Source: Burkholderiales bacterium
GTDB taxonomy: Bacteria > Pseudomonadota > Gammaproteobacteria > Burkholderiales > Usitatibacteraceae
Assembly: GCA_025360815.1 (NCBI GenBank)
Contig: JANYBL010000018.1
Location: forward strand, 1 to 64,000
Direction: 5' to 3'
Length of the DNA stretch: 64,000 bases
Shown here one piece after another: positions 1-64,000 of the stretch (the stretch's first letter is position 1; each line of letters opens with the position of its first letter). A program made the position numbers and the translations under genes. Below the pieces are notes generated by a model that did not search any database, was not told the origin of the DNA, and saw only the letters and a program-made list of their open reading frames with translations.

Positions 1-108
1 ACCATCCGTGTTGCACACAGGCGGCCTTATATTCCCGCAAAATATTGCCACGATGCGCGTTTGGTAAAGTTCTGCTTCGCGCTTTATATTTTTGCGCAAC
101 ACTTTCAC

Positions 109-192
109 CTAGCGCGTCAGCTAGCGTCTAACTCAGCACCGGATTCAGCACCAAATTTAGTATTTCATTTAGCATCGAACTCGACATCCTCC
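109..192. repeat. Degenerate 12-bp tandem array upstream of deoD
   Basis: cacctagcgcgt/cagctagcgtct/aactcagcaccg/gattcagcacca/aatttagtattt/catttagcatcg/aactcgacatcc. Confidence 0.65.
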
Positions 193-241
193 CTGCGACA
201 TCAACCCAGCACGCCTACTTAATTCTTCAAATACAAAAACT

Positions 242-967
242 ATGGCCACCCCACACATCAGCGCTGCTCCAGGTGATTTCGCCGATACTGTCATCATGCC
301 GGGCGATCCGCTGCGCGCAGAGTTTATTGCCAACACGTGGCTCACCGATGCCAAGCTCGTCACCGCCGTACGCAATATGTTCGGCTACACGGGCTTCTAT
401 CAAGGTAAGCGCGTCTCGGTCATGGCGCACGGCATGGGCATTCCGTCGTGCAGCATTTACGCCACTGAATTGATTAAAGATTATGGTGTTAAAAACATCA
501 TCCGCGTTGGCTCTTGCGGTACGGTGACACCCGGCGTAAACCTTGGCGACATCATCATTGCGATGGGCGCTTGCACCGACAGCAAGGTGAACCGCATTCG
601 ATTTTTAGACCACGATTACGCAGCGGTGGCGAGTTATGAACTGATGCAAATCGCCATTGATGCAGCAAAGGTGCGCAGCACAAAAGTCCGCGTTGGCAAC
701 GTTTTTTCGAGCGATCTTTTCTACAGCCCGCAAACGCAGCTGTTTGAGGTGCTGGAAAAAATGAACGTGATCGGCGTTGAAATGGAACTCGCCGGAATTT
801 ATGGTCTGGTGGCGGAATATGGCGCGCAATATGGCGCCAGAGCGTTGGGTATTTTGACGGTTTCAGATCAAATTCGCCAGCATCAATTCATGAGTGTTGA
901 AGACCGACAAACCAGCTTTGGTGCCATGATTGAAATTGCGTTGGATACGGCGCTATGTCTAGACTAG
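242..967 (+). CDS. deoD: Purine-nucleoside phosphorylase DeoD-type
   Basis: 241 aa [33 protein letters not shown]...[24 protein letters not shown]...RVGSCGT; typical DeoD motifs. Confidence 0.96.
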
Positions 968-1027
968 ACAGCGCTCTTGAGCCGAAAAACTTCCACAAAA
1001 CGGCCGCAAAGCCCGCCCGTACTAGAC
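957..1027. repeat. Dispersed palindromic element, copy A (diverged, overlaps deoD 3' end)
   Basis: GTCTAGACTAGACAGCGCTCTTGAGCCG ... CGGCCGCAAAGCCCGCCCGTACTAGAC; arms are imperfect inverted repeats. Confidence 0.5.
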
Positions 1028-1073
1028 TTTAATATTGTTAGCCACACCAATTGGTGGCTGGCAATCGCTGGCG

Positions 1074-2975
1074 TTAAACTACTGCCGCAACGGGCACAGC
1101 GCGCCCGGCGCGGTTCTTGCCGCATTCTTTACCGGCATACATGGCGGCATCGGCGTGTTTCAGCAAGCTTGGCGCATCGTTCCCATCGGCCGGCGCAAGT
1201 GAGTAGCCAATGGTAATCCCGATGGCACAAGTTTGCTCACCCAACGCAAACGGCATGCGAAAAATCTCCAGCAATTTATCGCCCAATTCTTTGGCTTGCG
1301 CATCGGTTTGCAAACCGGTCGCCACGATCACAAACTCGTCGCCGCCAGTACGCGCCACAGCGTCACCAACGCGCATCATGGCGCGTAGTCGGGCGGCGAC
1401 GACCATCAATAATTCATCGCCGACATCATGGCCATGTTGATCGTTGACCGGCTTAAAGTTATCGAGATCGAGCACATACACCGCTAAAATACGACCGGGA
1501 ATCGAAAATGGCAACGCCGCCGAGAGAGTGGCGTTTAAGCCGCGCCGATTGAGTAATCCCGTCAATGGATCGGTATGGGCCAGAGAATGTAGCACGTCGC
1601 GCTCCAAGGTGGCAGTTTGCGCGGCAGCGTGAATTGCATTGGTGCGCAGCGTGGCAATACGCATAAAGACAACCATATCGATCGTTGCGCCAATGATGAA
1701 CGAGTGCAGCGTCCAACTATTCGCGCCAACCGTGCCCTTCACCACCCCAACCATGAAGGCGCTCGCGATGAAATAACCGATCCACGCTATCAAAAAATAG
1801 AAGCCAACCCTATCCCTGCGGCGCATTTTTTTCCATGCGCCAGGGATCGCCAAGAGCGACGGCGAAAGGCCAACAGTGCCCATCAAAAAACTGACAGCAT
1901 GAATATCAATAACATCAAGTCCGTGCGCCAACGCCGCTAAACCGAGGACGGCAATCACAATATTGACGAGCCGCTGCAACATCGGGCTCATGTCGGTCGA
2001 CAACGCATCTTTGACAAATAACGCCGTACTTGCGGCAGCGCAAAGCGAGGTAATTCCCGCCATGTGCCGTTCCATCCAGAAATTATCAGTCCAAAGATAT
2101 TGGGCACCAAGCCCAAAAAAATGCACTGAAAACAGCGCACTGAAAAATACCAGCAGACAATATTTTAAATAGAGTGGTTCGCGCAGGCTAAACCATTGCA
2201 TCAAGCTATAAAGCAGTAGACAAACGGCTAGGCTCGTTAAAAAGCCTTGCAACATCTGCTCGTTCACTGCTTGGGCATGGAATGCCGAGATGGTGCTGAT
2301 GGTGATAGGCAAAATTTTGGAGGACGACTCGATACGGACGTACAGATCAAGGTCTGCGCCGGAGGGGATTTCCAAAGCCACCGCATGCGAGCGACCGGCA
2401 ATCGGACGTGATGCAAACGGCTGTGCATTTCCCAGCAGTACGTTTTGCAACAATTTGTTGTCCCGGACCAGATAGACCTCAGCCCGGTTTAAAAGGCTGT
2501 AGTTAATATCAAACACCCACTCATTGTTGGTATTAGAGGCAACCGTAATCGGTATTTTCAGCCAGACGCTGCCGCCGCCTTGCCCCAACGTCGCATAGGC
2601 TGATTTTGGCGCAACAAAACTCGCGGGCGAGGCAACGACGTCGTCAATCGATAGTCGTGTGCTCGGCTCTGCTAGCAGCGCCACGAACGGCCATAGCTCG
2701 GATCGGCTGATGTTGTTGCTCAACATGAAGCGCGGCGGCGCAGATTGGAGGGGCTGCAACGAAGGAGCTGGCGGTAAAGACGATGACGATGATGATGTAT
2801 CGGTTTGATCCGCCGCCAACGTCGGCTCGGGCAGGGCCGACGGATTGGTCTCTTGCGGTAGGCGCATCGCCTCGCTGGGTTTACAACCGACCAGATTGAT
2901 AACCGCCACAACGCCAATCGGTAGCAAACAAACAAAAAATTTCCACCGAAGTGATGATCGGACGAACCGTCGCAT
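1074..2975 (-). CDS. Membrane diguanylate cyclase: 7TMR-DISM-like sensor plus GGDEF
   Basis: Lipobox-like LVGC near N-terminus, extracellular domain, multiple TM segments, then TDPLTGLLNRRG and RTGGDEF; RxxD five residues upstream of GGDEF. Confidence 0.9.
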   Translation of the reverse strand: MRRFVRSSLRWKFFVCLLPIGVVAVINLVGCKPSEAMRLPQETNPSALPEPTLAADQTDTSSSSSSLPPAPSLQPLQSAPPRFMLSNNISRSELWPFVALLAEPSTRLSIDDVVASPASFVAPKSAYATLGQGGGSVWLKIPITVASNTNNEWVFDINYSLLNRAEVYLVRDNKLLQNVLLGNAQPFASRPIAGRSHAVALEIPSGADLDLYVRIESSSKILPITISTISAFHAQAVNEQMLQGFLTSLAVCLLLYSLMQWFSLREPLYLKYCLLVFFSALFSVHFFGLGAQYLWTDNFWMERHMAGITSLCAAASTALFVKDALSTDMSPMLQRLVNIVIAVLGLAALAHGLDVIDIHAVSFLMGTVGLSPSLLAIPGAWKKMRRRDRVGFYFLIAWIGYFIASAFMVGVVKGTVGANSWTLHSFIIGATIDMVVFMRIATLRTNAIHAAAQTATLERDVLHSLAHTDPLTGLLNRRGLNATLSAALPFSIPGRILAVYVLDLDNFKPVNDQHGHDVGDELLMVVAARLRAMMRVGDAVARTGGDEFVIVATGLQTDAQAKELGDKLLEIFRMPFALGEQTCAIGITIGYSLAPADGNDAPSLLKHADAAMYAGKECGKNRAGRAVPVAAVV

Positions 2976-3250
2976 TTATTTGTTTATTTAGCTGGTGATA
3001 AAGTCTTAAAGTATAGAGTATTTCGCAAAAAAATTGATTGGTATTTTATGCAGTAATCCCCTCAGTTTGTGATAGCGAATAGGATGGTTGGCCACCCCGT
3101 CATGTTGCACAATCAATTTAAGCGCACAGCCCCAGATGAGCTTATTCACCCGAAGCAAGCTTGCCTCAGCACAGCGGACGAACCTGCCCTTTCAATGTTC
3201 GGCTGATAGGCTGTCACCGATACGACACAATTTCCCTGTAATTTCCGCCT

Positions 3251-3715
3251 ATGGATTTAATTCTATGGCGGCACGCCGATGCGCATCCCGGCGGGACAGT
3301 CTTGAAAGCAGACTTGGAACGCGCGTTAACCGGCAAAGGCCGACGACAGGCTGCCTCTATCGCCATTTGGCTTGATAAACATTTACCTGATTCGGCCAAA
3401 ATACTTGTCAGCCCGGCCGTTCGCTCCATCGAGACCGCTAGTGCATTAGACCGAAAATATAAAATTGTGCCCGAATTGGCGCCCGGTGCGCAGGTGGCAA
3501 GCCTGCTGGCTGCCGCTGGTTGGCCGGATAGCCGACATCCGGTGGTAATCATCGGTCATCAGCCCGCGCTAGGGCAATTGGCTTCGCTGCTGTTATTTGG
3601 TGTTGAGCAAGAACTGAGTATGCGCAAAGGAGCAGTCTGGTGGCTCACCAACCGGTCGCGTGAGGATAATCACAAGACAACGCTGCGGGCGGCTATTTGT
3701 CCGGACTATTTGTAG
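3251..3715 (+). CDS. SixA-type phosphohistidine phosphatase (histidine phosphatase family)
   Basis: MDLILWRHADAH start (RHG-like), SPAVRSIETA, VIIGHQPALGQLASLLL. Confidence 0.85.
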   Translation: MDLILWRHADAHPGGTVLKADLERALTGKGRRQAASIAIWLDKHLPDSAKILVSPAVRSIETASALDRKYKIVPELAPGAQVASLLAAAGWPDSRHPVVIIGHQPALGQLASLLLFGVEQELSMRKGAVWWLTNRSREDNHKTTLRAAICPDYL

Positions 3716-3745
3716 CCAGCCGCGTATCGTCAACCATTGCCTGCC

Positions 3746-4735
3746 TCAAAAATTTGCCGGCATTTTGGGCACGAAACCACCGCCCATCACAATTCCGTAC
3801 GCCATCCACAGCGCAACTGCGCTATAGATGAGGCGTGGCAGCCAATCGGCAAGCTGCTGGTAAAACGAATCAATCTCAGCCGATTCCAGTTTGGTATGCC
3901 GCAACAGCATCTCCGGCAACGTCCCGCTGGCCTCGCCCGTTTGCACAAACTGGATCACCCGATCATTTTTGATATACGAAACCCCGACCAATGCCGCTGC
4001 CAGCGGTGCGCCCTTCTCGATGCGAGTTCGAATCTTCGCCAATTCGCGGCGCATGTCGCCATCTTCAACCGCGTCGAGTGCGGCCGGCAAGGCATCGAGC
4101 ATTGAAACGCCAGCCTCCAACATCCAGCCCAAACTCTCAAAAAAATCGCGCAAATTGCGGCGGATAAAGATTGGCCCCACAATCGGCACGCTTTGATAGC
4201 TTGATTTTCCAGCCGAGCGTGCATCGCCACTCGTCAACGTCCGCAACGCATAATATGCCGCACCGATCAGCAAAATCGGCTTAAGCGCCTGCCACAAGTA
4301 ACCAAAAATGCCGATTGATCCTGTCGCCAGCGCCGGCAGCGGCTGAATAAATAAGGCTGCGACAAACATAAAGGCAGGCAACAACAGGCGCGATTTCATC
4401 GTCGCAATCTGCATCGCCCGATCGGTATAAAAATCTGCCAATTTTCGGTAAAGCGCAGCGGGACTGCCGGCAATCAATGCCGCCTGAATCAGCCGCGCCT
4501 CGAGCTTCGTAAAAAGCCCGCTTTGCTCGCCCGCCTCTGCTGGATTACGCCCTTTCGCCGCAAGTATTTGCATCCGCTCAAGGCGCGCTGCGGCTTTTGG
4601 CGGCATGCGCAATATGGCAAAGGTACGGTCGAATGGAATGCCTGCCGTCTCTAACTGCGCGAGCTGGGCAAAGAGATCGGCGCGGAGGCGGAAGGACAGG
4701 TGTTTATGTTTTTTAGGCAGCATTATTTTTGACAA
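3746..4735 (-). CDS. Type II secretion system F (GspF/PilC-like) domain protein, orphan
   Basis: 329 aa; two T2SF-like halves (LAQLETAGIPFDRTFAIL / LGWMLEAGVSMLDALPAAL...QTGEASGTLPEML) with TM helices; no other T2SS genes nearby. Confidence 0.8.
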   Translation of the reverse strand: MSKIMLPKKHKHLSFRLRADLFAQLAQLETAGIPFDRTFAILRMPPKAAARLERMQILAAKGRNPAEAGEQSGLFTKLEARLIQAALIAGSPAALYRKLADFYTDRAMQIATMKSRLLLPAFMFVAALFIQPLPALATGSIGIFGYLWQALKPILLIGAAYYALRTLTSGDARSAGKSSYQSVPIVGPIFIRRNLRDFFESLGWMLEAGVSMLDALPAALDAVEDGDMRRELAKIRTRIEKGAPLAAALVGVSYIKNDRVIQFVQTGEASGTLPEMLLRHTKLESAEIDSFYQQLADWLPRLIYSAVALWMAYGIVMGGGFVPKMPANF

Positions 4736-4738
4736 CGA

Positions 4739-5512
4739 CTATTTCAACCACTTTAGCTCACGCGCAGCTGCGGCGCCGATCCTAACAAACGATAAATCGT
4801 CCGGAATGTCTGCCGTCGTTGCAGTCAGCGGAATTCGACCGCCCGTGAGCTCCGCAAATAGCTGCGGATAAAGCGGATTTTTTGTCGGCTCAGCAAGACC
4901 ATCTGGAAAAATCGGCAAGCTAGTTTGCAAATCGTACTTGTCGGTAGCGCCCAATGTATGCAGCATCTCATGCGCGAGCACCACATTATTACTACCGGTC
5001 TGGCGATGCGAGGCAAACACGTTGGCGACACCGAGCATGCCTTTTTCGAAGCCTAGCGAATGCGCGAGCACACGCGTGAGGGCGGGATCGTGATGAAGCG
5101 CAAACAAACGAATGTTTGGCCTAGTGAGTTCAAAGTGATCATGCCTAAAAGCCCAATAGCGCTGCTTTAAACGCCTCCACATAGTTAGCAACACATTGCC
5201 GCTATCTAGCGATGGTGGAGGTGGCATCATCCCATCCAACGCAGGTGCTAACCAACCCTTTACTGGTTGATTCGAAGCAACACCGTAACGAATCACCTCA
5301 TCGCGCATCATGGTGGCAATTGGCTCAAACGTTTCTGGCTTTAAATTTGCCATGTAGGCGCGGGTTTTTTCTGATTGGTCGGCATTGATGGGATAGACAA
5401 CCAGATCGAGTGTACGAGTCCATTTTAATGCACGATATTTTGTTGACCACGTAACAGTCGCTACGATGATGAGGATGAATAAGAGGATGGTGATGCGACG
5501 GACTTTAAACAT
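4739..5512 (-). CDS. Putative membrane-anchored zinc metallopeptidase (HExxHxxGxxD)
   Basis: N-terminal TM and motif LAHEMLHTLGATDKYD; ends 3 nt before the GspF-like ORF. Confidence 0.6.
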   Translation of the reverse strand: MFKVRRITILLFILIIVATVTWSTKYRALKWTRTLDLVVYPINADQSEKTRAYMANLKPETFEPIATMMRDEVIRYGVASNQPVKGWLAPALDGMMPPPPSLDSGNVLLTMWRRLKQRYWAFRHDHFELTRPNIRLFALHHDPALTRVLAHSLGFEKGMLGVANVFASHRQTGSNNVVLAHEMLHTLGATDKYDLQTSLPIFPDGLAEPTKNPLYPQLFAELTGGRIPLTATTADIPDDLSFVRIGAAAARELKWLK

Positions 5513-5581
5513 TTTTTAGCGCATCGCAACTAAGAGACGAAGCTAAATACTCTAATTAACCAGCTTAATTAATCACCCTTA

Positions 5582-8041
5582 CTAACCACCATATGGCACC
5601 CAAACATTTTTCACTTGCGTGGCTTCGCGCAGTATATCTTCCGTCATCGGTAATGCGCCGTTGGCTGGCAGCATCCAGGTGCGTTTCATATTGCTAGCGC
5701 TTTGTTTTTGCACCGCTGTTTGGCCATCAATTGATCCCGCATACCATATCGCATCGACATCATCATGCTCGGCTAATGTCTTGGCCAGTTCGTCACGATC
5801 ACCAGTGACAATATTGATCGTGCCGTGCGGAACATCGGAGGTTTCGAGCACTTGATAGAGATCGGTGACGCTTAACGGATGCTTAGGCGATGGTGTGACG
5901 ACGAGCACATTACCCATGGCGAATGCGGTTGCGGCAAAGCTACAAAACGCTAGCAGCGGCTGATCGTCGGGCAGCGCAATGGCCATCACGCCGATTGGTT
6001 CTGGCATGGCTAAGGTGACGTTGCGGATGGGGGTTTGATGGATAGCGCCGTCGTATTTATCGGCCCAGGCGGCGGCGGTGAATAGTGCTGAGATGCTGGC
6101 TTCGACTTCGGCCGCAGCAACGCTGGAATTAACGCCCGTTTGTTGGGTGATGCGTTTGGCAAATTCACCCGCTCGTGCGCTTAAGTTTTCGGCCATGAAA
6201 TAAATAATTTGCGCACGGTTGTGGCCGGTGGCTTTTTGCCAACTGTTTGCCGCCGCGCGGGCGGCCTCGACGGCGTTGCGGATATCTTTGCGATTGCCGC
6301 GGCCAACCTCGCCAATGAGCTGTCTATTGTTTAAACCCGCGCCAAAAATATTGACTGATAAGCCGCCATCAGGCCGCGCTTGCTTGCCAGCGATAAACAT
6401 TTTTGCGGTGCGATCAATGGCGGTATTGGAAATATAAACACTAGCATTGGCGGGCTTCTTCGCGCTTTTTTGGCTTGAAATTGTCTCTGCGCCTAGGGTT
6501 TTACCTTTTTTAGCTATGGAAGCAACTCCGACATAACCCTCCCCGCCTGTCCCCACATTCTTCACCCGTTTCAGATATTCATACAAGCCTTCTTTCCCGC
6601 CTTCGCGCCCAAACCCGGACTCGCGATAGCCGCCAAAGCCTGCGGCAGCATCGAGTAAATTGGTGGAGTTGATCCACACAATGCCCGCCTTTATCTGTGT
6701 GGCGATGTCGAGTGCGAGGTTGATATCTTCACTCCAAATCGTCGCGGCCAAGCCGTAGCGGGTGTTGTTGGCGAGCTTCACCGCTTCTTCCGGCGTGCGG
6801 AAGGTCATCGCGGCCAACACGGGGCCAAAAATTTCTTCTTGAATCACGCTTGATGACGGGCTGCAATTGGTGAGCACGGTGGGCGGATAAAAATTACCTC
6901 GCGCGGGCACATTGGCAACTGTTGCCCAAGACGGCTGCATGAGTGTTGCGCCCTCTTCTACGCCGCGCGCAACTTTCTCTTGAATTTGCTTGAGCTGCGA
7001 TGGATTTACAATCGCACCGATGTCGATGGCCTTATCGAGCGGATCGCCGACGCGCAATTTTTCCATCCGTGCGCGGAGCTTTTTGAACATCTTTTCAGCC
7101 ACGCCTTCTTGAACGAGCAGGCGCGAACCCGCGCAACAGACTTGGCCTTGGTTGAACCAAATCGCATCGACGATGCCTTCAACAGCGGAATCTAAATCAG
7201 CATCGTCAAATACCACGAATGGCGATTTACCGCCAAGTTCCAACGACAATTTTTTGCCCGTTCCCGCAGTGGCACGACGGATAATACGACCAACTTCAGT
7301 AGAACCTGTGAAGGCAATTTTATCAATATCGGTATGCTCAACAATCGCCGCACCCGTTCGGCCATCGCCGGTGACGATGTTTACGACCCCCGGTGGAAGT
7401 CCTACTGAATTACATATTTCCGCAAACAATAATGCGGTGAGTGAGGTTAATTCAGCAGGCTTTAAAACGACGGTATTGCCCATCGCAATGGCGGGTGCGA
7501 TTTTCCATGAGAGCATCAGCAGCGGAAAATTCCACGGAATAATTTGTCCGATCACGCCAAGCGATTGATGATTCGGTAACTCAGATTCCTGCAACTGCGC
7601 CCAGCCGGCGTGGTGATAAAAGTGACGTGCGACAAGCGGAATATCGATGTCGCGCGTTTCACGGATCGGTTTGCCGTTATCGAGCGTTTCCAGCACCGCA
7701 AACAAGCGCGAATGTTTTTGGATTTGGCGGGCAATGGCATAGAGGTAACGTGCACGAAGAGAGCCAGGGGTTTCACGCCAAGCGGGGTAGGCTTTGCGGG
7801 CGGCTTTGACGGCATCGTCTACGTCGCGTTTATTGGCTTGCGCAATCCGGGCGAGCTTTTTATTGGTGGCGGGATTGTTAGTATCGAAATATTCTTTGGA
7901 TTGTGGTTCGCGGAATTTGCCGTTGATGAAGATGCCGAATTTGGCGTCGTGCTCGGCGATCCAATCGAGAGCGGGGGTGGCGGCTTCGGGGGCGGCGCCG
8001 TAAGTGAGGGATTTTTGTTTTAGGAGTTCGGATAGTTTCAT
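5582..8041 (-). CDS. Two-domain aldehyde dehydrogenase, ALDH16-like (active N-terminal ALDH domain plus C-terminal pseudo-ALDH domain)
   Basis: 819 aa; N-half has LELGGKSPFVVFDDADLD and FNQGQVCCAGSR; C-half ALDH-like but lacks the catalytic-Cys block. Confidence 0.88.
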   Translation of the reverse strand: MKLSELLKQKSLTYGAAPEAATPALDWIAEHDAKFGIFINGKFREPQSKEYFDTNNPATNKKLARIAQANKRDVDDAVKAARKAYPAWRETPGSLRARYLYAIARQIQKHSRLFAVLETLDNGKPIRETRDIDIPLVARHFYHHAGWAQLQESELPNHQSLGVIGQIIPWNFPLLMLSWKIAPAIAMGNTVVLKPAELTSLTALLFAEICNSVGLPPGVVNIVTGDGRTGAAIVEHTDIDKIAFTGSTEVGRIIRRATAGTGKKLSLELGGKSPFVVFDDADLDSAVEGIVDAIWFNQGQVCCAGSRLLVQEGVAEKMFKKLRARMEKLRVGDPLDKAIDIGAIVNPSQLKQIQEKVARGVEEGATLMQPSWATVANVPARGNFYPPTVLTNCSPSSSVIQEEIFGPVLAAMTFRTPEEAVKLANNTRYGLAATIWSEDINLALDIATQIKAGIVWINSTNLLDAAAGFGGYRESGFGREGGKEGLYEYLKRVKNVGTGGEGYVGVASIAKKGKTLGAETISSQKSAKKPANASVYISNTAIDRTAKMFIAGKQARPDGGLSVNIFGAGLNNRQLIGEVGRGNRKDIRNAVEAARAAANSWQKATGHNRAQIIYFMAENLSARAGEFAKRITQQTGVNSSVAAAEVEASISALFTAAAWADKYDGAIHQTPIRNVTLAMPEPIGVMAIALPDDQPLLAFCSFAATAFAMGNVLVVTPSPKHPLSVTDLYQVLETSDVPHGTINIVTGDRDELAKTLAEHDDVDAIWYAGSIDGQTAVQKQSASNMKRTWMLPANGALPMTEDILREATQVKNVWVPYGG

Positions 8042-8062
8042 TCTGAGCTTTCGGGTTTCTAG

Positions 8063-8296
8063 TTAAGCTTTATTTTGCGTATGCTTTTTTCGCGAGTCAG
8101 CTTTGGCAAGATGACGCGTTAAATAGACGCCTCCAACCATACAAATTGGCAGAAATATAGGTAGCCACAGGTAGGCGTTGTGGCCGCAGGAATTGCCACT
8201 TTTAATCATTGGAATGTTACAAAACCCTGCCAGAAGCAACCAGCCCGATATTGAACCCGTAACAAGTCCGATGAGGACGATGGCTACGCGACGCAT
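8063..8296 (-). CDS. Small membrane protein, unknown function
   Basis: ORF from internal Met (MRRVAIVLIGLVTGSISGWLLLAGF...) with two hydrophobic segments; start chosen to avoid overlap with deoC. Confidence 0.5.
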   Translation of the reverse strand: MRRVAIVLIGLVTGSISGWLLLAGFCNIPMIKSGNSCGHNAYLWLPIFLPICMVGGVYLTRHLAKADSRKKHTQNKA

Positions 8297-8303
8297 TAGG
8301 TCT

Positions 8304-9410
8304 CTAACCCAATGCCTGATACTGCATTGAAGCATATCGACCGTAAGCAAAATGCTCCAACTGTCGTTCAATATCGTTGATCAACGCCGATGCACCGATC
8401 CGAAATAAATGCGGCTCTAACCAATCATCGCCCAACTCTTCTTTCATGAGCATGAGCCAATCCAAAGATTGCTTGGCGGTGCGGATACCGCCAGCAGGTT
8501 TGAAGCCGACTTGGTGGCCGGTCTGCTCGTGATAGGCACGGATGGCGCGGAGCATGACGAGGCTGCCTGCTAACGTGGCATTCGTCGGCTCTTTGCCTGT
8601 GGAAGTTTTGATGAAATCCGAGCCTGCTTGCATACAAACAATCGAAGCCCTCATGATATTTTTGAGTGTGCCTAATTCGCCGGTGGCGATGATGGCTTTC
8701 ATGTGTGCGTCGCCACAAGCTTCGCGGAATGCTTTGGTTTCATCGTAAAGTGCACGCCAATTGCCGGTGAGCACATGTTCGCGCGAAATGACGATGTCGA
8801 TTTCTTTTGCGCCGGCTTTGACACTGGCTTTGATTTCTTCGATTTTTTGCGGGAACGGGCTTAAGCCAGCGGGGAAGCCTGTTGAGACAGCAGCGACAGG
8901 AATGCCGGTGCCCGCCAATGCGGCGACCGCGGTAGCAACGAAGCGGTGATACACGCACACCGCACCTGTCTGTAAGGGCTCGGTGGCGAATGCTTCAGTC
9001 AGGCCCAGATCTGCCAACAATTTAGCACCGATAGGCCTCATGGCTTTGGCGCAGAGGCGCTTTACGGTGCCTGCGGTATCGTCGCCAGATAATGTGGTGA
9101 GATCGATCGTTTTAACGGCATGGATCAGCCAAGCGGCTTGATGGTCTTTTTTGACGGTTCGGCGTGTGCCGAGTGTGGCAGTCCGGCGCTCAATCGCGCT
9201 GCGGTTCACACGAACATCTTTTACTGGATCGAGATCAAAGCGCGTGCCGGGATTGCGCCCCAGCTCATTGTTTTTCCAATTGACGCCAGTACGGTTGCTC
9301 GGGTCGTCGATTTTGCTGTTACTTGTTTCATCCCGTTCCCGCGCGGCGTGAGCAGCGCCGAGAACAGTTTTTGCATTGTTTGAAGTCGGTAGAACGGAAA
9401 TTTTTGCCAT
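8304..9410 (-). CDS. deoC: Deoxyribose-phosphate aldolase
   Basis: TGAVCVYHRFVATAVAAL, AVSTGFPAG, KEIDIVISR, DFIKTSTGK, FKPAGGIRT; start placed at MAKISVLPTS rather than the 448-aa ORF start. Confidence 0.93.
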   Translation of the reverse strand: MAKISVLPTSNNAKTVLGAAHAARERDETSNSKIDDPSNRTGVNWKNNELGRNPGTRFDLDPVKDVRVNRSAIERRTATLGTRRTVKKDHQAAWLIHAVKTIDLTTLSGDDTAGTVKRLCAKAMRPIGAKLLADLGLTEAFATEPLQTGAVCVYHRFVATAVAALAGTGIPVAAVSTGFPAGLSPFPQKIEEIKASVKAGAKEIDIVISREHVLTGNWRALYDETKAFREACGDAHMKAIIATGELGTLKNIMRASIVCMQAGSDFIKTSTGKEPTNATLAGSLVMLRAIRAYHEQTGHQVGFKPAGGIRTAKQSLDWLMLMKEELGDDWLEPHLFRIGASALINDIERQLEHFAYGRYASMQYQALG

Positions 9411-9790
9411 CATGGTTGCCGCAAAGTAGTTGCCAGAAAAATTGCCTAGGGCAAGTTGCCCGAAAAAAGTCGCCATGAGTGGACGGCACGAAGCTGAACG
9501 AAGCGAATAGCCCTTGGCAAATGAACGTTCCACCAAATTATACGCTGCCGCGCCAAGAACGCGAGCTGCGCAAAAGTGCTTTTTTGGCTCTAGGACAATC
9601 GCGTTTTCTGCATCTTCTCCAGATGCTGACTTTGCTGGTGCCGCAACCATCTATCGATCATATTTTGGCGACCGCCAACGGGCATAAACAAATAGTCTCG
9701 ATTCATATTGTTGCAATTTGTTACGTGAATCTTTGTGAATCTAAATTTTATAAGTCGATTTTTTTATTCCATTCATGATAAATTAATCTT

Positions 9791-9961
9791 ATGCATACAT
9801 TTAACGACACACAAGATCACGAACGAAATTCGAACGACACCCGTCGATTGATTGTTTTGTTGGTTTTTCTGGCGATAGCGGCAATGCCGATGGTGTGGCT
9901 CACCGTTGATGATCATGCTGGTGAACGGCTTTTGCATCTAACAAAAATGGCTTCGCGATAA
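9791..9961 (+). CDS. Small (56 aa) single-pass membrane ORF, hypothetical
   Basis: Read directly: MHTFNDTQDHERNSNDTRRLIVLLVFLAIAAMPMVWLTVDDHAGERLLHLTKMASR*; below the ORF-track size cutoff; no clear RBS. Confidence 0.35.
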   Translation: MHTFNDTQDHERNSNDTRRLIVLLVFLAIAAMPMVWLTVDDHAGERLLHLTKMASR

Positions 9962-10007
9962 TTTTTTGTTGATTATTTTTTCGCAAAATGAAGTGGATTT
10001 GAAATCC

Positions 10008-10075
10008 ACGCCTAAACTCCACGCTCAAACCTAGCTTGCTTAACGTCCACGCACTTAATTTCCGCGGCCTTAATG
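10008..10075. repeat. Degenerate 13-15 bp tandem array downstream of recX
   Basis: atccacgcctaaac/tccacgctcaaacc/tagcttgcttaac/gtccacgcacttaat/ttccgcggccttaatg. Confidence 0.5.
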
Positions 10076-10241
10076 TTCAAACCCTCGGACTGTTGGGCTT
10101 TTTTCGCTCGCCAGCTTCGTCTTTTCCACAACTCATCCAAAGCAAAAAGTTGCGCGCACTTTTGGTCAGGTGTTAGTGACGTAATGGTCACGCGGATGCA
10201 TTGCCACAGCCGCATTGGCAAGGCTGCATTGGCACTTTTTT

Positions 10242-11036
10242 CTAGCGTTCTTCCTCGTCAACTGCGCCGGTAATGACACGCTTAATCACATCAAAACCGA
10301 AGCCACGCGATTGCAAATAGCGAATTTGCTTATTGCGATCATTGGTGGTCACCGCTGGCTCTGCAAACTTGCGCAGCCACATGGCTCGTGCACGAGACAG
10401 ATCAGTTTCCCTCAACGCAGATACGGTTTCCGCAACGATGTCCTCGGTAACGCCCTTTTGTTTCAGGGTTGCACCTACACGTTTAGCACCGTAGCGGCCG
10501 GCCAGACTCCGGGCTTTGCCCTCCGCAAACCGAGCCTCGTTCAAGAAACCTTCAGCCGCACACCAATCTGTAACGGCCTCAATTTCATCAGCGGAAAATT
10601 CGGCCTCGTTATCCATATCATGCTGCTTGATTTTCGCAGCACTATCGCTGAGGCGATTGCCAACTCGATTTGAATTGGGGCGAACGGTCGTCAGCGTAAC
10701 GTCGGCATCGTATCTATTTTTTGAAGTGGGGTTGGGGTTGGGGCTTTGGTTTGACTCGGGGGGCTGACCTGCGGATGGAATCGGCAATCTTGAGGTGCTC
10801 GTAGATTTTGCCGGACTTAATTTTCTTAGTTTTGAAACAAATTCGACGCGGCTCATATCACGGCGCGCCAACAACCGCAGTGCAGCTGAAACTAGCGCCC
10901 GATTGGTAGGCTTCGGATGGTAAATCGGTACGTCGGATTCATTTTCGGCGCTAAGTGCAGACTCGGCATCGGTGAGAGCCGTATAAGACTGAGAACCGAA
11001 ATGGAGACTATTCATAGGAAGTGTAGCGCCGAACAA
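10242..11036 (-). CDS. recX: Regulatory protein RecX (with large low-complexity insertion)
   Basis: RALVSAALRLLARRDMSRVEFVSKLRKL ... WCAAEGFLNEARFAEGKARSLAGRYGAKRVGATLKQKGV; downstream of recA. Confidence 0.85.
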   Translation of the reverse strand: MFGATLPMNSLHFGSQSYTALTDAESALSAENESDVPIYHPKPTNRALVSAALRLLARRDMSRVEFVSKLRKLSPAKSTSTSRLPIPSAGQPPESNQSPNPNPTSKNRYDADVTLTTVRPNSNRVGNRLSDSAAKIKQHDMDNEAEFSADEIEAVTDWCAAEGFLNEARFAEGKARSLAGRYGAKRVGATLKQKGVTEDIVAETVSALRETDLSRARAMWLRKFAEPAVTTNDRNKQIRYLQSRGFGFDVIKRVITGAVDEEER

Positions 11037-11099
11037 AACACGTTTTACCGGCCAGCGTATAAATGCTGATTACGCCGCGCCCGAGCCTTCTGTATGAAA

Positions 11100-11525
11100 T
11101 TAAGTCGTACACAAAAACAAAAATCCCATTAGAAACCAGCAGGCACTCCACAGGTATTGCTCAACGGAGATCGCGTCAGCTTGGACGGCAGCACTCGCGT
11201 GGGTACGGAATGAAACCTCAACGTCGGCGGGGGAAACAGGCGCAGATACCGTATTCGCCAGATTTATCGGCGGTGTTGCGGAGGGAGTAGCTAAATTTGC
11301 AGGGAAAGGTACCGAAAAAGGCTCCGGTAGCGGTACCGATAAAGGCGCAAATAAACTTGATGATGTCAGCGCCGATGAACTTGTCGGCACAAGTTCTAGC
11401 TTGCCCTGTGCAGCGGCGCGTTTGGTTCTGGCGTCGCCAGCTTTTGCATGCCGCGCGGTGGAGGATATCTGCAACACAGATATCGGGAGATCAAGAATAG
11501 AAGTTGCTCGGGCTGCATAGGCCAT
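11100..11525 (-). CDS. Hypothetical S/P/A-rich protein with C-terminal hydrophobic segment
   Basis: ATGGCCTATGCAGCC start preceded by ACGAGGAATTTTTC (RBS-like); C-terminus SVEQYLWSACWFLMGFLFLCTT. Confidence 0.5.
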   Translation of the reverse strand: MAYAARATSILDLPISVLQISSTARHAKAGDARTKRAAAQGKLELVPTSSSALTSSSLFAPLSVPLPEPFSVPFPANLATPSATPPINLANTVSAPVSPADVEVSFRTHASAAVQADAISVEQYLWSACWFLMGFLFLCTT

Positions 11526-11555
11526 GAAAAATTCCTCGTAAATTCTCAACCCAGA

Positions 11556-11589
11556 TATAAAAATTAACGCATTATAAAAATCAACGCAT
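11556..11589. repeat. 17-bp direct tandem duplication
   Basis: TATAAAAATTAACGCAT/TATAAAAATCAACGCAT (1 mismatch). Confidence 0.8.
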
Positions 11590-11805
11590 GATTTCGAAAA
11601 CAGGGCAAAAAAATGGCCGCACTATCTCGGTAGCGTGCATTCCTACACATTGACGAACAGGCGGCCCAACCATCGAACTAAAATGTGTTTGATTTGCGTT
11701 GTGGAAAAATCAACCGCGCAGAACCATCACGCAGATCAACACCAAACGAAATCACGCACAAACTGTACTTCTACGATGCCGAGATGTATTTCGACATCGC
11801 TAATA

Positions 11806-12873
11806 TCACTCTTCGCTATCGTCGTCTTCTTCAACCACGTTGACCGCAGCACCACCGCCTGCAACACCAACAATGGCGCGGATTTTGGCTTCAATCTCTT
11901 GCGCCATTTCCGGATTGTCTTTTAAAAATTTGCGACTATTGTCTTTGCCCTGGCCGATTTTTTCGCCTTTGTATGCGTACCAAGCGCCCGACTTTTCGAC
12001 CACTTTGTGGATCACGCCCAGTTCAATAATCTCGCCTTCACGGGAAATGCCTTCGCCATACAAAATATCGAAGTCAGCAGTTTTGAACGGCGGCGCAACT
12101 TTATTTTTCACAACCTTCACGCGGGTTTCAGAGCCAATAATCTCTTCGCCAGATTTAATCGCACCAGTGCGGCGAATATCGATACGAACCGAGGCGTAAA
12201 ACTTGAGTGCATTGCCACCGGTGGTGGTTTCGGGGCTGCCAAACATGACACCGATTTTCATGCGGATTTGGTTGATAAAAATCACCAAGGTGTTGGATCG
12301 TTTGATATTGGCTGTCAGCTTACGGAGCGCTTGTGACATCAGGCGTGCCTGTAGGCCCATATGCGAATCGCCCATTTCGCCCTCGATCTCGGCGCGCGGC
12401 GTGAGAGCGGCGACGGAGTCAACCACAACAATATCGACCGACCCTGAGCGTACCAACATATCGGCGATTTCCAACGCTTGCTCACCGTTGTCGGGCTGGG
12501 AGATCAATAAATCATTAATGTTTACACCTAACTTCGCGGCATAAGTAGGATCAAGCGCATGTTCGGCATCGATAAAGGCAGCTGTCCCGCCAGTTTTTTG
12601 CATTTCAGCGATCACTTGCAGCGTGAGGGTCGTTTTTCCCGATGATTCTGGGCCGTATATCTCAACCACGCGGCCACGTGGCAAGCCACCGATTCCCAGC
12701 GCGATATCAAGCCCCAGCGAGCCGGTAGAAACGGGAATAATGTCGTTACCAATGCTGCCCTCGCCCATTTTCATGATCGAGCCTTTGCCGAACTGCTTTT
12801 CGATTTGCGAAAGCGCGGCTTGTAATGCTTTTGATTTGTTTTCGTCCATTGCGTTTTTGTCCATCATGTTCAT
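11806..12873 (-). CDS. recA: Recombinase A
   Basis: [60 protein letters not shown]. Confidence 0.99.
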
Positions 12874-12984
12874 GGCAAAGCTCCCGGGCTGTAAGTTGAA
12901 AATGTTTAAATAGGCTCTTACTAAACGCTGACAAAAAACGCCAATAAAGCGTTCCGATCAACGAGCTTCTTCAGGCTTCCCAAA

Positions 12985-13000
12985 CTGTATTCTCATACAG
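12985..13000. promoter_or_regulatory. LexA (SOS) box 1 upstream of recA: CTGTATTCTCATACAG
   Basis: Exact CTGT-N8-ACAG palindrome, about 112 bp upstream of recA ATG. Confidence 0.9.
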
Positions 13001-13001
13001 T

Positions 13002-13017
13002 CTGTATTTTCATACAG
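13002..13017. promoter_or_regulatory. LexA (SOS) box 2 upstream of recA: CTGTATTTTCATACAG
   Basis: Second exact CTGT-N8-ACAG, tandem 17 bp from box 1. Confidence 0.9.
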
Positions 13018-13103
13018 TACCGAAAAAAAATGCCGGTTGCAAGTGTTTTTTCAAAATAGTTTGCCGAATAGCAAACCAAGGTGGGCACTACTAAATTACA
13101 AAA

Positions 13104-13583
13104 TCAATTATGCAGCAGTTTGGTGAGTGCATGAATAATCGTTTGGCGGCGGACTGCTGTGCGATCGCCCGAAAAAACGCAAACCTCTGATATTGTTGGC
13201 TTATTTTTCTGCGCCCAAGCAAACCAAACGGTTCCAACTGGTTTATCAACGGTACCGCCGTCGGGACCAGCGATGCCGGTCACAGCAATGCTTACTGTCG
13301 CCAATGACCGCGCCAATGCGCCCTCGGCCATCTCGCGCGCAACGGCATCAGACACCGCACCCACCCGGTCTAGTGTGGCCGTTTGCACGCCCAGCATGTC
13401 CGTTTTGGCAGGGTATGAATAGGCGATAAAGGCACGGTCAAACCATGCCGAACTGCCCGCAATCCGCGTGACGGCTTCGGCAATGCCACCACCGGTGCAG
13501 GATTCAGCAGTGGCGAGAATTGCGCCATCGGCCTTGAGTTTTGCGCCCACCGCTGCTGCCAATGTTTCTAATTCATTATTCAT
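13104..13583 (-). CDS. pncC: CinA C-terminal domain / nicotinamide-nucleotide amidohydrolase
   Basis: LATAESCTGGGIAEAVTRIAGSSAWF, GIAGPDGGTVDKPVGTVWFAW. Confidence 0.93.
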   Translation of the reverse strand: MNNELETLAAAVGAKLKADGAILATAESCTGGGIAEAVTRIAGSSAWFDRAFIAYSYPAKTDMLGVQTATLDRVGAVSDAVAREMAEGALARSLATVSIAVTGIAGPDGGTVDKPVGTVWFAWAQKNKPTISEVCVFSGDRTAVRRQTIIHALTKLLHN

Positions 13584-13707
13584 GTTTTTGGTTCAGTATC
13601 CGTTTGTATTGTTCAGGCGTTAGTGCACGATTGCGGTGTATGGTGGCGATGTTAGGTGGCGATGCTTGGTTGTATGTGGCGGCTTTTTTAGGGTTGCTCA
13701 AGGTTCG

Positions 13708-14511
13708 TTAGCGGAGCTCGGGGCCAACTCGCGACCAATACCGGTAGCGTGGCACAAAACCCAAGCGTTGGTAGACGTTTATCGCCGATTGATTGGCTTC
13801 CAACACTTGTAAAATTGCTGCGGCCGCCCCGTGCTCAAGCCCCCACGCCAGTAAATACGAAATCAAGGTAGCGGCGAAGCGATGGCCGCGCTGCTCGACC
13901 GGCGTAAAAATATCGAAAAGGCCAACATGACCATCTTCGATCCTCGCCATACCGGTGCAGGCAAGGCCATCAATACTGCGAAGGTTAAGCACTATTTGCG
14001 GTCCGCGCCATTGCATTTGCCGGACTATTTCCCGTTGTGCCATTTCGGGCGAATTGCCTTTCAGCTGATGCAGTTCGCGCAAACTCTCCACCATGTCGCA
14101 CTCAACCAGGCGAACGCCAGTCGGCAACACAGAAGCGCCACAAACTGCCGAACCATCCACAGTCATCACCATCGATTCGGAATTTTTTGCATAGCCCTGC
14201 GCAGCCAGTATCTCATCCAAATCGGCTGGCGCTAGCGCCTCGTTCAATCGAAAGATAACCGGCTGTTGGTGTTGCCGAAACCAAGATTCGCAGCGCTGAA
14301 TTTTTTCGGGCAGCGCGAGCGTCGAATCGCTTAAAATCGTCACGCTGTTGGAGCGATGCGTCGCGGTTCCCGATGCGCGCAGTATCCAGCCATCGAGGCA
14401 ATATTCATGAATAGCGGGCGCGGTATTGAGCGTGATTTGTTCAAGCCGCCGAATGGTTAGCTTTAACGTTACCCGATCTATTTCGGGCATCACCGATGGC
14501 ATTTGGCGCAC
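13708..14511 (-). CDS. GNAT family N-acetyltransferase
   Basis: C-terminal GIARIEDGHVGLFDIFTPVEQRGHRFAATLISYLLAWGLEHGAAAAILQVLEANQSAINVYQRLGF-like GNAT fold. Confidence 0.82.
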   Translation of the reverse strand: MRQMPSVMPEIDRVTLKLTIRRLEQITLNTAPAIHEYCLDGWILRASGTATHRSNSVTILSDSTLALPEKIQRCESWFRQHQQPVIFRLNEALAPADLDEILAAQGYAKNSESMVMTVDGSAVCGASVLPTGVRLVECDMVESLRELHQLKGNSPEMAQREIVRQMQWRGPQIVLNLRSIDGLACTGMARIEDGHVGLFDIFTPVEQRGHRFAATLISYLLAWGLEHGAAAAILQVLEANQSAINVYQRLGFVPRYRYWSRVGPELR

Positions 14512-14519
14512 TACCCTAT

Positions 14520-15860
14520 TCAGGCAGCGCGTATTGCCGGATAGATCAAAGGGTGCATGCTCCCGTTGTTCTGATCTGCAATCGTAAATGCCACCGCAAT
14601 GTCACGGACAATATCATCCACCGACGACGCATCTCGTGCATAAACCGTTGCTAACAGGTCGCCTGCTTGCACGTTCCCACCGAGCGCCGCCAAATCACCC
14701 AGCCCAACCGCGAAATCAATCTTATCCGCAGCCCTACGCCGACCGCCGCCTAAACTCACCACCGCCATGCCCAGCGCCCGCGTATCAATCGCGGTAATAA
14801 ACCCGTCGCGTTTGGCAGTGACTGTTTTAACGACCGGCGCAGAAGCCGCCCCCGCTAAATATTTCGCGGACGAATCCAGTAAATCTTTCGGACCACCCAA
14901 TTCTGCAACCATCTTTGAAAATATTTCTGCCGCACGGCCATCGGCCAAACACCGCGCCAATTCTTGCTTTCCAGCCGATTCACTCGTAACCAATCCGGCT
15001 GTCAACAATAGTTCTGAACAAAGCGCGATGGTCACTTGATGTAAACGCGCAGGCCGTGATTTTCCTGTCAAGTAGTCAATGGCAAGCTGCACCTCAATCG
15101 CGTTTCCTGCGCATGGGGCGAGTGGCTCATTCATATCGGTGATCAGCGCAGAGGTTTTCACGCCCGCGCCGTTGCCGACTTCGACAATACTGTTGGCGAG
15201 TTCAACGGACCTATCTAGCGTCGGCATAAACGCACCAGAACCGGCCTTTACGTCCATCACCAGCGCGTCCAGTCCTGCCGCCAGTTTTTTGCTCAAAATC
15301 GATGCTGTAATCAACGGAATCGATTCAACCGTTGCGGTCACATCGCGCGTTGCGTACATGCGCTTGTCGGCTGGCGCGAGATCGGCCGTTTGGCCGATAA
15401 TCGCTACGCCACAATCCCGTACCACTTGCTGAAATTTTTCATTGGTGATGTTGGTTTGGTAGCCGGGGATGGCATCAAATTTATCGAGCGTGCCGCCAGT
15501 ATGGCCAAGCCCGCGCCCCGAAATCATTGGCACGAATCCACCGCAAGCCGCGATCATGGGGCCCAACATCAGTGACACCACATCCCCGACGCCGCCGGTG
15601 GAGTGCTTGTCGACAATCGGGCCGGGCAGGTTCATCGGCTTCCAATCTAGCACCCGCCCAGAATCCCGCATCGCGCAGGTCAATGCCACCCGCTCGCGAC
15701 GATCCATGCCATTGAAAAACACCGCCATCGCAAACGCGGCGATCTGCCCCTCAGTCACCTCGTCGCATGCAATGCCGTTGATGAAATCGGTCAACTCATC
15801 GGCCGACAAGGACAAGCCGTCGCGCTTTTTGCGAATGATTTCCTGGGGTAGCAATTTCAT
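14520..15860 (-). CDS. deoA: Thymidine phosphorylase
   Basis: [76 protein letters not shown]. Confidence 0.97.
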
Positions 15861-15882
15861 GCAGATTTCATCAACTATTTAG

Positions 15883-17160
15883 CTATTTAAGCGACAAAAA
15901 GATGCCTGCCAGCGTGGCACTCATCAAATTCGAGAGCGTCGCCGCCGCAACAACCCGCATCCCAAAACGTGCAACATCACCGCTGAGCTGCGGCGCAATG
16001 CTGTTGAAGGATCCTGCCAAAATACCAATCGAGGTGAAGTTAGCAAAGCCACAAAGCGCAAATGAAACAATTGCCAATGTACGCGGATCAATCACCGTTA
16101 AACCGGCAGCAATCACCTGAGCATCCGGCTGCAAAAATGGCTTTAAATCAACGTAGGCGACAAACTCATTCAAGATTAATTTCTTACCAATGAGATTGCC
16201 GGCAAAATCGGCATGTTCCCACGGGATTCCCAGCATGTATGCCAACGGCGAAAATGCTTTGCCCAAGAGTAATTCCATCGTCACATTCTTGAAGCCCATC
16301 CAATCCGCCACGCCGCCAATCATGCCATTTAGTAGCGCGATTAGGCCGATGAATGCCAGTAACATCGCCGCCACACTCAGCGCAATTTTGAGGCCGAGTG
16401 CTGCTCCGCCGGAAGCGGCTTCGATCACATTGGCAGGGCGTTTTTCCTCAAACTCAAATTTGTCGAATTTGACGCTACTCGGTTCAGTGCTGGGGTAAAT
16501 CAATTTGGCAAACAATAGCCCACCCGGAATCGCCATAAACGATGCTGCCACCAAATATTCCACTTTGACACCCAGCCCCGCATAACCTGCCAGTGCAGCG
16601 CCGGCGATGCTTGCCATGCCTGACGTCATGATGGCAAACAACTCATGCTTTTTTAGTTGCAGCACAAACGGCTTGGCCGCCGCGCCCATCTCGTTTTGCC
16701 CGAGGAAAATGGTTGTCACAGCGCAGAATGATTCGATTTTGGATACACCCAGCAATTTCTGAAATGCCGTGCCCAAGATCGTGATGGCCCACCGCATGAT
16801 GCCGACGTAGTAAAGCACAGCGATTAAGGTTGTCACAAATATAATGGAAGGCAACACGCGAAAGGCAAAAACGAACCCATCACCGCCAAACACCTCAAAC
16901 ATTTTTGGCTTCACCAAACCACTGAATAAAAACTCGGTGCCTTTGTTGCCGTATTCCAGCACGTGTGTCACGCCGTTGGCAACAGCGCTCAAGGCATCCT
17001 TTCCCCAAGGCACAAACAACACCAGTGCGCCAATCGCCCCCTGCACCGCTAACGCCGCCAACACCGTGCGCCAGCTAATGGCGCGTCGGTTATAAGAAAG
17101 CAAAAACCCGATCATCACCAAAATACCAACGCCAATGAAACTACGGGCAACATCTGACAT
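15883..17160 (-). CDS. nupC: NupC-family concentrative nucleoside transporter
   Basis: VLPSIIFVTTLIAVLYYVGIM, TIFLGQNEMGAAAKPFV, LNEFVAYVDL, CGFANFTSIGI; start MSDVARSF with AAAGGAGG upstream. Confidence 0.93.
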   Translation of the reverse strand: MSDVARSFIGVGILVMIGFLLSYNRRAISWRTVLAALAVQGAIGALVLFVPWGKDALSAVANGVTHVLEYGNKGTEFLFSGLVKPKMFEVFGGDGFVFAFRVLPSIIFVTTLIAVLYYVGIMRWAITILGTAFQKLLGVSKIESFCAVTTIFLGQNEMGAAAKPFVLQLKKHELFAIMTSGMASIAGAALAGYAGLGVKVEYLVAASFMAIPGGLLFAKLIYPSTEPSSVKFDKFEFEEKRPANVIEAASGGAALGLKIALSVAAMLLAFIGLIALLNGMIGGVADWMGFKNVTMELLLGKAFSPLAYMLGIPWEHADFAGNLIGKKLILNEFVAYVDLKPFLQPDAQVIAAGLTVIDPRTLAIVSFALCGFANFTSIGILAGSFNSIAPQLSGDVARFGMRVVAAATLSNLMSATLAGIFLSLK

Positions 17161-17348
17161 GAAACCTCCTTTTATTTTATGGACAGAGTTTACCGGAACG
17201 CGAGAAGCCCAACCCAAACCGCTTCTGCGCTTTTTTCGATATCACCGTTTTTTGGCTGCTGGCAGTATTGCCCGGCAATGCTAATTTTTTGCCAACGCAA
17301 CGCCAACAACGGCTTGCGTTTTTAGTGCGCGGCCTGCATCATCAAAGC

Positions 17349-17747
17349 ATGATTCGCGGTCTTGCACTTTTACTTATTTTTCAATCCCTCGGTGAGGTCT
17401 TGACGCGCACCATTCACGGTGTGATTCCGGGGCCCGTCATTGGCATGATGTTGCTTCTCGCGTTTCTGGTTCTCCGCAAGCAGATTGCGCCATCGATTGC
17501 GATAGCCGCCGATAGCTTGCTTGCCCATCTTGCGATTTTTTTCATTCCCGCTGCTGTTGGCGTGATGCTTTACGTCGGCACCCTGGCCGACGCGGGCGCA
17601 GCATGGCTGCTGGCAATTGTATTCAGCACCGTTGGTGCGATTGCCGTGACGGCACTCATCATGAAACAGTTCGTCCCGCCAAATGCTAGTACTGGCGAGG
17701 CGTTTGAGGCATCTGCCGGCGCAATAACCCGGGATATTGCCCCATGA
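17349..17747 (+). CDS. lrgA: CidA/LrgA family membrane protein
   Basis: GLALLLIFQSLGEVLTRTIHGVIPGPVIGMMLLLAFLV; start at internal ATG; followed by LrgB with 4-nt overlap. Confidence 0.85.
   Translation: MIRGLALLLIFQSLGEVLTRTIHGVIPGPVIGMMLLLAFLVLRKQIAPSIAIAADSLLAHLAIFFIPAAVGVMLYVGTLADAGAAWLLAIVFSTVGAIAVTALIMKQFVPPNASTGEAFEASAGAITRDIAP
17682..17714 (+). repeat. Dispersed palindromic element, copy B (in frame, lrgA 3' end)
   Basis: AATGCTAGTACTGGCGAGGCGTTTGAGGCATCT; about 26/33 identical to copy D. Confidence 0.7.
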
Positions 17748-18490
17748 ACCCCGCGTTGCTCCTACCAATAGGCATGAATAACTTGGCCGAAATTTGGGTT
17801 TATCTTTCCGCCACCCCGTTGTTTGGCCTTACGCTGACATTGATCGCCTATGTATTTGCCGATATGGTCTATCAGCGTAGCAATCGTCATCCGCTCGCCA
17901 ATCCGGTTTTGATCGCAGTAGCGACCATTATTGCGGTGTTGACGTTGACCAAAACCGATTACAAAACCTATTTCCAAGGTGCGCAGTTCGTGCACTTTTT
18001 GCTCGGCACTGCCACCGTTGCGCTGGCGATTCCGCTGGCACGTTTGTGGCCTGAATTACGCGCCCGTGTAATTCCGCTACTCATTGCGATGTTTGCGGGT
18101 AGCGCTACGTCTGTCTTACTGGCGGTCGGCATCGCTAGGCTACTGAACGCGCCGCCGCTGATTGTGGCATCGCTCATACCGAAGTCAGTAACTGCCCCGA
18201 TTGCGATGGGGATCGCCGAACAAATAGGCGGCTCGCCGACGCTGGCTGCAGTGTTTACGGTCACCACCGGGATCGTCGGCGCGTTGGTCGCCACGCCGCT
18301 GCTTGACTGGTTAGGCGTACGCGATTGGGCCGCACGCGGCTTCGCGGTGGGCGTAGCGGCGCATGGTATCGGCACGGCGCGCGCCTATTCGGTGCATCCG
18401 CGTGCAGGGGCTTATGCAAGCCTTGGCATGGGCTTGCACGCCCTGTTTGGTGCGATGGCGCTACCATGGGTGGCGAAATTAATTATTTAA
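17744..18490 (+). CDS. lrgB: LrgB family protein
   Basis: PLFGLTLTLIAYVFADMVYQR, LIPKSVTAPIAMGIAEQIGG, RGFAVGVAAHGIGTARA. Confidence 0.93.
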   Translation: MNPALLLPIGMNNLAEIWVYLSATPLFGLTLTLIAYVFADMVYQRSNRHPLANPVLIAVATIIAVLTLTKTDYKTYFQGAQFVHFLLGTATVALAIPLARLWPELRARVIPLLIAMFAGSATSVLLAVGIARLLNAPPLIVASLIPKSVTAPIAMGIAEQIGGSPTLAAVFTVTTGIVGALVATPLLDWLGVRDWAARGFAVGVAAHGIGTARAYSVHPRAGAYASLGMGLHALFGAMALPWVAKLII

Positions 18491-18606
18491 ACTATTTTCA
18501 AAGCATTTCCGCAATACTGTCGGCGCCTTTCTACAATGAAATTCGCAGCCTGCATTTCAGACGCCATCAGATGTTGTTTTTGTTCAACCAAAGAAAGTAA
18601 TCCCGC

Positions 18607-19065
18607 ATGACCTCACTCGGCGCCATCTCTCACAGTATCCAACTCGCCGTCGCACCTGTTTTTATGTTGACAGCAGTTGCCTCGTTGCTCGGCGCACTGG
18701 CTACGCGGCTGGCGCGGATTATTGACCGTGCCCGCACTTTGGAGGAAAAGCTAGAAGCAGAAGACATCAGGCACGAGCTTGAGATCCACGCGGAACTCAA
18801 ACGCCTGCGTGATCGCGGCCGGGTGGTCAACACCTCGATGATCTTGCTCACATTATCTGCTGTCTGCATTGGCGCTACGGTAATGGCGCTATTTTTAGTA
18901 GAAACGGTATCGCTACGAACAAATCTGATTGTGCCGTGGACGTTCCTTGGTGGCGTGATCTTTTTTGTGTTGGCGCTGCTGGTGTTTTTGGTAGAAACGC
19001 TGCTTGCTGGACGCGGATTGAATTTTGGCAGGCGCGGACGCTTTAAATCAACAAAACGCCCTTGA
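18607..19065 (+). CDS. DUF2721 family membrane protein
   Basis: HSIQLAVAPVFMLTAVASLLGALATRLARIIDRARTLE, characteristic of the family. Confidence 0.85.
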   Translation: MTSLGAISHSIQLAVAPVFMLTAVASLLGALATRLARIIDRARTLEEKLEAEDIRHELEIHAELKRLRDRGRVVNTSMILLTLSAVCIGATVMALFLVETVSLRTNLIVPWTFLGGVIFFVLALLVFLVETLLAGRGLNFGRRGRFKSTKRP

Positions 19066-19169
19066 AGGCGCGGTCTAAGCCACGGCCATGCGCTTAAAAC
19101 ATCTCATCAGCGCGCGAGCTTTGGTCATTGGCTTTAATTATTTGCTTTAGCCATCTAGTACGACACTTT

Positions 19170-20054
19170 TTAAGCAAAAGCCGTCCCAGTCGGCAACATC
19201 TGCAACTGGGTTTTTCGTTCTGCCGCCCGCAACGTATTGCCTAGCAACATCGTAATGGTCATCGGACCAACCCCGCCGGGTACTGGCGTAATATGCGATG
19301 CGACCGCGCTCACTGACACAAAATCGACGTCGCCACACAATTTGCCGTCAGCCAACCGATTGATTCCCACATCAATTACCACTGCACCAGGTTTGACCAT
19401 ATCGGCCCTCACCATATTCGCACGACCAACAGCTGCCACCAAGATATCCGCGTCGCGGGTAAACTTGGCTAAATCTTGGGTTTTGGAGTGGCACACCGTG
19501 ACAGTTGCACCCGCTTTCAACATCAGCATCGCTTGCGGCTTGCCGACTATATTCGAGCGACCAACAATCACCACATGCTTGCCCTCAATCGGGATGTTTT
19601 CAAACGCCAGCATCTTCATCACCCCATATGGCGTGCAGGGCGGGAACGGGCTCTCATCAATCACCAGGGCGCCCATATTGGCGCAATGAAATCCGTCTAC
19701 ATCCTTGTCCGGATGGATCGCTTCAATCACCGCGCGGTCATCAATATGCGCCGGTAACGGGAGCTGTACGAGCACGCCATGAATCGCGGGCATGGCGTTT
19801 AATTTTTCAACCCACGCAATCAGCTCAGTTTGCGTTGTCTCGGCAGGCAACGCATGAATTTCTGAATGCATGCCAATCGATTCACAGGCTTTTCCTTTAT
19901 TGCGCACATAGACCTCGGAGGCCGGATCGGCGCCGACAATAATCACCGCCAAGCCGGGACGCGCATCGTATCGCGCCAAGCGCTCGACACGCTCCTTGTA
20001 TTCAGCGCGGAAGAATTCGGAAATTTTTTTACCATCAATAATTTTTGCACTCAT
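19170..20054 (-). CDS. folD: Bifunctional methylenetetrahydrofolate dehydrogenase/cyclohydrolase
   Basis: [62 protein letters not shown]. Confidence 0.97.
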
Positions 20055-20701
20055 ATTTTAATCATTTCATCCACAATTTCAGTGTTAATAAGTTCGTTTT
20101 CCGTAACGATTAAGTTCACCCGATGATCACATTTGGTCATCGGAACAGCATCCACTATTTGCATCGAGAACGCCGCTGAAACCCGCATGCAGACTGGAGT
20201 TTTAAACGTTTTCTCGGGATCCATCCGGGCGAAAAGTTGATCGTAAAATCCGCCCCCATACCCCAATCGATTTCCCGTCCGATCAAACGCCAAACCGGGA
20301 ACGAGAATAAAATCAATTTCAGGTGGATCGCATTTAGATACATCCGAATGCGGCTCACGGATGCCCCAAACACCGACCGTCAAATCGCGCAAATCCGTTA
20401 CATCGTGCAAAACCAGCGCACGCGACGGTTTGTCCACGCGCGGTAGCACCAGCCGTTTACCGTCGCGCAACACTTGCTCAACAAAATTATCCGAACCAAA
20501 CTCTGTACCCATGCTCATATATGCCAGCACTGTTCTGGCCTCACGATAACTTGGCAACGCAACGAGTCGCGTTGTGATCTCGGCACTCAAGGCCTCCCGC
20601 TCGCAAATAGTAAGCGAATCACGGCGCATTTGTGCCAGCGTGCGCAAGGCGCGTTTTTGGACAAACATTGGGGTAGTCAAATCCATTGCGGTAGTGTTCA
20701 C
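20051..20701 (-). CDS. ygfA: 5-formyltetrahydrofolate cyclo-ligase
   Basis: [44 protein letters not shown]. Confidence 0.92.
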
Positions 20702-20769
20702 CCCAACATTATCGCCGATCAGACGCCGTTTTTTTTAGCAGCACCTTCAGACGAATTTGTTACGATTTA

Positions 20770-21230
20770 AAACTGATCCGCGCATGCATGCCGTCGCGAA
20801 ATGGCCGGAGGCACTCCCGTCGCATCAGCAGAGTTTGGCTGAGGTGATGCGGCAAACCATTCGCCCCGTCCCCGCGAGTACTTCACGATTGCCTCGCACG
20901 TGAAGTGGGCCGTCAGGTTCGGGATCAATAGCAAGCACGCCATCCCGCACCAGCAACATATCGATGCTGCGCCTGCCGATACCAGTTGCGGGCTCGCCAC
21001 TAGCAGAAAACCAAACATCGTGAAGCGAACCATCGCAGAACGGCTTATTTTTGCTCGCGCCGCAACGGACGGACAGGCATTGGCGATCTCCGCCTGGCGC
21101 TCTACGTCTACAGCATCTGGCTTCAACCAAGCACCCTTTACGTTGGCCAGAAAAATATTTGGCGCGCCGGGCACCCAAAAGCGTGCATGAATGCAGCGTT
21201 TGGCCTCAATTTCAAGGTAATTGCGCTTGC
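20770..21230 (-). pseudogene. Degraded Fer4_19 / zf-CDGSH iron-sulfur protein
   Basis: Frame pieces: LEIEAKRCIHARFWVPGAPNIFLANVKGAWLKPDAVDVE...NACPS then, frameshifted, RCGASKNKPFCDGSLHDVWFSASGEPATG; second module DGPLHVRGNREVLAGTGRMVCRITSAKLC*CDGSASGHFATA with in-frame stop. Confidence 0.8.
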
Positions 21231-21362
21231 CCCAACGAGGCCTCTGTCGCGCGCATCGCCAAGCAATTGATGCTCAGCGGCGCAAAGCGCGTACGGCCAT
21301 TCGAAGGCGGGATTGATGCGTGGATGCTGGCGGGCTTTGCGGTGGATCTTGAGCAACAATGA
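21222..21362 (+). pseudogene. C-terminal fragment of a rhodanese-like domain
   Basis: CACPNEASVARIAKQLMLSGAKRVRPFEGGIDAWMLAGFAVDLEQQ* matches rhodanese C-termini; no N-terminal domain upstream. Confidence 0.75.
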
Positions 21363-21382
21363 AAAAATCAGGCTGGAATCAT

Positions 21383-21904
21383 CTAAATTGTCGCGAGCCG
21401 CTCCGCCAACTGATGCCAAATCTGCACATCGAAGAACCGCGTCGCAAGCCCGGATGGCGAAGTTAAAACGAACAGCTCACTTTGTCCGAGGGTCTCGTTT
21501 TGTAAACCGTACCCAACGCTATGCTCCAGCCAAATTTGCGCTGCATTTTTACTAGTGAAGGCGATCAATTTCGGCTGAAAATACAACATCTTTTGTTCGA
21601 ACGAGTCACGATCAAATGCGTCATCGGGCAGTTGCGCGTCCGTGCCGGAATGCACCTTGCATAAATCGGTTAAACCGATTTTAAGATTTAGGAGTTCAGG
21701 GTAGTCCTGTGGCGCGAAACGATGCGGAGTGATTCCGACGGTGCGCAGCGTGGGCCAGAACCGATTACCGGCCTTGGCATAATATGCCCTGGCCCTAGCC
21801 GATGCAGTAGACGGGGCGGTGCCGCAAAATATAAGCTTAAGATCGGGCGCTAACAGGTCTGGAACTAGGTAAGTTGAGCCGATCAAGTCTGGAGCGTGTG
21901 GCAA
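21383..21904 (-). CDS. Mug-type mismatch-specific uracil/thymine DNA glycosylase
   Basis: LIFCGTAPSTASARARAYYAKAGNRFWPTLRTVGIT, IGLTDLCK. Confidence 0.85.
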   Translation of the reverse strand: MPHAPDLIGSTYLVPDLLAPDLKLIFCGTAPSTASARARAYYAKAGNRFWPTLRTVGITPHRFAPQDYPELLNLKIGLTDLCKVHSGTDAQLPDDAFDRDSFEQKMLYFQPKLIAFTSKNAAQIWLEHSVGYGLQNETLGQSELFVLTSPSGLATRFFDVQIWHQLAERLATI

Positions 21905-22030
21905 ATTGTTATTCCAAGTCTGGCGCTGTCATCAACATTGACAATCGCACCAATATAGATTGCCCCAGACCCCAGTATTTTCGAGGTGACTGGCAGTGTT
22001 GCCGGGGCTAATATGCTGCCTATTCTCTGC

Positions 22031-24001
22031 CTAATTTTCAACCTGCTGCTTGACCTGGTCCAACGCCGACAAATCCTCAATCGTCGTTAAATCGCCTGGA
22101 TCGCGGCCTTCGCAAATCGCCTGGATCGAGCGTCGCAACAGCTTGCCTGAACGCGTCTTAGGCAGCACGGTGACGAAATAAACACGGGCCGGTCGCCCGA
22201 TCGCGCCGAGTTCATGGTCGACTGTTGCCATGACTTCTTTTTCATGTATTGCTGCTAGTTCGGGGGTGGCGGTCTTAGCCGCATTTTTCACGACTGCAAA
22301 CGCGATCGGCACTTGACCCTTGAGCGCATCGGCGACGCCAACGACGGCGACTTCGGCGATATTGTGATGCGCCTGAATAGCTTCTTCGATCTCTCGTGTG
22401 CCTAGCCTGTGACCCGCGACATTGATCACATCATCGGTGCGACCCATGATGAAATAATAGCCGTCCTGATCGCATGTTGCCCAATCAAAAGTGGTGTAAA
22501 CCTGTTCGTCTTTGAAACTAGAAAAATACGTTTTGACGAAGCGAGCGTCGTCGCCCCAGATGGTGCTCATGCAGCCCGGTGGTAGCGGCGGTTGAATGCA
22601 CAACACGCCCTTCTCGTTTGGCGCTACGGGTAGGCCAGTCTCTTCATGCTTCAATTTTATGCGATAGCCATAACTCGCAAAACTAGGCGAGCCACATTTG
22701 CGTGGGGTGTCTTCGATGCCCGGTTCGGCAGATAAAATCGGCCAACCGCTTTCGGTTTGCCAATAGTTGTCGATAACTTTGACGTTGATGCCCTTTTCGA
22801 TCCAATCACTGGTCGGCTGGTCGAGCGGCTCACCAGCTAAGAATAGGTAGCGCAGGCTTGATGTATCGTATTTCGTGAGAAATGCCGGATCTTGCTTTTT
22901 CAGTACCCGCACTGCTGTCGGGGAGGAAAACATCACCGAGACTTTATATTCTTCAACGATTTTCCACCAAATGCCCGCGTCGGGCCGCACTGGCAAACCG
23001 TCGTACATGATGGTCGTGCAGCCATTAATGAGCGGGCCGTAAATGATGTATGAATGGCCGACCACCCAGCCAATGTCGGAAGTGCAGAAAAACGTCTCGG
23101 CGAACTGGGGAGACGAGCCCGACCTCATATCAAAAATATGCGGCATCGATGCTGCTAAGGCAACCGCATAGCCGCCCGTATCGCGTTGCACGCCTTTGGG
23201 TTTACCGGTCGTGCCGCTGGTATACAAAATATAGCTCGGGTGGCTAGATTCAACCCACTCACACGGCACGATTTCAGTACTATCTTTTCCACTGTCTTTG
23301 CCACTATGCCGATGGCAAAGCGCCATGTAATCCATGTCCCGGCCGGGAATATATTGAATATTTTTATCCAAGCCGCGATTGACAACCACCACATGTTTGG
23401 GGGGATGCCCGGCAAACTGAATCGCCTCGTCTGTCAACGGCTTCAAGGGAATAATCTTACCCATGCGCGAACCAGCGTCCGCCGTAATCATCACTTTTGG
23501 CTTGGCGTCATCGATGCGTGCGGCCAACGATGCCGCCGCGAAGCCCCCGAATACCACAGAATGAATCGCGCCGATTCTAACCGTCGCTAACATCGCAAAT
23601 ACCGCCTCGGGGATCATCGGCATGTAGATCAACACACGATCCCCTTTGCCGACGCCAAGCGATTTTAAAATCGCGGCGAAACGATTTACTTCATCGAATA
23701 ATTGCCGATAAGTGAACGTACGCTGCGCCTCGACCTCAGATGAAATCCATACCAACGCATTTTGATCTGCGCGAGTGGCAAGGTGGCGGTCAATCGCGTT
23801 GTAGCAAAGATTTGTCTCGCCGCCAACAAACCATTTGGCGAACGGTGGATTGGAAAAATCACAAACCCTGGTGAACGGTTTCACCCAGTCAATCCGCGCG
23901 GCTTCGCGCGTCCAAAACACGTCAGGCTCGCTGACGGACTGCTTGTAAAACTGTTGGTATGAGCGGGGTTGCGACATAAGCTTTTCGGACGATGCCGCCA
24001 T
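22031..24001 (-). CDS. prpE: Propionate--CoA ligase (acetyl-CoA synthetase family)
   Basis: [81 protein letters not shown]; PrpE-like. Alternative start [10 protein letters not shown]. Confidence 0.9.
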
Positions 24002-24014
24002 AGATTAAATCGTT

Positions 24015-24626
24015 TTAAAACAACACCTGCTGAATCGCGCCCAACAACGCCGACGACTTTGCAGGCTTGGTAAGATAACCATTTGCGCCCAGCTTCAAGC
24101 CTTTCAAAATATCATCCAAGGCACCCAAGCTCGTCAACATCAGCACCGGTAAATCTGCCAATTTTGGCTGGTTACGGATGCGGTTGAGAATATCAAAACC
24201 GTTGGCATCGGGCATCAGAACATCAAGAATCACGAGATCTGGCGTTGCCTTCATGCCTGCCAAAATCTGCGTCCGGTTCGCCGCATGCACTACGCGGAAA
24301 TCATTCGCACTTAAAATGCGCGTTAAGAGTACCGCAGTGACTTCGTCGTCCTCCACCACTAACACCAGCGGCGGTGCTGACATCGGCGGACGCTTCGGCG
24401 CGGCTTCATTGATGCGCACAAAATAGCCGTTGCTGGTTAACTTAGATTCGCCAATCTCCGCCTCACCCGTTAGCGCAATTTGCTGCTGCGGTGTGGGGAT
24501 AGGCTCGGGAACTTCAATTTTCGGGTCAAGGATTTTCGTGAAATCCAAGTCAAACGGATCGTCAACGTCGTTTTGTAGGGAAGCCATATTTCTGGTGTTC
24601 TGTCGATAAAAAAATGTGTTTGGCAA
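24015..24626 (-). CDS. Response regulator receiver protein
   Basis: REC domain LVLVVEDDEVTAVLLTRIL...DLVILDVLMPDANGFDILNRIR...LTSLGALDDILKGLKLGANGYLTKPAK; alternative start MASLQND. Confidence 0.88.
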   Translation of the reverse strand: MPNTFFYRQNTRNMASLQNDVDDPFDLDFTKILDPKIEVPEPIPTPQQQIALTGEAEIGESKLTSNGYFVRINEAAPKRPPMSAPPLVLVVEDDEVTAVLLTRILSANDFRVVHAANRTQILAGMKATPDLVILDVLMPDANGFDILNRIRNQPKLADLPVLMLTSLGALDDILKGLKLGANGYLTKPAKSSALLGAIQQVLF

Positions 24627-24779
24627 AAAATCGCCTCGCGAACAACTATTTCGCGAGCACCTAGTTTACACCAGTGAAATTATCCATACTGGTTCTGAGA
24701 TCATTAATCAGGTTTCATTTTGTAACTTTTTGAAAAACACCACCTGAACATATTCCGCGTCAGCTTTCCAAGCGCCTCG

Positions 24780-25784
24780 CTACCTGTTGACATCCACCAC
24801 TAACCGCCCGCGAATATTGCCTGCGAGCACATCAACTGACTTGGAAATGGACTCGGTGAGCGAAATGATAGTGGTAATCGTATCAAGTTTGGTGCGATCC
24901 AAATCTGTTGCGAGCCGCGCCCACGCTTCTTCGCGCACGGCCAGCGGCTGATAGACGCTATCAACCCCTGCCAGCACTACACCACGCAAAATGAAGGGCA
25001 TGACAGTCGCCGGAAAATCAGCGCCTTGCGCCAAGCCACAAGCCGCGACTACGCCGCGATATTTGGTCTGCGCGCAGGCATTCACCAATGTGTGCGAACC
25101 CACCGAGTCAACCACACCCGCCCACCGTTCTTTTTGCAGCGGCTTGCCCACTTGGGAAAGCGCAGCACGGTCGATCACCTCTTTTGCGCCGAGCGATTTT
25201 AAGTATGCTGCCTCGTGTACTTTGCCGGTCGATGCCACCACCTCATAACCCCAAGACGACAAAATTGATATCGCCACGCTGCCAACGCCGCCGGATGCGC
25301 CGGTAACTAAAATTTCACCCTGCCCTCGTTTGACGCCATGGTTCTCTAATGCCAAACAACACAGCATCGCCGTATAGCCGGCCGTGCCAATTGCCATCGC
25401 CTGCTTGGTGGTGAAACTATCTGGCAATTTGACCAGCCAATCGCCCTTCAGCTTCGCCCGTTGCGCCAAACAACCCCAATGGCTTTCGCCGACACCAAAT
25501 CCGTTCATAATGACTTTATCGCCCACTTTCCATTTCGGGTGATTGCTACTTTCAACCACGCCCGCCCCATCAATCCCGGCGACCAGCGGCCATTTTCGGA
25601 CGATCGGTGATTTATTGGTAATTGCCAACGCATCTTTGTAATTGATGGTGGAATAATCAATACGGACAATGACATCGCCCTCTTCGGGCTGCTGAGTGTC
25701 CTCAATGTCGATGACGTTGCTCGTGAAACTATTGCCCGTATCCGTCCCAATTTTGCTTAGTAGTAGCGCTTTAAATGTAGTCAT
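24780..25784 (-). CDS. acuI: Acrylyl-CoA reductase AcuI / YhdH-YhfP family MDR oxidoreductase
   Basis: DYSTINYKDALAITNKSPIVRKWPLVAGIDGAGVV, GTAGYTAMLCCLALE, VTGASGGVGSVAISIL. Confidence 0.88.
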   Translation of the reverse strand: MTTFKALLLSKIGTDTGNSFTSNVIDIEDTQQPEEGDVIVRIDYSTINYKDALAITNKSPIVRKWPLVAGIDGAGVVESSNHPKWKVGDKVIMNGFGVGESHWGCLAQRAKLKGDWLVKLPDSFTTKQAMAIGTAGYTAMLCCLALENHGVKRGQGEILVTGASGGVGSVAISILSSWGYEVVASTGKVHEAAYLKSLGAKEVIDRAALSQVGKPLQKERWAGVVDSVGSHTLVNACAQTKYRGVVAACGLAQGADFPATVMPFILRGVVLAGVDSVYQPLAVREEAWARLATDLDRTKLDTITTIISLTESISKSVDVLAGNIRGRLVVDVNR

Positions 25785-25811
25785 GATGTCTCCAAACGTT
25801 TAAGTCGCGGA

Positions 25812-27071
25812 CTACCGAGACTGCAACACGGCCGGGTTTGCTGCCGAAGCATGTTTGCGTGAAAAATATTCGCGCGATTGCATTTCGCGCAGCCTTGACG
25901 CGGTGCGGCCGAATTCTGCCGAAACCGCCAAACCCGCCATGCTTGTAGCATCGCCGCCCGATTTATTGGCCGCCGCTTTGCTTTTATTTGCCACCCGATC
26001 ATCAATCACCAGAAATTCCGGCTCGGCTTCTGCGCTACAAATCAGTTTCACACGCTGATCGTAAAACACGTCGACCATCCACGTAAACCGACGCACCACG
26101 TCAGCGCGATTTTTAGCGTGGAGTTGTGGAATATTTGAAACCAACACCGTGTGATACAGCCCGGCGATCGTCAAGTAGTCAATCTGCGAATGCGGCTTCA
26201 CGCACAGTTCGTCAAAGTCGAACCACACCACACCCTTGGCGCGGCGTCGGAATCCAATGTCATGGCCGTTAATCACCATGGTGCCATTTGCAATGTAGCT
26301 CGCCCGCGACATGGCCTCGAAAGCCCGCGCCATTGCTTGCTCTCCAGCCGATGAAAGCGGTGTGTGATATATCGGAATCGATTCCAAAATGCGCCGCCGA
26401 TGATCGCGGCTGCCGCCGATTTCGACGACTTCCAGCTCGCGTTTTAGAATTTCAATCGCCGGCAAAAAACGCGCGCGCTGCAACCCATTCGGGTACAAAT
26501 CATCGGGCGGATAGTTGGATGTCAACACCAGCACTACGCCTTTGTCGGTCAACAATTCGAGCAAGCGACCAAGAATCATCGCATCCGCAATATCGCTGAC
26601 ATGGAATTCATCAAAGCACAGCAGCCGTAATTGTCGCGCGATTTTATCTGAGATCGCGTCGAGCGGATCTTCCTCGCCCGCATGCGAATTCAGCTCGGCA
26701 TGCAGCTCGCGCATAAAGGCATGGAAATGCACCCGGCGTTTGCGTTTAAGGGTGCAGACGTTATAAAACGCATCCATCATCAGCGATTTCCCGCGTCCGA
26801 CCGAGCCCCAAATATACAACCCACGCGGTGGCTTTTTACCGCCGCCAAAATTCGTCACCAGCCGATTGACCGGCCCTTGGCGATACTGCCTGTACTTTTC
26901 CAAATCGCCGTGCAAGCGTTCGAGATGCTGCAGCACCGCCAGCTGCGCCGGATCCGATTCGAAGTCCGATGCCTGCGAGAATTTCCAATACCATTCGAGC
27001 GGGTTCGATGCTTCGATCAGTTCAGCATCGTTTGTTTCGCCAGAAATATTGGGAAGGGGTTTGGTAAGCAT
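25812..27071 (-). CDS. zapE: Cell division protein ZapE (AFG1-like ATPase)
   Basis: GLYIWGSVGRGKSLMMDAFY, LLCFDEFHVSDIADAMILGRLLE, LTSNYPPDDLYPNGLQRARFLPAI. Confidence 0.94.
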   Translation of the reverse strand: MLTKPLPNISGETNDAELIEASNPLEWYWKFSQASDFESDPAQLAVLQHLERLHGDLEKYRQYRQGPVNRLVTNFGGGKKPPRGLYIWGSVGRGKSLMMDAFYNVCTLKRKRRVHFHAFMRELHAELNSHAGEEDPLDAISDKIARQLRLLCFDEFHVSDIADAMILGRLLELLTDKGVVLVLTSNYPPDDLYPNGLQRARFLPAIEILKRELEVVEIGGSRDHRRRILESIPIYHTPLSSAGEQAMARAFEAMSRASYIANGTMVINGHDIGFRRRAKGVVWFDFDELCVKPHSQIDYLTIAGLYHTVLVSNIPQLHAKNRADVVRRFTWMVDVFYDQRVKLICSAEAEPEFLVIDDRVANKSKAAANKSGGDATSMAGLAVSAEFGRTASRLREMQSREYFSRKHASAANPAVLQSR

Positions 27072-27095
27072 ATCGGCTGATTTAAAACAATGAAA

Positions 27096-27153
27096 GTCTA
27101 GTGTTGGCGAGACTTTTGGCGCTATTTTGGCTCGAGAGTCCCGTGGATGCTAG
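27096..27153. repeat. Dispersed palindromic element, copy C (zapE-lpdA intergenic)
   Basis: GTCTAGTGTTGGCGAGACTTTTGGCGCTATTTTGGCTCGAGAGTCCCGTGGATGCTAG. Confidence 0.6.
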
Positions 27154-27206
27154 GGTTCTCTATTGTTGACCTCACCTACTTGCACCTTTTGGCGACTACT
27201 AAGCCA

Positions 27207-28637
27207 TTACATATTCAACGTCCGCTTATCCACGGCCAGTGCGGCTTCACGAACCGCTTCAGACAGCGTTGGATGGCCATGAACGATGCGGGCAATATCT
27301 TCGCTTGCCGCTTTGAATTCCATCGCTACCACGAGTTCTTGAATGAGTTCTGAGGCATGGGCGTGGATGATGTGTGCCCCTAAAATACGGTCGGTTTTGG
27401 CGTCGGCAATGATTTTCACGAATCCGCCGGGAGTGCCCTGTCCTAAGGCTCGTCCATTTGCGGCAAACGGGAACTGGCCGACTTTGGTTTCGATTCCTTC
27501 TGCTTTTAATTGCTGCTCGTTTTTGCCGACCCACGCAATTTCAGGCGAGGTATAGACAATCCACGGGATGGTGTTGAAATCGATGTGCGGTTTTTGCCCC
27601 GCGATAAATTCAGCGACGGCCACCCCTTCGTCCTCAGCCTTGTGCGCGAGCATGGGTCCACGCACCACGTCGCCGATGGCGTAAACATTCGGCACATTGG
27701 TTTGGCAATGGTCATCGACTTCGATCAAGCCGCGATCCGTTATTTTTAGGCCGATGTTTTCACCACCCAAATTGCCGGTGTTCGGAATGCGGCCAACCGA
27801 GATAATCAATTTATCGCATTCGAGCTTTTGCGCTAGCTCTTTGTCGTCTGTGTACTCAACGGTGATGCCGGTTTTTTTCTGGGTAATTTTGCCGACTTTC
27901 ACGCCGAGCTTGATATTCATGTTCTGCTCTTTGGTGAATACTTTCCACGCTTCTTTTTGGATCGCTTCATCAGTCGTACCCAAAAACGTCGGCATGGCCT
28001 CTAAAACCGTAATTTCCGCACCCAGCCTGCGCCACACGCTGCCAAGCTCCAACCCAACCACCCCCGCACCGATTACACCCAAGCGCTTTGGCACTGCACC
28101 GAGCATCAACGCACCTTCGTTATCGCAAATATTGATGTTGTCGACCGCCACATCTGGCAGATGGCGCGCTTTGGAGCCGGTAGCAATGATGACGTTTTTG
28201 GCTTCTACCGTTTCTTTCGCATCGCCATTCGTGACTTCAATTGAAACCAGATCACCTTTGGAAACGAGGCGACCAAAGCCCTTTAGCCAGGTCACTTTGT
28301 TTTTGCGGAATAAAAACTCGATCCCTTTCGTCATCTTGCCAACGATCGTGTCTTTGCGGGCTTGCATTTTGGTGACGTCCATTTTCGCGCCACCGACCGA
28401 AATACCATGGTCGCCAAATTCATGTTCTAGTCGCTCAAAATTCTCGCTTGATTCAAGCAGTGCTTTGGAGGGAATGCAGCCGACGTTCAGGCAAGTTCCG
28501 CCGAGTGCCATTTCGCCTTTTGGGTTCTTCCAACCCTCAATACAGGCCACACTAAAGCCGAGCTGGGCGGCGCGGATCGACGCGATATAACCGCCGGGGC
28601 CGGCACCGATAACCACGACATCAAATTGTTTGCTCAT
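27207..28637 (-). CDS. lpdA: Dihydrolipoyl dehydrogenase
   Basis: GAGPGGYIASIRAAQLG, GGTCLNVGCIPSKALL, GAGVVGLELGSVW, HGHPTLSEAVREAAL. Confidence 0.97.
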   Translation of the reverse strand: MSKQFDVVVIGAGPGGYIASIRAAQLGFSVACIEGWKNPKGEMALGGTCLNVGCIPSKALLESSENFERLEHEFGDHGISVGGAKMDVTKMQARKDTIVGKMTKGIEFLFRKNKVTWLKGFGRLVSKGDLVSIEVTNGDAKETVEAKNVIIATGSKARHLPDVAVDNINICDNEGALMLGAVPKRLGVIGAGVVGLELGSVWRRLGAEITVLEAMPTFLGTTDEAIQKEAWKVFTKEQNMNIKLGVKVGKITQKKTGITVEYTDDKELAQKLECDKLIISVGRIPNTGNLGGENIGLKITDRGLIEVDDHCQTNVPNVYAIGDVVRGPMLAHKAEDEGVAVAEFIAGQKPHIDFNTIPWIVYTSPEIAWVGKNEQQLKAEGIETKVGQFPFAANGRALGQGTPGGFVKIIADAKTDRILGAHIIHAHASELIQELVVAMEFKAASEDIARIVHGHPTLSEAVREAALAVDKRTLNM

Positions 28638-28664
28638 GATGAGATTCGCTTATTGAAAAATAAA

Positions 28665-28952
28665 TTAGGAAAGCCAAATTCGAGAAACATGCACACCGAG
28701 TGCCGCACAAAAACCGGCGATGAGGGGCGATGTTCCTTTCAGCAAAAACGGCGGGTTTTTAACGAGCTGGGTGATCCAAAGTGTTAACGCCACCGCAACG
28801 CCGACACCCAACACCACCGCGAAATGGTGGCTAATGTAGTGCCCCAAGAATTTGGCAAAAAATACCGTTAAAAAACCAGTCAGCAACGCGCCAACAATGA
28901 AGAAAAAAAATTGAACCAGCAACTGATGGAGCTTAAATTTCGATTTTGCCAT
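28665..28952 (-). CDS. Small membrane protein, unknown, between lpdA and sucB
   Basis: 95 aa with 2-3 hydrophobic segments; same strand as flanking 2-oxoglutarate dehydrogenase genes. Confidence 0.65.
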   Translation of the reverse strand: MAKSKFKLHQLLVQFFFFIVGALLTGFLTVFFAKFLGHYISHHFAVVLGVGVAVALTLWITQLVKNPPFLLKGTSPLIAGFCAALGVHVSRIWLS

Positions 28953-29012
28953 GTTTGCGGTTCAGCACTGTTTGTCGATTGGGCACGTTCTACGTGCCCA
29001 GCCTGCAATCCA

Positions 29013-30233
29013 TTAAATATCCAGCAGCAAACGCGCCGGGTCTTCCAATGCCTCTTTCATCGCCACTAACGCCAACACCGCTTCGCGACCGTCGATAATG
29101 CGATGGTCGTAGCTCATCGCCAAATAATTCATCGGTCGAATCACGATTTGACCGTTCTCCACCACGGCGCGGTCTTTGGTGGCATGCACACCCAAGATGG
29201 CTGATTGCGGCGGGTTGATGATCGGCGTTGATAGCATCGAGCCAAACACGCCGCCATTGGAAATCGAGAACGTGCCGCCGGTTAAATCCTCAATGGTCAT
29301 TTTGCCGTCTTTGGCTTTTTGGCCGAATGCAGCGATTTGCTTTTCAATGCCGGCAATCGATAATTGATCGGCATCGCGCAGCACCGGCACCACCAAGCCA
29401 CGCTCCGTGCCCACTGCAATACCGATATCGTAATAGCCGTGGTAAACGATATCGCTACCGTCAACCGAAGCGTTCACAATCGGATATTTTTTAAGTGCAT
29501 GGACGGCAGCTTTGACGAAAAACGACATGAAGCCCAATTTAACGCCATGTTCTTTTTCAAACTTGTCTTTGTAAGTATTACGCAGGTTAATAACGGGCGC
29601 CATGTTGACTTCGTTGAAGGTTGTCAAGATCGCGGCGGTTGATTGAGATTGCACCAAACGCTCGGCAATGCGGGCGCGAAGGCGCGACATTGGGACACGT
29701 TGCTCGCTACGATCGCCTTGTGGAATGACAACCGCGGGCGCGGCAGGTTTTGCAGCGGCCGGTGCTGCTGACGCTGTTCCGCCCGCAACTTTATTGACCA
29801 CATCTTCTTTGGTAACGCGGCCGCCACGCCCAGTCCCCGAAACATCGGTGACGTTATTTTCTGCCGCGATTTTTGTAGCGGCAGGGCTCATTGCCGCGCT
29901 GGGGCTAGCAACGGCTGTTGCCACTAGGGGGGCTGCCTTTGGCGGCGCAGCGACGCTAGGATTGACCCCGGAAGCAGCGCCAACGCTAGACTTTGCCTCA
30001 GTATCAATCACCGCAATCACCTCAGCGGCAACCACGGTTGAGCCGTCGCCCCGTGCGATGCTGACGAGCACACCATCGGCAGGCGCGGGTAGCTCCATCA
30101 CCACTTTATCGGTTTCGATATCGATCAAATTTTCATCGCGCTTGACGGCCTCACCGATTTTCTTATGCCAAGAAACCAGCGTTGCTTCAGAAATAGACTC
30201 AGACAATACAGGGACTTTGACTTCGATTTTCAT
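29013..30233 (-). CDS. sucB: Dihydrolipoyllysine-residue succinyltransferase (E2 of 2-oxoglutarate dehydrogenase)
   Basis: Lipoyl domain [19 protein letters not shown], Ala/Pro linker, [26 protein letters not shown]. Confidence 0.97.
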
Positions 30234-30361
30234 GTTGATCCTTTTTATCTTTAAACTTTTGGCTTTTAGTTTTAACTGCTAGCAACGAACAGATGGCTTT
30301 GCTTCAATCTTGGGCTGATGACGAGGTTGATGGAAACAGATGGGCTTGAATTGAATTGGAT

Positions 30362-33235
30362 TTACTTTTCTTCCATGACAACAGCCAACGACAACGCAAC
30401 ATTTACCAGCGCCTTCTGCTGCTCGGTGTGCTTCGCCAAGTAGCCGACTGCGGGCGACGCCGAGGAGGCACGCAGCGCATAAGATAGCTTTTGCGTGTCT
30501 TTTAACGGACGCTGCAAATAATGCTGAATACGATGCCAAGCGCCCTGATTCTTCGGCTCTTCCTGTGTCCAGACGACTGACTTGGCATTGGGATAAAGTG
30601 CGATTTGCGCAGCATATTCTTCGTGCGGAAACGGATACAACTGCTCAACGCGGATGATCGCGATATCGTCAATTTCACGCTTTTGGCGTTCTGCCAGCAA
30701 ATCAAAATAAACTTTGCCCGAGCAAAGCACGACACGTTTTACTTTCTTGGCGGCCATTTTCTCCGCTTCACCCATCACCACTTCAAATTTACCGTTCGCC
30801 AATTCTTCCATGGACGACGACGATTCCTTTTTACGCAACAATGACTTCGGCATCATCACAATCAACGGTTTGCGCATTTTACGAATCGCTTGGCGACGGA
30901 TCATGTGGAACAATTGTGCAGGGGTTGACGGCACCACGACTTGCATATTGTGTTCGGCGCACAGCTGCAAATAGCGCTCAAGCCGCGCCGATGAGTGCTC
31001 GGGGCCCTGCCCTTCGTAACCATGCGGCAGGAACATTGAGAGGCCGCACAAACGCCCCCACTTTGCTTCGCCTGATGAAATAAATTGATCAATCACCACC
31101 TGCGCGCCGTTGGCAAAATCACCGAACTGGGCTTCCCAAATGACCATCTCAAAGGGCTGCGCCGTAGAATAGCCGTATTCAAACCCCAGTACCGCTTCTT
31201 CGGACAACAACGAATCAATCACAACAAAATTCGCCTGCTTTTCCTGAATATTTTGCAACGGAATATAGATGCCCGAATCCCATTTTTCACGGTTCTGGTC
31301 ATGCATCACTGCATGGCGGTGCGCGAACGTGCCACGCCCGCAATCTTGGCCGCTCATCCTTACGGGGAAATCGGTCGCAACCAAGCTAGCATAAGCCAAG
31401 TTCTCGGCCATCCCCCAATCCAGCGGTTGTTCACCACGTCCCATTTTGCGCCGCCCTTCAAGCAGTTTTTCAACTGACATATGGCACTTAAAATCGGACG
31501 GGATTTGCGTCAAGCGCTCGGCATAAAACTTAAGCTTGTCCATCGGTACGGTAGTGTCAGCGGGCTCGCGCCAATCCTTGCCCAAGTAGGGCGCCCAATC
31601 AACGGCGAGCGGCGGCTTGATGCCGTATAAAATTTTGGTATTGGTGCTCTTGCCGGCATCCAGACGCGCGCGGATATTCGTCACGAGATCATCACCGTAC
31701 GTGGCACCGACGGTTCCCTCAGCGGCCAGCCGATCTGCGTACAGCTTGCGGGTACCGGGGTGCTGCGCGATTTTTTTGTACATTAATGGCTGTGTCACAA
31801 ACGGCTCGTCTTGCTCGTTGTGGCCGAGCTTTCGGAAACACACTAAATCGATCACGACATCTTTATGAAATTTCATGCGATAAGCTAACGCGATACGGCC
31901 GATCATCAACACTGATTCCGGGTCGTCTGCGTTCACGTGGAACACGGGCGCTTCGATCATCTTCGCGATGTCGGTACAATAAAGTGATGAGCGGGTATCG
32001 CGGGTGTCAGAGGTCGTGAAGCCAACTTGATTGTTGATGACGATATGCACCGTGCCGCCAGTTTTAAACCCGCGCGTTTGCGACAGCGCCATCGTTTCCA
32101 TAATCACGCCCTGCCCGGCAAAAGCGGCATCACCGTGGATCAAAATTGGCATGACCTCATTGCCTTCAACATCGCGGCGACGATGCTGGCGGGCGCGGAC
32201 GGAGCCCTCAACCACCGGATTAACAATTTCCAAATGCGACGGATTAAAGGCCAGCGTCAAATGCACGCCGCCGCCTTTGGTTTGTATGTCAGATGAAAAA
32301 CCCTGATGGTATTTCACATCGCCAGAGCCCAGCTCATGTGCGTGCTTGCCTTCAAATTCGCTGAATAAATCAGCAGGCAATTTACCCAGGCTGTTCACCA
32401 ACACATTCAAACGCCCACGATGCGCCATGCCAAGTACAACTTCTTTGGTGCCGCGTTCACCCGCGTTTTGAATGATGTCGTCCAACAACGGAATGACCGA
32501 CTCGCCGCCCTCAAGCGAAAAACGCTTTTGACCGACATAGCGGGTATGCAAATATTTCTCGAGCGTTTCAGACGCGCTTAAACGCTCCAACAAAAATTGT
32601 TTTTCCTCCACTGTGAGCTTCGGCTGGGATTGCACCGATTCGAGTTGCCCTTGGATCCAGCGCTTCTGCTCTGTAACCGAGATGTACATATACTCGACAC
32701 CGACGTAACTGCAATAGGTTCGCTTCACCGCCGCCACAATTTCACGCAACTTCGCTTTTTCGGCACTTCCGGCAATGCCGCCTTGCCATGAACCGAACGC
32801 GAATTCACTTTCCATGTCGGCTTCCGTCAAACCGTAGTAGCTCAACTCAAGCTCGGGGACCGGCAAACGCTCGCTGCGCTTTAACGGATCGAGCGAGGAA
32901 TGGCGCGAACCGAGCACGCGATGCGCGCGAATAAATTGCAACACCTTGAACGATTTTTTTTCATCCGCACTTTGGCTGCCGCCACCACCAACATTCACGT
33001 AAGCAATGCGGCCGCCACCGAGCTTGGCGCGTTCTGCAAAGGCTTCTATCACCTGTGTGTGCGCGACGTCTTTGATGGTACTGCCCGCGACGTTCGGCAG
33101 ACTGTCAAACTGTGTCCGCCACGTTTCGGAGACTGACGCCGGATCAAGCAAATATTGCTCGTACAGCTCTTCAATATACGGTGCATTGGCACCAAAAAAC
33201 ACGGATGATTGGGTGAGTTCGCGCATCATGATCAA
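30362..33235 (-). CDS. sucA: 2-oxoglutarate dehydrogenase E1
   Basis: VLGMAHRGRLNVLVNSLGK, HGDAAFAGQG, NNQVGFTTSD, RKLGHNEQDEP. Confidence 0.98.
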   Translation of the reverse strand: MIMMRELTQSSVFFGANAPYIEELYEQYLLDPASVSETWRTQFDSLPNVAGSTIKDVAHTQVIEAFAERAKLGGGRIAYVNVGGGGSQSADEKKSFKVLQFIRAHRVLGSRHSSLDPLKRSERLPVPELELSYYGLTEADMESEFAFGSWQGGIAGSAEKAKLREIVAAVKRTYCSYVGVEYMYISVTEQKRWIQGQLESVQSQPKLTVEEKQFLLERLSASETLEKYLHTRYVGQKRFSLEGGESVIPLLDDIIQNAGERGTKEVVLGMAHRGRLNVLVNSLGKLPADLFSEFEGKHAHELGSGDVKYHQGFSSDIQTKGGGVHLTLAFNPSHLEIVNPVVEGSVRARQHRRRDVEGNEVMPILIHGDAAFAGQGVIMETMALSQTRGFKTGGTVHIVINNQVGFTTSDTRDTRSSLYCTDIAKMIEAPVFHVNADDPESVLMIGRIALAYRMKFHKDVVIDLVCFRKLGHNEQDEPFVTQPLMYKKIAQHPGTRKLYADRLAAEGTVGATYGDDLVTNIRARLDAGKSTNTKILYGIKPPLAVDWAPYLGKDWREPADTTVPMDKLKFYAERLTQIPSDFKCHMSVEKLLEGRRKMGRGEQPLDWGMAENLAYASLVATDFPVRMSGQDCGRGTFAHRHAVMHDQNREKWDSGIYIPLQNIQEKQANFVVIDSLLSEEAVLGFEYGYSTAQPFEMVIWEAQFGDFANGAQVVIDQFISSGEAKWGRLCGLSMFLPHGYEGQGPEHSSARLERYLQLCAEHNMQVVVPSTPAQLFHMIRRQAIRKMRKPLIVMMPKSLLRKKESSSSMEELANGKFEVVMGEAEKMAAKKVKRVVLCSGKVYFDLLAERQKREIDDIAIIRVEQLYPFPHEEYAAQIALYPNAKSVVWTQEEPKNQGAWHRIQHYLQRPLKDTQKLSYALRASSASPAVGYLAKHTEQQKALVNVALSLAVVMEEK

Positions 33236-33381
33236 GGCCTCGGTTTGCGATACAACTTAAATAATTTTGGCAACTAGAAAGGGCTTATGGTTTAAAAGTC
33301 ATTTACTGACGTGCTCTTCAAACGGGGCCAACTTTCGGTGGTAAGGCATTTACGCCCAATACGGCACACCAGAACAGGGGT

Positions 33382-34683
33382 TTACAACTTGCTTTTATCA
33401 ATATCCCGACGTGCGGCGCCCACATACAACTGGCGCGGACGACCAATTTTGTATTCAGGATCAGCGATCATTTCGTTCAACTGCGCAATCCAGCCCACAG
33501 TACGGGCAAGCGCAAAAATGGCGGTGAATAGCGGCACCGGAATGCCGATCGCTTTTTGCACAATGCCAGAGTAAAAATCGACGTTCGGGTATAACTTCCG
33601 GCTGACAAAATAATCATCTTCAAGCGCAATCTTTTCCAGCGCCATTGCGAGCTTGAATAATGGATCGTCTTGCAGGCCAAGTTCGTTTAACACTTCATAA
33701 CAAGTCTCGCGCATCAGCTTGGCGCGTGGGTCGTAATTTTTGTAAACACGATGACCAAAGCCCATTAGGCGAACGCTTGAATCTTTGTCTTTTACTTTGG
33801 CAATGAATTCGCCAATTTTAGGCAAACCGCCATCACGCTGAATGTCGTAGAGCATATTGAGCGCTGCCTCGTTCGCACCACCGTGCGCCGGCCCCCACAG
33901 GCATGCGACACCAGCTGCAATGGCGGCGAATGGGTTAGTGCCACTCGATGCACAGAGGCGCACCGTCGAGGTGGAAGCGTTTTGCTCGTGGTCAGCATGC
34001 AGGATAAAAATGCGGTCCAGAGCACGGGTTAAGACATTATTGGTTTTGTAGTCCTCAGCGGGAACGGCAAACATCATCTGCATGAAGTTAGCCGTATAAC
34101 TCAAATTATTACGTGGATAAACCAATGGCTGGCCGACGGTGTATTTGTAAGCCATTGCAGTCAGCGTGGGTAGCTTGGCAATTAAACGAATCGCCGAAAT
34201 ATCGCGCTGTTTTTCATCGTGCAAGCTCATCGAATCGGGGTAAAACGACGACATCGCGCCGACCAAGCCCGTCATCACCGACATCGGATGTGCATCGCGG
34301 CGGAACCCGCGCAAGAAAAACTGCATTTGTTCATGCACCATGGTGTGATTCGTCACGCGGCTCACGAAATCTTTACGCTGTTCAGGATTCGGTAAATCGC
34401 CGTACAACAGCAAATGGCATACCTGCATGAAATCGCATTCCGTGGCGAGTTGCTCAATCGGGTAGCCGCGATAAAGCAATTCACCTTTGTCGCCATCAAT
34501 AAAAGTGATGTTGGAATTACACGATGCCGTGGACATAAAACCGGGATCGTAGGTAAACATGCCGGTCTGCGCATAGAGTTTACGGATATCGATCACATCG
34601 GGGCCGTGTGTGCCGCCGTATGTGGGCAACTCAACGATTTTGCCATCAGGTAGCGTCAGTATTGCTTTGCCTTTTGCGTCCAT
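33382..34683 (-). CDS. gltA: Citrate synthase
   Basis: [82 protein letters not shown]. Confidence 0.98.
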
Positions 34684-34736
34684 TCTTGTTCTCCAAAAAA
34701 GTTCGACCGGTAAATTTATTCTAAAACGGGTTGTGG

Positions 34737-35027
34737 CTAAATTGCCGGCGATGCACCGACAATACGTTTGACCATCGCCGCTATAGCTGCCCCCGACTCC
34801 ACCCCATGCGGTACATCCGGGCTAGACTTTCGACCCATCAGCAAATCCAGCAAATCGTTATCACCCAACTGCAACAGTGCGTCCAATATATCTAGTTCTT
34901 CAATACTCAAATTGGTCAATTCTGCTTGCAAAAACTTACTCAGCAATAGATCATTTTCCAACAATCCCCGCCGCGCTTTCCAGCGGAGTCTGTCTAAGCG
35001 TCGGTCATCGTCCGGCACGGCGCTCAT
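34737..35027 (-). CDS. sdhE: FAD assembly factor SdhE
   Basis: [23 protein letters not shown], signature of SdhE; between sdhB and gltA. Confidence 0.93.
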
Positions 35028-35066
35028 CGCTCGCTAACCGTGCTAGAAAACGGGTAGAGCAACAAT

Positions 35067-35765
35067 TTAAACACCGCGCTTCACCATCATTTCCTTGATC
35101 TTGCCGATCGCAAGCGAAGGATTTAATCCTTTCGGGCACACGTCAACGCAATTCATAATAGTGTGGCAACGGAACAGGCGATATGGATCTTCCAGATTAT
35201 CCAACCGCTCATTGGTCGCTTGATCACGCGTATCAGCGATGAAACGATATGCCGCCAACAAGCCAGCTGGGCCGACAAATTTATCCGGATTCCACCAAAA
35301 GGACGGGCAAGCTGTCGAGCAACAGGCGCACAGAATGCACTCATATAAGCCATCTAATTCCAGACGATCCGTTGGGCTTTGCAGGCGTTCGGTTTCGGGC
35401 GGTGTGTCGTGGTTAATCACGAACGGTTTGATTGAATGATATTGCTTGAAAAACTGCGTCATATCGACGATCAAGTCGCGAATAATTGGCAAGCCAGGTA
35501 AAGGTTTTAAGACAACCGGCTCTTTTAAATCTGATATTTTGGTGACGCAAGCCAAACCGTTTTTACCGTTAATGTTCATGGCATCCGAACCACAAACGCC
35601 TTCGCGGCAAGAGCGGCGTAGCGATAGCGTGTCGTCAACGGATTTAATACGAATTAGCGCGTCCAACAACATCCGGTCAGATGGCTCAAGGGCAATGTCG
35701 TATTCTTTGAAATACGGCTTAGCGTCGAGGTCTGGATCGTAGCGATAAATTTTGAATTTCATCAT
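35067..35765 (-). CDS. sdhB: Succinate dehydrogenase iron-sulfur subunit
   Basis: RRSCREGVCGSDAMNINGKNGLAC, CILCACCSTACPSFWWNPD, HTIMNCVDVCPKGLNPS. Confidence 0.98.
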   Translation of the reverse strand: MMKFKIYRYDPDLDAKPYFKEYDIALEPSDRMLLDALIRIKSVDDTLSLRRSCREGVCGSDAMNINGKNGLACVTKISDLKEPVVLKPLPGLPIIRDLIVDMTQFFKQYHSIKPFVINHDTPPETERLQSPTDRLELDGLYECILCACCSTACPSFWWNPDKFVGPAGLLAAYRFIADTRDQATNERLDNLEDPYRLFRCHTIMNCVDVCPKGLNPSLAIGKIKEMMVKRGV

Positions 35766-35866
35766 ATTCTCTCAAGAACGGGGAGGGTAAGGTGCGAAGC
35801 GCGAAAGGAGTCAACCGACACCTCACTCCTCGCAGCGTCACTGACGCCCTCACCACTCACCTAAAA

Positions 35867-37660
35867 TTAATAGGTACGCGCTTTCGGCGCAAAAGATTCG
35901 ACCGTCAGCGGGTTCAAATTCACTGGCTTGTATTCGATTTTGTCTGTGCCTTTATACCAAAGCGAGTGCTTCAACCAATTTGCATCATCTCGACCGTTCA
36001 CGAAGCCGGGGCGATCATGAAAATCAGCGCGATCATGCGCGCCGCGGGTTTCTTTACGGTTTTCAGCCGACACCATGGTTGATACCGCAACTTCGATCAG
36101 ATTTTGTAATTCCAGCGCTTCAATCCGAGCGGTATTAAAAACTTTGCTTTTGTCTTTGATCATCAAATTTTCAGCGCGGGCCGCGACTTCTTTGATCTTA
36201 GTCACCCCGGACACCAGCATGTCGGGGAAGCGGAAAACACCGCAGTGGGCCTGCATGGTTTGGCGCATGGCGTCACCGACTTCATGAACGCTTTCACCGT
36301 TGATTTGACTATCCAATTTGGCCAATCGCGCGAGTGAAGCCTGCCCTGCATCAGCAGGCAACTCTTTGTGCTCAGGGTTTTGCTTAATGTATTCAATCAT
36401 TGAGTCGCCTGCTGATTTGCCCATCACCAGCAAATCAGTGAGCGAGTTTGTGCCGAGACGGTTCGCGCCGTGGATGGACGCGCAACCCACCTCGCCCGCC
36501 GCGTAGAACCCGGAGACGGCTGCGTTTGGATTGCCGTCTCTCGGCACGACTACCTCACCGCGATAGTTGGTCGGAATACCGCCCATTTGATAGTGACAAG
36601 TTGGCACGACTGGAATCGGCTCTTTGACCGGGTCCACGTTCGCAAATTTAACCGCGATTTCGCGGATTCCCGGTAGGCGCTTGTTGATGACTTCGGGACC
36701 CAAGTGGTCAAGCTTCAATAAAATATAATCTTTATTGGGTCCGGCACCGCGCCCTTCCTTGATTTCGGTTGCCATCGCACGCGACACTACGTCGCGCGAG
36801 GCTAAATCTTTCATGGTTGGCGCATAGCGTTCCATAAAGCGTTCGCCATTACCGTTTAGCAAAATGCCGCCCTCTCCACGAACACCTTCCGTAATAAGCA
36901 CACCTGCACCAGCCACGCCGGTTGGGTGAAACTGCCAGAATTCCATGTCTTCCAGCGGGATGCCCGCGCGAGCCGCCATGCCTAAGCCGTCGCCGGTGTT
37001 GATAAACGCATTGGTGGACGACGCGTAAATTCGCCCTGCTCCGCCGGTCGCGAAAACCGTCGCCTTTGCTTGGAAAATCATCGTTTCGCCGGTTTCCATT
37101 TCCATCGCGGTCACACCCAAGACGTCGCCTGCCTCGTTGCGAATCAAGTCTAACGCCATCCATTCGACGAAGAACTGGGTGTTAGCAAACACATTACGTT
37201 GATAAAGCGTGTGCAACATTGCGTGACCGGTACGATCGGCCGCACAGCAGGAACGCTGGACGGGCTTCTCGCCAAAATTTTGTGAGTGACCGCCGAACGG
37301 GCGCTGATAAATCGTGCCGTTTTCGTTACGGTCAAACGGCATGCCGAAATGCTCTAACTCGCGCACCGCTTCCGGTGCTTTTTTGCACATGAATTCAATC
37401 GCATCTTGGTCACCGAGCCAGTCGGAACCTTTGATCGTGTCATACATGTGCCAGTGCCAATTGTCCTCACCCATATTGCCGAGCGAAGCCCCAACACCGC
37501 CCTGCGCAGCCACGGTATGGGAGCGCGTCGGGAATACTTTTGAGAGAACCGCGACTTTTAAGCCCGCAGTAGAAAGCTGCAATGCCGCGCGCAGCCCCGA
37601 GCCACCGGCGCCAACCACAACAGCATCATATTTACGAACAGGAATAGACGGATTTGCCAT
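35867..37660 (-). CDS. sdhA: Succinate dehydrogenase flavoprotein subunit
   Basis: RSHTVAAQGGVGASLGNMGEDNWHWHMYDT, FGGHSQNFGEKPVQRSCCAADRTGHAMLHTLYQ, HGANRLGTNSLTDLLV. Confidence 0.98.
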   Translation of the reverse strand: MANPSIPVRKYDAVVVGAGGSGLRAALQLSTAGLKVAVLSKVFPTRSHTVAAQGGVGASLGNMGEDNWHWHMYDTIKGSDWLGDQDAIEFMCKKAPEAVRELEHFGMPFDRNENGTIYQRPFGGHSQNFGEKPVQRSCCAADRTGHAMLHTLYQRNVFANTQFFVEWMALDLIRNEAGDVLGVTAMEMETGETMIFQAKATVFATGGAGRIYASSTNAFINTGDGLGMAARAGIPLEDMEFWQFHPTGVAGAGVLITEGVRGEGGILLNGNGERFMERYAPTMKDLASRDVVSRAMATEIKEGRGAGPNKDYILLKLDHLGPEVINKRLPGIREIAVKFANVDPVKEPIPVVPTCHYQMGGIPTNYRGEVVVPRDGNPNAAVSGFYAAGEVGCASIHGANRLGTNSLTDLLVMGKSAGDSMIEYIKQNPEHKELPADAGQASLARLAKLDSQINGESVHEVGDAMRQTMQAHCGVFRFPDMLVSGVTKIKEVAARAENLMIKDKSKVFNTARIEALELQNLIEVAVSTMVSAENRKETRGAHDRADFHDRPGFVNGRDDANWLKHSLWYKGTDKIEYKPVNLNPLTVESFAPKARTY

Positions 37661-37751
37661 GCTAAAAATGCCTCAATATTGAACAAAAACTCGGAGCGCC
37701 ACCATAGACGCACCGTTTGAAAAAATATCAAAAATATTAAACCCGAAAAAT

Positions 37752-38123
37752 TTACTGCGCCCAAAGAATTGCGATGGACCAAATTGTAAAACCAAACAAC
37801 GCCAAAATGACCAGAACCTGCAACGACAATCGAAGCCAAACGGGTTTGATGTAGTCCATCAATACGTCGCGCACGCCAATCCAAGCATGGTAATAAACGG
37901 AGATCAAAAATAGCAACGCCAGTACGCGAAATAACGACGACGAAAACAACGTCGTCCACTGCTCATAGCTGACCCTGCCGTGCAGCGCAAAAAAGCCGAA
38001 AATAACCACCGCAAACAACGCCATGATGACGGCGGTGACCCGTTGCGCCAACCATTCGCGCCAGCCGTAATGCGCACCAACCGGCTGCATATCGGTTTTA
38101 GTCGTATTCGTCGGATTTACCAT
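37752..38123 (-). CDS. sdhD: Succinate dehydrogenase membrane anchor subunit
   Basis: MVNPTNTTKTD...GWREWLAQRVTAVIMALF...YYHAWIGVRDVLMDYIKP; start at internal Met, overlapping sdhC by few nt. Confidence 0.92.
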   Translation of the reverse strand: MVNPTNTTKTDMQPVGAHYGWREWLAQRVTAVIMALFAVVIFGFFALHGRVSYEQWTTLFSSSLFRVLALLFLISVYYHAWIGVRDVLMDYIKPVWLRLSLQVLVILALFGFTIWSIAILWAQ

Positions 38124-38521
38124 ATTCTTACCCCAAACCAGGCGGTTGAAACCGCGCCGAGAACGAACACCCAAATCGACGATGTACGTGCCGCTTCTTT
38201 GCTGACCCCAATATGCAGATCCAACATTAAATATCGCAGCCCAGCGTAAAAATGATGAAGGAATGCCCAGATGAAACCAAGCAACACCAGCTTCACTGGC
38301 AACCAATTCAGCACGTTCGACCAAAAATTAAAGCCAGACTCGGATCTGAGGGACGCTTGCAGCAAAAATAGCATCGCGGGGATCATAAACAGGAACATCA
38401 CCATGCCGGTGATGCGATGAAAAATTGAGACCAGTGCAGCAAGCGGTAAATTGAGCAGGTTCAAGTCGTAATACTTGGGACGAGGCCTTACCGGTACTTT
38501 GTGGGTTGGAGAAGCGGACAT
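38117..38521 (-). CDS. sdhC: Succinate dehydrogenase cytochrome b556 subunit
   Basis: RPRPKYYDLNLLNLPLAALVSIFHRITGMVMF, HHFYAGLRYLMLD. Confidence 0.95.
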   Translation of the reverse strand: MSASPTHKVPVRPRPKYYDLNLLNLPLAALVSIFHRITGMVMFLFMIPAMLFLLQASLRSESGFNFWSNVLNWLPVKLVLLGFIWAFLHHFYAGLRYLMLDLHIGVSKEAARTSSIWVFVLGAVSTAWFGVRIW

Positions 38522-38993
38522 GGTGTGAAACCCTTTTTCCTTTTTTGATGCAAGATAATTTTGGGACGGTTGCGCAAGATATAAAGTGAAGAAAGTAAAT
38601 AAAGCAGAACAAAAGCATGTAAAGCGATTTTAAAACTGATCAATTGATTTTAATGCTATCGCCGACCGAACCCGACTGATGAGACCAGCTACTTGCTCCG
38701 GCATTCAACTTGAGGTGATCAGCGTGATACAAATCAAGCAAACAAACCTAATGAATTGGAAAAAACATTGCTAAATTTTAATCGCAATTTAGCAGGCTGC
38801 ACAGCGAAATAAATGGTCGAAAACCAGCCTTGCACAATCGTTTTTTATCGCCCTGTTGGTATCGTCAAGCGCCGCCGTTACGAACGACGTACCCTAATTC
38901 TCTGAAAAATATAGATAAATTTTGTGTCCAGCACATGACGGTGCCAACTCGTCATTCATTTAAGCGTTTGATCACGGCTATAATTTAATATAG

Positions 38994-39008
38994 TATCAAT
39001 ATTTGATA
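38994..39008. promoter_or_regulatory. Candidate operator TATCAA-TAT-TTGATA with nearby TATAAT upstream of the hicB-like gene
   Basis: Perfect 6-bp inverted repeat; TATAAT at 38979-38984. Confidence 0.35.
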
Positions 39009-39110
39009 TCAGCTAATTTATAAGATTTTTATTGCATTCAGGTTATTCGAACCGTCATTGCCTAGTCATTTTCTCGGCAAATTTTTTGGGACACCGCCAT
39101 TCGCAATGTC

Positions 39111-39437
39111 ATGAAATATCGGGGCTACACCGCGCGTATCGACTACGACTCGACCGAGAACCTATTCGCTGGAGAAATCGTTGGCTTGAGTGAGAAACTC
39201 ACCTTTCATGGCGCAGGCGTTGACGAGCTACGCGCGGATTTCGAATTTGCAGTCGATCACTATTTAGCGTCTTGCGCCGCGATGGGGGTTGTCCCAGAGA
39301 AGCAGGCCTCTGGCAAGCTCTTGATTCGCATCCCACCTGAAATTCACGCCGCAGCAACCATTGCAGCCGCTGCTCAAGGCCAGAGCCTGAATCAGTGGAT
39401 TATGGATGCACTTGCCAGTGCAACTCAGCGCCAATAG
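39111..39437 (+). CDS. HicB-family antitoxin-like protein (orphan, no HicA seen)
   Basis: MKYRGYTARIDYDSTENLFAGEIVGLSEKLTFHGAGVDELRADFEFAVDHYL...KLLIRIPPEIHAAATIAAAAQGQSLNQWI: HicB fold plus RHH. Confidence 0.85.
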   Translation: MKYRGYTARIDYDSTENLFAGEIVGLSEKLTFHGAGVDELRADFEFAVDHYLASCAAMGVVPEKQASGKLLIRIPPEIHAAATIAAAAQGQSLNQWIMDALASATQRQ

Positions 39438-39650
39438 TGTTTTCGACTACCTAGAAACACCAAGAAGCGTGAGGAGCTGGACGGAAACAAAAGAAAGCGT
39501 TGCTGCGGTCTCAATTTTTCATCCGCCCTCCCCAGCAGCGGTAGCACACCAGAAAGTCACCGCCAAAAAAACATCGCTCGCCGTTTTTTACAAATTTGGC
39601 ATCGGCGCATCGCGCCATTATTCAATCACACAACAAATCATCGTGCCCTA

Positions 39651-40562
39651 TTAAGCCAATTCATTGTAATAAGAATAACCGTCGGTTAAACACAAGCCGC
39701 GCCGCCATTCGACGGGTTTATCGCCATAGGTGTAAGCGATCCGATCCACGCTTAACAGTGGGGTACCCACTTTAACCTCCAACGCGATTGCGGCAAACGC
39801 TTCTGCTGAGACTGCGCGCAGCCTCTCTTGGGCGCGGACCATGCGAATGCCATAGGCGGTTTCTAAAAAATTATATATCGAGCCTTTTGATTCAATAATT
39901 TTCGCCATGGTCAACGCCGGAAATAAGGCTTGGGCCAGCACGATTTCATCCAAAATCAATGGCTTTCCGGCAAACACCAGGACACGTTGAATCGAAGTGA
40001 CAGGTGCCGCCAATTTAATGTCGAGAACCCGTGCAATTTCGCTTGACGCTTTGCCTCGCTTCACTTCAATAAAACGTGTGGTGGGATGCTGCTTTTCACC
40101 CGTGTTGGCGACGAGGCGCAAAAAGCGATATTGGATATTCGGCTCCGTATCGGTCGCGACAAATGTCCCCTTCCCCTGGCGGCGGATCAGAATATTTTCA
40201 GCAGCAAGCGCATCAATCGCCTTCCGCACTGTGCCCTGACTCACGCGATAACGGGCTGCGAGTTCGAACTCTGACGGAATCGCATCGCCGGGCTTCCACT
40301 CGCCCGCGATCAAGCTCTGCGTCAGCAAAATTTTTATCTGATCGTAGAGCGGGCTAAAGCTTGGGCTGTTTGGTGAGGACAACGTTGCAGTCGCAGGCTG
40401 GACAGGTATGGGTGCCGATAATACTTCGCCTGGTTCAGAGCCCTTTTTAATAGCACTTGAGGTCAGTGCTGATGCCGTTATCAATTCCGATGCGTGTGTC
40501 ACTTTGGAGGTTTTCTTTGCCATTTGTCTGTTAACTTTAAAGTTCTGGTGCAATCCTAGCAC
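39651..40562 (-). CDS. GntR family transcriptional regulator (UTRA type)
   Basis: IKILLTQSLIAGEWKPGDAIPSEFELAARYRVSQGTVRKAIDALAAENILIRRQGKGTFVA plus UTRA C-terminal domain; start may be MAKKTSK. Confidence 0.92.
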   Translation of the reverse strand: MLGLHQNFKVNRQMAKKTSKVTHASELITASALTSSAIKKGSEPGEVLSAPIPVQPATATLSSPNSPSFSPLYDQIKILLTQSLIAGEWKPGDAIPSEFELAARYRVSQGTVRKAIDALAAENILIRRQGKGTFVATDTEPNIQYRFLRLVANTGEKQHPTTRFIEVKRGKASSEIARVLDIKLAAPVTSIQRVLVFAGKPLILDEIVLAQALFPALTMAKIIESKGSIYNFLETAYGIRMVRAQERLRAVSAEAFAAIALEVKVGTPLLSVDRIAYTYGDKPVEWRRGLCLTDGYSYYNELA

Positions 40563-40592
40563 GATATTTTTATTTTACGCCGCTATCCTATG

Positions 40593-40604
40593 TCTTATAT
40601 AAGA
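40593..40604. promoter_or_regulatory. Candidate operator TCTTATATAAGA near the gntR start
   Basis: Perfect 12-bp palindrome about 30-70 bp upstream of the GntR start, in the divergent region. Confidence 0.4.
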
Positions 40605-40714
40605 TATAAGTGTTGTTGACTTTTGCATAGCCTCATGCGTAAAATTGTTGCAATGCGCCAATTTGTGTCGATTACCCGATTTTCCGTTTTCTGCTAACCC
40701 GTTTTTCGATTTCC

Positions 40715-40845
40715 GAGCCACACAACAGCCACAACACCACTAATTGCCACAAACAACGAGCAAAAAACGACGAGCAACAAACGAACCGCCATGAACATAA
40801 GTGAAGCGCCATAAACGAAGCCACGAACGAAGCCACGACTAATCA
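40715..40845. repeat. Degenerate 12-14 bp tandem array upstream of the citE-like gene
   Basis: GCCACAACACC.../GCCACAAACAACGA/.../GCCATAAACGAA/GCCACGAACGAA/GCCACGACTAAT. Confidence 0.6.
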
Positions 40846-40886
40846 ACGCAACCAAACTCGCCACAATAAAGACTCAAAAGGACCGT

Positions 40887-41762
40887 ATGACACCGTTTCT
40901 GCGCCCTCGCCGCTCCATGCTTTATGTCCCCGGCTGCTTCACTCGCTTTCTAAACAAAGCACGCACGCTTCGCGTTGATTCAGTGATTTTCGATTTGGGC
41001 GATTCGGTACTGGTTGAAAACAAGGAGCTCTCACGCAAGCAGGTGGTTGAGGCCATTTTGACTGGCGGCTACGGACGGCGCGAACGGGTTGTGCGCGTTA
41101 ATAATCTCGACTCACCGTGGGGGTTCGACGATGTCAACGCTGTTGCTAATATTGGTGCCGATGCGATTTTATTCCCTAATATCGAATCCGCTGCCGATGT
41201 GCATGAAGCACTAAAAGTTCTGGACGCAGCGGGCGGTCACAATATGCCAATCATGTTAATGATCGAAAGTCCGCTTGCCGTACTTCGGGCTGAGGAAATC
41301 GCCGCCGCATCGGATCGAATCGCTTGCCTGATTATGGCCACCAGCGATCTCATCACCCAGTTGCATGGCCGCAAGACGCCGGACCGCATTCCCCTGCATT
41401 ACTCCCTCTCGCATGTGCTGCTGGTGGGGCGCGCTTACAAACGCGCGGTGGTCGATGGCATTAGTATCGATATCAAAGACATGCATTCGTTTGAAATGGC
41501 CTGCCGCTTGACGCGCGATTTGGGCTTCGATGGAAAGTCCCTTGTACATCCGAATCAGCTGGCTTATTGCAACGATGCGTTTACGCCAAAATCAACTGAA
41601 ATTGCTTATTCGTACGAGGTGATTGAAGCGCTGGAGCAGGCGCACCGTGAGGGACGTGGCACGATTATGCTGAATGGTCGATTGGTCGAGCAACACCATG
41701 TTGCGGCGGCTAAACGCACCTTGGCATTGGCAGAAATGATTAAGGAACTAGAATCGGCTTGA
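40887..41762 (+). CDS. HpcH/HpaI aldolase / CitE-like CoA ester lyase
   Basis: RPRRSMLYVPGCFTRFLNKARTLRVDSVIFDLGDSV, DAILFPNIESAADV, HPNQLAYCNDAFTP. Confidence 0.9.
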   Translation: MTPFLRPRRSMLYVPGCFTRFLNKARTLRVDSVIFDLGDSVLVENKELSRKQVVEAILTGGYGRRERVVRVNNLDSPWGFDDVNAVANIGADAILFPNIESAADVHEALKVLDAAGGHNMPIMLMIESPLAVLRAEEIAAASDRIACLIMATSDLITQLHGRKTPDRIPLHYSLSHVLLVGRAYKRAVVDGISIDIKDMHSFEMACRLTRDLGFDGKSLVHPNQLAYCNDAFTPKSTEIAYSYEVIEALEQAHREGRGTIMLNGRLVEQHHVAAAKRTLALAEMIKELESA

Positions 41763-41805
41763 CGCCAAAATTGCCGAAATTTGCCGAATCACGCCCAAAC
41801 TTCCT

Positions 41806-42918
41806 ATGAAACCGTCCACCCGACAACCCGCTGGCTATTTTTTTGACGATTACGCCATCGGGCAGACCTTTGCCCATGCCGTGCCGCGCACCATCACATC
41901 GGGAGATTCGGCACTTTATCAGGCACTGATTGGCGCACGAAATCCGCTCCATTGCAGCGAACCCTTTGCGCAGTCGTTGGGCTATCCCTCGGTACCCGTG
42001 GATGATTTGCTGGTGTTTCATATCGCGTTTGGCAAAACTGTTCCCGATATTTCGTACAATGCGGTGGCAAACTTGGGTTACGCCGATTGCCGATTTATCA
42101 AACCCGTATTTATCGGCGACACGCTGCATGCCACAACGAAAATTATTGGCCTAAAAGCAAATAGCAACGGCAAAACTGGCGTCGTTTATGTGCGCTCCGA
42201 TTGCTTTAACCAGCGCGATGAATTGGTGCTGACGTGGGCCCGCTGGGTGATGGTGCACCGGCAGGCTGATGCGTCTCTACCACCAGCAAGCCTCCTGCGA
42301 AACACTAGTACTGGCCTGCCTGTTGAGGCATCTCCGCTTCCGATATTCGATGAATTTGTAGCCCCTGCGCAGCTTGAATCGGCGATTCAATTTCAGTTCT
42401 CCACGGCAGATTCTGGCGTAGTTGAACGAGCCACAGGCGGCACCTTATTTTTCGACGATGTCGCGCTAGATCAACCGATCAAACACCCGGCTGGTATGAC
42501 CATTGACGAGACCGATCACACGCTTGCCACCAAACTCTACCAAAACACTGCTCGCGTGCATTTTGACTCGCACCATATGGAAAACAGCCGCTTTGGCCGC
42601 CGCCTCATTTATGGCGGGCAAATTATCTCGATTTGCCGCTCGCTTGCGTTTGACGGCCTTGAAAATGCGCTGACGGTTGCCGCAATTAACGGCGGCTCAC
42701 ACACTAACCCGACTTTTGCAGGCGATACGCTCTACGCTGTCTCAACACCACGCATGAAATGGCCGCTCAACGCGAACGTTGGCGCGTTGCGTTTACAGTT
42801 GGATGGCTACAAAAATTGTGATCCGAATTTGGCAGAGTTTGTGAATGTGTCTGCTGATCAAAAAGTGTTGTCGCTTGATTTAACTGTCCTCATGCCGCGC
42901 CGTTCCTACTCCACTTGA
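41806..42918 (+). CDS. Double-hotdog MaoC-family hydratase (mesaconyl-CoA hydratase-like)
   Basis: 370 aa with two MaoC-like halves (YFFDDYAIGQTFAHAVPRTITSGDSALY / HFDSHHMENSRFGRRLIYGGQIISI). Confidence 0.8.
   Translation: MKPSTRQPAGYFFDDYAIGQTFAHAVPRTITSGDSALYQALIGARNPLHCSEPFAQSLGYPSVPVDDLLVFHIAFGKTVPDISYNAVANLGYADCRFIKPVFIGDTLHATTKIIGLKANSNGKTGVVYVRSDCFNQRDELVLTWARWVMVHRQADASLPPASLLRNTSTGLPVEASPLPIFDEFVAPAQLESAIQFQFSTADSGVVERATGGTLFFDDVALDQPIKHPAGMTIDETDHTLATKLYQNTARVHFDSHHMENSRFGRRLIYGGQIISICRSLAFDGLENALTVAAINGGSHTNPTFAGDTLYAVSTPRMKWPLNANVGALRLQLDGYKNCDPNLAEFVNVSADQKVLSLDLTVLMPRRSYST
42301..42333 (+). repeat. Dispersed palindromic element, copy D (in frame, MaoC interdomain linker)
   Basis: AACACTAGTACTGGCCTGCCTGTTGAGGCATCT encoding NTSTGLPVEAS. 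Confidence 0.7.
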
Positions 42919-42921
42919 ATC

Positions 42922-42969
42922 CATTTTTAATTCATTTTTCAACCCACTTTTCAGCCCATTTCTAGGCCA
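42922..42969. repeat. Degenerate 12-bp tandem array (MaoC/CitE intergenic)
   Basis: catttttaattc/atttttcaaccc/acttttcagccc/atttctaggcca. Confidence 0.6.
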
Positions 42970-42974
42970 ACATC

Positions 42975-43964
42975 ATGTCCACAGTCCATCCCAGTACAGC
43001 CCTATTCGTCGGTGAAAAGCCGTTCCCGATCATCCCCAGTTGCGAGCATTTTGCCGGCAACGAAAAATTGATTTTAAAAGCACTGGCGCTGCAAGATACA
43101 ATCGGCCCCGTGTTTGATATCACCTGCGATTGCGAGGACGGCGCACCAGCGGGACAAGAAAAATTGCACGCGGAAATGATCGTCCGTGTGCTTAATTCAG
43201 AAGCCAACAAACACCATATGGCTGGTGCGAGAATTCACGATTTTTCGCATCCGCACTGGCGTGCGGATATTGATATTTTGGTCGGTGGTGCGGGCAAGGT
43301 TTTGCGCTACATTACGATCCCGAAATCGACCTCGTTTGCGGATGCGAGCGAAATGATTGCCTATGTTCGCAACGTCGCGTCTAACCATCCTATTGGCCGT
43401 GAAATACCGATCCATATTTTGGTCGAAACCCATGGTGCGCTGCGAGATATTCAGCAAATTGCGCAGCTGCCGAATATTGAAGTACTCGATTTCGGTCTGA
43501 TGGATTTTGTCTCAGGCCACCACGGCGCAATCCCCGCGGCGGCCATGCGTTCACCGGGCCAGTTTGACCATCGACTGATCGCCCGTGCCAAAGCAGAAAT
43601 GGTTGCTGCCGCGTTAGCCAATGGCATCGTGCCGGCACACAACGTTTGCCTAGATTTAAAGAACGCCGAGGTTGTCAAAAGTGATGCGTCCCGCGCCAGA
43701 AATGAGTTTGGATTCTTGCGTATGTGGTCGATCTATCCCGCGCAAATTCAGCCAATTGTCGATGCGATGAAGCCCGACCACTCGGAAGTTGAGGACGCGG
43801 CGAATATTCTGCTCGCGGCGCAAGCCGTTGACTGGGGTCCGATTCAATACAAAGGTGAATTGCACGACCGCGCAACCTATCGCTACTTTTGGGAGCTACT
43901 ACAAAAGGCGAATGTGACACAGGTTAAAATATCAGGCGAGGCGACGGAAGCGTTTTTTTCTTAA
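42975..43964 (+). CDS. HpcH/HpaI aldolase / CitE-like CoA ester lyase
   Basis: DITCDCEDGAPAGQEKLHAEM, PIHILVETHGALRDI, EVLDFGLMDFVSGHHGAIPAAAMRSPGQFDH, FLRMWSIYPAQI. Confidence 0.88.
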   Translation: MSTVHPSTALFVGEKPFPIIPSCEHFAGNEKLILKALALQDTIGPVFDITCDCEDGAPAGQEKLHAEMIVRVLNSEANKHHMAGARIHDFSHPHWRADIDILVGGAGKVLRYITIPKSTSFADASEMIAYVRNVASNHPIGREIPIHILVETHGALRDIQQIAQLPNIEVLDFGLMDFVSGHHGAIPAAAMRSPGQFDHRLIARAKAEMVAAALANGIVPAHNVCLDLKNAEVVKSDASRARNEFGFLRMWSIYPAQIQPIVDAMKPDHSEVEDAANILLAAQAVDWGPIQYKGELHDRATYRYFWELLQKANVTQVKISGEATEAFFS

Positions 43965-43984
43965 CTTTTTTAGTACTTTCTTTC

Positions 43985-44050
43985 GGCCACTTTTTTCGAC
44001 CGCCTTTTTCGACCGCTTTATTCGACCGTTTTATTCGACCGCTTTCAATC
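43985..44050. repeat. 13-bp tandem array, 5 units, downstream of the citE-like gene
   Basis: GGCCACTTTTTTC/GACCGCCTTTTTC/GACCGCTTTATTC/GACCGTTTTATTC/GACCGCTTTCAATC. Confidence 0.85.
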
Positions 44051-44063
44051 GAAAAGACGATGA

Positions 44064-44111
44064 AACACTAGCACCGGCGGGCATTTTGAAGCAACCATCG
44101 CCTAGACTGCG
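44064..44111. repeat. Dispersed palindromic element, copy E (upstream of prpB)
   Basis: AACACTAGCACCGGCGGGCATTTTGAAGCAACCATCGCCTAGACTGCG. Confidence 0.65.
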
Positions 44112-44340
44112 CAACTGCATCACGGGTTTCGAATGACGCCCTACCGAGTTTAGAAACGAAGCCAGAATTGAGGCAATCCCGTCTTTTGTTGTTGACTGAT
44201 TAAATGCGTGCCAAAGGATTGACAGGGGTTTTCGGTATGTAATTAAAGAGCATCAAGAGTTGACTTCACCGCCAAAGATCTTCGCTCTGTCCCCTTTTCC
44301 CAATAGGGAAACCTAAAATAAACCGCAACCGGAAACTAAT

Positions 44341-45219
44341 ATGACTACCTCCGCAGGCCAAACATTTCGCCAAGCTGTCCTCGATGAATCACCACTTCAA
44401 GTCGTCGGGGCGATCACTGCCTACGCGGCGCGGATGGCCGAACAATCCGGCTTCAAAGCCATCTATTTATCGGGTGGCGGCGTGGCGGCAAATTCACTTG
44501 GCATGCCCGACCTTGGCATCAGCACCATGGAAGATGTGCTCATCGATGCCCGGCGGATCACCGACGTGACCACTGTGCCGCTGATGGTTGATATTGATAC
44601 CGGCTGGGGGGGCGCATTTAACATTGCCCGCACGATTCGCAGCTTTACCAAAGCCGGCGTCGCCGCCGTTCACATGGAAGACCAAGTCGGCACCAAGCGC
44701 TGCGGCCACCGTCCCGGCAAAGAGGTAGTGAGCGTCGAAGAAATGGTCGATCGTGTCAAAGCGGCAGTGGATGCCAAAACCGATTCGCAATTTGTCATCA
44801 TGGCGCGGACAGATGCGCTCGCGGTCGAGGGTTTGAATGCCGCCATTGACCGTGCTTGCGCGTATGTTGAGGCGGGTGCCGATATGATTTTCCCCGAAGC
44901 TATCACCACGCTTGATGAATACCGACAATTCCGCGCGGCCGTCAACGTGCCGATCTTGGCGAATCTGACCGAGTTCGGGTCCACGCCGTTTTTCACGCTT
45001 GATGAGTTACGTTCTGCGAACGTCGATATTGCGCTGTATTGTTGCGGCGCGTATCGCGCCATGAACGCCGCAGCACTCCATTTTTACAAGACATTGCGGA
45101 AAGAAGGCACGCAAAAGAGCGTCGTTCCCACCATGCAAACGCGGGCCGAGCTTTACGAATACTTAAACTATCATTCGTACGAACAAAAGCTCGATGCTTT
45201 GTTTGCTGCCAAGAAATAA
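44341..45219 (+). CDS. prpB: Methylisocitrate lyase
   Basis: [67 protein letters not shown]. Confidence 0.97.
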
Positions 45220-45234
45220 TCATTCGCTGCGCCC

Positions 45235-45861
45235 GTGAAAATGACATCAGCGATCCCCACATTACTCCTTCGCACATTCGCGTCACCAGTGGAGCTGCGC
45301 ACGCCGCGCCTGCTATTGCGGCAATGGAAAGAAAGCGATCTCGATAAATGGCTTGAGATGAATGCGAATCCTGCGGTACGAAAGCATTTCCCCACTATCA
45401 ACACTGCCGAACAATCCCGCGGCGAAGCAGTGCGTATTGGCGCTAGCATCACGCAGCGTGGTTGGGGCATGTGGGCTTTAGAGATTCCGGGCGTGATTCC
45501 GTTTGCCGGATTTGTCGGCCTCAACCCGCCCGCTTATCCCGCACCATGGCAACCGGCCGTTGAGATCGGTTGGCGTCTCGCCCCCGAAGCATGGCATCAG
45601 GGCTATGCCACTGAGGCCGCCGCCGCATCGTTGCAGTTCGCGTTTAACGTACTGGAATTGCCGCAAGTCATCGCGCTATCGGTCACCACCAACACGCCAT
45701 CACACAACGTGATGACACGTCTTGGTATGGCGCGCGACATCAATGCTGATTTTGTCCATCCTCGGGTACCCGAGGACTGGCCGCTCAAGATGCATATCGT
45801 GCATCGCATTTCGCGCGAAACATGGCGCAACAATCCATTGGCCACGGGCATGGGAGCATGA
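45235..45861 (+). CDS. GNAT family N-acetyltransferase (RimJ/RimL-like)
   Basis: LRTPRLLLRQWKESDLDKWLEMNANPAV, EIGWRLAPEAWHQGYATEAAAASLQFAF. Confidence 0.9.
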   Translation: MKMTSAIPTLLLRTFASPVELRTPRLLLRQWKESDLDKWLEMNANPAVRKHFPTINTAEQSRGEAVRIGASITQRGWGMWALEIPGVIPFAGFVGLNPPAYPAPWQPAVEIGWRLAPEAWHQGYATEAAAASLQFAFNVLELPQVIALSVTTNTPSHNVMTRLGMARDINADFVHPRVPEDWPLKMHIVHRISRETWRNNPLATGMGA

Positions 45862-45868
45862 GCACAAC

Positions 45869-46240
45869 ATGATTACCGGTTTAGACCATATTCAAATATC
45901 GATTCCTTCAGGTCGCGTACCAGATGCGTTAAATTTTTACGTCGACTTGTTGGGATTTCAACGCGTCCCCAAACCAGCAACGCTATCGCAAACCGGCGCG
46001 TGGCTGGTGTCGTCAAACGAGGCGGGTGGCGTGAACCTGCATATCGGCGAAACCGACCATTTTGTAACCGACGGCAATGCCCACCCGGCGTTTAAAACGA
46101 GTGATGCAAGCGCGTTAATCAAACGCCTAGAAGCCGCTAATTTTCGTGTTCGCCGTGATAGCGGCCCGGCTGGATTTATTCGCGCATCAACCTGGGATCC
46201 GTTTGGCAATCGAATAGAGTTTATGCAACGTATAACCTAA
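45869..46240 (+). CDS. VOC family (glyoxalase-like) protein
   Basis: MITGLDHIQISIPSGRVPDALNFYVDLLGFQRV...STWDPFGNRIEFMQ. Confidence 0.88.
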   Translation: MITGLDHIQISIPSGRVPDALNFYVDLLGFQRVPKPATLSQTGAWLVSSNEAGGVNLHIGETDHFVTDGNAHPAFKTSDASALIKRLEAANFRVRRDSGPAGFIRASTWDPFGNRIEFMQRIT

Positions 46241-46253
46241 ATCTGTTTATAAA

Positions 46254-46320
46254 CTCTAGTCTAGACGAGCGTTTTCAGCCAAATTCTTTCTGAAACGCCC
46301 GCCAATACTAGCGTTTTAAA
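46254..46320. repeat. Dispersed palindromic element, copy F (upstream of prpC), two clear arms
   Basis: CTCTAGTCTAGACGAGCGTTTTCAG-ccaaattcttt-CTGAAACGCCCGCCAATACTAGCGTTTTAAA. Confidence 0.8.
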
Positions 46321-46356
46321 ATTTGTTTTTATTTTTGATTTGACAAGGAGCATCAA

Positions 46357-47556
46357 GTGAGCGAGACCAATGCCGGCAACACCCCCGCAAACAACACGAC
46401 CTCAGCACCCGCCAATCCTAACGCGCCGAAACCGAAAAAATCGGTTGCGCTTTCCGGGGTCACCGCTGGGAACACCGCACTTTGTACCGTAGGCTTGAGT
46501 GGCAACGATCTGCACTATCGCGGTTACGATATTTTAGACGTCGCCGACACCTGCGAATTTGAAGAAATCGCCTACTTGCTGGTGCATGAAAAACTCCCCA
46601 ACAAAAGTGAGCTCGCTACCTACAAAGCCAAATTAAAATCGCTGCGCGGCATCCCGATGGCGGTGCAAGATGTGCTCGAAACATTGCCTGCATCGGCACA
46701 CCCGATGGATGTATTGCGCACGGGCTGCTCGGCGCTGGGCTGTAATTTGCCTGAAAAAGACGACCACAATATCCAAGGTGCGCGCGATATTGCAGACCGC
46801 ATGATGGCCTCCTTCGGCTCAATGTTGCTCTACTGGTATCACTTCGCGGTGAATGGCAAGCGTATTGATGTTGAGACCGATGATGACTCGATCGGTGGAC
46901 ATTTTTTACATTTGCTCCATGGCGTGAAGCCGAGCGATGAATGCGTTCGGGCGATGCACACCTCGTTGGTGCTATACGCAGAACATGAGTTCAACGCCTC
47001 CACCTTCACCGCCCGCGTGATTGCCGGCACCGGCTCTGATATGTATTCCGCGGTCACCGGCGCCATCGGCGCATTGCGTGGACCCAAGCATGGCGGCGCA
47101 AATGAAGCCGCATTTGAAATCCAGTCGCGCTACCATAACCCAGATGATGCCGAGGCCGATATCGCCAAGCGTGTCGCCGAGAAGCAAGTCGTGATCGGCT
47201 TTGGCCATCCGGTTTACACGATTTCTGATCCGCGCAATGTGGTGATTAAAGAAGTCGCCCGCAAGCTTTCAAAAACGGCCGGCAATACCAAGCTGTTTGA
47301 TATTGCAGAGCGCCTGGAAACCGTGATGCTGCGTGAGAAAAAAATGTTCCCGAACCTTGATTGGTTCAGCGCCGTGAGTTATCACATGATGGGCGTGCCG
47401 ACGAGTATGTTTACACCACTTTTCATTATTTCCCGTACATCAGGCTGGGCTGCGCACGTGATCGAGCAGCGAATTGACGGCAAAATTATTCGGCCATCGG
47501 CCAATTACACGGGGCCCGATAATTTAGCGTTCGTGCCGATGGAAAGGCGGAAATAA
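46357..47556 (+). CDS. prpC: 2-methylcitrate synthase
   Basis: [95 protein letters not shown]. Confidence 0.97.
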
Positions 47557-47675
47557 CATCAATTTCGGCATTCATTGTAGATATTCAGCTTAAACTCTTG
47601 AAAGCTATCGAAATGGCCTAAAAAGGCCGTTCGTAAATCAAAAAACGTACGGGGATCAACTGTGGCGGAGTTTTT

Positions 47676-48209
47676 ATGGATATAAACAATATTTATCGCA
47701 AAACAGCACACGGCCTCGACGAAATGCAAGCGCGGAAAATGGCACTAAAACCGGCGGTAAGGCGTACGCTCATTTTGGTGGACGGCAGAAAATCCATCGA
47801 GGCCATGATGCCGTTATTTCGGGACCCCAACGATGCTGAGGTGGTACTTGTTGAGCTGCTTCAACTCAATTTGATCGAACAGATAGCCGAGGCAGAAACG
47901 ACGCCCAGTCCGCTAGAAGATATCAATACTGTCCCAGCCCCGGTTGAAAACCGCAGCGAAGATGCCGCAGCAACACGGAATCCCGCCCAGCGCTTTATGG
48001 ATGGGCAAAAATTTATGAACAATGCAATTCGTGAAAATCTCGGACCAATCAAAGCCGTTTTCTTTACGCTAAAAATTGAAAAATGTAACAACGTCGATGA
48101 TTGTCTTGCTTTGCTCGATGAATACCAAGCTGCATTGGCCAAGGCGATTAAAGACGACGCAATCGCCGCATCATTGCGCCGGAAAACGGAGCGCATTTTG
48201 AGGCCTTGA
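47676..48209 (+). CDS. Hypothetical protein of unknown function inside the prp cluster
   Basis: 177 aa ORF co-oriented between prpC and prpD; KTAHGLDEMQARKMALKPAVRRTLILVDGRKSIEAMM. Confidence 0.75.
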   Translation: MDINNIYRKTAHGLDEMQARKMALKPAVRRTLILVDGRKSIEAMMPLFRDPNDAEVVLVELLQLNLIEQIAEAETTPSPLEDINTVPAPVENRSEDAAATRNPAQRFMDGQKFMNNAIRENLGPIKAVFFTLKIEKCNNVDDCLALLDEYQAALAKAIKDDAIAASLRRKTERILRP

Positions 48210-48296
48210 TTTCACCCAGCCACGCTAGAACATATCTTTTGTATTAGTAACGCCGCCCCCCAGTTCGATTCATTTTAATCACCATAGGAACCCAGC

Positions 48297-49748
48297 ATGT
48301 CCGCACATATCTCCAACGTCCGCCCCAAACCCGACAAAGTGTTAGTCGATATTGTTGATTACGTCACCAAATATAAAATCAAATCCAAAGCAGCCTACGA
48401 GACAGCACGCTATTGTTTGATTGATACCTTGGGCTGTGGTTTTGAGGCATTGGAATATCCGGCCTGCACTAAATTACTTGGCCCCGTGGTGCCGGGCACG
48501 GTCGTACCGAACGGCGCAAAAGTACCTGGCACCCAATTTCAGCTTGATCCTATTCAAGCCGCTTTTAACATCGGCACAATGATTCGCTGGCTCGATTTTA
48601 ACGACACATGGCTGGCGGCTGAATGGGGTCATCCATCGGATAATCTGGGCGGCATTTTAGCCACTGCCGATTGGCTTTCGCGTAACGCCATTGCCAACGG
48701 TAAAAAACCGATGACGGTACAAGATGTATTAACCGCAATGATCAAAGCGCATGAAATCCAAGGCTGTATCGCGCTTGAAAATTCGTTCAACAAAGTTGGC
48801 CTCGATCACGTGGTGTTGGTGAAAGTTGCATCAACCGCGGTGGTCGCTGAAATGATGGGCTTAAGCTACAACGAAATTTTGAACGCGGTTTCACTCGCCT
48901 GGGTAGATGGCCAATCGCTGCGCACCTACCGGCATGCGCCCAACACCGGCTCGCGCAAGTCGTGGGCGGCGGGTGATGCGACCTCTCGTGCGGTACGTTT
49001 GGCATTGATCGCCAAGACCGGCGAGATGGGCTATCCATCCGTGCTATCAGCCAAAACATGGGGCTTTTATGATGTGCTGTTTAAAGGTAATGCGTTTAAA
49101 TTCCAGCGCCCCTATGGCTCATATGTGATGGAGCAAGTGCTGTTCAAAATTTCGTTCCCGGCAGAGTTCCATTCGCAAACCGCCGTTGAAGCCGCGATGA
49201 CGATCAACGCAGAATTGAGGAAGCTCGGCAAAACAGATAAAGAGATCAAAAAAATCACCATCCGCACGCATGAAGCCTGTATCCGCATCATCGACAAAAA
49301 AGGACCGCTTAACAACGAGGCCGACCGCGATCACTGTGTGCAATACATGGTCGCCGTGCCGATCATTTTTGGCCGCTTAACCGCGAGTGATTACGAAGAC
49401 AGCATCGCCGCTGATCCGCGTATCGACAAGCTGCGCGACAAAATTATCTGTGTCGAAGACGTGAATTTCACCAAGGATTATCACGATCCGAAAAAACGCT
49501 CTATTGCCAACGCACTCACCGTCGAATTCACCGACGGCAAAAAAATGAAAGAAATTATCGTCGAATATCCCATCGGCCATAAACGCCGCCGCAAACAAGG
49601 CATGCCAGTGCTGGTCGCAAAATTTAAAACCAATTTGGCACGCCAATTCCCTGAGAAACAACGCAACGCAATCATGGCGCTATGTTTGGATCAAAAGAAG
49701 CTGGAAGCTACGCCAGTCAACGAGTTCGTGGATATGATGGTGATTTAG
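48297..49748 (+). CDS. prpD: 2-methylcitrate dehydratase
   Basis: [85 protein letters not shown]-like block. Confidence 0.97.
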
Positions 49749-49770
49749 TATTTGTAATTCCAAAAAAAAA

Positions 49771-49795
49771 CGGCGCACTTGTGCGCCGTTTTTTT
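49771..49795. terminator. Rho-independent terminator after prpD (possibly bidirectional)
   Basis: A9-CGGCGCAC-TT-GTGCGCCG-T7 hairpin. Confidence 0.93.
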
Positions 49796-49869
49796 ATCCG
49801 GTTACGAATGATTAGTCGCGCGCGTTTCCACGTGCTTCCACCTAGTCCTACATTTATTTTCTTTCTAAA

Positions 49870-50166
49870 TCACGACATGTGCCGAAACAAATGCTGATAA
49901 GCACGCGAGACCGCGACAGATTTGGCTCCGCCTTTTAAATTCAACAACATACGGCCGTCGCCATCGCGTTTGCTCGATGCGATAAATTGCACCAACAGGG
50001 TTTTTCTCGCGAGCTGCGGTCGGCGGGTGTGAATAGCATGTTGAATGATCTCAGCAATCATCGAAGGGGTAGGTGATTGCGTAAAAATGGTCGGATTACC
50101 GTGACGGCAATAAGTGAACTCCTCAAACAACAAGCTCAAAACACCCCGTTTGGCGCATGTTTGCAA
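49870..50166 (-). pseudogene. Possible remnant of a LytTR DNA-binding domain
   Basis: 98 aa ORF whose C-terminus KRDGDGRMLLNLKGGAKSVAVSRAYQHLFRHM resembles LytTR C-termini; N-terminus not recognisable. Confidence 0.35.
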
Positions 50167-50171
50167 GGTGT

Positions 50172-50208
50172 TATGGCTGAAAAGCCCCGCCTAGACTAGC
50201 GTTTTAAA
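50172..50208 (-). repeat. Dispersed palindromic element, copy G (half element upstream of frmA)
   Basis: TATGGCTGAAAAGCCCCGCCTAGACTAGCGTTTTAAA; right arm only. Confidence 0.65.
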
Positions 50209-50320
50209 GTTTTAACCGATACTGGCGCAAACACGGAATAATGTTGTTTGTGCCATATCTCGTGCACCAGCTTAAGCTCCACAATGCGCCCATTATCTGA
50301 CCAACAAGGACAAACATAAG

Positions 50321-51427
50321 ATGAAAACTAAAGCTGCAATTGCCTGGAAATCAGGCGCGCCGCTGACGATTGAAGAAGTCGATTTGCAAGACCCGCAAGC
50401 GGGCGAGGTGCTGGTAGAAATCAAGGCAACCGGCATTTGCCATACCGATTACTACACATTATCCGGCGCGGACCCTGAGGGCATTTTCCCATCAATCTTA
50501 GGCCACGAGGGTGCGGGCGTGGTGGTGGATGTGGGCGCCGGCGTAACGTCGCTCAAAAAGGGTGACCATGTGATTCCGCTCTACACCCCGGAATGTCGCC
50601 AATGCAAGTTTTGCCTCTCGCGCAAAACCAATTTATGCCAAGCGATTCGCTCAACCCAAGGCAGGGGATTGATGCCGAACGGCACGAGCCGGTTCTCAAT
50701 GGATGGCAAGCCTATTTTTCATTACATGGGCACTTCAACCTTCTCTAACTACATCGTCGCGCCAGAAATTGCGATGGCGAAAATTCGGGAAGATGCACCA
50801 TTCGACAAGGTTTGTTATATCGGCTGCGGCGTGACCACCGGCGTAGGCGCAGTAATTTTTACCGCAAAGGTCGAGGCCGGTGCCAACGTGGTGGTGTTCG
50901 GCTTGGGTGGCATCGGGCTCAATGTTATTCAGGGTGCAAAGATGGTTGGTGCCGATAAAATTATCGGCATTGATTTGAACCCTGAACGGGAAGCAATGGC
51001 ACGCAAATTCGGCATGACGCATTTTATCAATCCGAAGGATCATGAGAACGTGGTCGACGCGATTATCCAACTAACCGACGGCGGCGCGGACTATAGCTTT
51101 GAATGCATCGGCAACACCAAAACCATGCGCCAAGCGCTTGAATGCTGCCACAAGGGTTGGGGGCGATCGGTCATCATTGGCGTAGCGGAAGCCGGCGCGG
51201 AAATCTCGACACGCCCTTTCCAACTGGTAACCGGCCGTGTGTGGGGCGGCAGCGCGTTCGGCGGCGCGCGTGGGCGCACCGATGTGCCGAAAATTGTAGA
51301 TTGGTATATGGAAGGCAAGCTCAATATCGATGATTTGATTACCCACACCATGCCGCTGGAGAAAATTAACGAAGGTTTTGACTTGATGAAACGTGGCGAA
51401 TCCATTCGCGCCGTGGTGTTGTATTAA
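50321..51427 (+). CDS. frmA: S-(hydroxymethyl)glutathione dehydrogenase / class III alcohol dehydrogenase
   Basis: [72 protein letters not shown]. Confidence 0.97.
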
Positions 51428-52300
51428 ATGATTGAAACCATTTCAGAACACGCTTCATTCGGCGGCAAACAAGGCTTCTATCGGCATCTATCACATGTGA
51501 TTGGATTGCCGATGAAGTTTTCGGTCTACGTGCCACCCTTGGCACCCGTACCTACGGAGGGTAAAACAGAAAAGGTTCCCGTGCTGTTTTTCTTAGCTGG
51601 TCTAACAGCAACAGAAGAAACCTTTGCAATCAAAGCCGGAGCGCAAAAATTCGCGGCGGCGCATGGCGTGATGATTGTCTGCCCCGACACTAGCCCGCGC
51701 GGGACTGGCATCGATGATGCAACCACTGATTGGGACTTCGGTGAAGGTGCGGGTTTTTATTTGGACGCAACCCAAGCGCCCTGGTCAAAATATTTTCGGA
51801 TGGAAACCTATATCGTTAACGAGCTGCGTGAGATTATTTGTGCAAGCTTTCCAGCCGATCAAAATCGTATCGGGATTTTTGGCCATTCAATGGGCGGACA
51901 CGGCGCCTTGACGCTCGCACTCAAGCACCGCGACATTTATAAATCCGTATCGGCGTTCGCGCCGATAGCCGCACCGATGCAATGCGCGTGGGGACAAAAA
52001 GCGTTTCCACGATATTTGGGCAATGATGAATCAACTTGGGGCAACCACGATGCCAGCCAATTGATGCAAGGCCTCAAGACGCCCTATCCGCTCGGCATTC
52101 GGGTCGATCAGGGATTGAACGATCAGTTTTTAGCGGCGCAATTATTGCCACAAGCGTTTGAAGCGGCCTGCCTGACGGCGGATCAGCCGCTGACATTCGA
52201 ACGTCATGCCGGCTATGATCACGGCTATTATTTTGTCGCCTCGTTTGTGGAGAAGCATATTTCGTTTCACGCAGATAACTTAAATTCGTTCGAGTCCTAA
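51428..52300 (+). CDS. fghA: S-formylglutathione hydrolase
   Basis: CPDTSPRG, GFYLDATQAPWSKYFRMETYIVNEL, GIFGHSMGGHGALTLALKH; starts right after the frmA stop. Confidence 0.96.
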   Translation: MIETISEHASFGGKQGFYRHLSHVIGLPMKFSVYVPPLAPVPTEGKTEKVPVLFFLAGLTATEETFAIKAGAQKFAAAHGVMIVCPDTSPRGTGIDDATTDWDFGEGAGFYLDATQAPWSKYFRMETYIVNELREIICASFPADQNRIGIFGHSMGGHGALTLALKHRDIYKSVSAFAPIAAPMQCAWGQKAFPRYLGNDESTWGNHDASQLMQGLKTPYPLGIRVDQGLNDQFLAAQLLPQAFEAACLTADQPLTFERHAGYDHGYYFVASFVEKHISFHADNLNSFES

Positions 52301-52648
52301 CCGTGATGGGTGACGATCAACCCGACTGACTCGTCGTCGTTTGATAAACGCAACAACATTAACCCCGCCGAGCCGATCGAGCGCGATCTAACGCGCCTTG
52401 GCAAACATCAACAAAACGAAGGGTGAGGTTTAAGATTCTTCTAGTCTTGATCGACTGGGCATTAACGTCGTCAATTGCGAATCACAAAACCGATGACGGA
52501 AACAATTGACGCCAAGCGCACCGGTTGTGCTTCCAGCCCTCCCCAGCGCCCGGTTGTTCCTCGATCCCGCAAAACCTAACGCGAAAATACTATTAGCGCA
52601 TTGCGTCATCAGTACCGGCTATGTTTCCAAAGGCGCCACCATATTCGT

Positions 52649-53950
52649 TCAGGTCGCTACGGCAGAAAACACCGAAAAATAGTCTGGAAAAGTCTTTGCC
52701 ACACAGCCTGGATCATTGATCGTAATCGGCACGCCACCCAACGCGACTAACGAAAAGCACATCGCCATACGGTGATCGTCATAGGTGCCGATGTTGGCGT
52801 TGGCAATGAGCGTATCAGGTGGCGTGATCTTGATGTAGTCCGCGCCCTCTTCTACCGTCGCGCCGACCTTCCGCAACTCGATTGCCATCGCTGCGAGCCG
52901 ATCGGTTTCCTTCACCCGCCAACTGGCGATGTTGCGGATCGTGGTAGTGCCGTCGGCAAACAAGGCTGCAATCGCAATCGTCATGGCGGCATCGGGAATG
53001 TGGTTTAAATCCACATCGATGGCCTGTAAGCGCCCAGCAGACGAATCACGCGAGGCCTCAATCCAATCATCCCCCATCGTGATTTTCGCGCCCATCAGCG
53101 CGAGTACTTCGGCAAACCGCACATCACCCTGGATGCTGGTCCTACCGACGCCACGCACGCGAACCGGGCCGTCGGCAATCGCGCCAGCGGCGAGAAAATA
53201 TGAGGCGCTCGAGGCATCGCCTTCGACGTGGATGGTACCGGGTGCCGCGTAGGCAACATTTGCTGGAATAATAAATTCACGCCAATCGTTGCGTTCAACG
53301 ATGATGCCAAACCGCGCCATTAAATTGAGCGTGATCTCAATATAGGGCTTCGAAATCAACTCGCCAATCACTTCAATCACGATTTCATTTTTAAGCAACG
53401 GGAGGGTCATCAGGAGTGCGGTTAAGAACTGGCTGGATACATCGCCGCGTACCTTCACTCTCGTCGCGTTGCCCGCAACGTATGGCGAAATTTCTAATGG
53501 GGGGAAGCCAGCGCTGGCCAAATACTTTATCTGTGCACCGATATCGTTGAGCGCCTCAACCAAATCACCAATCGGCCGCTCGTGCATCCGCGCAATACCG
53601 GATAGCGTGTAGTTGCCTGCCTGAAATGCGAGCGCCGCGGTGAGCGGGCGGAACGCGGTACCTGCATTGCCTAAAAAAATCTCTGCTGCCTGATTCGGAA
53701 ATTTGCCACCACAGCCCTGAACGACAAAATCGTTACCGCCAACACTCGCCACTCCGACGCCGAGCTTTTCCAACGCGCCAAGCATGACGTCAGTATCGTC
53801 TGATTTCAGTAAATCGCGCACGATCGTTTCGCCATGACTGAGTGCGGCCAGCAGCAAGGTGCGGTTGGAAATGCTCTTAGAACCGGGCAAGGTGACCACA
53901 CCCGACGCATGGGTAAAGGGGCCAATGCTGATATTTTCTAGTTTCTTCAT
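52649..53950 (-). CDS. aroA: 3-phosphoshikimate 1-carboxyvinyltransferase
   Basis: [52 protein letters not shown]. Confidence 0.97.
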
Positions 53951-54028
53951 TTGGCTTTCTGCACTCTGCGTTCTGCACTCTGCATTCCACGTTTTTGCGT
54001 TTTTTACTCGCTGCTTTTGGCGTTTTAT

Positions 54029-54922
54029 CTACACCGATTCATCGCGAAAATATTCCAAATCTCCCGCGAGCCAATTGGCTTTCGCATCATGCGAACGCTG
54101 CATCACTGCTTCAATTTGTGCCGCGTCAGATTGGGCTACCAGCTCCCGGAATTGCCCGATTTTTTTGATATATAAATCCATCTCAGCCAGCAGTGCCTCC
54201 CGATTGTTAAGGGCAATATCGCGCCACATTTCGGGGTGCGAACCGGCGATGCGTGTGAAATCCCGGAAGCCGGAAGCCGCGAAGGCAAACAGCGTTTTGG
54301 CATTCGGACGCCCGGCGAATTCATCGACCAACGCGAATGCCAACAGATGCGGTAAATGACTCACGGCGGCAAAGATCGCGTCATGCGCCTCAGCAGACAT
54401 CGCTTGCACAGTCGCACCACAGGCGCGCCAAATGGCTTCGGCCCTGGCAATCGCCTCCGGTGGGTTCTCAACGACGGGTGTCAAGACAACTTTTTTGCCT
54501 TTATAAAGCGCTGCGTCCGCTGCAGCGACGCCGGCGATTTCTCGCCCCGCAATCGGATGCGCGGGAACAAACTGCGCGATTTTATGGTCGAGTCCAATGC
54601 GTGCGGCCGCAACCACATCCTGCTTGGTGCTACCAGCATCCATGACGAGGGCATTCGCTTTTAGATGCGGCGCAACGGTGGCAAAAATGGCTGGCATTTG
54701 CCTAACCGGCGTTGCAATCAAAATACAATCAGCAATCGCAGCAGCCTCGGCCAAGTCGCAAGCACGATCAATAACGTTCAGACGCTTGGCTTCCGCTAAC
54801 GATGCCGCGTTGCGCCCAACGCCGATCACCTCGCCAACAACCCCAGCACGCTTTAATGCGAGTGCTGTGGAGCCGCCGATGAGGCCAACGCCGACGATGG
54901 CAATGCGTTCTATTTTAAACAA
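54029..54922 (-). CDS. tyrA: Prephenate dehydrogenase
   Basis: IAIVGVGLIGGSTALALKRAG, DAGSTKQDVV, FVPAHPIAGREIAGV, HDAIFAAVSHLPHLLAFALV. Confidence 0.95.
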   Translation of the reverse strand: MFKIERIAIVGVGLIGGSTALALKRAGVVGEVIGVGRNAASLAEAKRLNVIDRACDLAEAAAIADCILIATPVRQMPAIFATVAPHLKANALVMDAGSTKQDVVAAARIGLDHKIAQFVPAHPIAGREIAGVAAADAALYKGKKVVLTPVVENPPEAIARAEAIWRACGATVQAMSAEAHDAIFAAVSHLPHLLAFALVDEFAGRPNAKTLFAFAASGFRDFTRIAGSHPEMWRDIALNNREALLAEMDLYIKKIGQFRELVAQSDAAQIEAVMQRSHDAKANWLAGDLEYFRDESV

Positions 54923-54932
54923 TTGATTACTA

Positions 54933-54992
54933 ACACGCTAGTATTGGCGGACGTTTTGAGGCAAAAATGGCTGAAATGCCGCTCTGATGCTG
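54933..54992 (+). repeat. Dispersed palindromic element, copy H (hisC-tyrA intergenic)
   Basis: ACACGCTAGTATTGGCGGACGTTTTGAGGCAAAAATGGCTGAAATGCCGCTCTGATGCTG. Confidence 0.75.
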
Positions 54993-54998
54993 ACGTTA

Positions 54999-56135
54999 TC
55001 ATTTTATCGCGTCGGCAAGCGCCTTCAAGAACGTCGCGTTCTCAGCTTGCGTGCCAATCGAAATCCGCAGATATTCAGGCATGCCGTAGCTCGCAATCGG
55101 GCGCACAATTACACCCGCTTTAAGGAGCTTCAGGAACACCGCCGCCGCGCCGCCACCAGGCGAATCAACGCCGCCCATCTTGACGCAAACAAAATTGCCA
55201 AATGACGGAATGTGGTCCAATTTCAATGCTGCAAAACCCGCCAACAGTTGCGCCATGCCTTGCTCGTTCACCTTAAACGAACGCTCTATAAATTCGATAT
55301 CGTTTAACGCGGCTGTAGCCGCCACCTGCGCCAATGTATTGACGTTAAACGGTTGCCGAACACGGTTCATCAGCGCCACGACATCGGCATGCGCAATCCC
55401 GTAACCTACTCTTAGACCGGCCAAGCCGTAAGCCTTGGAAAACGTGCGCGAGATGATGAGATTTGGAAACTCTTTTGTCCACGCCGCCGTATCAACGCGC
55501 AATTGCTTGGGCAGATATTCGGTATAGGCTTCATCCATCACAACCAACACATTGGCGGGGACTTTTTTGAGCGCGGCATGGAGCACGGCGTTGTCCATCA
55601 TCGTGCCCGTCGGGTTGTTAGGATTCGCAATGAACATGAGCTTGGTGTTGGGCCGGATTGCAGACAACATCCCATCCAAATCGTGGCCAAAGTTGCTTGC
55701 CGGAACTTCGATTCCCATGGCGCCGACGGCCTTCACGGCCAACGGATAAACCGCGAACGCATGCTGTGAATAGACGGCCGAATCATTCGGTGTTAAGAAC
55801 GACCGGGCGGCCAATTCGAGGATGTCGTTGGAGCCGTTGCCAAGCACAATATTTTCATGCGCAACGTTAAATTTTTTCGCAATCGAATCCTTCAAATCAA
55901 AGCCGTTGCCATCGGGATAAAGCGCCAAGTGTGGCAATGCGGTCTGCATCGCCGCCATCGCTTTCGGACTCACCCCGAGCGGGTTCTCGTTGGAGGCGAG
56001 TTTGACAATATCAGCTTCGTTTAGTCCCAACTCACGCGCAAGCTCGGCGATGGGTTTGCCGGGCTGGTACGGAGCGATTTCGCGGATGTATTTTGGGGCT
56101 AGATCAGCAAAACTCTTGGTGAGGCTCATAAACAA
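54999..56135 (-). CDS. hisC: Histidinol-phosphate aminotransferase
   Basis: KLASNENPLGVSPKA, NGSNDILEL, NPNNPTGT, DEAYTEY, RTFSKAYGLAGLRVGYGIA. Confidence 0.96.
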   Translation of the reverse strand: MFMSLTKSFADLAPKYIREIAPYQPGKPIAELARELGLNEADIVKLASNENPLGVSPKAMAAMQTALPHLALYPDGNGFDLKDSIAKKFNVAHENIVLGNGSNDILELAARSFLTPNDSAVYSQHAFAVYPLAVKAVGAMGIEVPASNFGHDLDGMLSAIRPNTKLMFIANPNNPTGTMMDNAVLHAALKKVPANVLVVMDEAYTEYLPKQLRVDTAAWTKEFPNLIISRTFSKAYGLAGLRVGYGIAHADVVALMNRVRQPFNVNTLAQVAATAALNDIEFIERSFKVNEQGMAQLLAGFAALKLDHIPSFGNFVCVKMGGVDSPGGGAAAVFLKLLKAGVIVRPIASYGMPEYLRISIGTQAENATFLKALADAIK

Positions 56136-56175
56136 CTTTCAAAAACAAATTTACAAAAAGCAGGTCGACAACCCG

Positions 56176-57279
56176 CTAAATAACGGCCGTCGGATAAGAA
56201 CCCAACACCTTCACATACCCTGCAATTTTCCGTACTTCATCAAGCGCTTCGGAAACATTGGCATCCAACTGATGCCCTTCAATATCGACAAAAAACAGGT
56301 AATCCCAAATCGCCACTTTCGAGGGGCGTGATTCAAATTTGCTCATCGACACGCCACGTTGCGCAAATGGTGTGAGCATTTCATAGACAGCACCGGCGCG
56401 GTTGGTGGCGGATAAAACAAGAGACGTTTTGTCGTGGCCGGATGGTTTTGGCTCGTAGTTGCCGAGTACTAAAAAGCGGGTGGTGTTGTTAGGTTCGTCT
56501 TCGATATTGGACGATAGAATAGCTAAGCCGTAATGCGCCGCCGCCATCTCACCCGCTACTGCTGCGGATAACAATTCGACAGACGCTCGTCGCGCCGCTT
56601 CGGCATTGGATGAAACTGAAATGCGTTCGGCATGTGGCAGGTTGATATTGAGCCATTCATGGCATTGCGCGAGCGATTGGCCGTGGGAAAATACACGTTG
56701 AATTTGCGCCATGTCTCTGACCGATTGCGACATCAAATGATGATGAATCCGCACCACCACCTCGCCACAGGTTTTGAGCGGCGTTTGCGGCATTAAATCG
56801 AGCGATCGCCCGACTGCGCCCTCAGTCGAGTTTTCTACCGGCACCACACCAAAATCGGCCGCGCCCGATTCGACTGCCCGATAGACTTCATCAATGCTGG
56901 CGGTTGGTTGCGTGTCGGCGCCTTCGCCAAAATGTTTGGTCGCTGCGAGTTCGCTAAACGTACCCTTGGGCCCTAAGTACGCCACCGTGACCGGCCGCTC
57001 CAGCGCCAAGCAAGCCGACATAATTTCACGGAACAATCTCACGACGACTTCATCGGGCAGCGGACCGTCATTGAGCGATTTGATGCGCCGTAACACCTCA
57101 GCCTCGCGCTCGGGACGATACGCTTGGCCGACTTTCAGTGAGCCGACTTGGCGCGCAATCGCGGCACGATCATTTAGCTTGGTAAGAATTTCTACGTCGA
57201 GCGCGTCGATGGCGATGCGTAAATCGGCCAAATTAAGCGGCACAGCTTGGGGCGGATTGAGAGCAGAATCAGTGGACAT
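56176..57279 (-). CDS. pheA: Chorismate mutase / prephenate dehydratase (P-protein)
   Basis: IDALDVEILTKLNDRAAIARQVG, VAYLGPKGTFSELAA, GVVPVENSTEGAVGRSLD, ESRPSKVAIWDYLFFVDIEGH. Confidence 0.97.
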   Translation of the reverse strand: MSTDSALNPPQAVPLNLADLRIAIDALDVEILTKLNDRAAIARQVGSLKVGQAYRPEREAEVLRRIKSLNDGPLPDEVVVRLFREIMSACLALERPVTVAYLGPKGTFSELAATKHFGEGADTQPTASIDEVYRAVESGAADFGVVPVENSTEGAVGRSLDLMPQTPLKTCGEVVVRIHHHLMSQSVRDMAQIQRVFSHGQSLAQCHEWLNINLPHAERISVSSNAEAARRASVELLSAAVAGEMAAAHYGLAILSSNIEDEPNNTTRFLVLGNYEPKPSGHDKTSLVLSATNRAGAVYEMLTPFAQRGVSMSKFESRPSKVAIWDYLFFVDIEGHQLDANVSEALDEVRKIAGYVKVLGSYPTAVI

Positions 57280-57453
57280 GTAGGGCGAATCGTTTCTGGC
57301 GTGAAAGCAGTCGTAAGTGTATTCTTTGGAGCGTTCGCAGCGGTGTTTGCAACGATCTTGATGGCATAGAAGAAATGTACCCTAAAAAGCCACTTTGCGG
57401 CCATCGAAAACGACCCTAAAACACGTCGCCTCAATGCAATTTCCGCAATTTCG

Positions 57454-58554
57454 TCACGCTAACTTTGCCGCAAACGCCCGCATGTACAACACCAGCGCTT
57501 CAACAGCCTCTGGTGACACCGCGTTGTAAATAGAGGCTCGCAAGCCGCCAACTGCCTTGTGCCCCTTCAGACCCACCAATCCGGCGGACTCAGCGCCCGC
57601 CAAGAACGCGGCGTTGTGCTGCTCATCGCGGAGGAAAAACACCACATTCATTTGTGAGCGATCCGCCACAGCCACGTCGTTACGATAAAAGCCGTTTGAG
57701 TGATCAATTGTCTGATAGATCTGCTTGGCTTTGGCAGCGTTCACCTTACCCATCGCCTCAACACCGCCGTTTTGCTTCAGCCATTTGAAGGTTAACCCCG
57801 CGAGATAAACCGCAAAGGTCGGCGGCGTGTTGAGCATCCAATCGTGTTTGGCTTGTTGGGTGTAGTCGAAAACTGATGGCGTCATTGCGTGTGGATGCCC
57901 CAGCAAATCCTCGCGGACAATCACCATCGTCAGACCCGATGGCCCGATGTTCTTTTGTGCCCCGGCGTAGATGCAACCGAATTTCGATACGTCCATGGGG
58001 CGCGACAAGATGTGGGATGACATATCGGCTACCAATGGTACGCCGTCATCGAATTCCGGAATCGAAAAATACTCCACGCCGTGCACGGTTTCGTTGGTGC
58101 ATATATGCCGAAACGCCGCGTCCTTGCTGGGTTTCCAGCCACTAACGTCGGGCACGTAGGTGAAATTTCTATCTTCACTGGAAGCGATGGTGGTGACTTC
58201 GCAATACTTTGTAGCTTCCTTAATCGCGCCGGTTGACCACAATCCCGTATTCACATATTCCGCTTGGTTTTTACCGCGCAGCAGGTTTAGCGGGATAAAC
58301 GAAAACTCGCCTTTGCCGCCGCCTTGCAGAAATAAAACCTTGTAGTTGGGAGGGATTGCCATCAGCTCCCGAAAATCGTGCTCAACTTCGGCGGCCAATG
58401 CCATAAATATCTTGCCGCGATGGCTCATTTCCATGATCGAAATACCGGTGCCTTGATAATCGAGAAGTTCGGCTTGGGCTTGGATGAGAACTTCAGTGGG
58501 AAGGGCTGCGGGGCCAGCGCTAAAGTTGAACGTACGATTCTGGGTGCGGTTCAT
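57454..58554 (-). CDS. serC: Phosphoserine aminotransferase
   Basis: TFNFSAGPAALPTEVLIQAQAELLDYQGTGISIMEMSHRGK, VADMSSHILSRPMDVSKFGCIYAGAQKNIGPSG. Confidence 0.97.
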   Translation of the reverse strand: MNRTQNRTFNFSAGPAALPTEVLIQAQAELLDYQGTGISIMEMSHRGKIFMALAAEVEHDFRELMAIPPNYKVLFLQGGGKGEFSFIPLNLLRGKNQAEYVNTGLWSTGAIKEATKYCEVTTIASSEDRNFTYVPDVSGWKPSKDAAFRHICTNETVHGVEYFSIPEFDDGVPLVADMSSHILSRPMDVSKFGCIYAGAQKNIGPSGLTMVIVREDLLGHPHAMTPSVFDYTQQAKHDWMLNTPPTFAVYLAGLTFKWLKQNGGVEAMGKVNAAKAKQIYQTIDHSNGFYRNDVAVADRSQMNVVFFLRDEQHNAAFLAGAESAGLVGLKGHKAVGGLRASIYNAVSPEAVEALVLYMRAFAAKLA

Positions 58555-58994
58555 TATTTTTTAACCAAGGGATTGCGTGTCTTGCGTTTTGGGAAACGAG
58601 AAAAATCACGATCTGCCGTCCAAAGCTCTGAAACACCGTGGTGCAGGTAAATCACCGCAATTTTTGCGTCATGAATCATTCCGCTCGAAGCTTTTAAGGA
58701 GGCCAGGAGATTATCAATGATTTCAAGGTAGCCTGCGCCTTCGCCAATAAAATGAAACATCGGAAACAACGTGCAGTTTTTCAGGAACTGCATCGCAAGG
58801 TCTTGCGGCGTTGCAGACCGATGGATCTTTTGGTTGGTGACCGCAGACAAAAATTCATGCGCACATGGCCAGGGAATTGCCCAACGCCCCCCCCCGCTGG
58901 CGCTTATTTCGGTGACAGCACGATGCGCTTCATTGTGGAAGGGATATTCCGTTCTGGTGGCGTAAACCAAAATGGTGGTATCAATCGCGATCAT
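58554..58994 (-). CDS. VapC-like PIN-domain toxin
   Basis: MIAIDTTILVYATRTEYPFHNEAHR, WAIPWPCAHEFLSAVTN, HDAKIAVIYLHHGVSELWTADRDFSRFP. Confidence 0.9.
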   Translation of the reverse strand: MIAIDTTILVYATRTEYPFHNEAHRAVTEISASGGGRWAIPWPCAHEFLSAVTNQKIHRSATPQDLAMQFLKNCTLFPMFHFIGEGAGYLEIIDNLLASLKASSGMIHDAKIAVIYLHHGVSELWTADRDFSRFPKRKTRNPLVKK

Positions 58995-59313
58995 TTACGG
59001 CTTTGCCGCAGAATGACCACCTTTTTTGTAAATTTTTTTGTAGGTAAAGGCGCATCACTTTAGGTAGGACAGCGTCGCTAGCCGGATTAAACGGATAGCC
59101 GTGTATTTCATCGCGAATTCTATCCCAAGGTACATTCAGAAATTCAGGCGCAACCTCGCCCGACACAATGGGAATGTCAAGCAGGTAAGGCACTGCGGCC
59201 TTTTCACGCACTTCAAAGCGCGTGACGATCGATTTAAAAGTCTCACCCTCGCGCTGGGCCAGCTTCTTCGTTCGGCGGGAAAGGTTGTCAGAAATTTCAA
59301 GCGTTGTTTTCAT
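58981..59313 (-). CDS. VapB-like antitoxin
   Basis: MKTTLEISDNLSRRTKKLAQREGETFKSIV (RHH-like), overlaps vapC start by 14 nt; start at second Met. Confidence 0.75.
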   Translation of the reverse strand: MKTTLEISDNLSRRTKKLAQREGETFKSIVTRFEVREKAAVPYLLDIPIVSGEVAPEFLNVPWDRIRDEIHGYPFNPASDAVLPKVMRLYLQKNLQKRWSFCGKAVNDRD

Positions 59314-59320
59314 ATGGGTG

Positions 59321-59340
59321 ACCATATCTGCAAATATGGT
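59321..59340. promoter_or_regulatory. Candidate VapB operator ACCATAT-CTGCAA-ATATGGT
   Basis: Perfect 7-bp inverted repeat immediately upstream of the vapB start. Confidence 0.5.
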
Positions 59341-59383
59341 TTGGTGTCAACTTAAGAGCTGGTGGACAAGCAGGTGAAAAAAA

Positions 59384-59406
59384 ACGCCCATCGTCAAGAT
59401 GGGCGT
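59384..59406 (-). terminator. Rho-independent terminator downstream of the DUF2059 gene
   Basis: Minus strand ACGCCCATC-TTGAC-GATGGGCGT followed by T-tract. Confidence 0.85.
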
Positions 59407-59459
59407 TATATAAAAATTGAGTTTGGCACGCAGAATCATGCCCCGCCAAAAAACGAAAA

Positions 59460-60074
59460 TTACTTCTTGGCAGGCGCACCGGATTTATTGGTTTGACTGT
59501 TCTTTTTCACTTCCTCGGCAACCTCATCTACAATTTTTGTGATCGCTGCATTCATGCGTGGCGCAATCAACCCCATGATTTCCGGCATGGTTTGTTGCAT
59601 CATTAGCGGGAGCGTGGTCAGCGTCTTTTTGCCAACAGGACTTACGTAAAAAGCGGCAATCGCTTTAACCTCCTCCACCGTGAAGTTTTTGGCGTACATC
59701 CGCGCCATAATGTCTTCAATGCCCTGTAAAATTTGTGGGTCATTGTAGATATCGAGCACCGCTCTGGCCGCACTTTCCGATGCTTTTCCGGCTGATTTCC
59801 GCGCCTCGATTTTTTCCGCATCCGACATTTTGATGTTGTTCGCAAACATCTGATCCATCATCTTCGGCATGTTTTGCGCCATTGAGACAGTCATCTGCAT
59901 CATCATTTGCTTAAAATTCATTGCGTCAAGCAGCTCCCTGACCGCCGCTTTTTGATCCGGCGATACCGTGACCGCCGGTGCGCCTGCCGCCTCGGCCTGC
60001 GCATAGCTCGATAACGATGCCATCGCAATGGTTAAACTCATTGCAACAGCCAAAAGAGATTGAATTTTTTTCAT
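59460..60074 (-). CDS. DUF2059 family secreted protein
   Basis: Signal peptide MKKIQSLLAVAMSLTIAMASLSSYAQA; ARMYAKNFTVEEVKAIAAFYVSPVGKKTLTTLPLMMQQ. Confidence 0.9.
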   Translation of the reverse strand: MKKIQSLLAVAMSLTIAMASLSSYAQAEAAGAPAVTVSPDQKAAVRELLDAMNFKQMMMQMTVSMAQNMPKMMDQMFANNIKMSDAEKIEARKSAGKASESAARAVLDIYNDPQILQGIEDIMARMYAKNFTVEEVKAIAAFYVSPVGKKTLTTLPLMMQQTMPEIMGLIAPRMNAAITKIVDEVAEEVKKNSQTNKSGAPAKK

Positions 60075-60252
60075 TTTATTCCTGGTTGTTAAAACGTCAG
60101 TGTAAATAAGTCAGAGCAATTAAATTCTGTTCGGGTATTTTCAGTTGAGTCCCAATCCTTTGCGCCCTTGGGTACTTTTGGCACATTGGGGGACCGTTAA
60201 CTTCCTTGAGCCACTGCCTTTGGTGATTTTAAATCCCCAGAAGATTCAAGCC

Positions 60253-62835
60253 CTAAAACAAATCAGCCGATTCTTCATCCGACTCAACCACCTTCTGCAA
60301 GCCCGACAACTTTGACCCTTCATCTAGGTTAATCAGTGTTACGCCTTGCGTTGAGCGGCCCATTTCACGAATCTGCTTGACCTTCGTCCGAATCAGCACC
60401 CCGCCGGTAGTAATCATCATGATTTCATCCGTTGGCTGTACCAGCACAGCGGCGACTACCTTGCCATTACGGGCGGAGGTTTGAATCGCGATCATGCCTT
60501 GGGTGCCACGGCCATGGCGGGTGTATTCCGAAATAGCGGTTCGTTTGCCGTAACCCTTTTCAGTTGCGGTCAGAACAGAATCTTTTTCGTCTTGGGCGAC
60601 CAGCATCGAGATTACCTTACCGCCTTTGGCTAAATTCATCCCACGCACACCGCGTGTGTCACGACCCATTGAGCGCACATCAGATTCTTCAAATCGGACC
60701 GCCTTGCCCTCGTCGGAGAATAACATTACGTCATGCTTGCCATCAGTTAAGGCGACGCCGATCAGGTTGTCGCCCTCGTCCAACGCAATGGCGATAATGC
60801 CCGCCTTACGGGGGTTGCTAAAATCAGACAACGCCGTTTTCTTGACCACACCTTCGGAGGTTGCAAAGAACACGAATTTATCTTCAACAAATTCTTTGAC
60901 AGGCAACACAGCACTGATTTTTTCATCGGGCTGCATTTGCAGCAAATTCACAATCGGCTTACCACGTGAGATGCGCGACCCCTGCGGAATTTCATAAACC
61001 TTCACCCAATAGACGCGGCCTTTGTTGGAGAAGCACAGCACGTAGTCGTGGGTATTGGCAATGAACAATGTCTCAATAAAATCATCTTCTTTCATTGCCG
61101 TCGCCTGCTTGCCGCGACCGCCACGCTTTTGCGCGCGGTAGTCATCCACTGGCTGGTACTTGATGTAGCCGGTGTGCGACATGGTCACGATCACTTCTTC
61201 CTTCGCGATCAAATCTTCCATCGACATTTGCTGGCCGTTAAGCACAATTTCAGAGCGACGTTTATCGCCAAACTTTTCTTTAATCGCCTTTAATTCCTCG
61301 GCAATAATAGCGCTTACCCGCTCGGGCTTTGACAAAATATCAAGCAGATCGGTGATACGGTCCATCACTTCTTTGTATTCAGCCACAATCTTGTCTTGCT
61401 CAAGGCCTGTCAAACGCTGCAATTGCATCTCGAGAATGCGCTGGGCCTGCACATCGGACAAACGATAGCCGTTGTTGTGCAGACCATACTCAGCCAATAG
61501 TCCTTCGGGGCGGTAGGCTTCAATACCCGCATCGGCGGCGGTCCGCGCCAACATTTCTTCTACCAGCTTCGAGCGCCAGACCTTGCCCATCAACTTTACT
61601 TTGGCTTCAGACGGTGTTTGCGCCGACTTAATGAGTTCAACGATCTCATCGACGTTCGATAATGCAACCGCCAAACCTTCCAAAATATGACCGCGATCGC
61701 GTGCTTTACGGAGCTCAAATACTGTGCGGCGCGTTACAACCTCGCGGCGATGGCGTAGGAAATAATCAAGGAATTGTTTCAGGTTCAAGAGCTTCGGCTG
61801 GCCGTCGCAAATCGCGACCATGTTCATGCCGAAGGTATCTTGCATTTGCGTCATTTTGTAGAGGTTATTGAGCACCACCTCAGGCACTTCGCCGCGTTTT
61901 AATTCGATCACGGCGCGCATGCCGGATTTATCGGATTCATCACGCAAATCCGAAACGCCTTCAAGCTTTTTATCGCGCACTAACTCGCCGATTTTAATCA
62001 GCAAATTGGCTTTGTTTACCTGATACGGGAGCTCGTCAATAATGATCGCTTGGCGGCTACCTTTTTCGAGATTCTCAAAGTGCGTACGGGCACGCATAAT
62101 CACCCGGCCGCGGCCGGTCCGGTAGCCGTCGCGCACCCCATCCACGCCATAAATAATACCGGCGGTTGGGAAATCAGGCGCTTTGACAATGTCAATCAAG
62201 GCTTCAATATCAATTTGCGGATTATCAAGCACCGCCAAACATGCATCGCAAATATCGTTCAAGTTATGCGGTGGAATATTGGTAGCCATACCGACTGCAA
62301 TACCGCCCGAGCCGTTGACCAACAGATTCGGAAATTTAGCCGGGAGAATGAGCGGCTCGCGTTCGCTGCCGTCGTAGTTCGGGCCGAAATCAACAGTGTC
62401 GCGATCTAAATCTTCTAACAACTCCGCGGCGATTTTGGACATGCGGATTTCGGTGTAACGCATCGCCGCCGCGTTATCGCCATCAACCGAGCCGAAGTTA
62501 CCCTGACCTTGCACCAGGGGGTATCGCAGCGAAAAATCTTGCGCCATTCGCACGATAGTGTCGTAAATCGCAGTATCACCGTGCGGGTGGTACTTACCCA
62601 TCACATCACCCACAATGCGCGCCGATTTTTTGAACGGCTTATTCCATTCGTTCGATTGCTCGAACATCGCGAATAGGCAACGGCGGTGCACCGGCTTCAA
62701 GCCATCACGTACATCGGGTAGCGCGCGACCAACAATCACGCTCATCGCGTATTCGAGGTAGCTGGTGCGCATCTCCGATTCAATCGAAATCGGATGGGTT
62801 TCTTTTGCGAATTGGGGCAATAGCGGTTCAGTCAC
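60253..62835 (-). CDS. gyrA: DNA gyrase subunit A
   Basis: [57 protein letters not shown]-terminal GyrA repeats. Confidence 0.98.
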
Positions 62836-63187
62836 GGCGGCTCTTCTCGTTAAATTCTGTTGAAGCGATGGTTTAACCGAGACTCGACAGAGTCGAATCC
62901 TAGCTAAGCCTTTGATTTATATAAAATTTGAAATACACCAAGCACACTAATTTAGCATATTGGACAAAAAAATGCCATCCAGTGTCGAGAAAACCACTAG
63001 CGATGCTGCTTACGCATTACTGCAACACACTACCTGTAGTGTTTCGCTTTGAAAAACATATTTACTGTGGTTTTTGTTGCGAATCTACAACTTCACGCCT
63101 CATAGTGTTGTTAAAAGGATGTGTGAAGGTTGTGTGCGGCAAAATGAATCGTGTATCATTCAAGAGGTTGAAGTTCGGGGCGTACTT

Positions 63188-63223
63188 TGTCTTTGAAACA
63201 TATCGTGTCTTTGAAGCATACCG
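63188..63223. repeat. 18-bp direct tandem duplication upstream of the ompA-like gene
   Basis: TGTCTTTGAAACATATCG/TGTCTTTGAAGCATACCG (3 mismatches). Confidence 0.8.
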
Positions 63224-63382
63224 TGCCATAAATTTTGAATTATCGAATTAAGCAGGCTGTGGATGGCGATGTGCTGTTGGTTTTGGTGCTCGCAACCGTC
63301 TGATCAGTGTTTAATCGTTAATCGATAACAAGTTTTTGTTTCTATAATATTTTTATTCTATCAACCCTCTCGGGAGTACAAA

Positions 63383-64000
63383 ATGAAGAGTTCTCTGATC
63401 ACCAAACTGCTTGCAGCAACACCAGCCTTCGCGGCTTGTTTTGCGATTGCGGGCGTTACGCCAAATCTGCTGGATTCACAAGGCCAGCCAGTACGTGACG
63501 GCTCGGGCGCCTGCGTCCGTAGCGAGTTCAGCGTGGAGCATCCAGATTGCGTTGCCAAAAAAGCAGAGCCAGCGAAACCTGCGGCCCCTGCTGCACCAGC
63601 AGCTCCTGTTGCGCCTGCCGCGCCAGCTGCGCCAGCCGCGCCAGCTGCACCGGCACCTGCATCGGTTAAGCAGTCAATCACCATCCAAGCCGAAGCGCTG
63701 TTTGATTTTGATAAGTCGGTCTTGAAGCCGGGCGGTAAAAAATCAATTGATGAAGCAATTGCGAAGATGAAAGACCTTGACATCGATATGGTCATTGCAA
63801 CCGGCCATACGGATTCAATCGGTACCGATGCTTACAACCAGAAGCTATCCGAGCGTCGTGCTACGACCGTTAAAGAGTACATGGTCAGCAAAGGTGTTCC
63901 AGCGGCCAAGATCACCATCTTGGGCAAAGGCGAAACACAGCCGGTGGCAACAAACAAAACTGCTGAAGGCCGCGCGAAGAATCGTCGCGTTGACATCGAA
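63383..64000 (+). CDS. OmpA-family outer membrane protein (3' end outside window)
   Basis: MKSSLITKLLAATPAFAACF... Ala/Pro linker then EALFDFDKSVLKPGGKKSIDEAI...ATGHTDSIGTDAYNQKLSERRATTVKEYMVSKGV...GKGETQPVATNKTAEGRAKNRRVDIE; open at window end, hence missing from ORF track. Confidence 0.93.
   Translation, partial: MKSSLITKLLAATPAFAACFAIAGVTPNLLDSQGQPVRDGSGACVRSEFSVEHPDCVAKKAEPAKPAAPAAPAAPVAPAAPAAPAAPAAPAPASVKQSITIQAEALFDFDKSVLKPGGKKSIDEAIAKMKDLDIDMVIATGHTDSIGTDAYNQKLSERRATTVKEYMVSKGVPAAKITILGKGETQPVATNKTAEGRAKNRRVDIE

Follow-up and report, generated by a model that had tools for sequence, protein, structure and literature searches.

The linker between the two halves of a MaoC-type hydratase is encoded in part by a 33-nt segment that recurs at the 3' end of lrgA, and the first-pass annotation of this DNA had taken this segment for a palindromic element inserted in frame, analogous to the Rickettsia palindromic elements (RPEs). 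RPEs are inserted segments that are absent from orthologues. The locus thus raises the question of whether the segment was inserted as a mobile repeat or arose in place, and of what kind of repeat family it is a member. The window (the whole 64-kb stretch that was analyzed) contains, besides the MaoC and lrgA copies, six more strong places, three of which are 66-bp inverted pairs. The host gene and the copies are the following:

41806–42918, plus strand: gene of a MaoC-type double-hotdog hydratase (mesaconyl/methylmalyl-CoA hydratase-like), host of the linker copy, assigned by Pfam and solved homologues
42300–42332 (motif register), plus strand: solo 33-nt unit in the interdomain linker, 27.5 bits, with an orthologous copy in genome G005
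17681–17713 (motif register), plus strand: solo unit forming the C-terminal tail of LrgA, NASTGEAFEAS, 40.5 bits
6436–6468, plus strand: unit lying antisense within an 820-aa minus-strand ORF (5582–8041), 35.5 bits
27093–27158, no strand assigned: intergenic inverted pair of 66 bp, its arms scoring 25.1 and 15.1 bits
44063–44095, plus strand: solo unit 3' of a CitE-like gene (42975–43964), position shared in relatives
46251–46316, no strand assigned: 66-bp inverted pair, intergenic, folding as a hairpin, z −2.9
50172–50204, minus strand: intergenic unit, 36.9 bits, whose second arm is eroded (1.8 bits)
54933–54998, no strand assigned: 66-bp inverted pair that takes up the short gap between two genes

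The hydratase ORF encodes 370 aa with the Pfam domains PF01575 and PF19315, and its best solved homologues are 4e3e and 8hgn. The location claimed for the element was borne out: the 33 nt at 42301–42333 are in frame (AAC NCT AGT) and encode NTSTGLPVEAS; residues 165–176 lie between the two hotdog halves. The lrgA copy (17682–17714) is indeed identical to it at 26 of 33 positions, and lies beyond the PF03788 domain by which Pfam confirms LrgA (ORF 17325–17747). The hydratase gene belongs to a set at 40887–45219 (CitE-like lyase, MaoC-type hydratase, second CitE-like lyase, PrpB), whose first three genes stand together in all relatives checked and whose PrpB is present in most, and which suggests a C4/C5 dicarboxylyl-CoA pathway. 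Directly 3' of the CitE-like gene at 42975–43964, just ahead of the unit at 44063, there is a 13-bp tandem array (43976–44045) with 5.3 copies of CTTTTTTCGACCG. The position of the 44063 unit is common to the genomes G003, G008, G010 and, weakly, G004 (four to five species); its orientation is not kept.

Taken singly, the unit is non-palindromic (fold z +1.15), and an eroded right half beside the MaoC copy was considered and rejected with a second-arm score of −55.5; the term palindromic holds for the 66-bp inverted pairs at other sites, not for this copy. Measured from RWVM to TG, the linker has 61 aa in our genome, 57 in G005, and 43–47 in most other homologues; G004 has a long linker too, without the element, and the VQAM/FQAM stretch of the linker is also found in homologues without the unit. 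The unit in G005 occupies the orthologous place in the same frame (L040 1983–2015, 24.7 bits). None of the aligned homologues from 15 repeat-poor members of other genera carries the NTSTGLPVEAS segment, and it was likewise absent from the order-level and public MaoC homologues (the public ones at 46–48%, mostly Methylophilaceae). The observation that the first-pass annotation had named as refuting its reading, a homologue from a repeat-free genome with this linker sequence, was thus not made. Linker length, however, changes by many residues within all lineages, so that the alignment does not establish an 11-aa insertion in MaoC and would be compatible with one as well as with none.

The consensus of the solo units is ccAAACnCYAGYACTGGCGcGGCnTTTgAGGCATT; the alignment of 72 copies has a sharp left border at AAAC and a strongly conserved core AAACnCTAGTATTGGCG, to the right of which follow a G-rich and T-rich stretch and then AGGCATT, and a near-palindromic core GCYAGTAYTGGC is contained in the motif. 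A 17-base pattern searched in the whole genome gave 171 matches with up to three mismatches (85 and 86 on the two strands) vs. 27 in the reversed control, and 67 vs. 1 with up to two mismatches. With a profile built from 48 copies (ungapped bit scores), 176 places in 400 kb of sampled genome reached at least 14 bits, while the reversed-sequence control of 400 kb yielded none at this score and a further 200 kb of null sequence a single match in the 16–20 bin. The 3.7-Mb genome holds about 150 well-conserved units, a lower bound as 150 of 3394 candidates were scored, and several hundred are estimated when degenerate ones are included; ten 20-kb stretches between known strong copies contained 16 weaker units, equivalent to 80 per Mb. 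The census of 147 sampled elements (approximately 400 kb mostly around strong copies together with 200 kb of stretches without them, so biased to strong copies, ORFs being called by a simple codon-usage caller) comprised 74 solo intergenic units, 37 solo units inside ORFs, 26 intergenic pairs and one pair inside an ORF, the remaining elements overlapping ORF ends. Solo units dominate, there is an intergenic excess, and about 26% of the sampled copies lie inside genes.

The 37 solo units within ORFs confirm the claim of a dispersed repeat that codes for similar peptides in frame in unrelated proteins. They occur in either orientation, only in stop-free frames that avoid the in-frame TAG, and give the sense-frame peptide N[AT]S[TI]GxAFEA (NxSTGxAFEA), which recurs across hosts, a second sense-frame peptide xTxALAxxLS, and the antisense peptide NASxAAPVLEF. 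Hosts include ProRS, a GatA-like amidase, LpxK, EarP, a type II secretion C protein, and LrgA. At the site where our GatA reads NASTGGVFQG, the GatA of G004 (L261) has ASKTSPMLEF, which resembles the antisense-type peptide and possibly reflects opposite unit orientations at one site. In LpxK (L220 626–1747, residues 180–225), a segment of approximately 30–40 aa with the unit in its middle sets our protein apart from almost all of its relatives, which lack it or have less of it.

Insertion was assessed with homologues of MaoC, ProRS, GatA and LpxK from the genus, the taxonomic family and the order, and with eight more genes from six genus genomes. At the ProRS site the length was kept in 27 homologues, motif-free outgroups included, but for one homologue with a one-residue gap, and EarP, the MidA-like protein, an acetolactate-synthase-like protein (ALS-like) and the L151 ORF were of equal length in genus members with and without the unit. 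The solved homologues 4f3n and 5nv8 have no 11-aa gap at the site, MidA showing no gap and EarP one of 2 residues, not 11. Equal length of the copy-free homologues in these five genes shows that the unit formed by substitution and not by insertion. In unit-free homologues the identity within the 33 nt was mostly lower than in the flanks, the differing bases in our genes were those of the family consensus (e.g., 16 of 17 in ProRS vs. L231), and several orthologues scored in between (9.5, 12.2, 18.3, and 20.3 bits). Judged by these alignments, the intragenic copies in the five testable genes arose by base substitution in tolerant segments of unchanged length. The units of GatA, LpxK, MutS, RlmI, UbiH, BioA, and NnrD lie, as in MaoC, in indel-rich loops, where length does not tell insertion from substitution. 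Where units were shared, codons of conserved residues were identical in 74 of 92 cases vs. 1931 of 3885 outside, sums over non-independent comparisons in which the excess is partly built in, as the sites were chosen as matching in both genomes.

Of the proposed in-frame insertion, the frame thus stood, while the insertion did not where it could be examined cleanly, the five genes keeping their length and the MaoC linker being too variable. An RPE-like insertion was rejected for ProRS, EarP, MidA-like, ALS-like, and L151 by their equal-length homologues, which contradict a Rickettsia-like inserted mobile palindrome. The two systems are alike in that a repeat codes for similar peptides, in frame, in unrelated proteins; unlike the RPEs, the clean cases here are unchanged in length, and the unit, which is shorter, forms no palindrome when it stands alone, so that the Rickettsia analogy names the wrong mechanism, at least for the clean cases, and a peptide that would be "added" by an RPE is here "converted" in the testable ones.

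Among close units, 23 of 25 were inverted at exactly +33, which yields the 66-bp pairs; these lie near the 3' ends of genes with A-tract and T-tract flanks (26 intergenic ones in the sample), and some fold very stably. Covariation between the arms of 27 distinct pairs did not exceed that of shuffles, and it follows that the constraint on each arm comes from the motif rather than from pairing. The single units that were folded did no better than shuffles, and the stem positions of solo units showed no covariation. An RNA hairpin or a miniature inverted-repeat element (MITE) under structural constraint was rejected on the lack of covariation in both pairs and solo stems. The 78 solo units looked much as if they had been drawn independently from the column frequencies (nearest neighbor 27.6 vs. 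27.3 of 33); nearest-neighbor identity was slightly above independence (p about 0.01), with few positions weakly linked. There were no near-identical copies among these 78 units, the most similar pair being no more alike than in shuffles.

The motif was present in 13 of 13 genus genomes examined, with species variants (e.g., TTGACG in G003), while 15 members of other genera in the taxonomic family had 0–1 match each and the order was at chance levels. Y1 (IS200/RAYT-type) transposases were found in 12 of the 13 genus genomes; in the remaining one, G006 (85% complete), none was detected, yet it carries a full unit load. A unit-like match lay near 5 of 30 Y1-transposase loci, in full length at one. 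A REPIN/RAYT link was rejected on these grounds, as the units are not tied to Y1 loci. In G003, three Y1 transposase copies on contig C1 (919548, 932816, and 3096877) have identical scores, which suggests recent activity of a RAYT-like gene. Another side observation concerns a 29.1-kb stretch of our contig C45 (2172–31271, L382–L383) that is 99.7% identical to contig C116 of G004 (approximately 25.5–54.6 kb, L380–L381), the two species being otherwise approximately 75–80% identical; on C116 it adjoins the native copy of the region, and it stems either from recent transfer between species or from a contig that is chimeric or contaminated. ComEC was detected in 12 of the 13 genus genomes, which is permissive evidence, as matches were obtained in Escherichia coli too. 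ComEC is common in bacteria that are not known as competent.

We tentatively consider the 33 nt in the hydratase to be a copy of a genus-specific DNA recognition motif, most likely of the uptake type, and not an inserted mobile element, a reading that on the combined analyses we hold at just short of an even chance. In broader terms, the explanation with the best support is a DNA motif recognized by a protein, for uptake or otherwise, that spreads through substitution and biased recombination, and the motif family appears to be unreported as far as the literature was searched. A protein would recognize the motif at the DNA level, most likely as happens with the DNA uptake sequences (DUS) of Neisseriaceae and those of Pasteurellaceae (USS); DNA that carries it would be favored by a type IV pilus competence machinery, and recombination with such DNA would build and keep the motif (molecular drive). 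The 66-bp pairs may double as intrinsic terminators, and the MaoC copy would have no function in the hydratase, being a site of this kind that its disordered linker tolerates.

Known uptake sequences originate through point mutation, insertion playing no part (PMC1939737), number hundreds to thousands of copies (PMC2346458) and, in the case of DUS, were argued to arise in many instances by recombination, their conservation in permissive core regions being linked to it, and to stand as inverted pairs at terminators (PMC2397512). The motif is like DUS in its over-representation on both strands, its permissive intragenic sites, its intergenic inverted pairs near 3' ends, its dialect-like species variation, and the one frame blocked by a stop, as intragenic copies, species dialects and one blocked frame are described for DUS (PMC3630211, PMC2397512). 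It differs in its sequence, in its length (a 17-bp core in 33 nt vs. 10–12), in being more degenerate and approximately tenfold rarer (Neisseria has about 1900 perfect DUS in 2.2 Mb; PMC3630211), and in having pairs of one exact length. With USS it shares the point-mutation origin (PMC1939737, PMC7811141) and a core followed by T-rich segments; the sequence and the taxon are unrelated, and the ORF share is approximately 26% here vs. about 65% of copies in Haemophilus influenzae (PMC1939737). Several features speak against the uptake reading: the exact spacing of the pairs fits a unit that spreads whole; the density is low (approximately 150 strong units in 3.7 Mb); the motif, a 17-bp core in 33 nt, exceeds the known DUS/USS cores in length; nearest-neighbor identity is slightly above independence, with some positions linked; ComEC is widespread; and the codon excess is in part a product of how the sites were chosen.

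A site of a chromosome-organizing or regulatory protein, or a family of bidirectional terminators, unrelated to uptake and with its intragenic copies kept by selection, is a rather unlikely but serious contender. It would explain the DNA-level constraint beyond that of the protein (the excess of identical codons), the near-palindromic core, the A/T-tract pairs by 3' ends, and the position conserved behind the CitE-like gene, points that fit any protein-read motif equally. A quarter of the units, however, are intragenic, on either strand and without regulatory context, and a terminator role accounts for the pairs only, whereas solo units, of which those folded did no better than shuffles, dominate.

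We regard as unlikely a mobile palindromic repeat (REPIN-, MITE- or RPE-like), in which the 66-bp palindrome or its 33-nt half was moved by a transposase and the solo units are half copies. The exact pair length, the intergenic excess, the Y1 transposases in most genus genomes, the slight subfamily structure among units, and the greater length of LpxK, MutS, RlmI, and MaoC at or near the site would all suit it, and REPs within genes are known (PMC3733652). REP/REPIN elements (BIMEs) also have 20–40-nt units, occur as singles and inverted doublets, and are mostly intergenic 3' of genes (PMC3733652). Unlike them, our motif has no GTAG/CGTC tag at the unit end of its consensus, no consistent RAYT link, no arm covariation, no genealogical clustering or near-identical copies, and no change of length in the five genes that align cleanly; few transposase loci lie near units, and G006 is fully loaded. 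That ordinary codons of a disordered linker resemble the motif by chance is very improbable, since the MaoC copy, which is among the weaker family members (local cmsearch over the window 12.9 bits, E 0.008, first 16 positions only), scores far above the null sequences and has an orthologously placed counterpart in G005, read in the same frame.

Uptake sequences have been described from two unrelated families only, as far as the literature was searched, and their origin thus remains a live question. It is conceivable, though we lean somewhat against it, that the motif represents a third, independently evolved class of uptake sequence, beyond those of Neisseriaceae and Pasteurellaceae and in a proteobacterial genus, 33 nt long, with species dialects and spread by uptake-biased recombination, which would shape segments of essential proteins such as ProRS and GatA. 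If this were true, a genus-restricted, longer motif of lower density, together with motif-free sister genera, would make the origin and the molecular drive of uptake sequences directly comparable. Recurrent peptides in unrelated proteins need not imply mobile insertions, and a length check against repeat-free homologues tells insertion from conversion.
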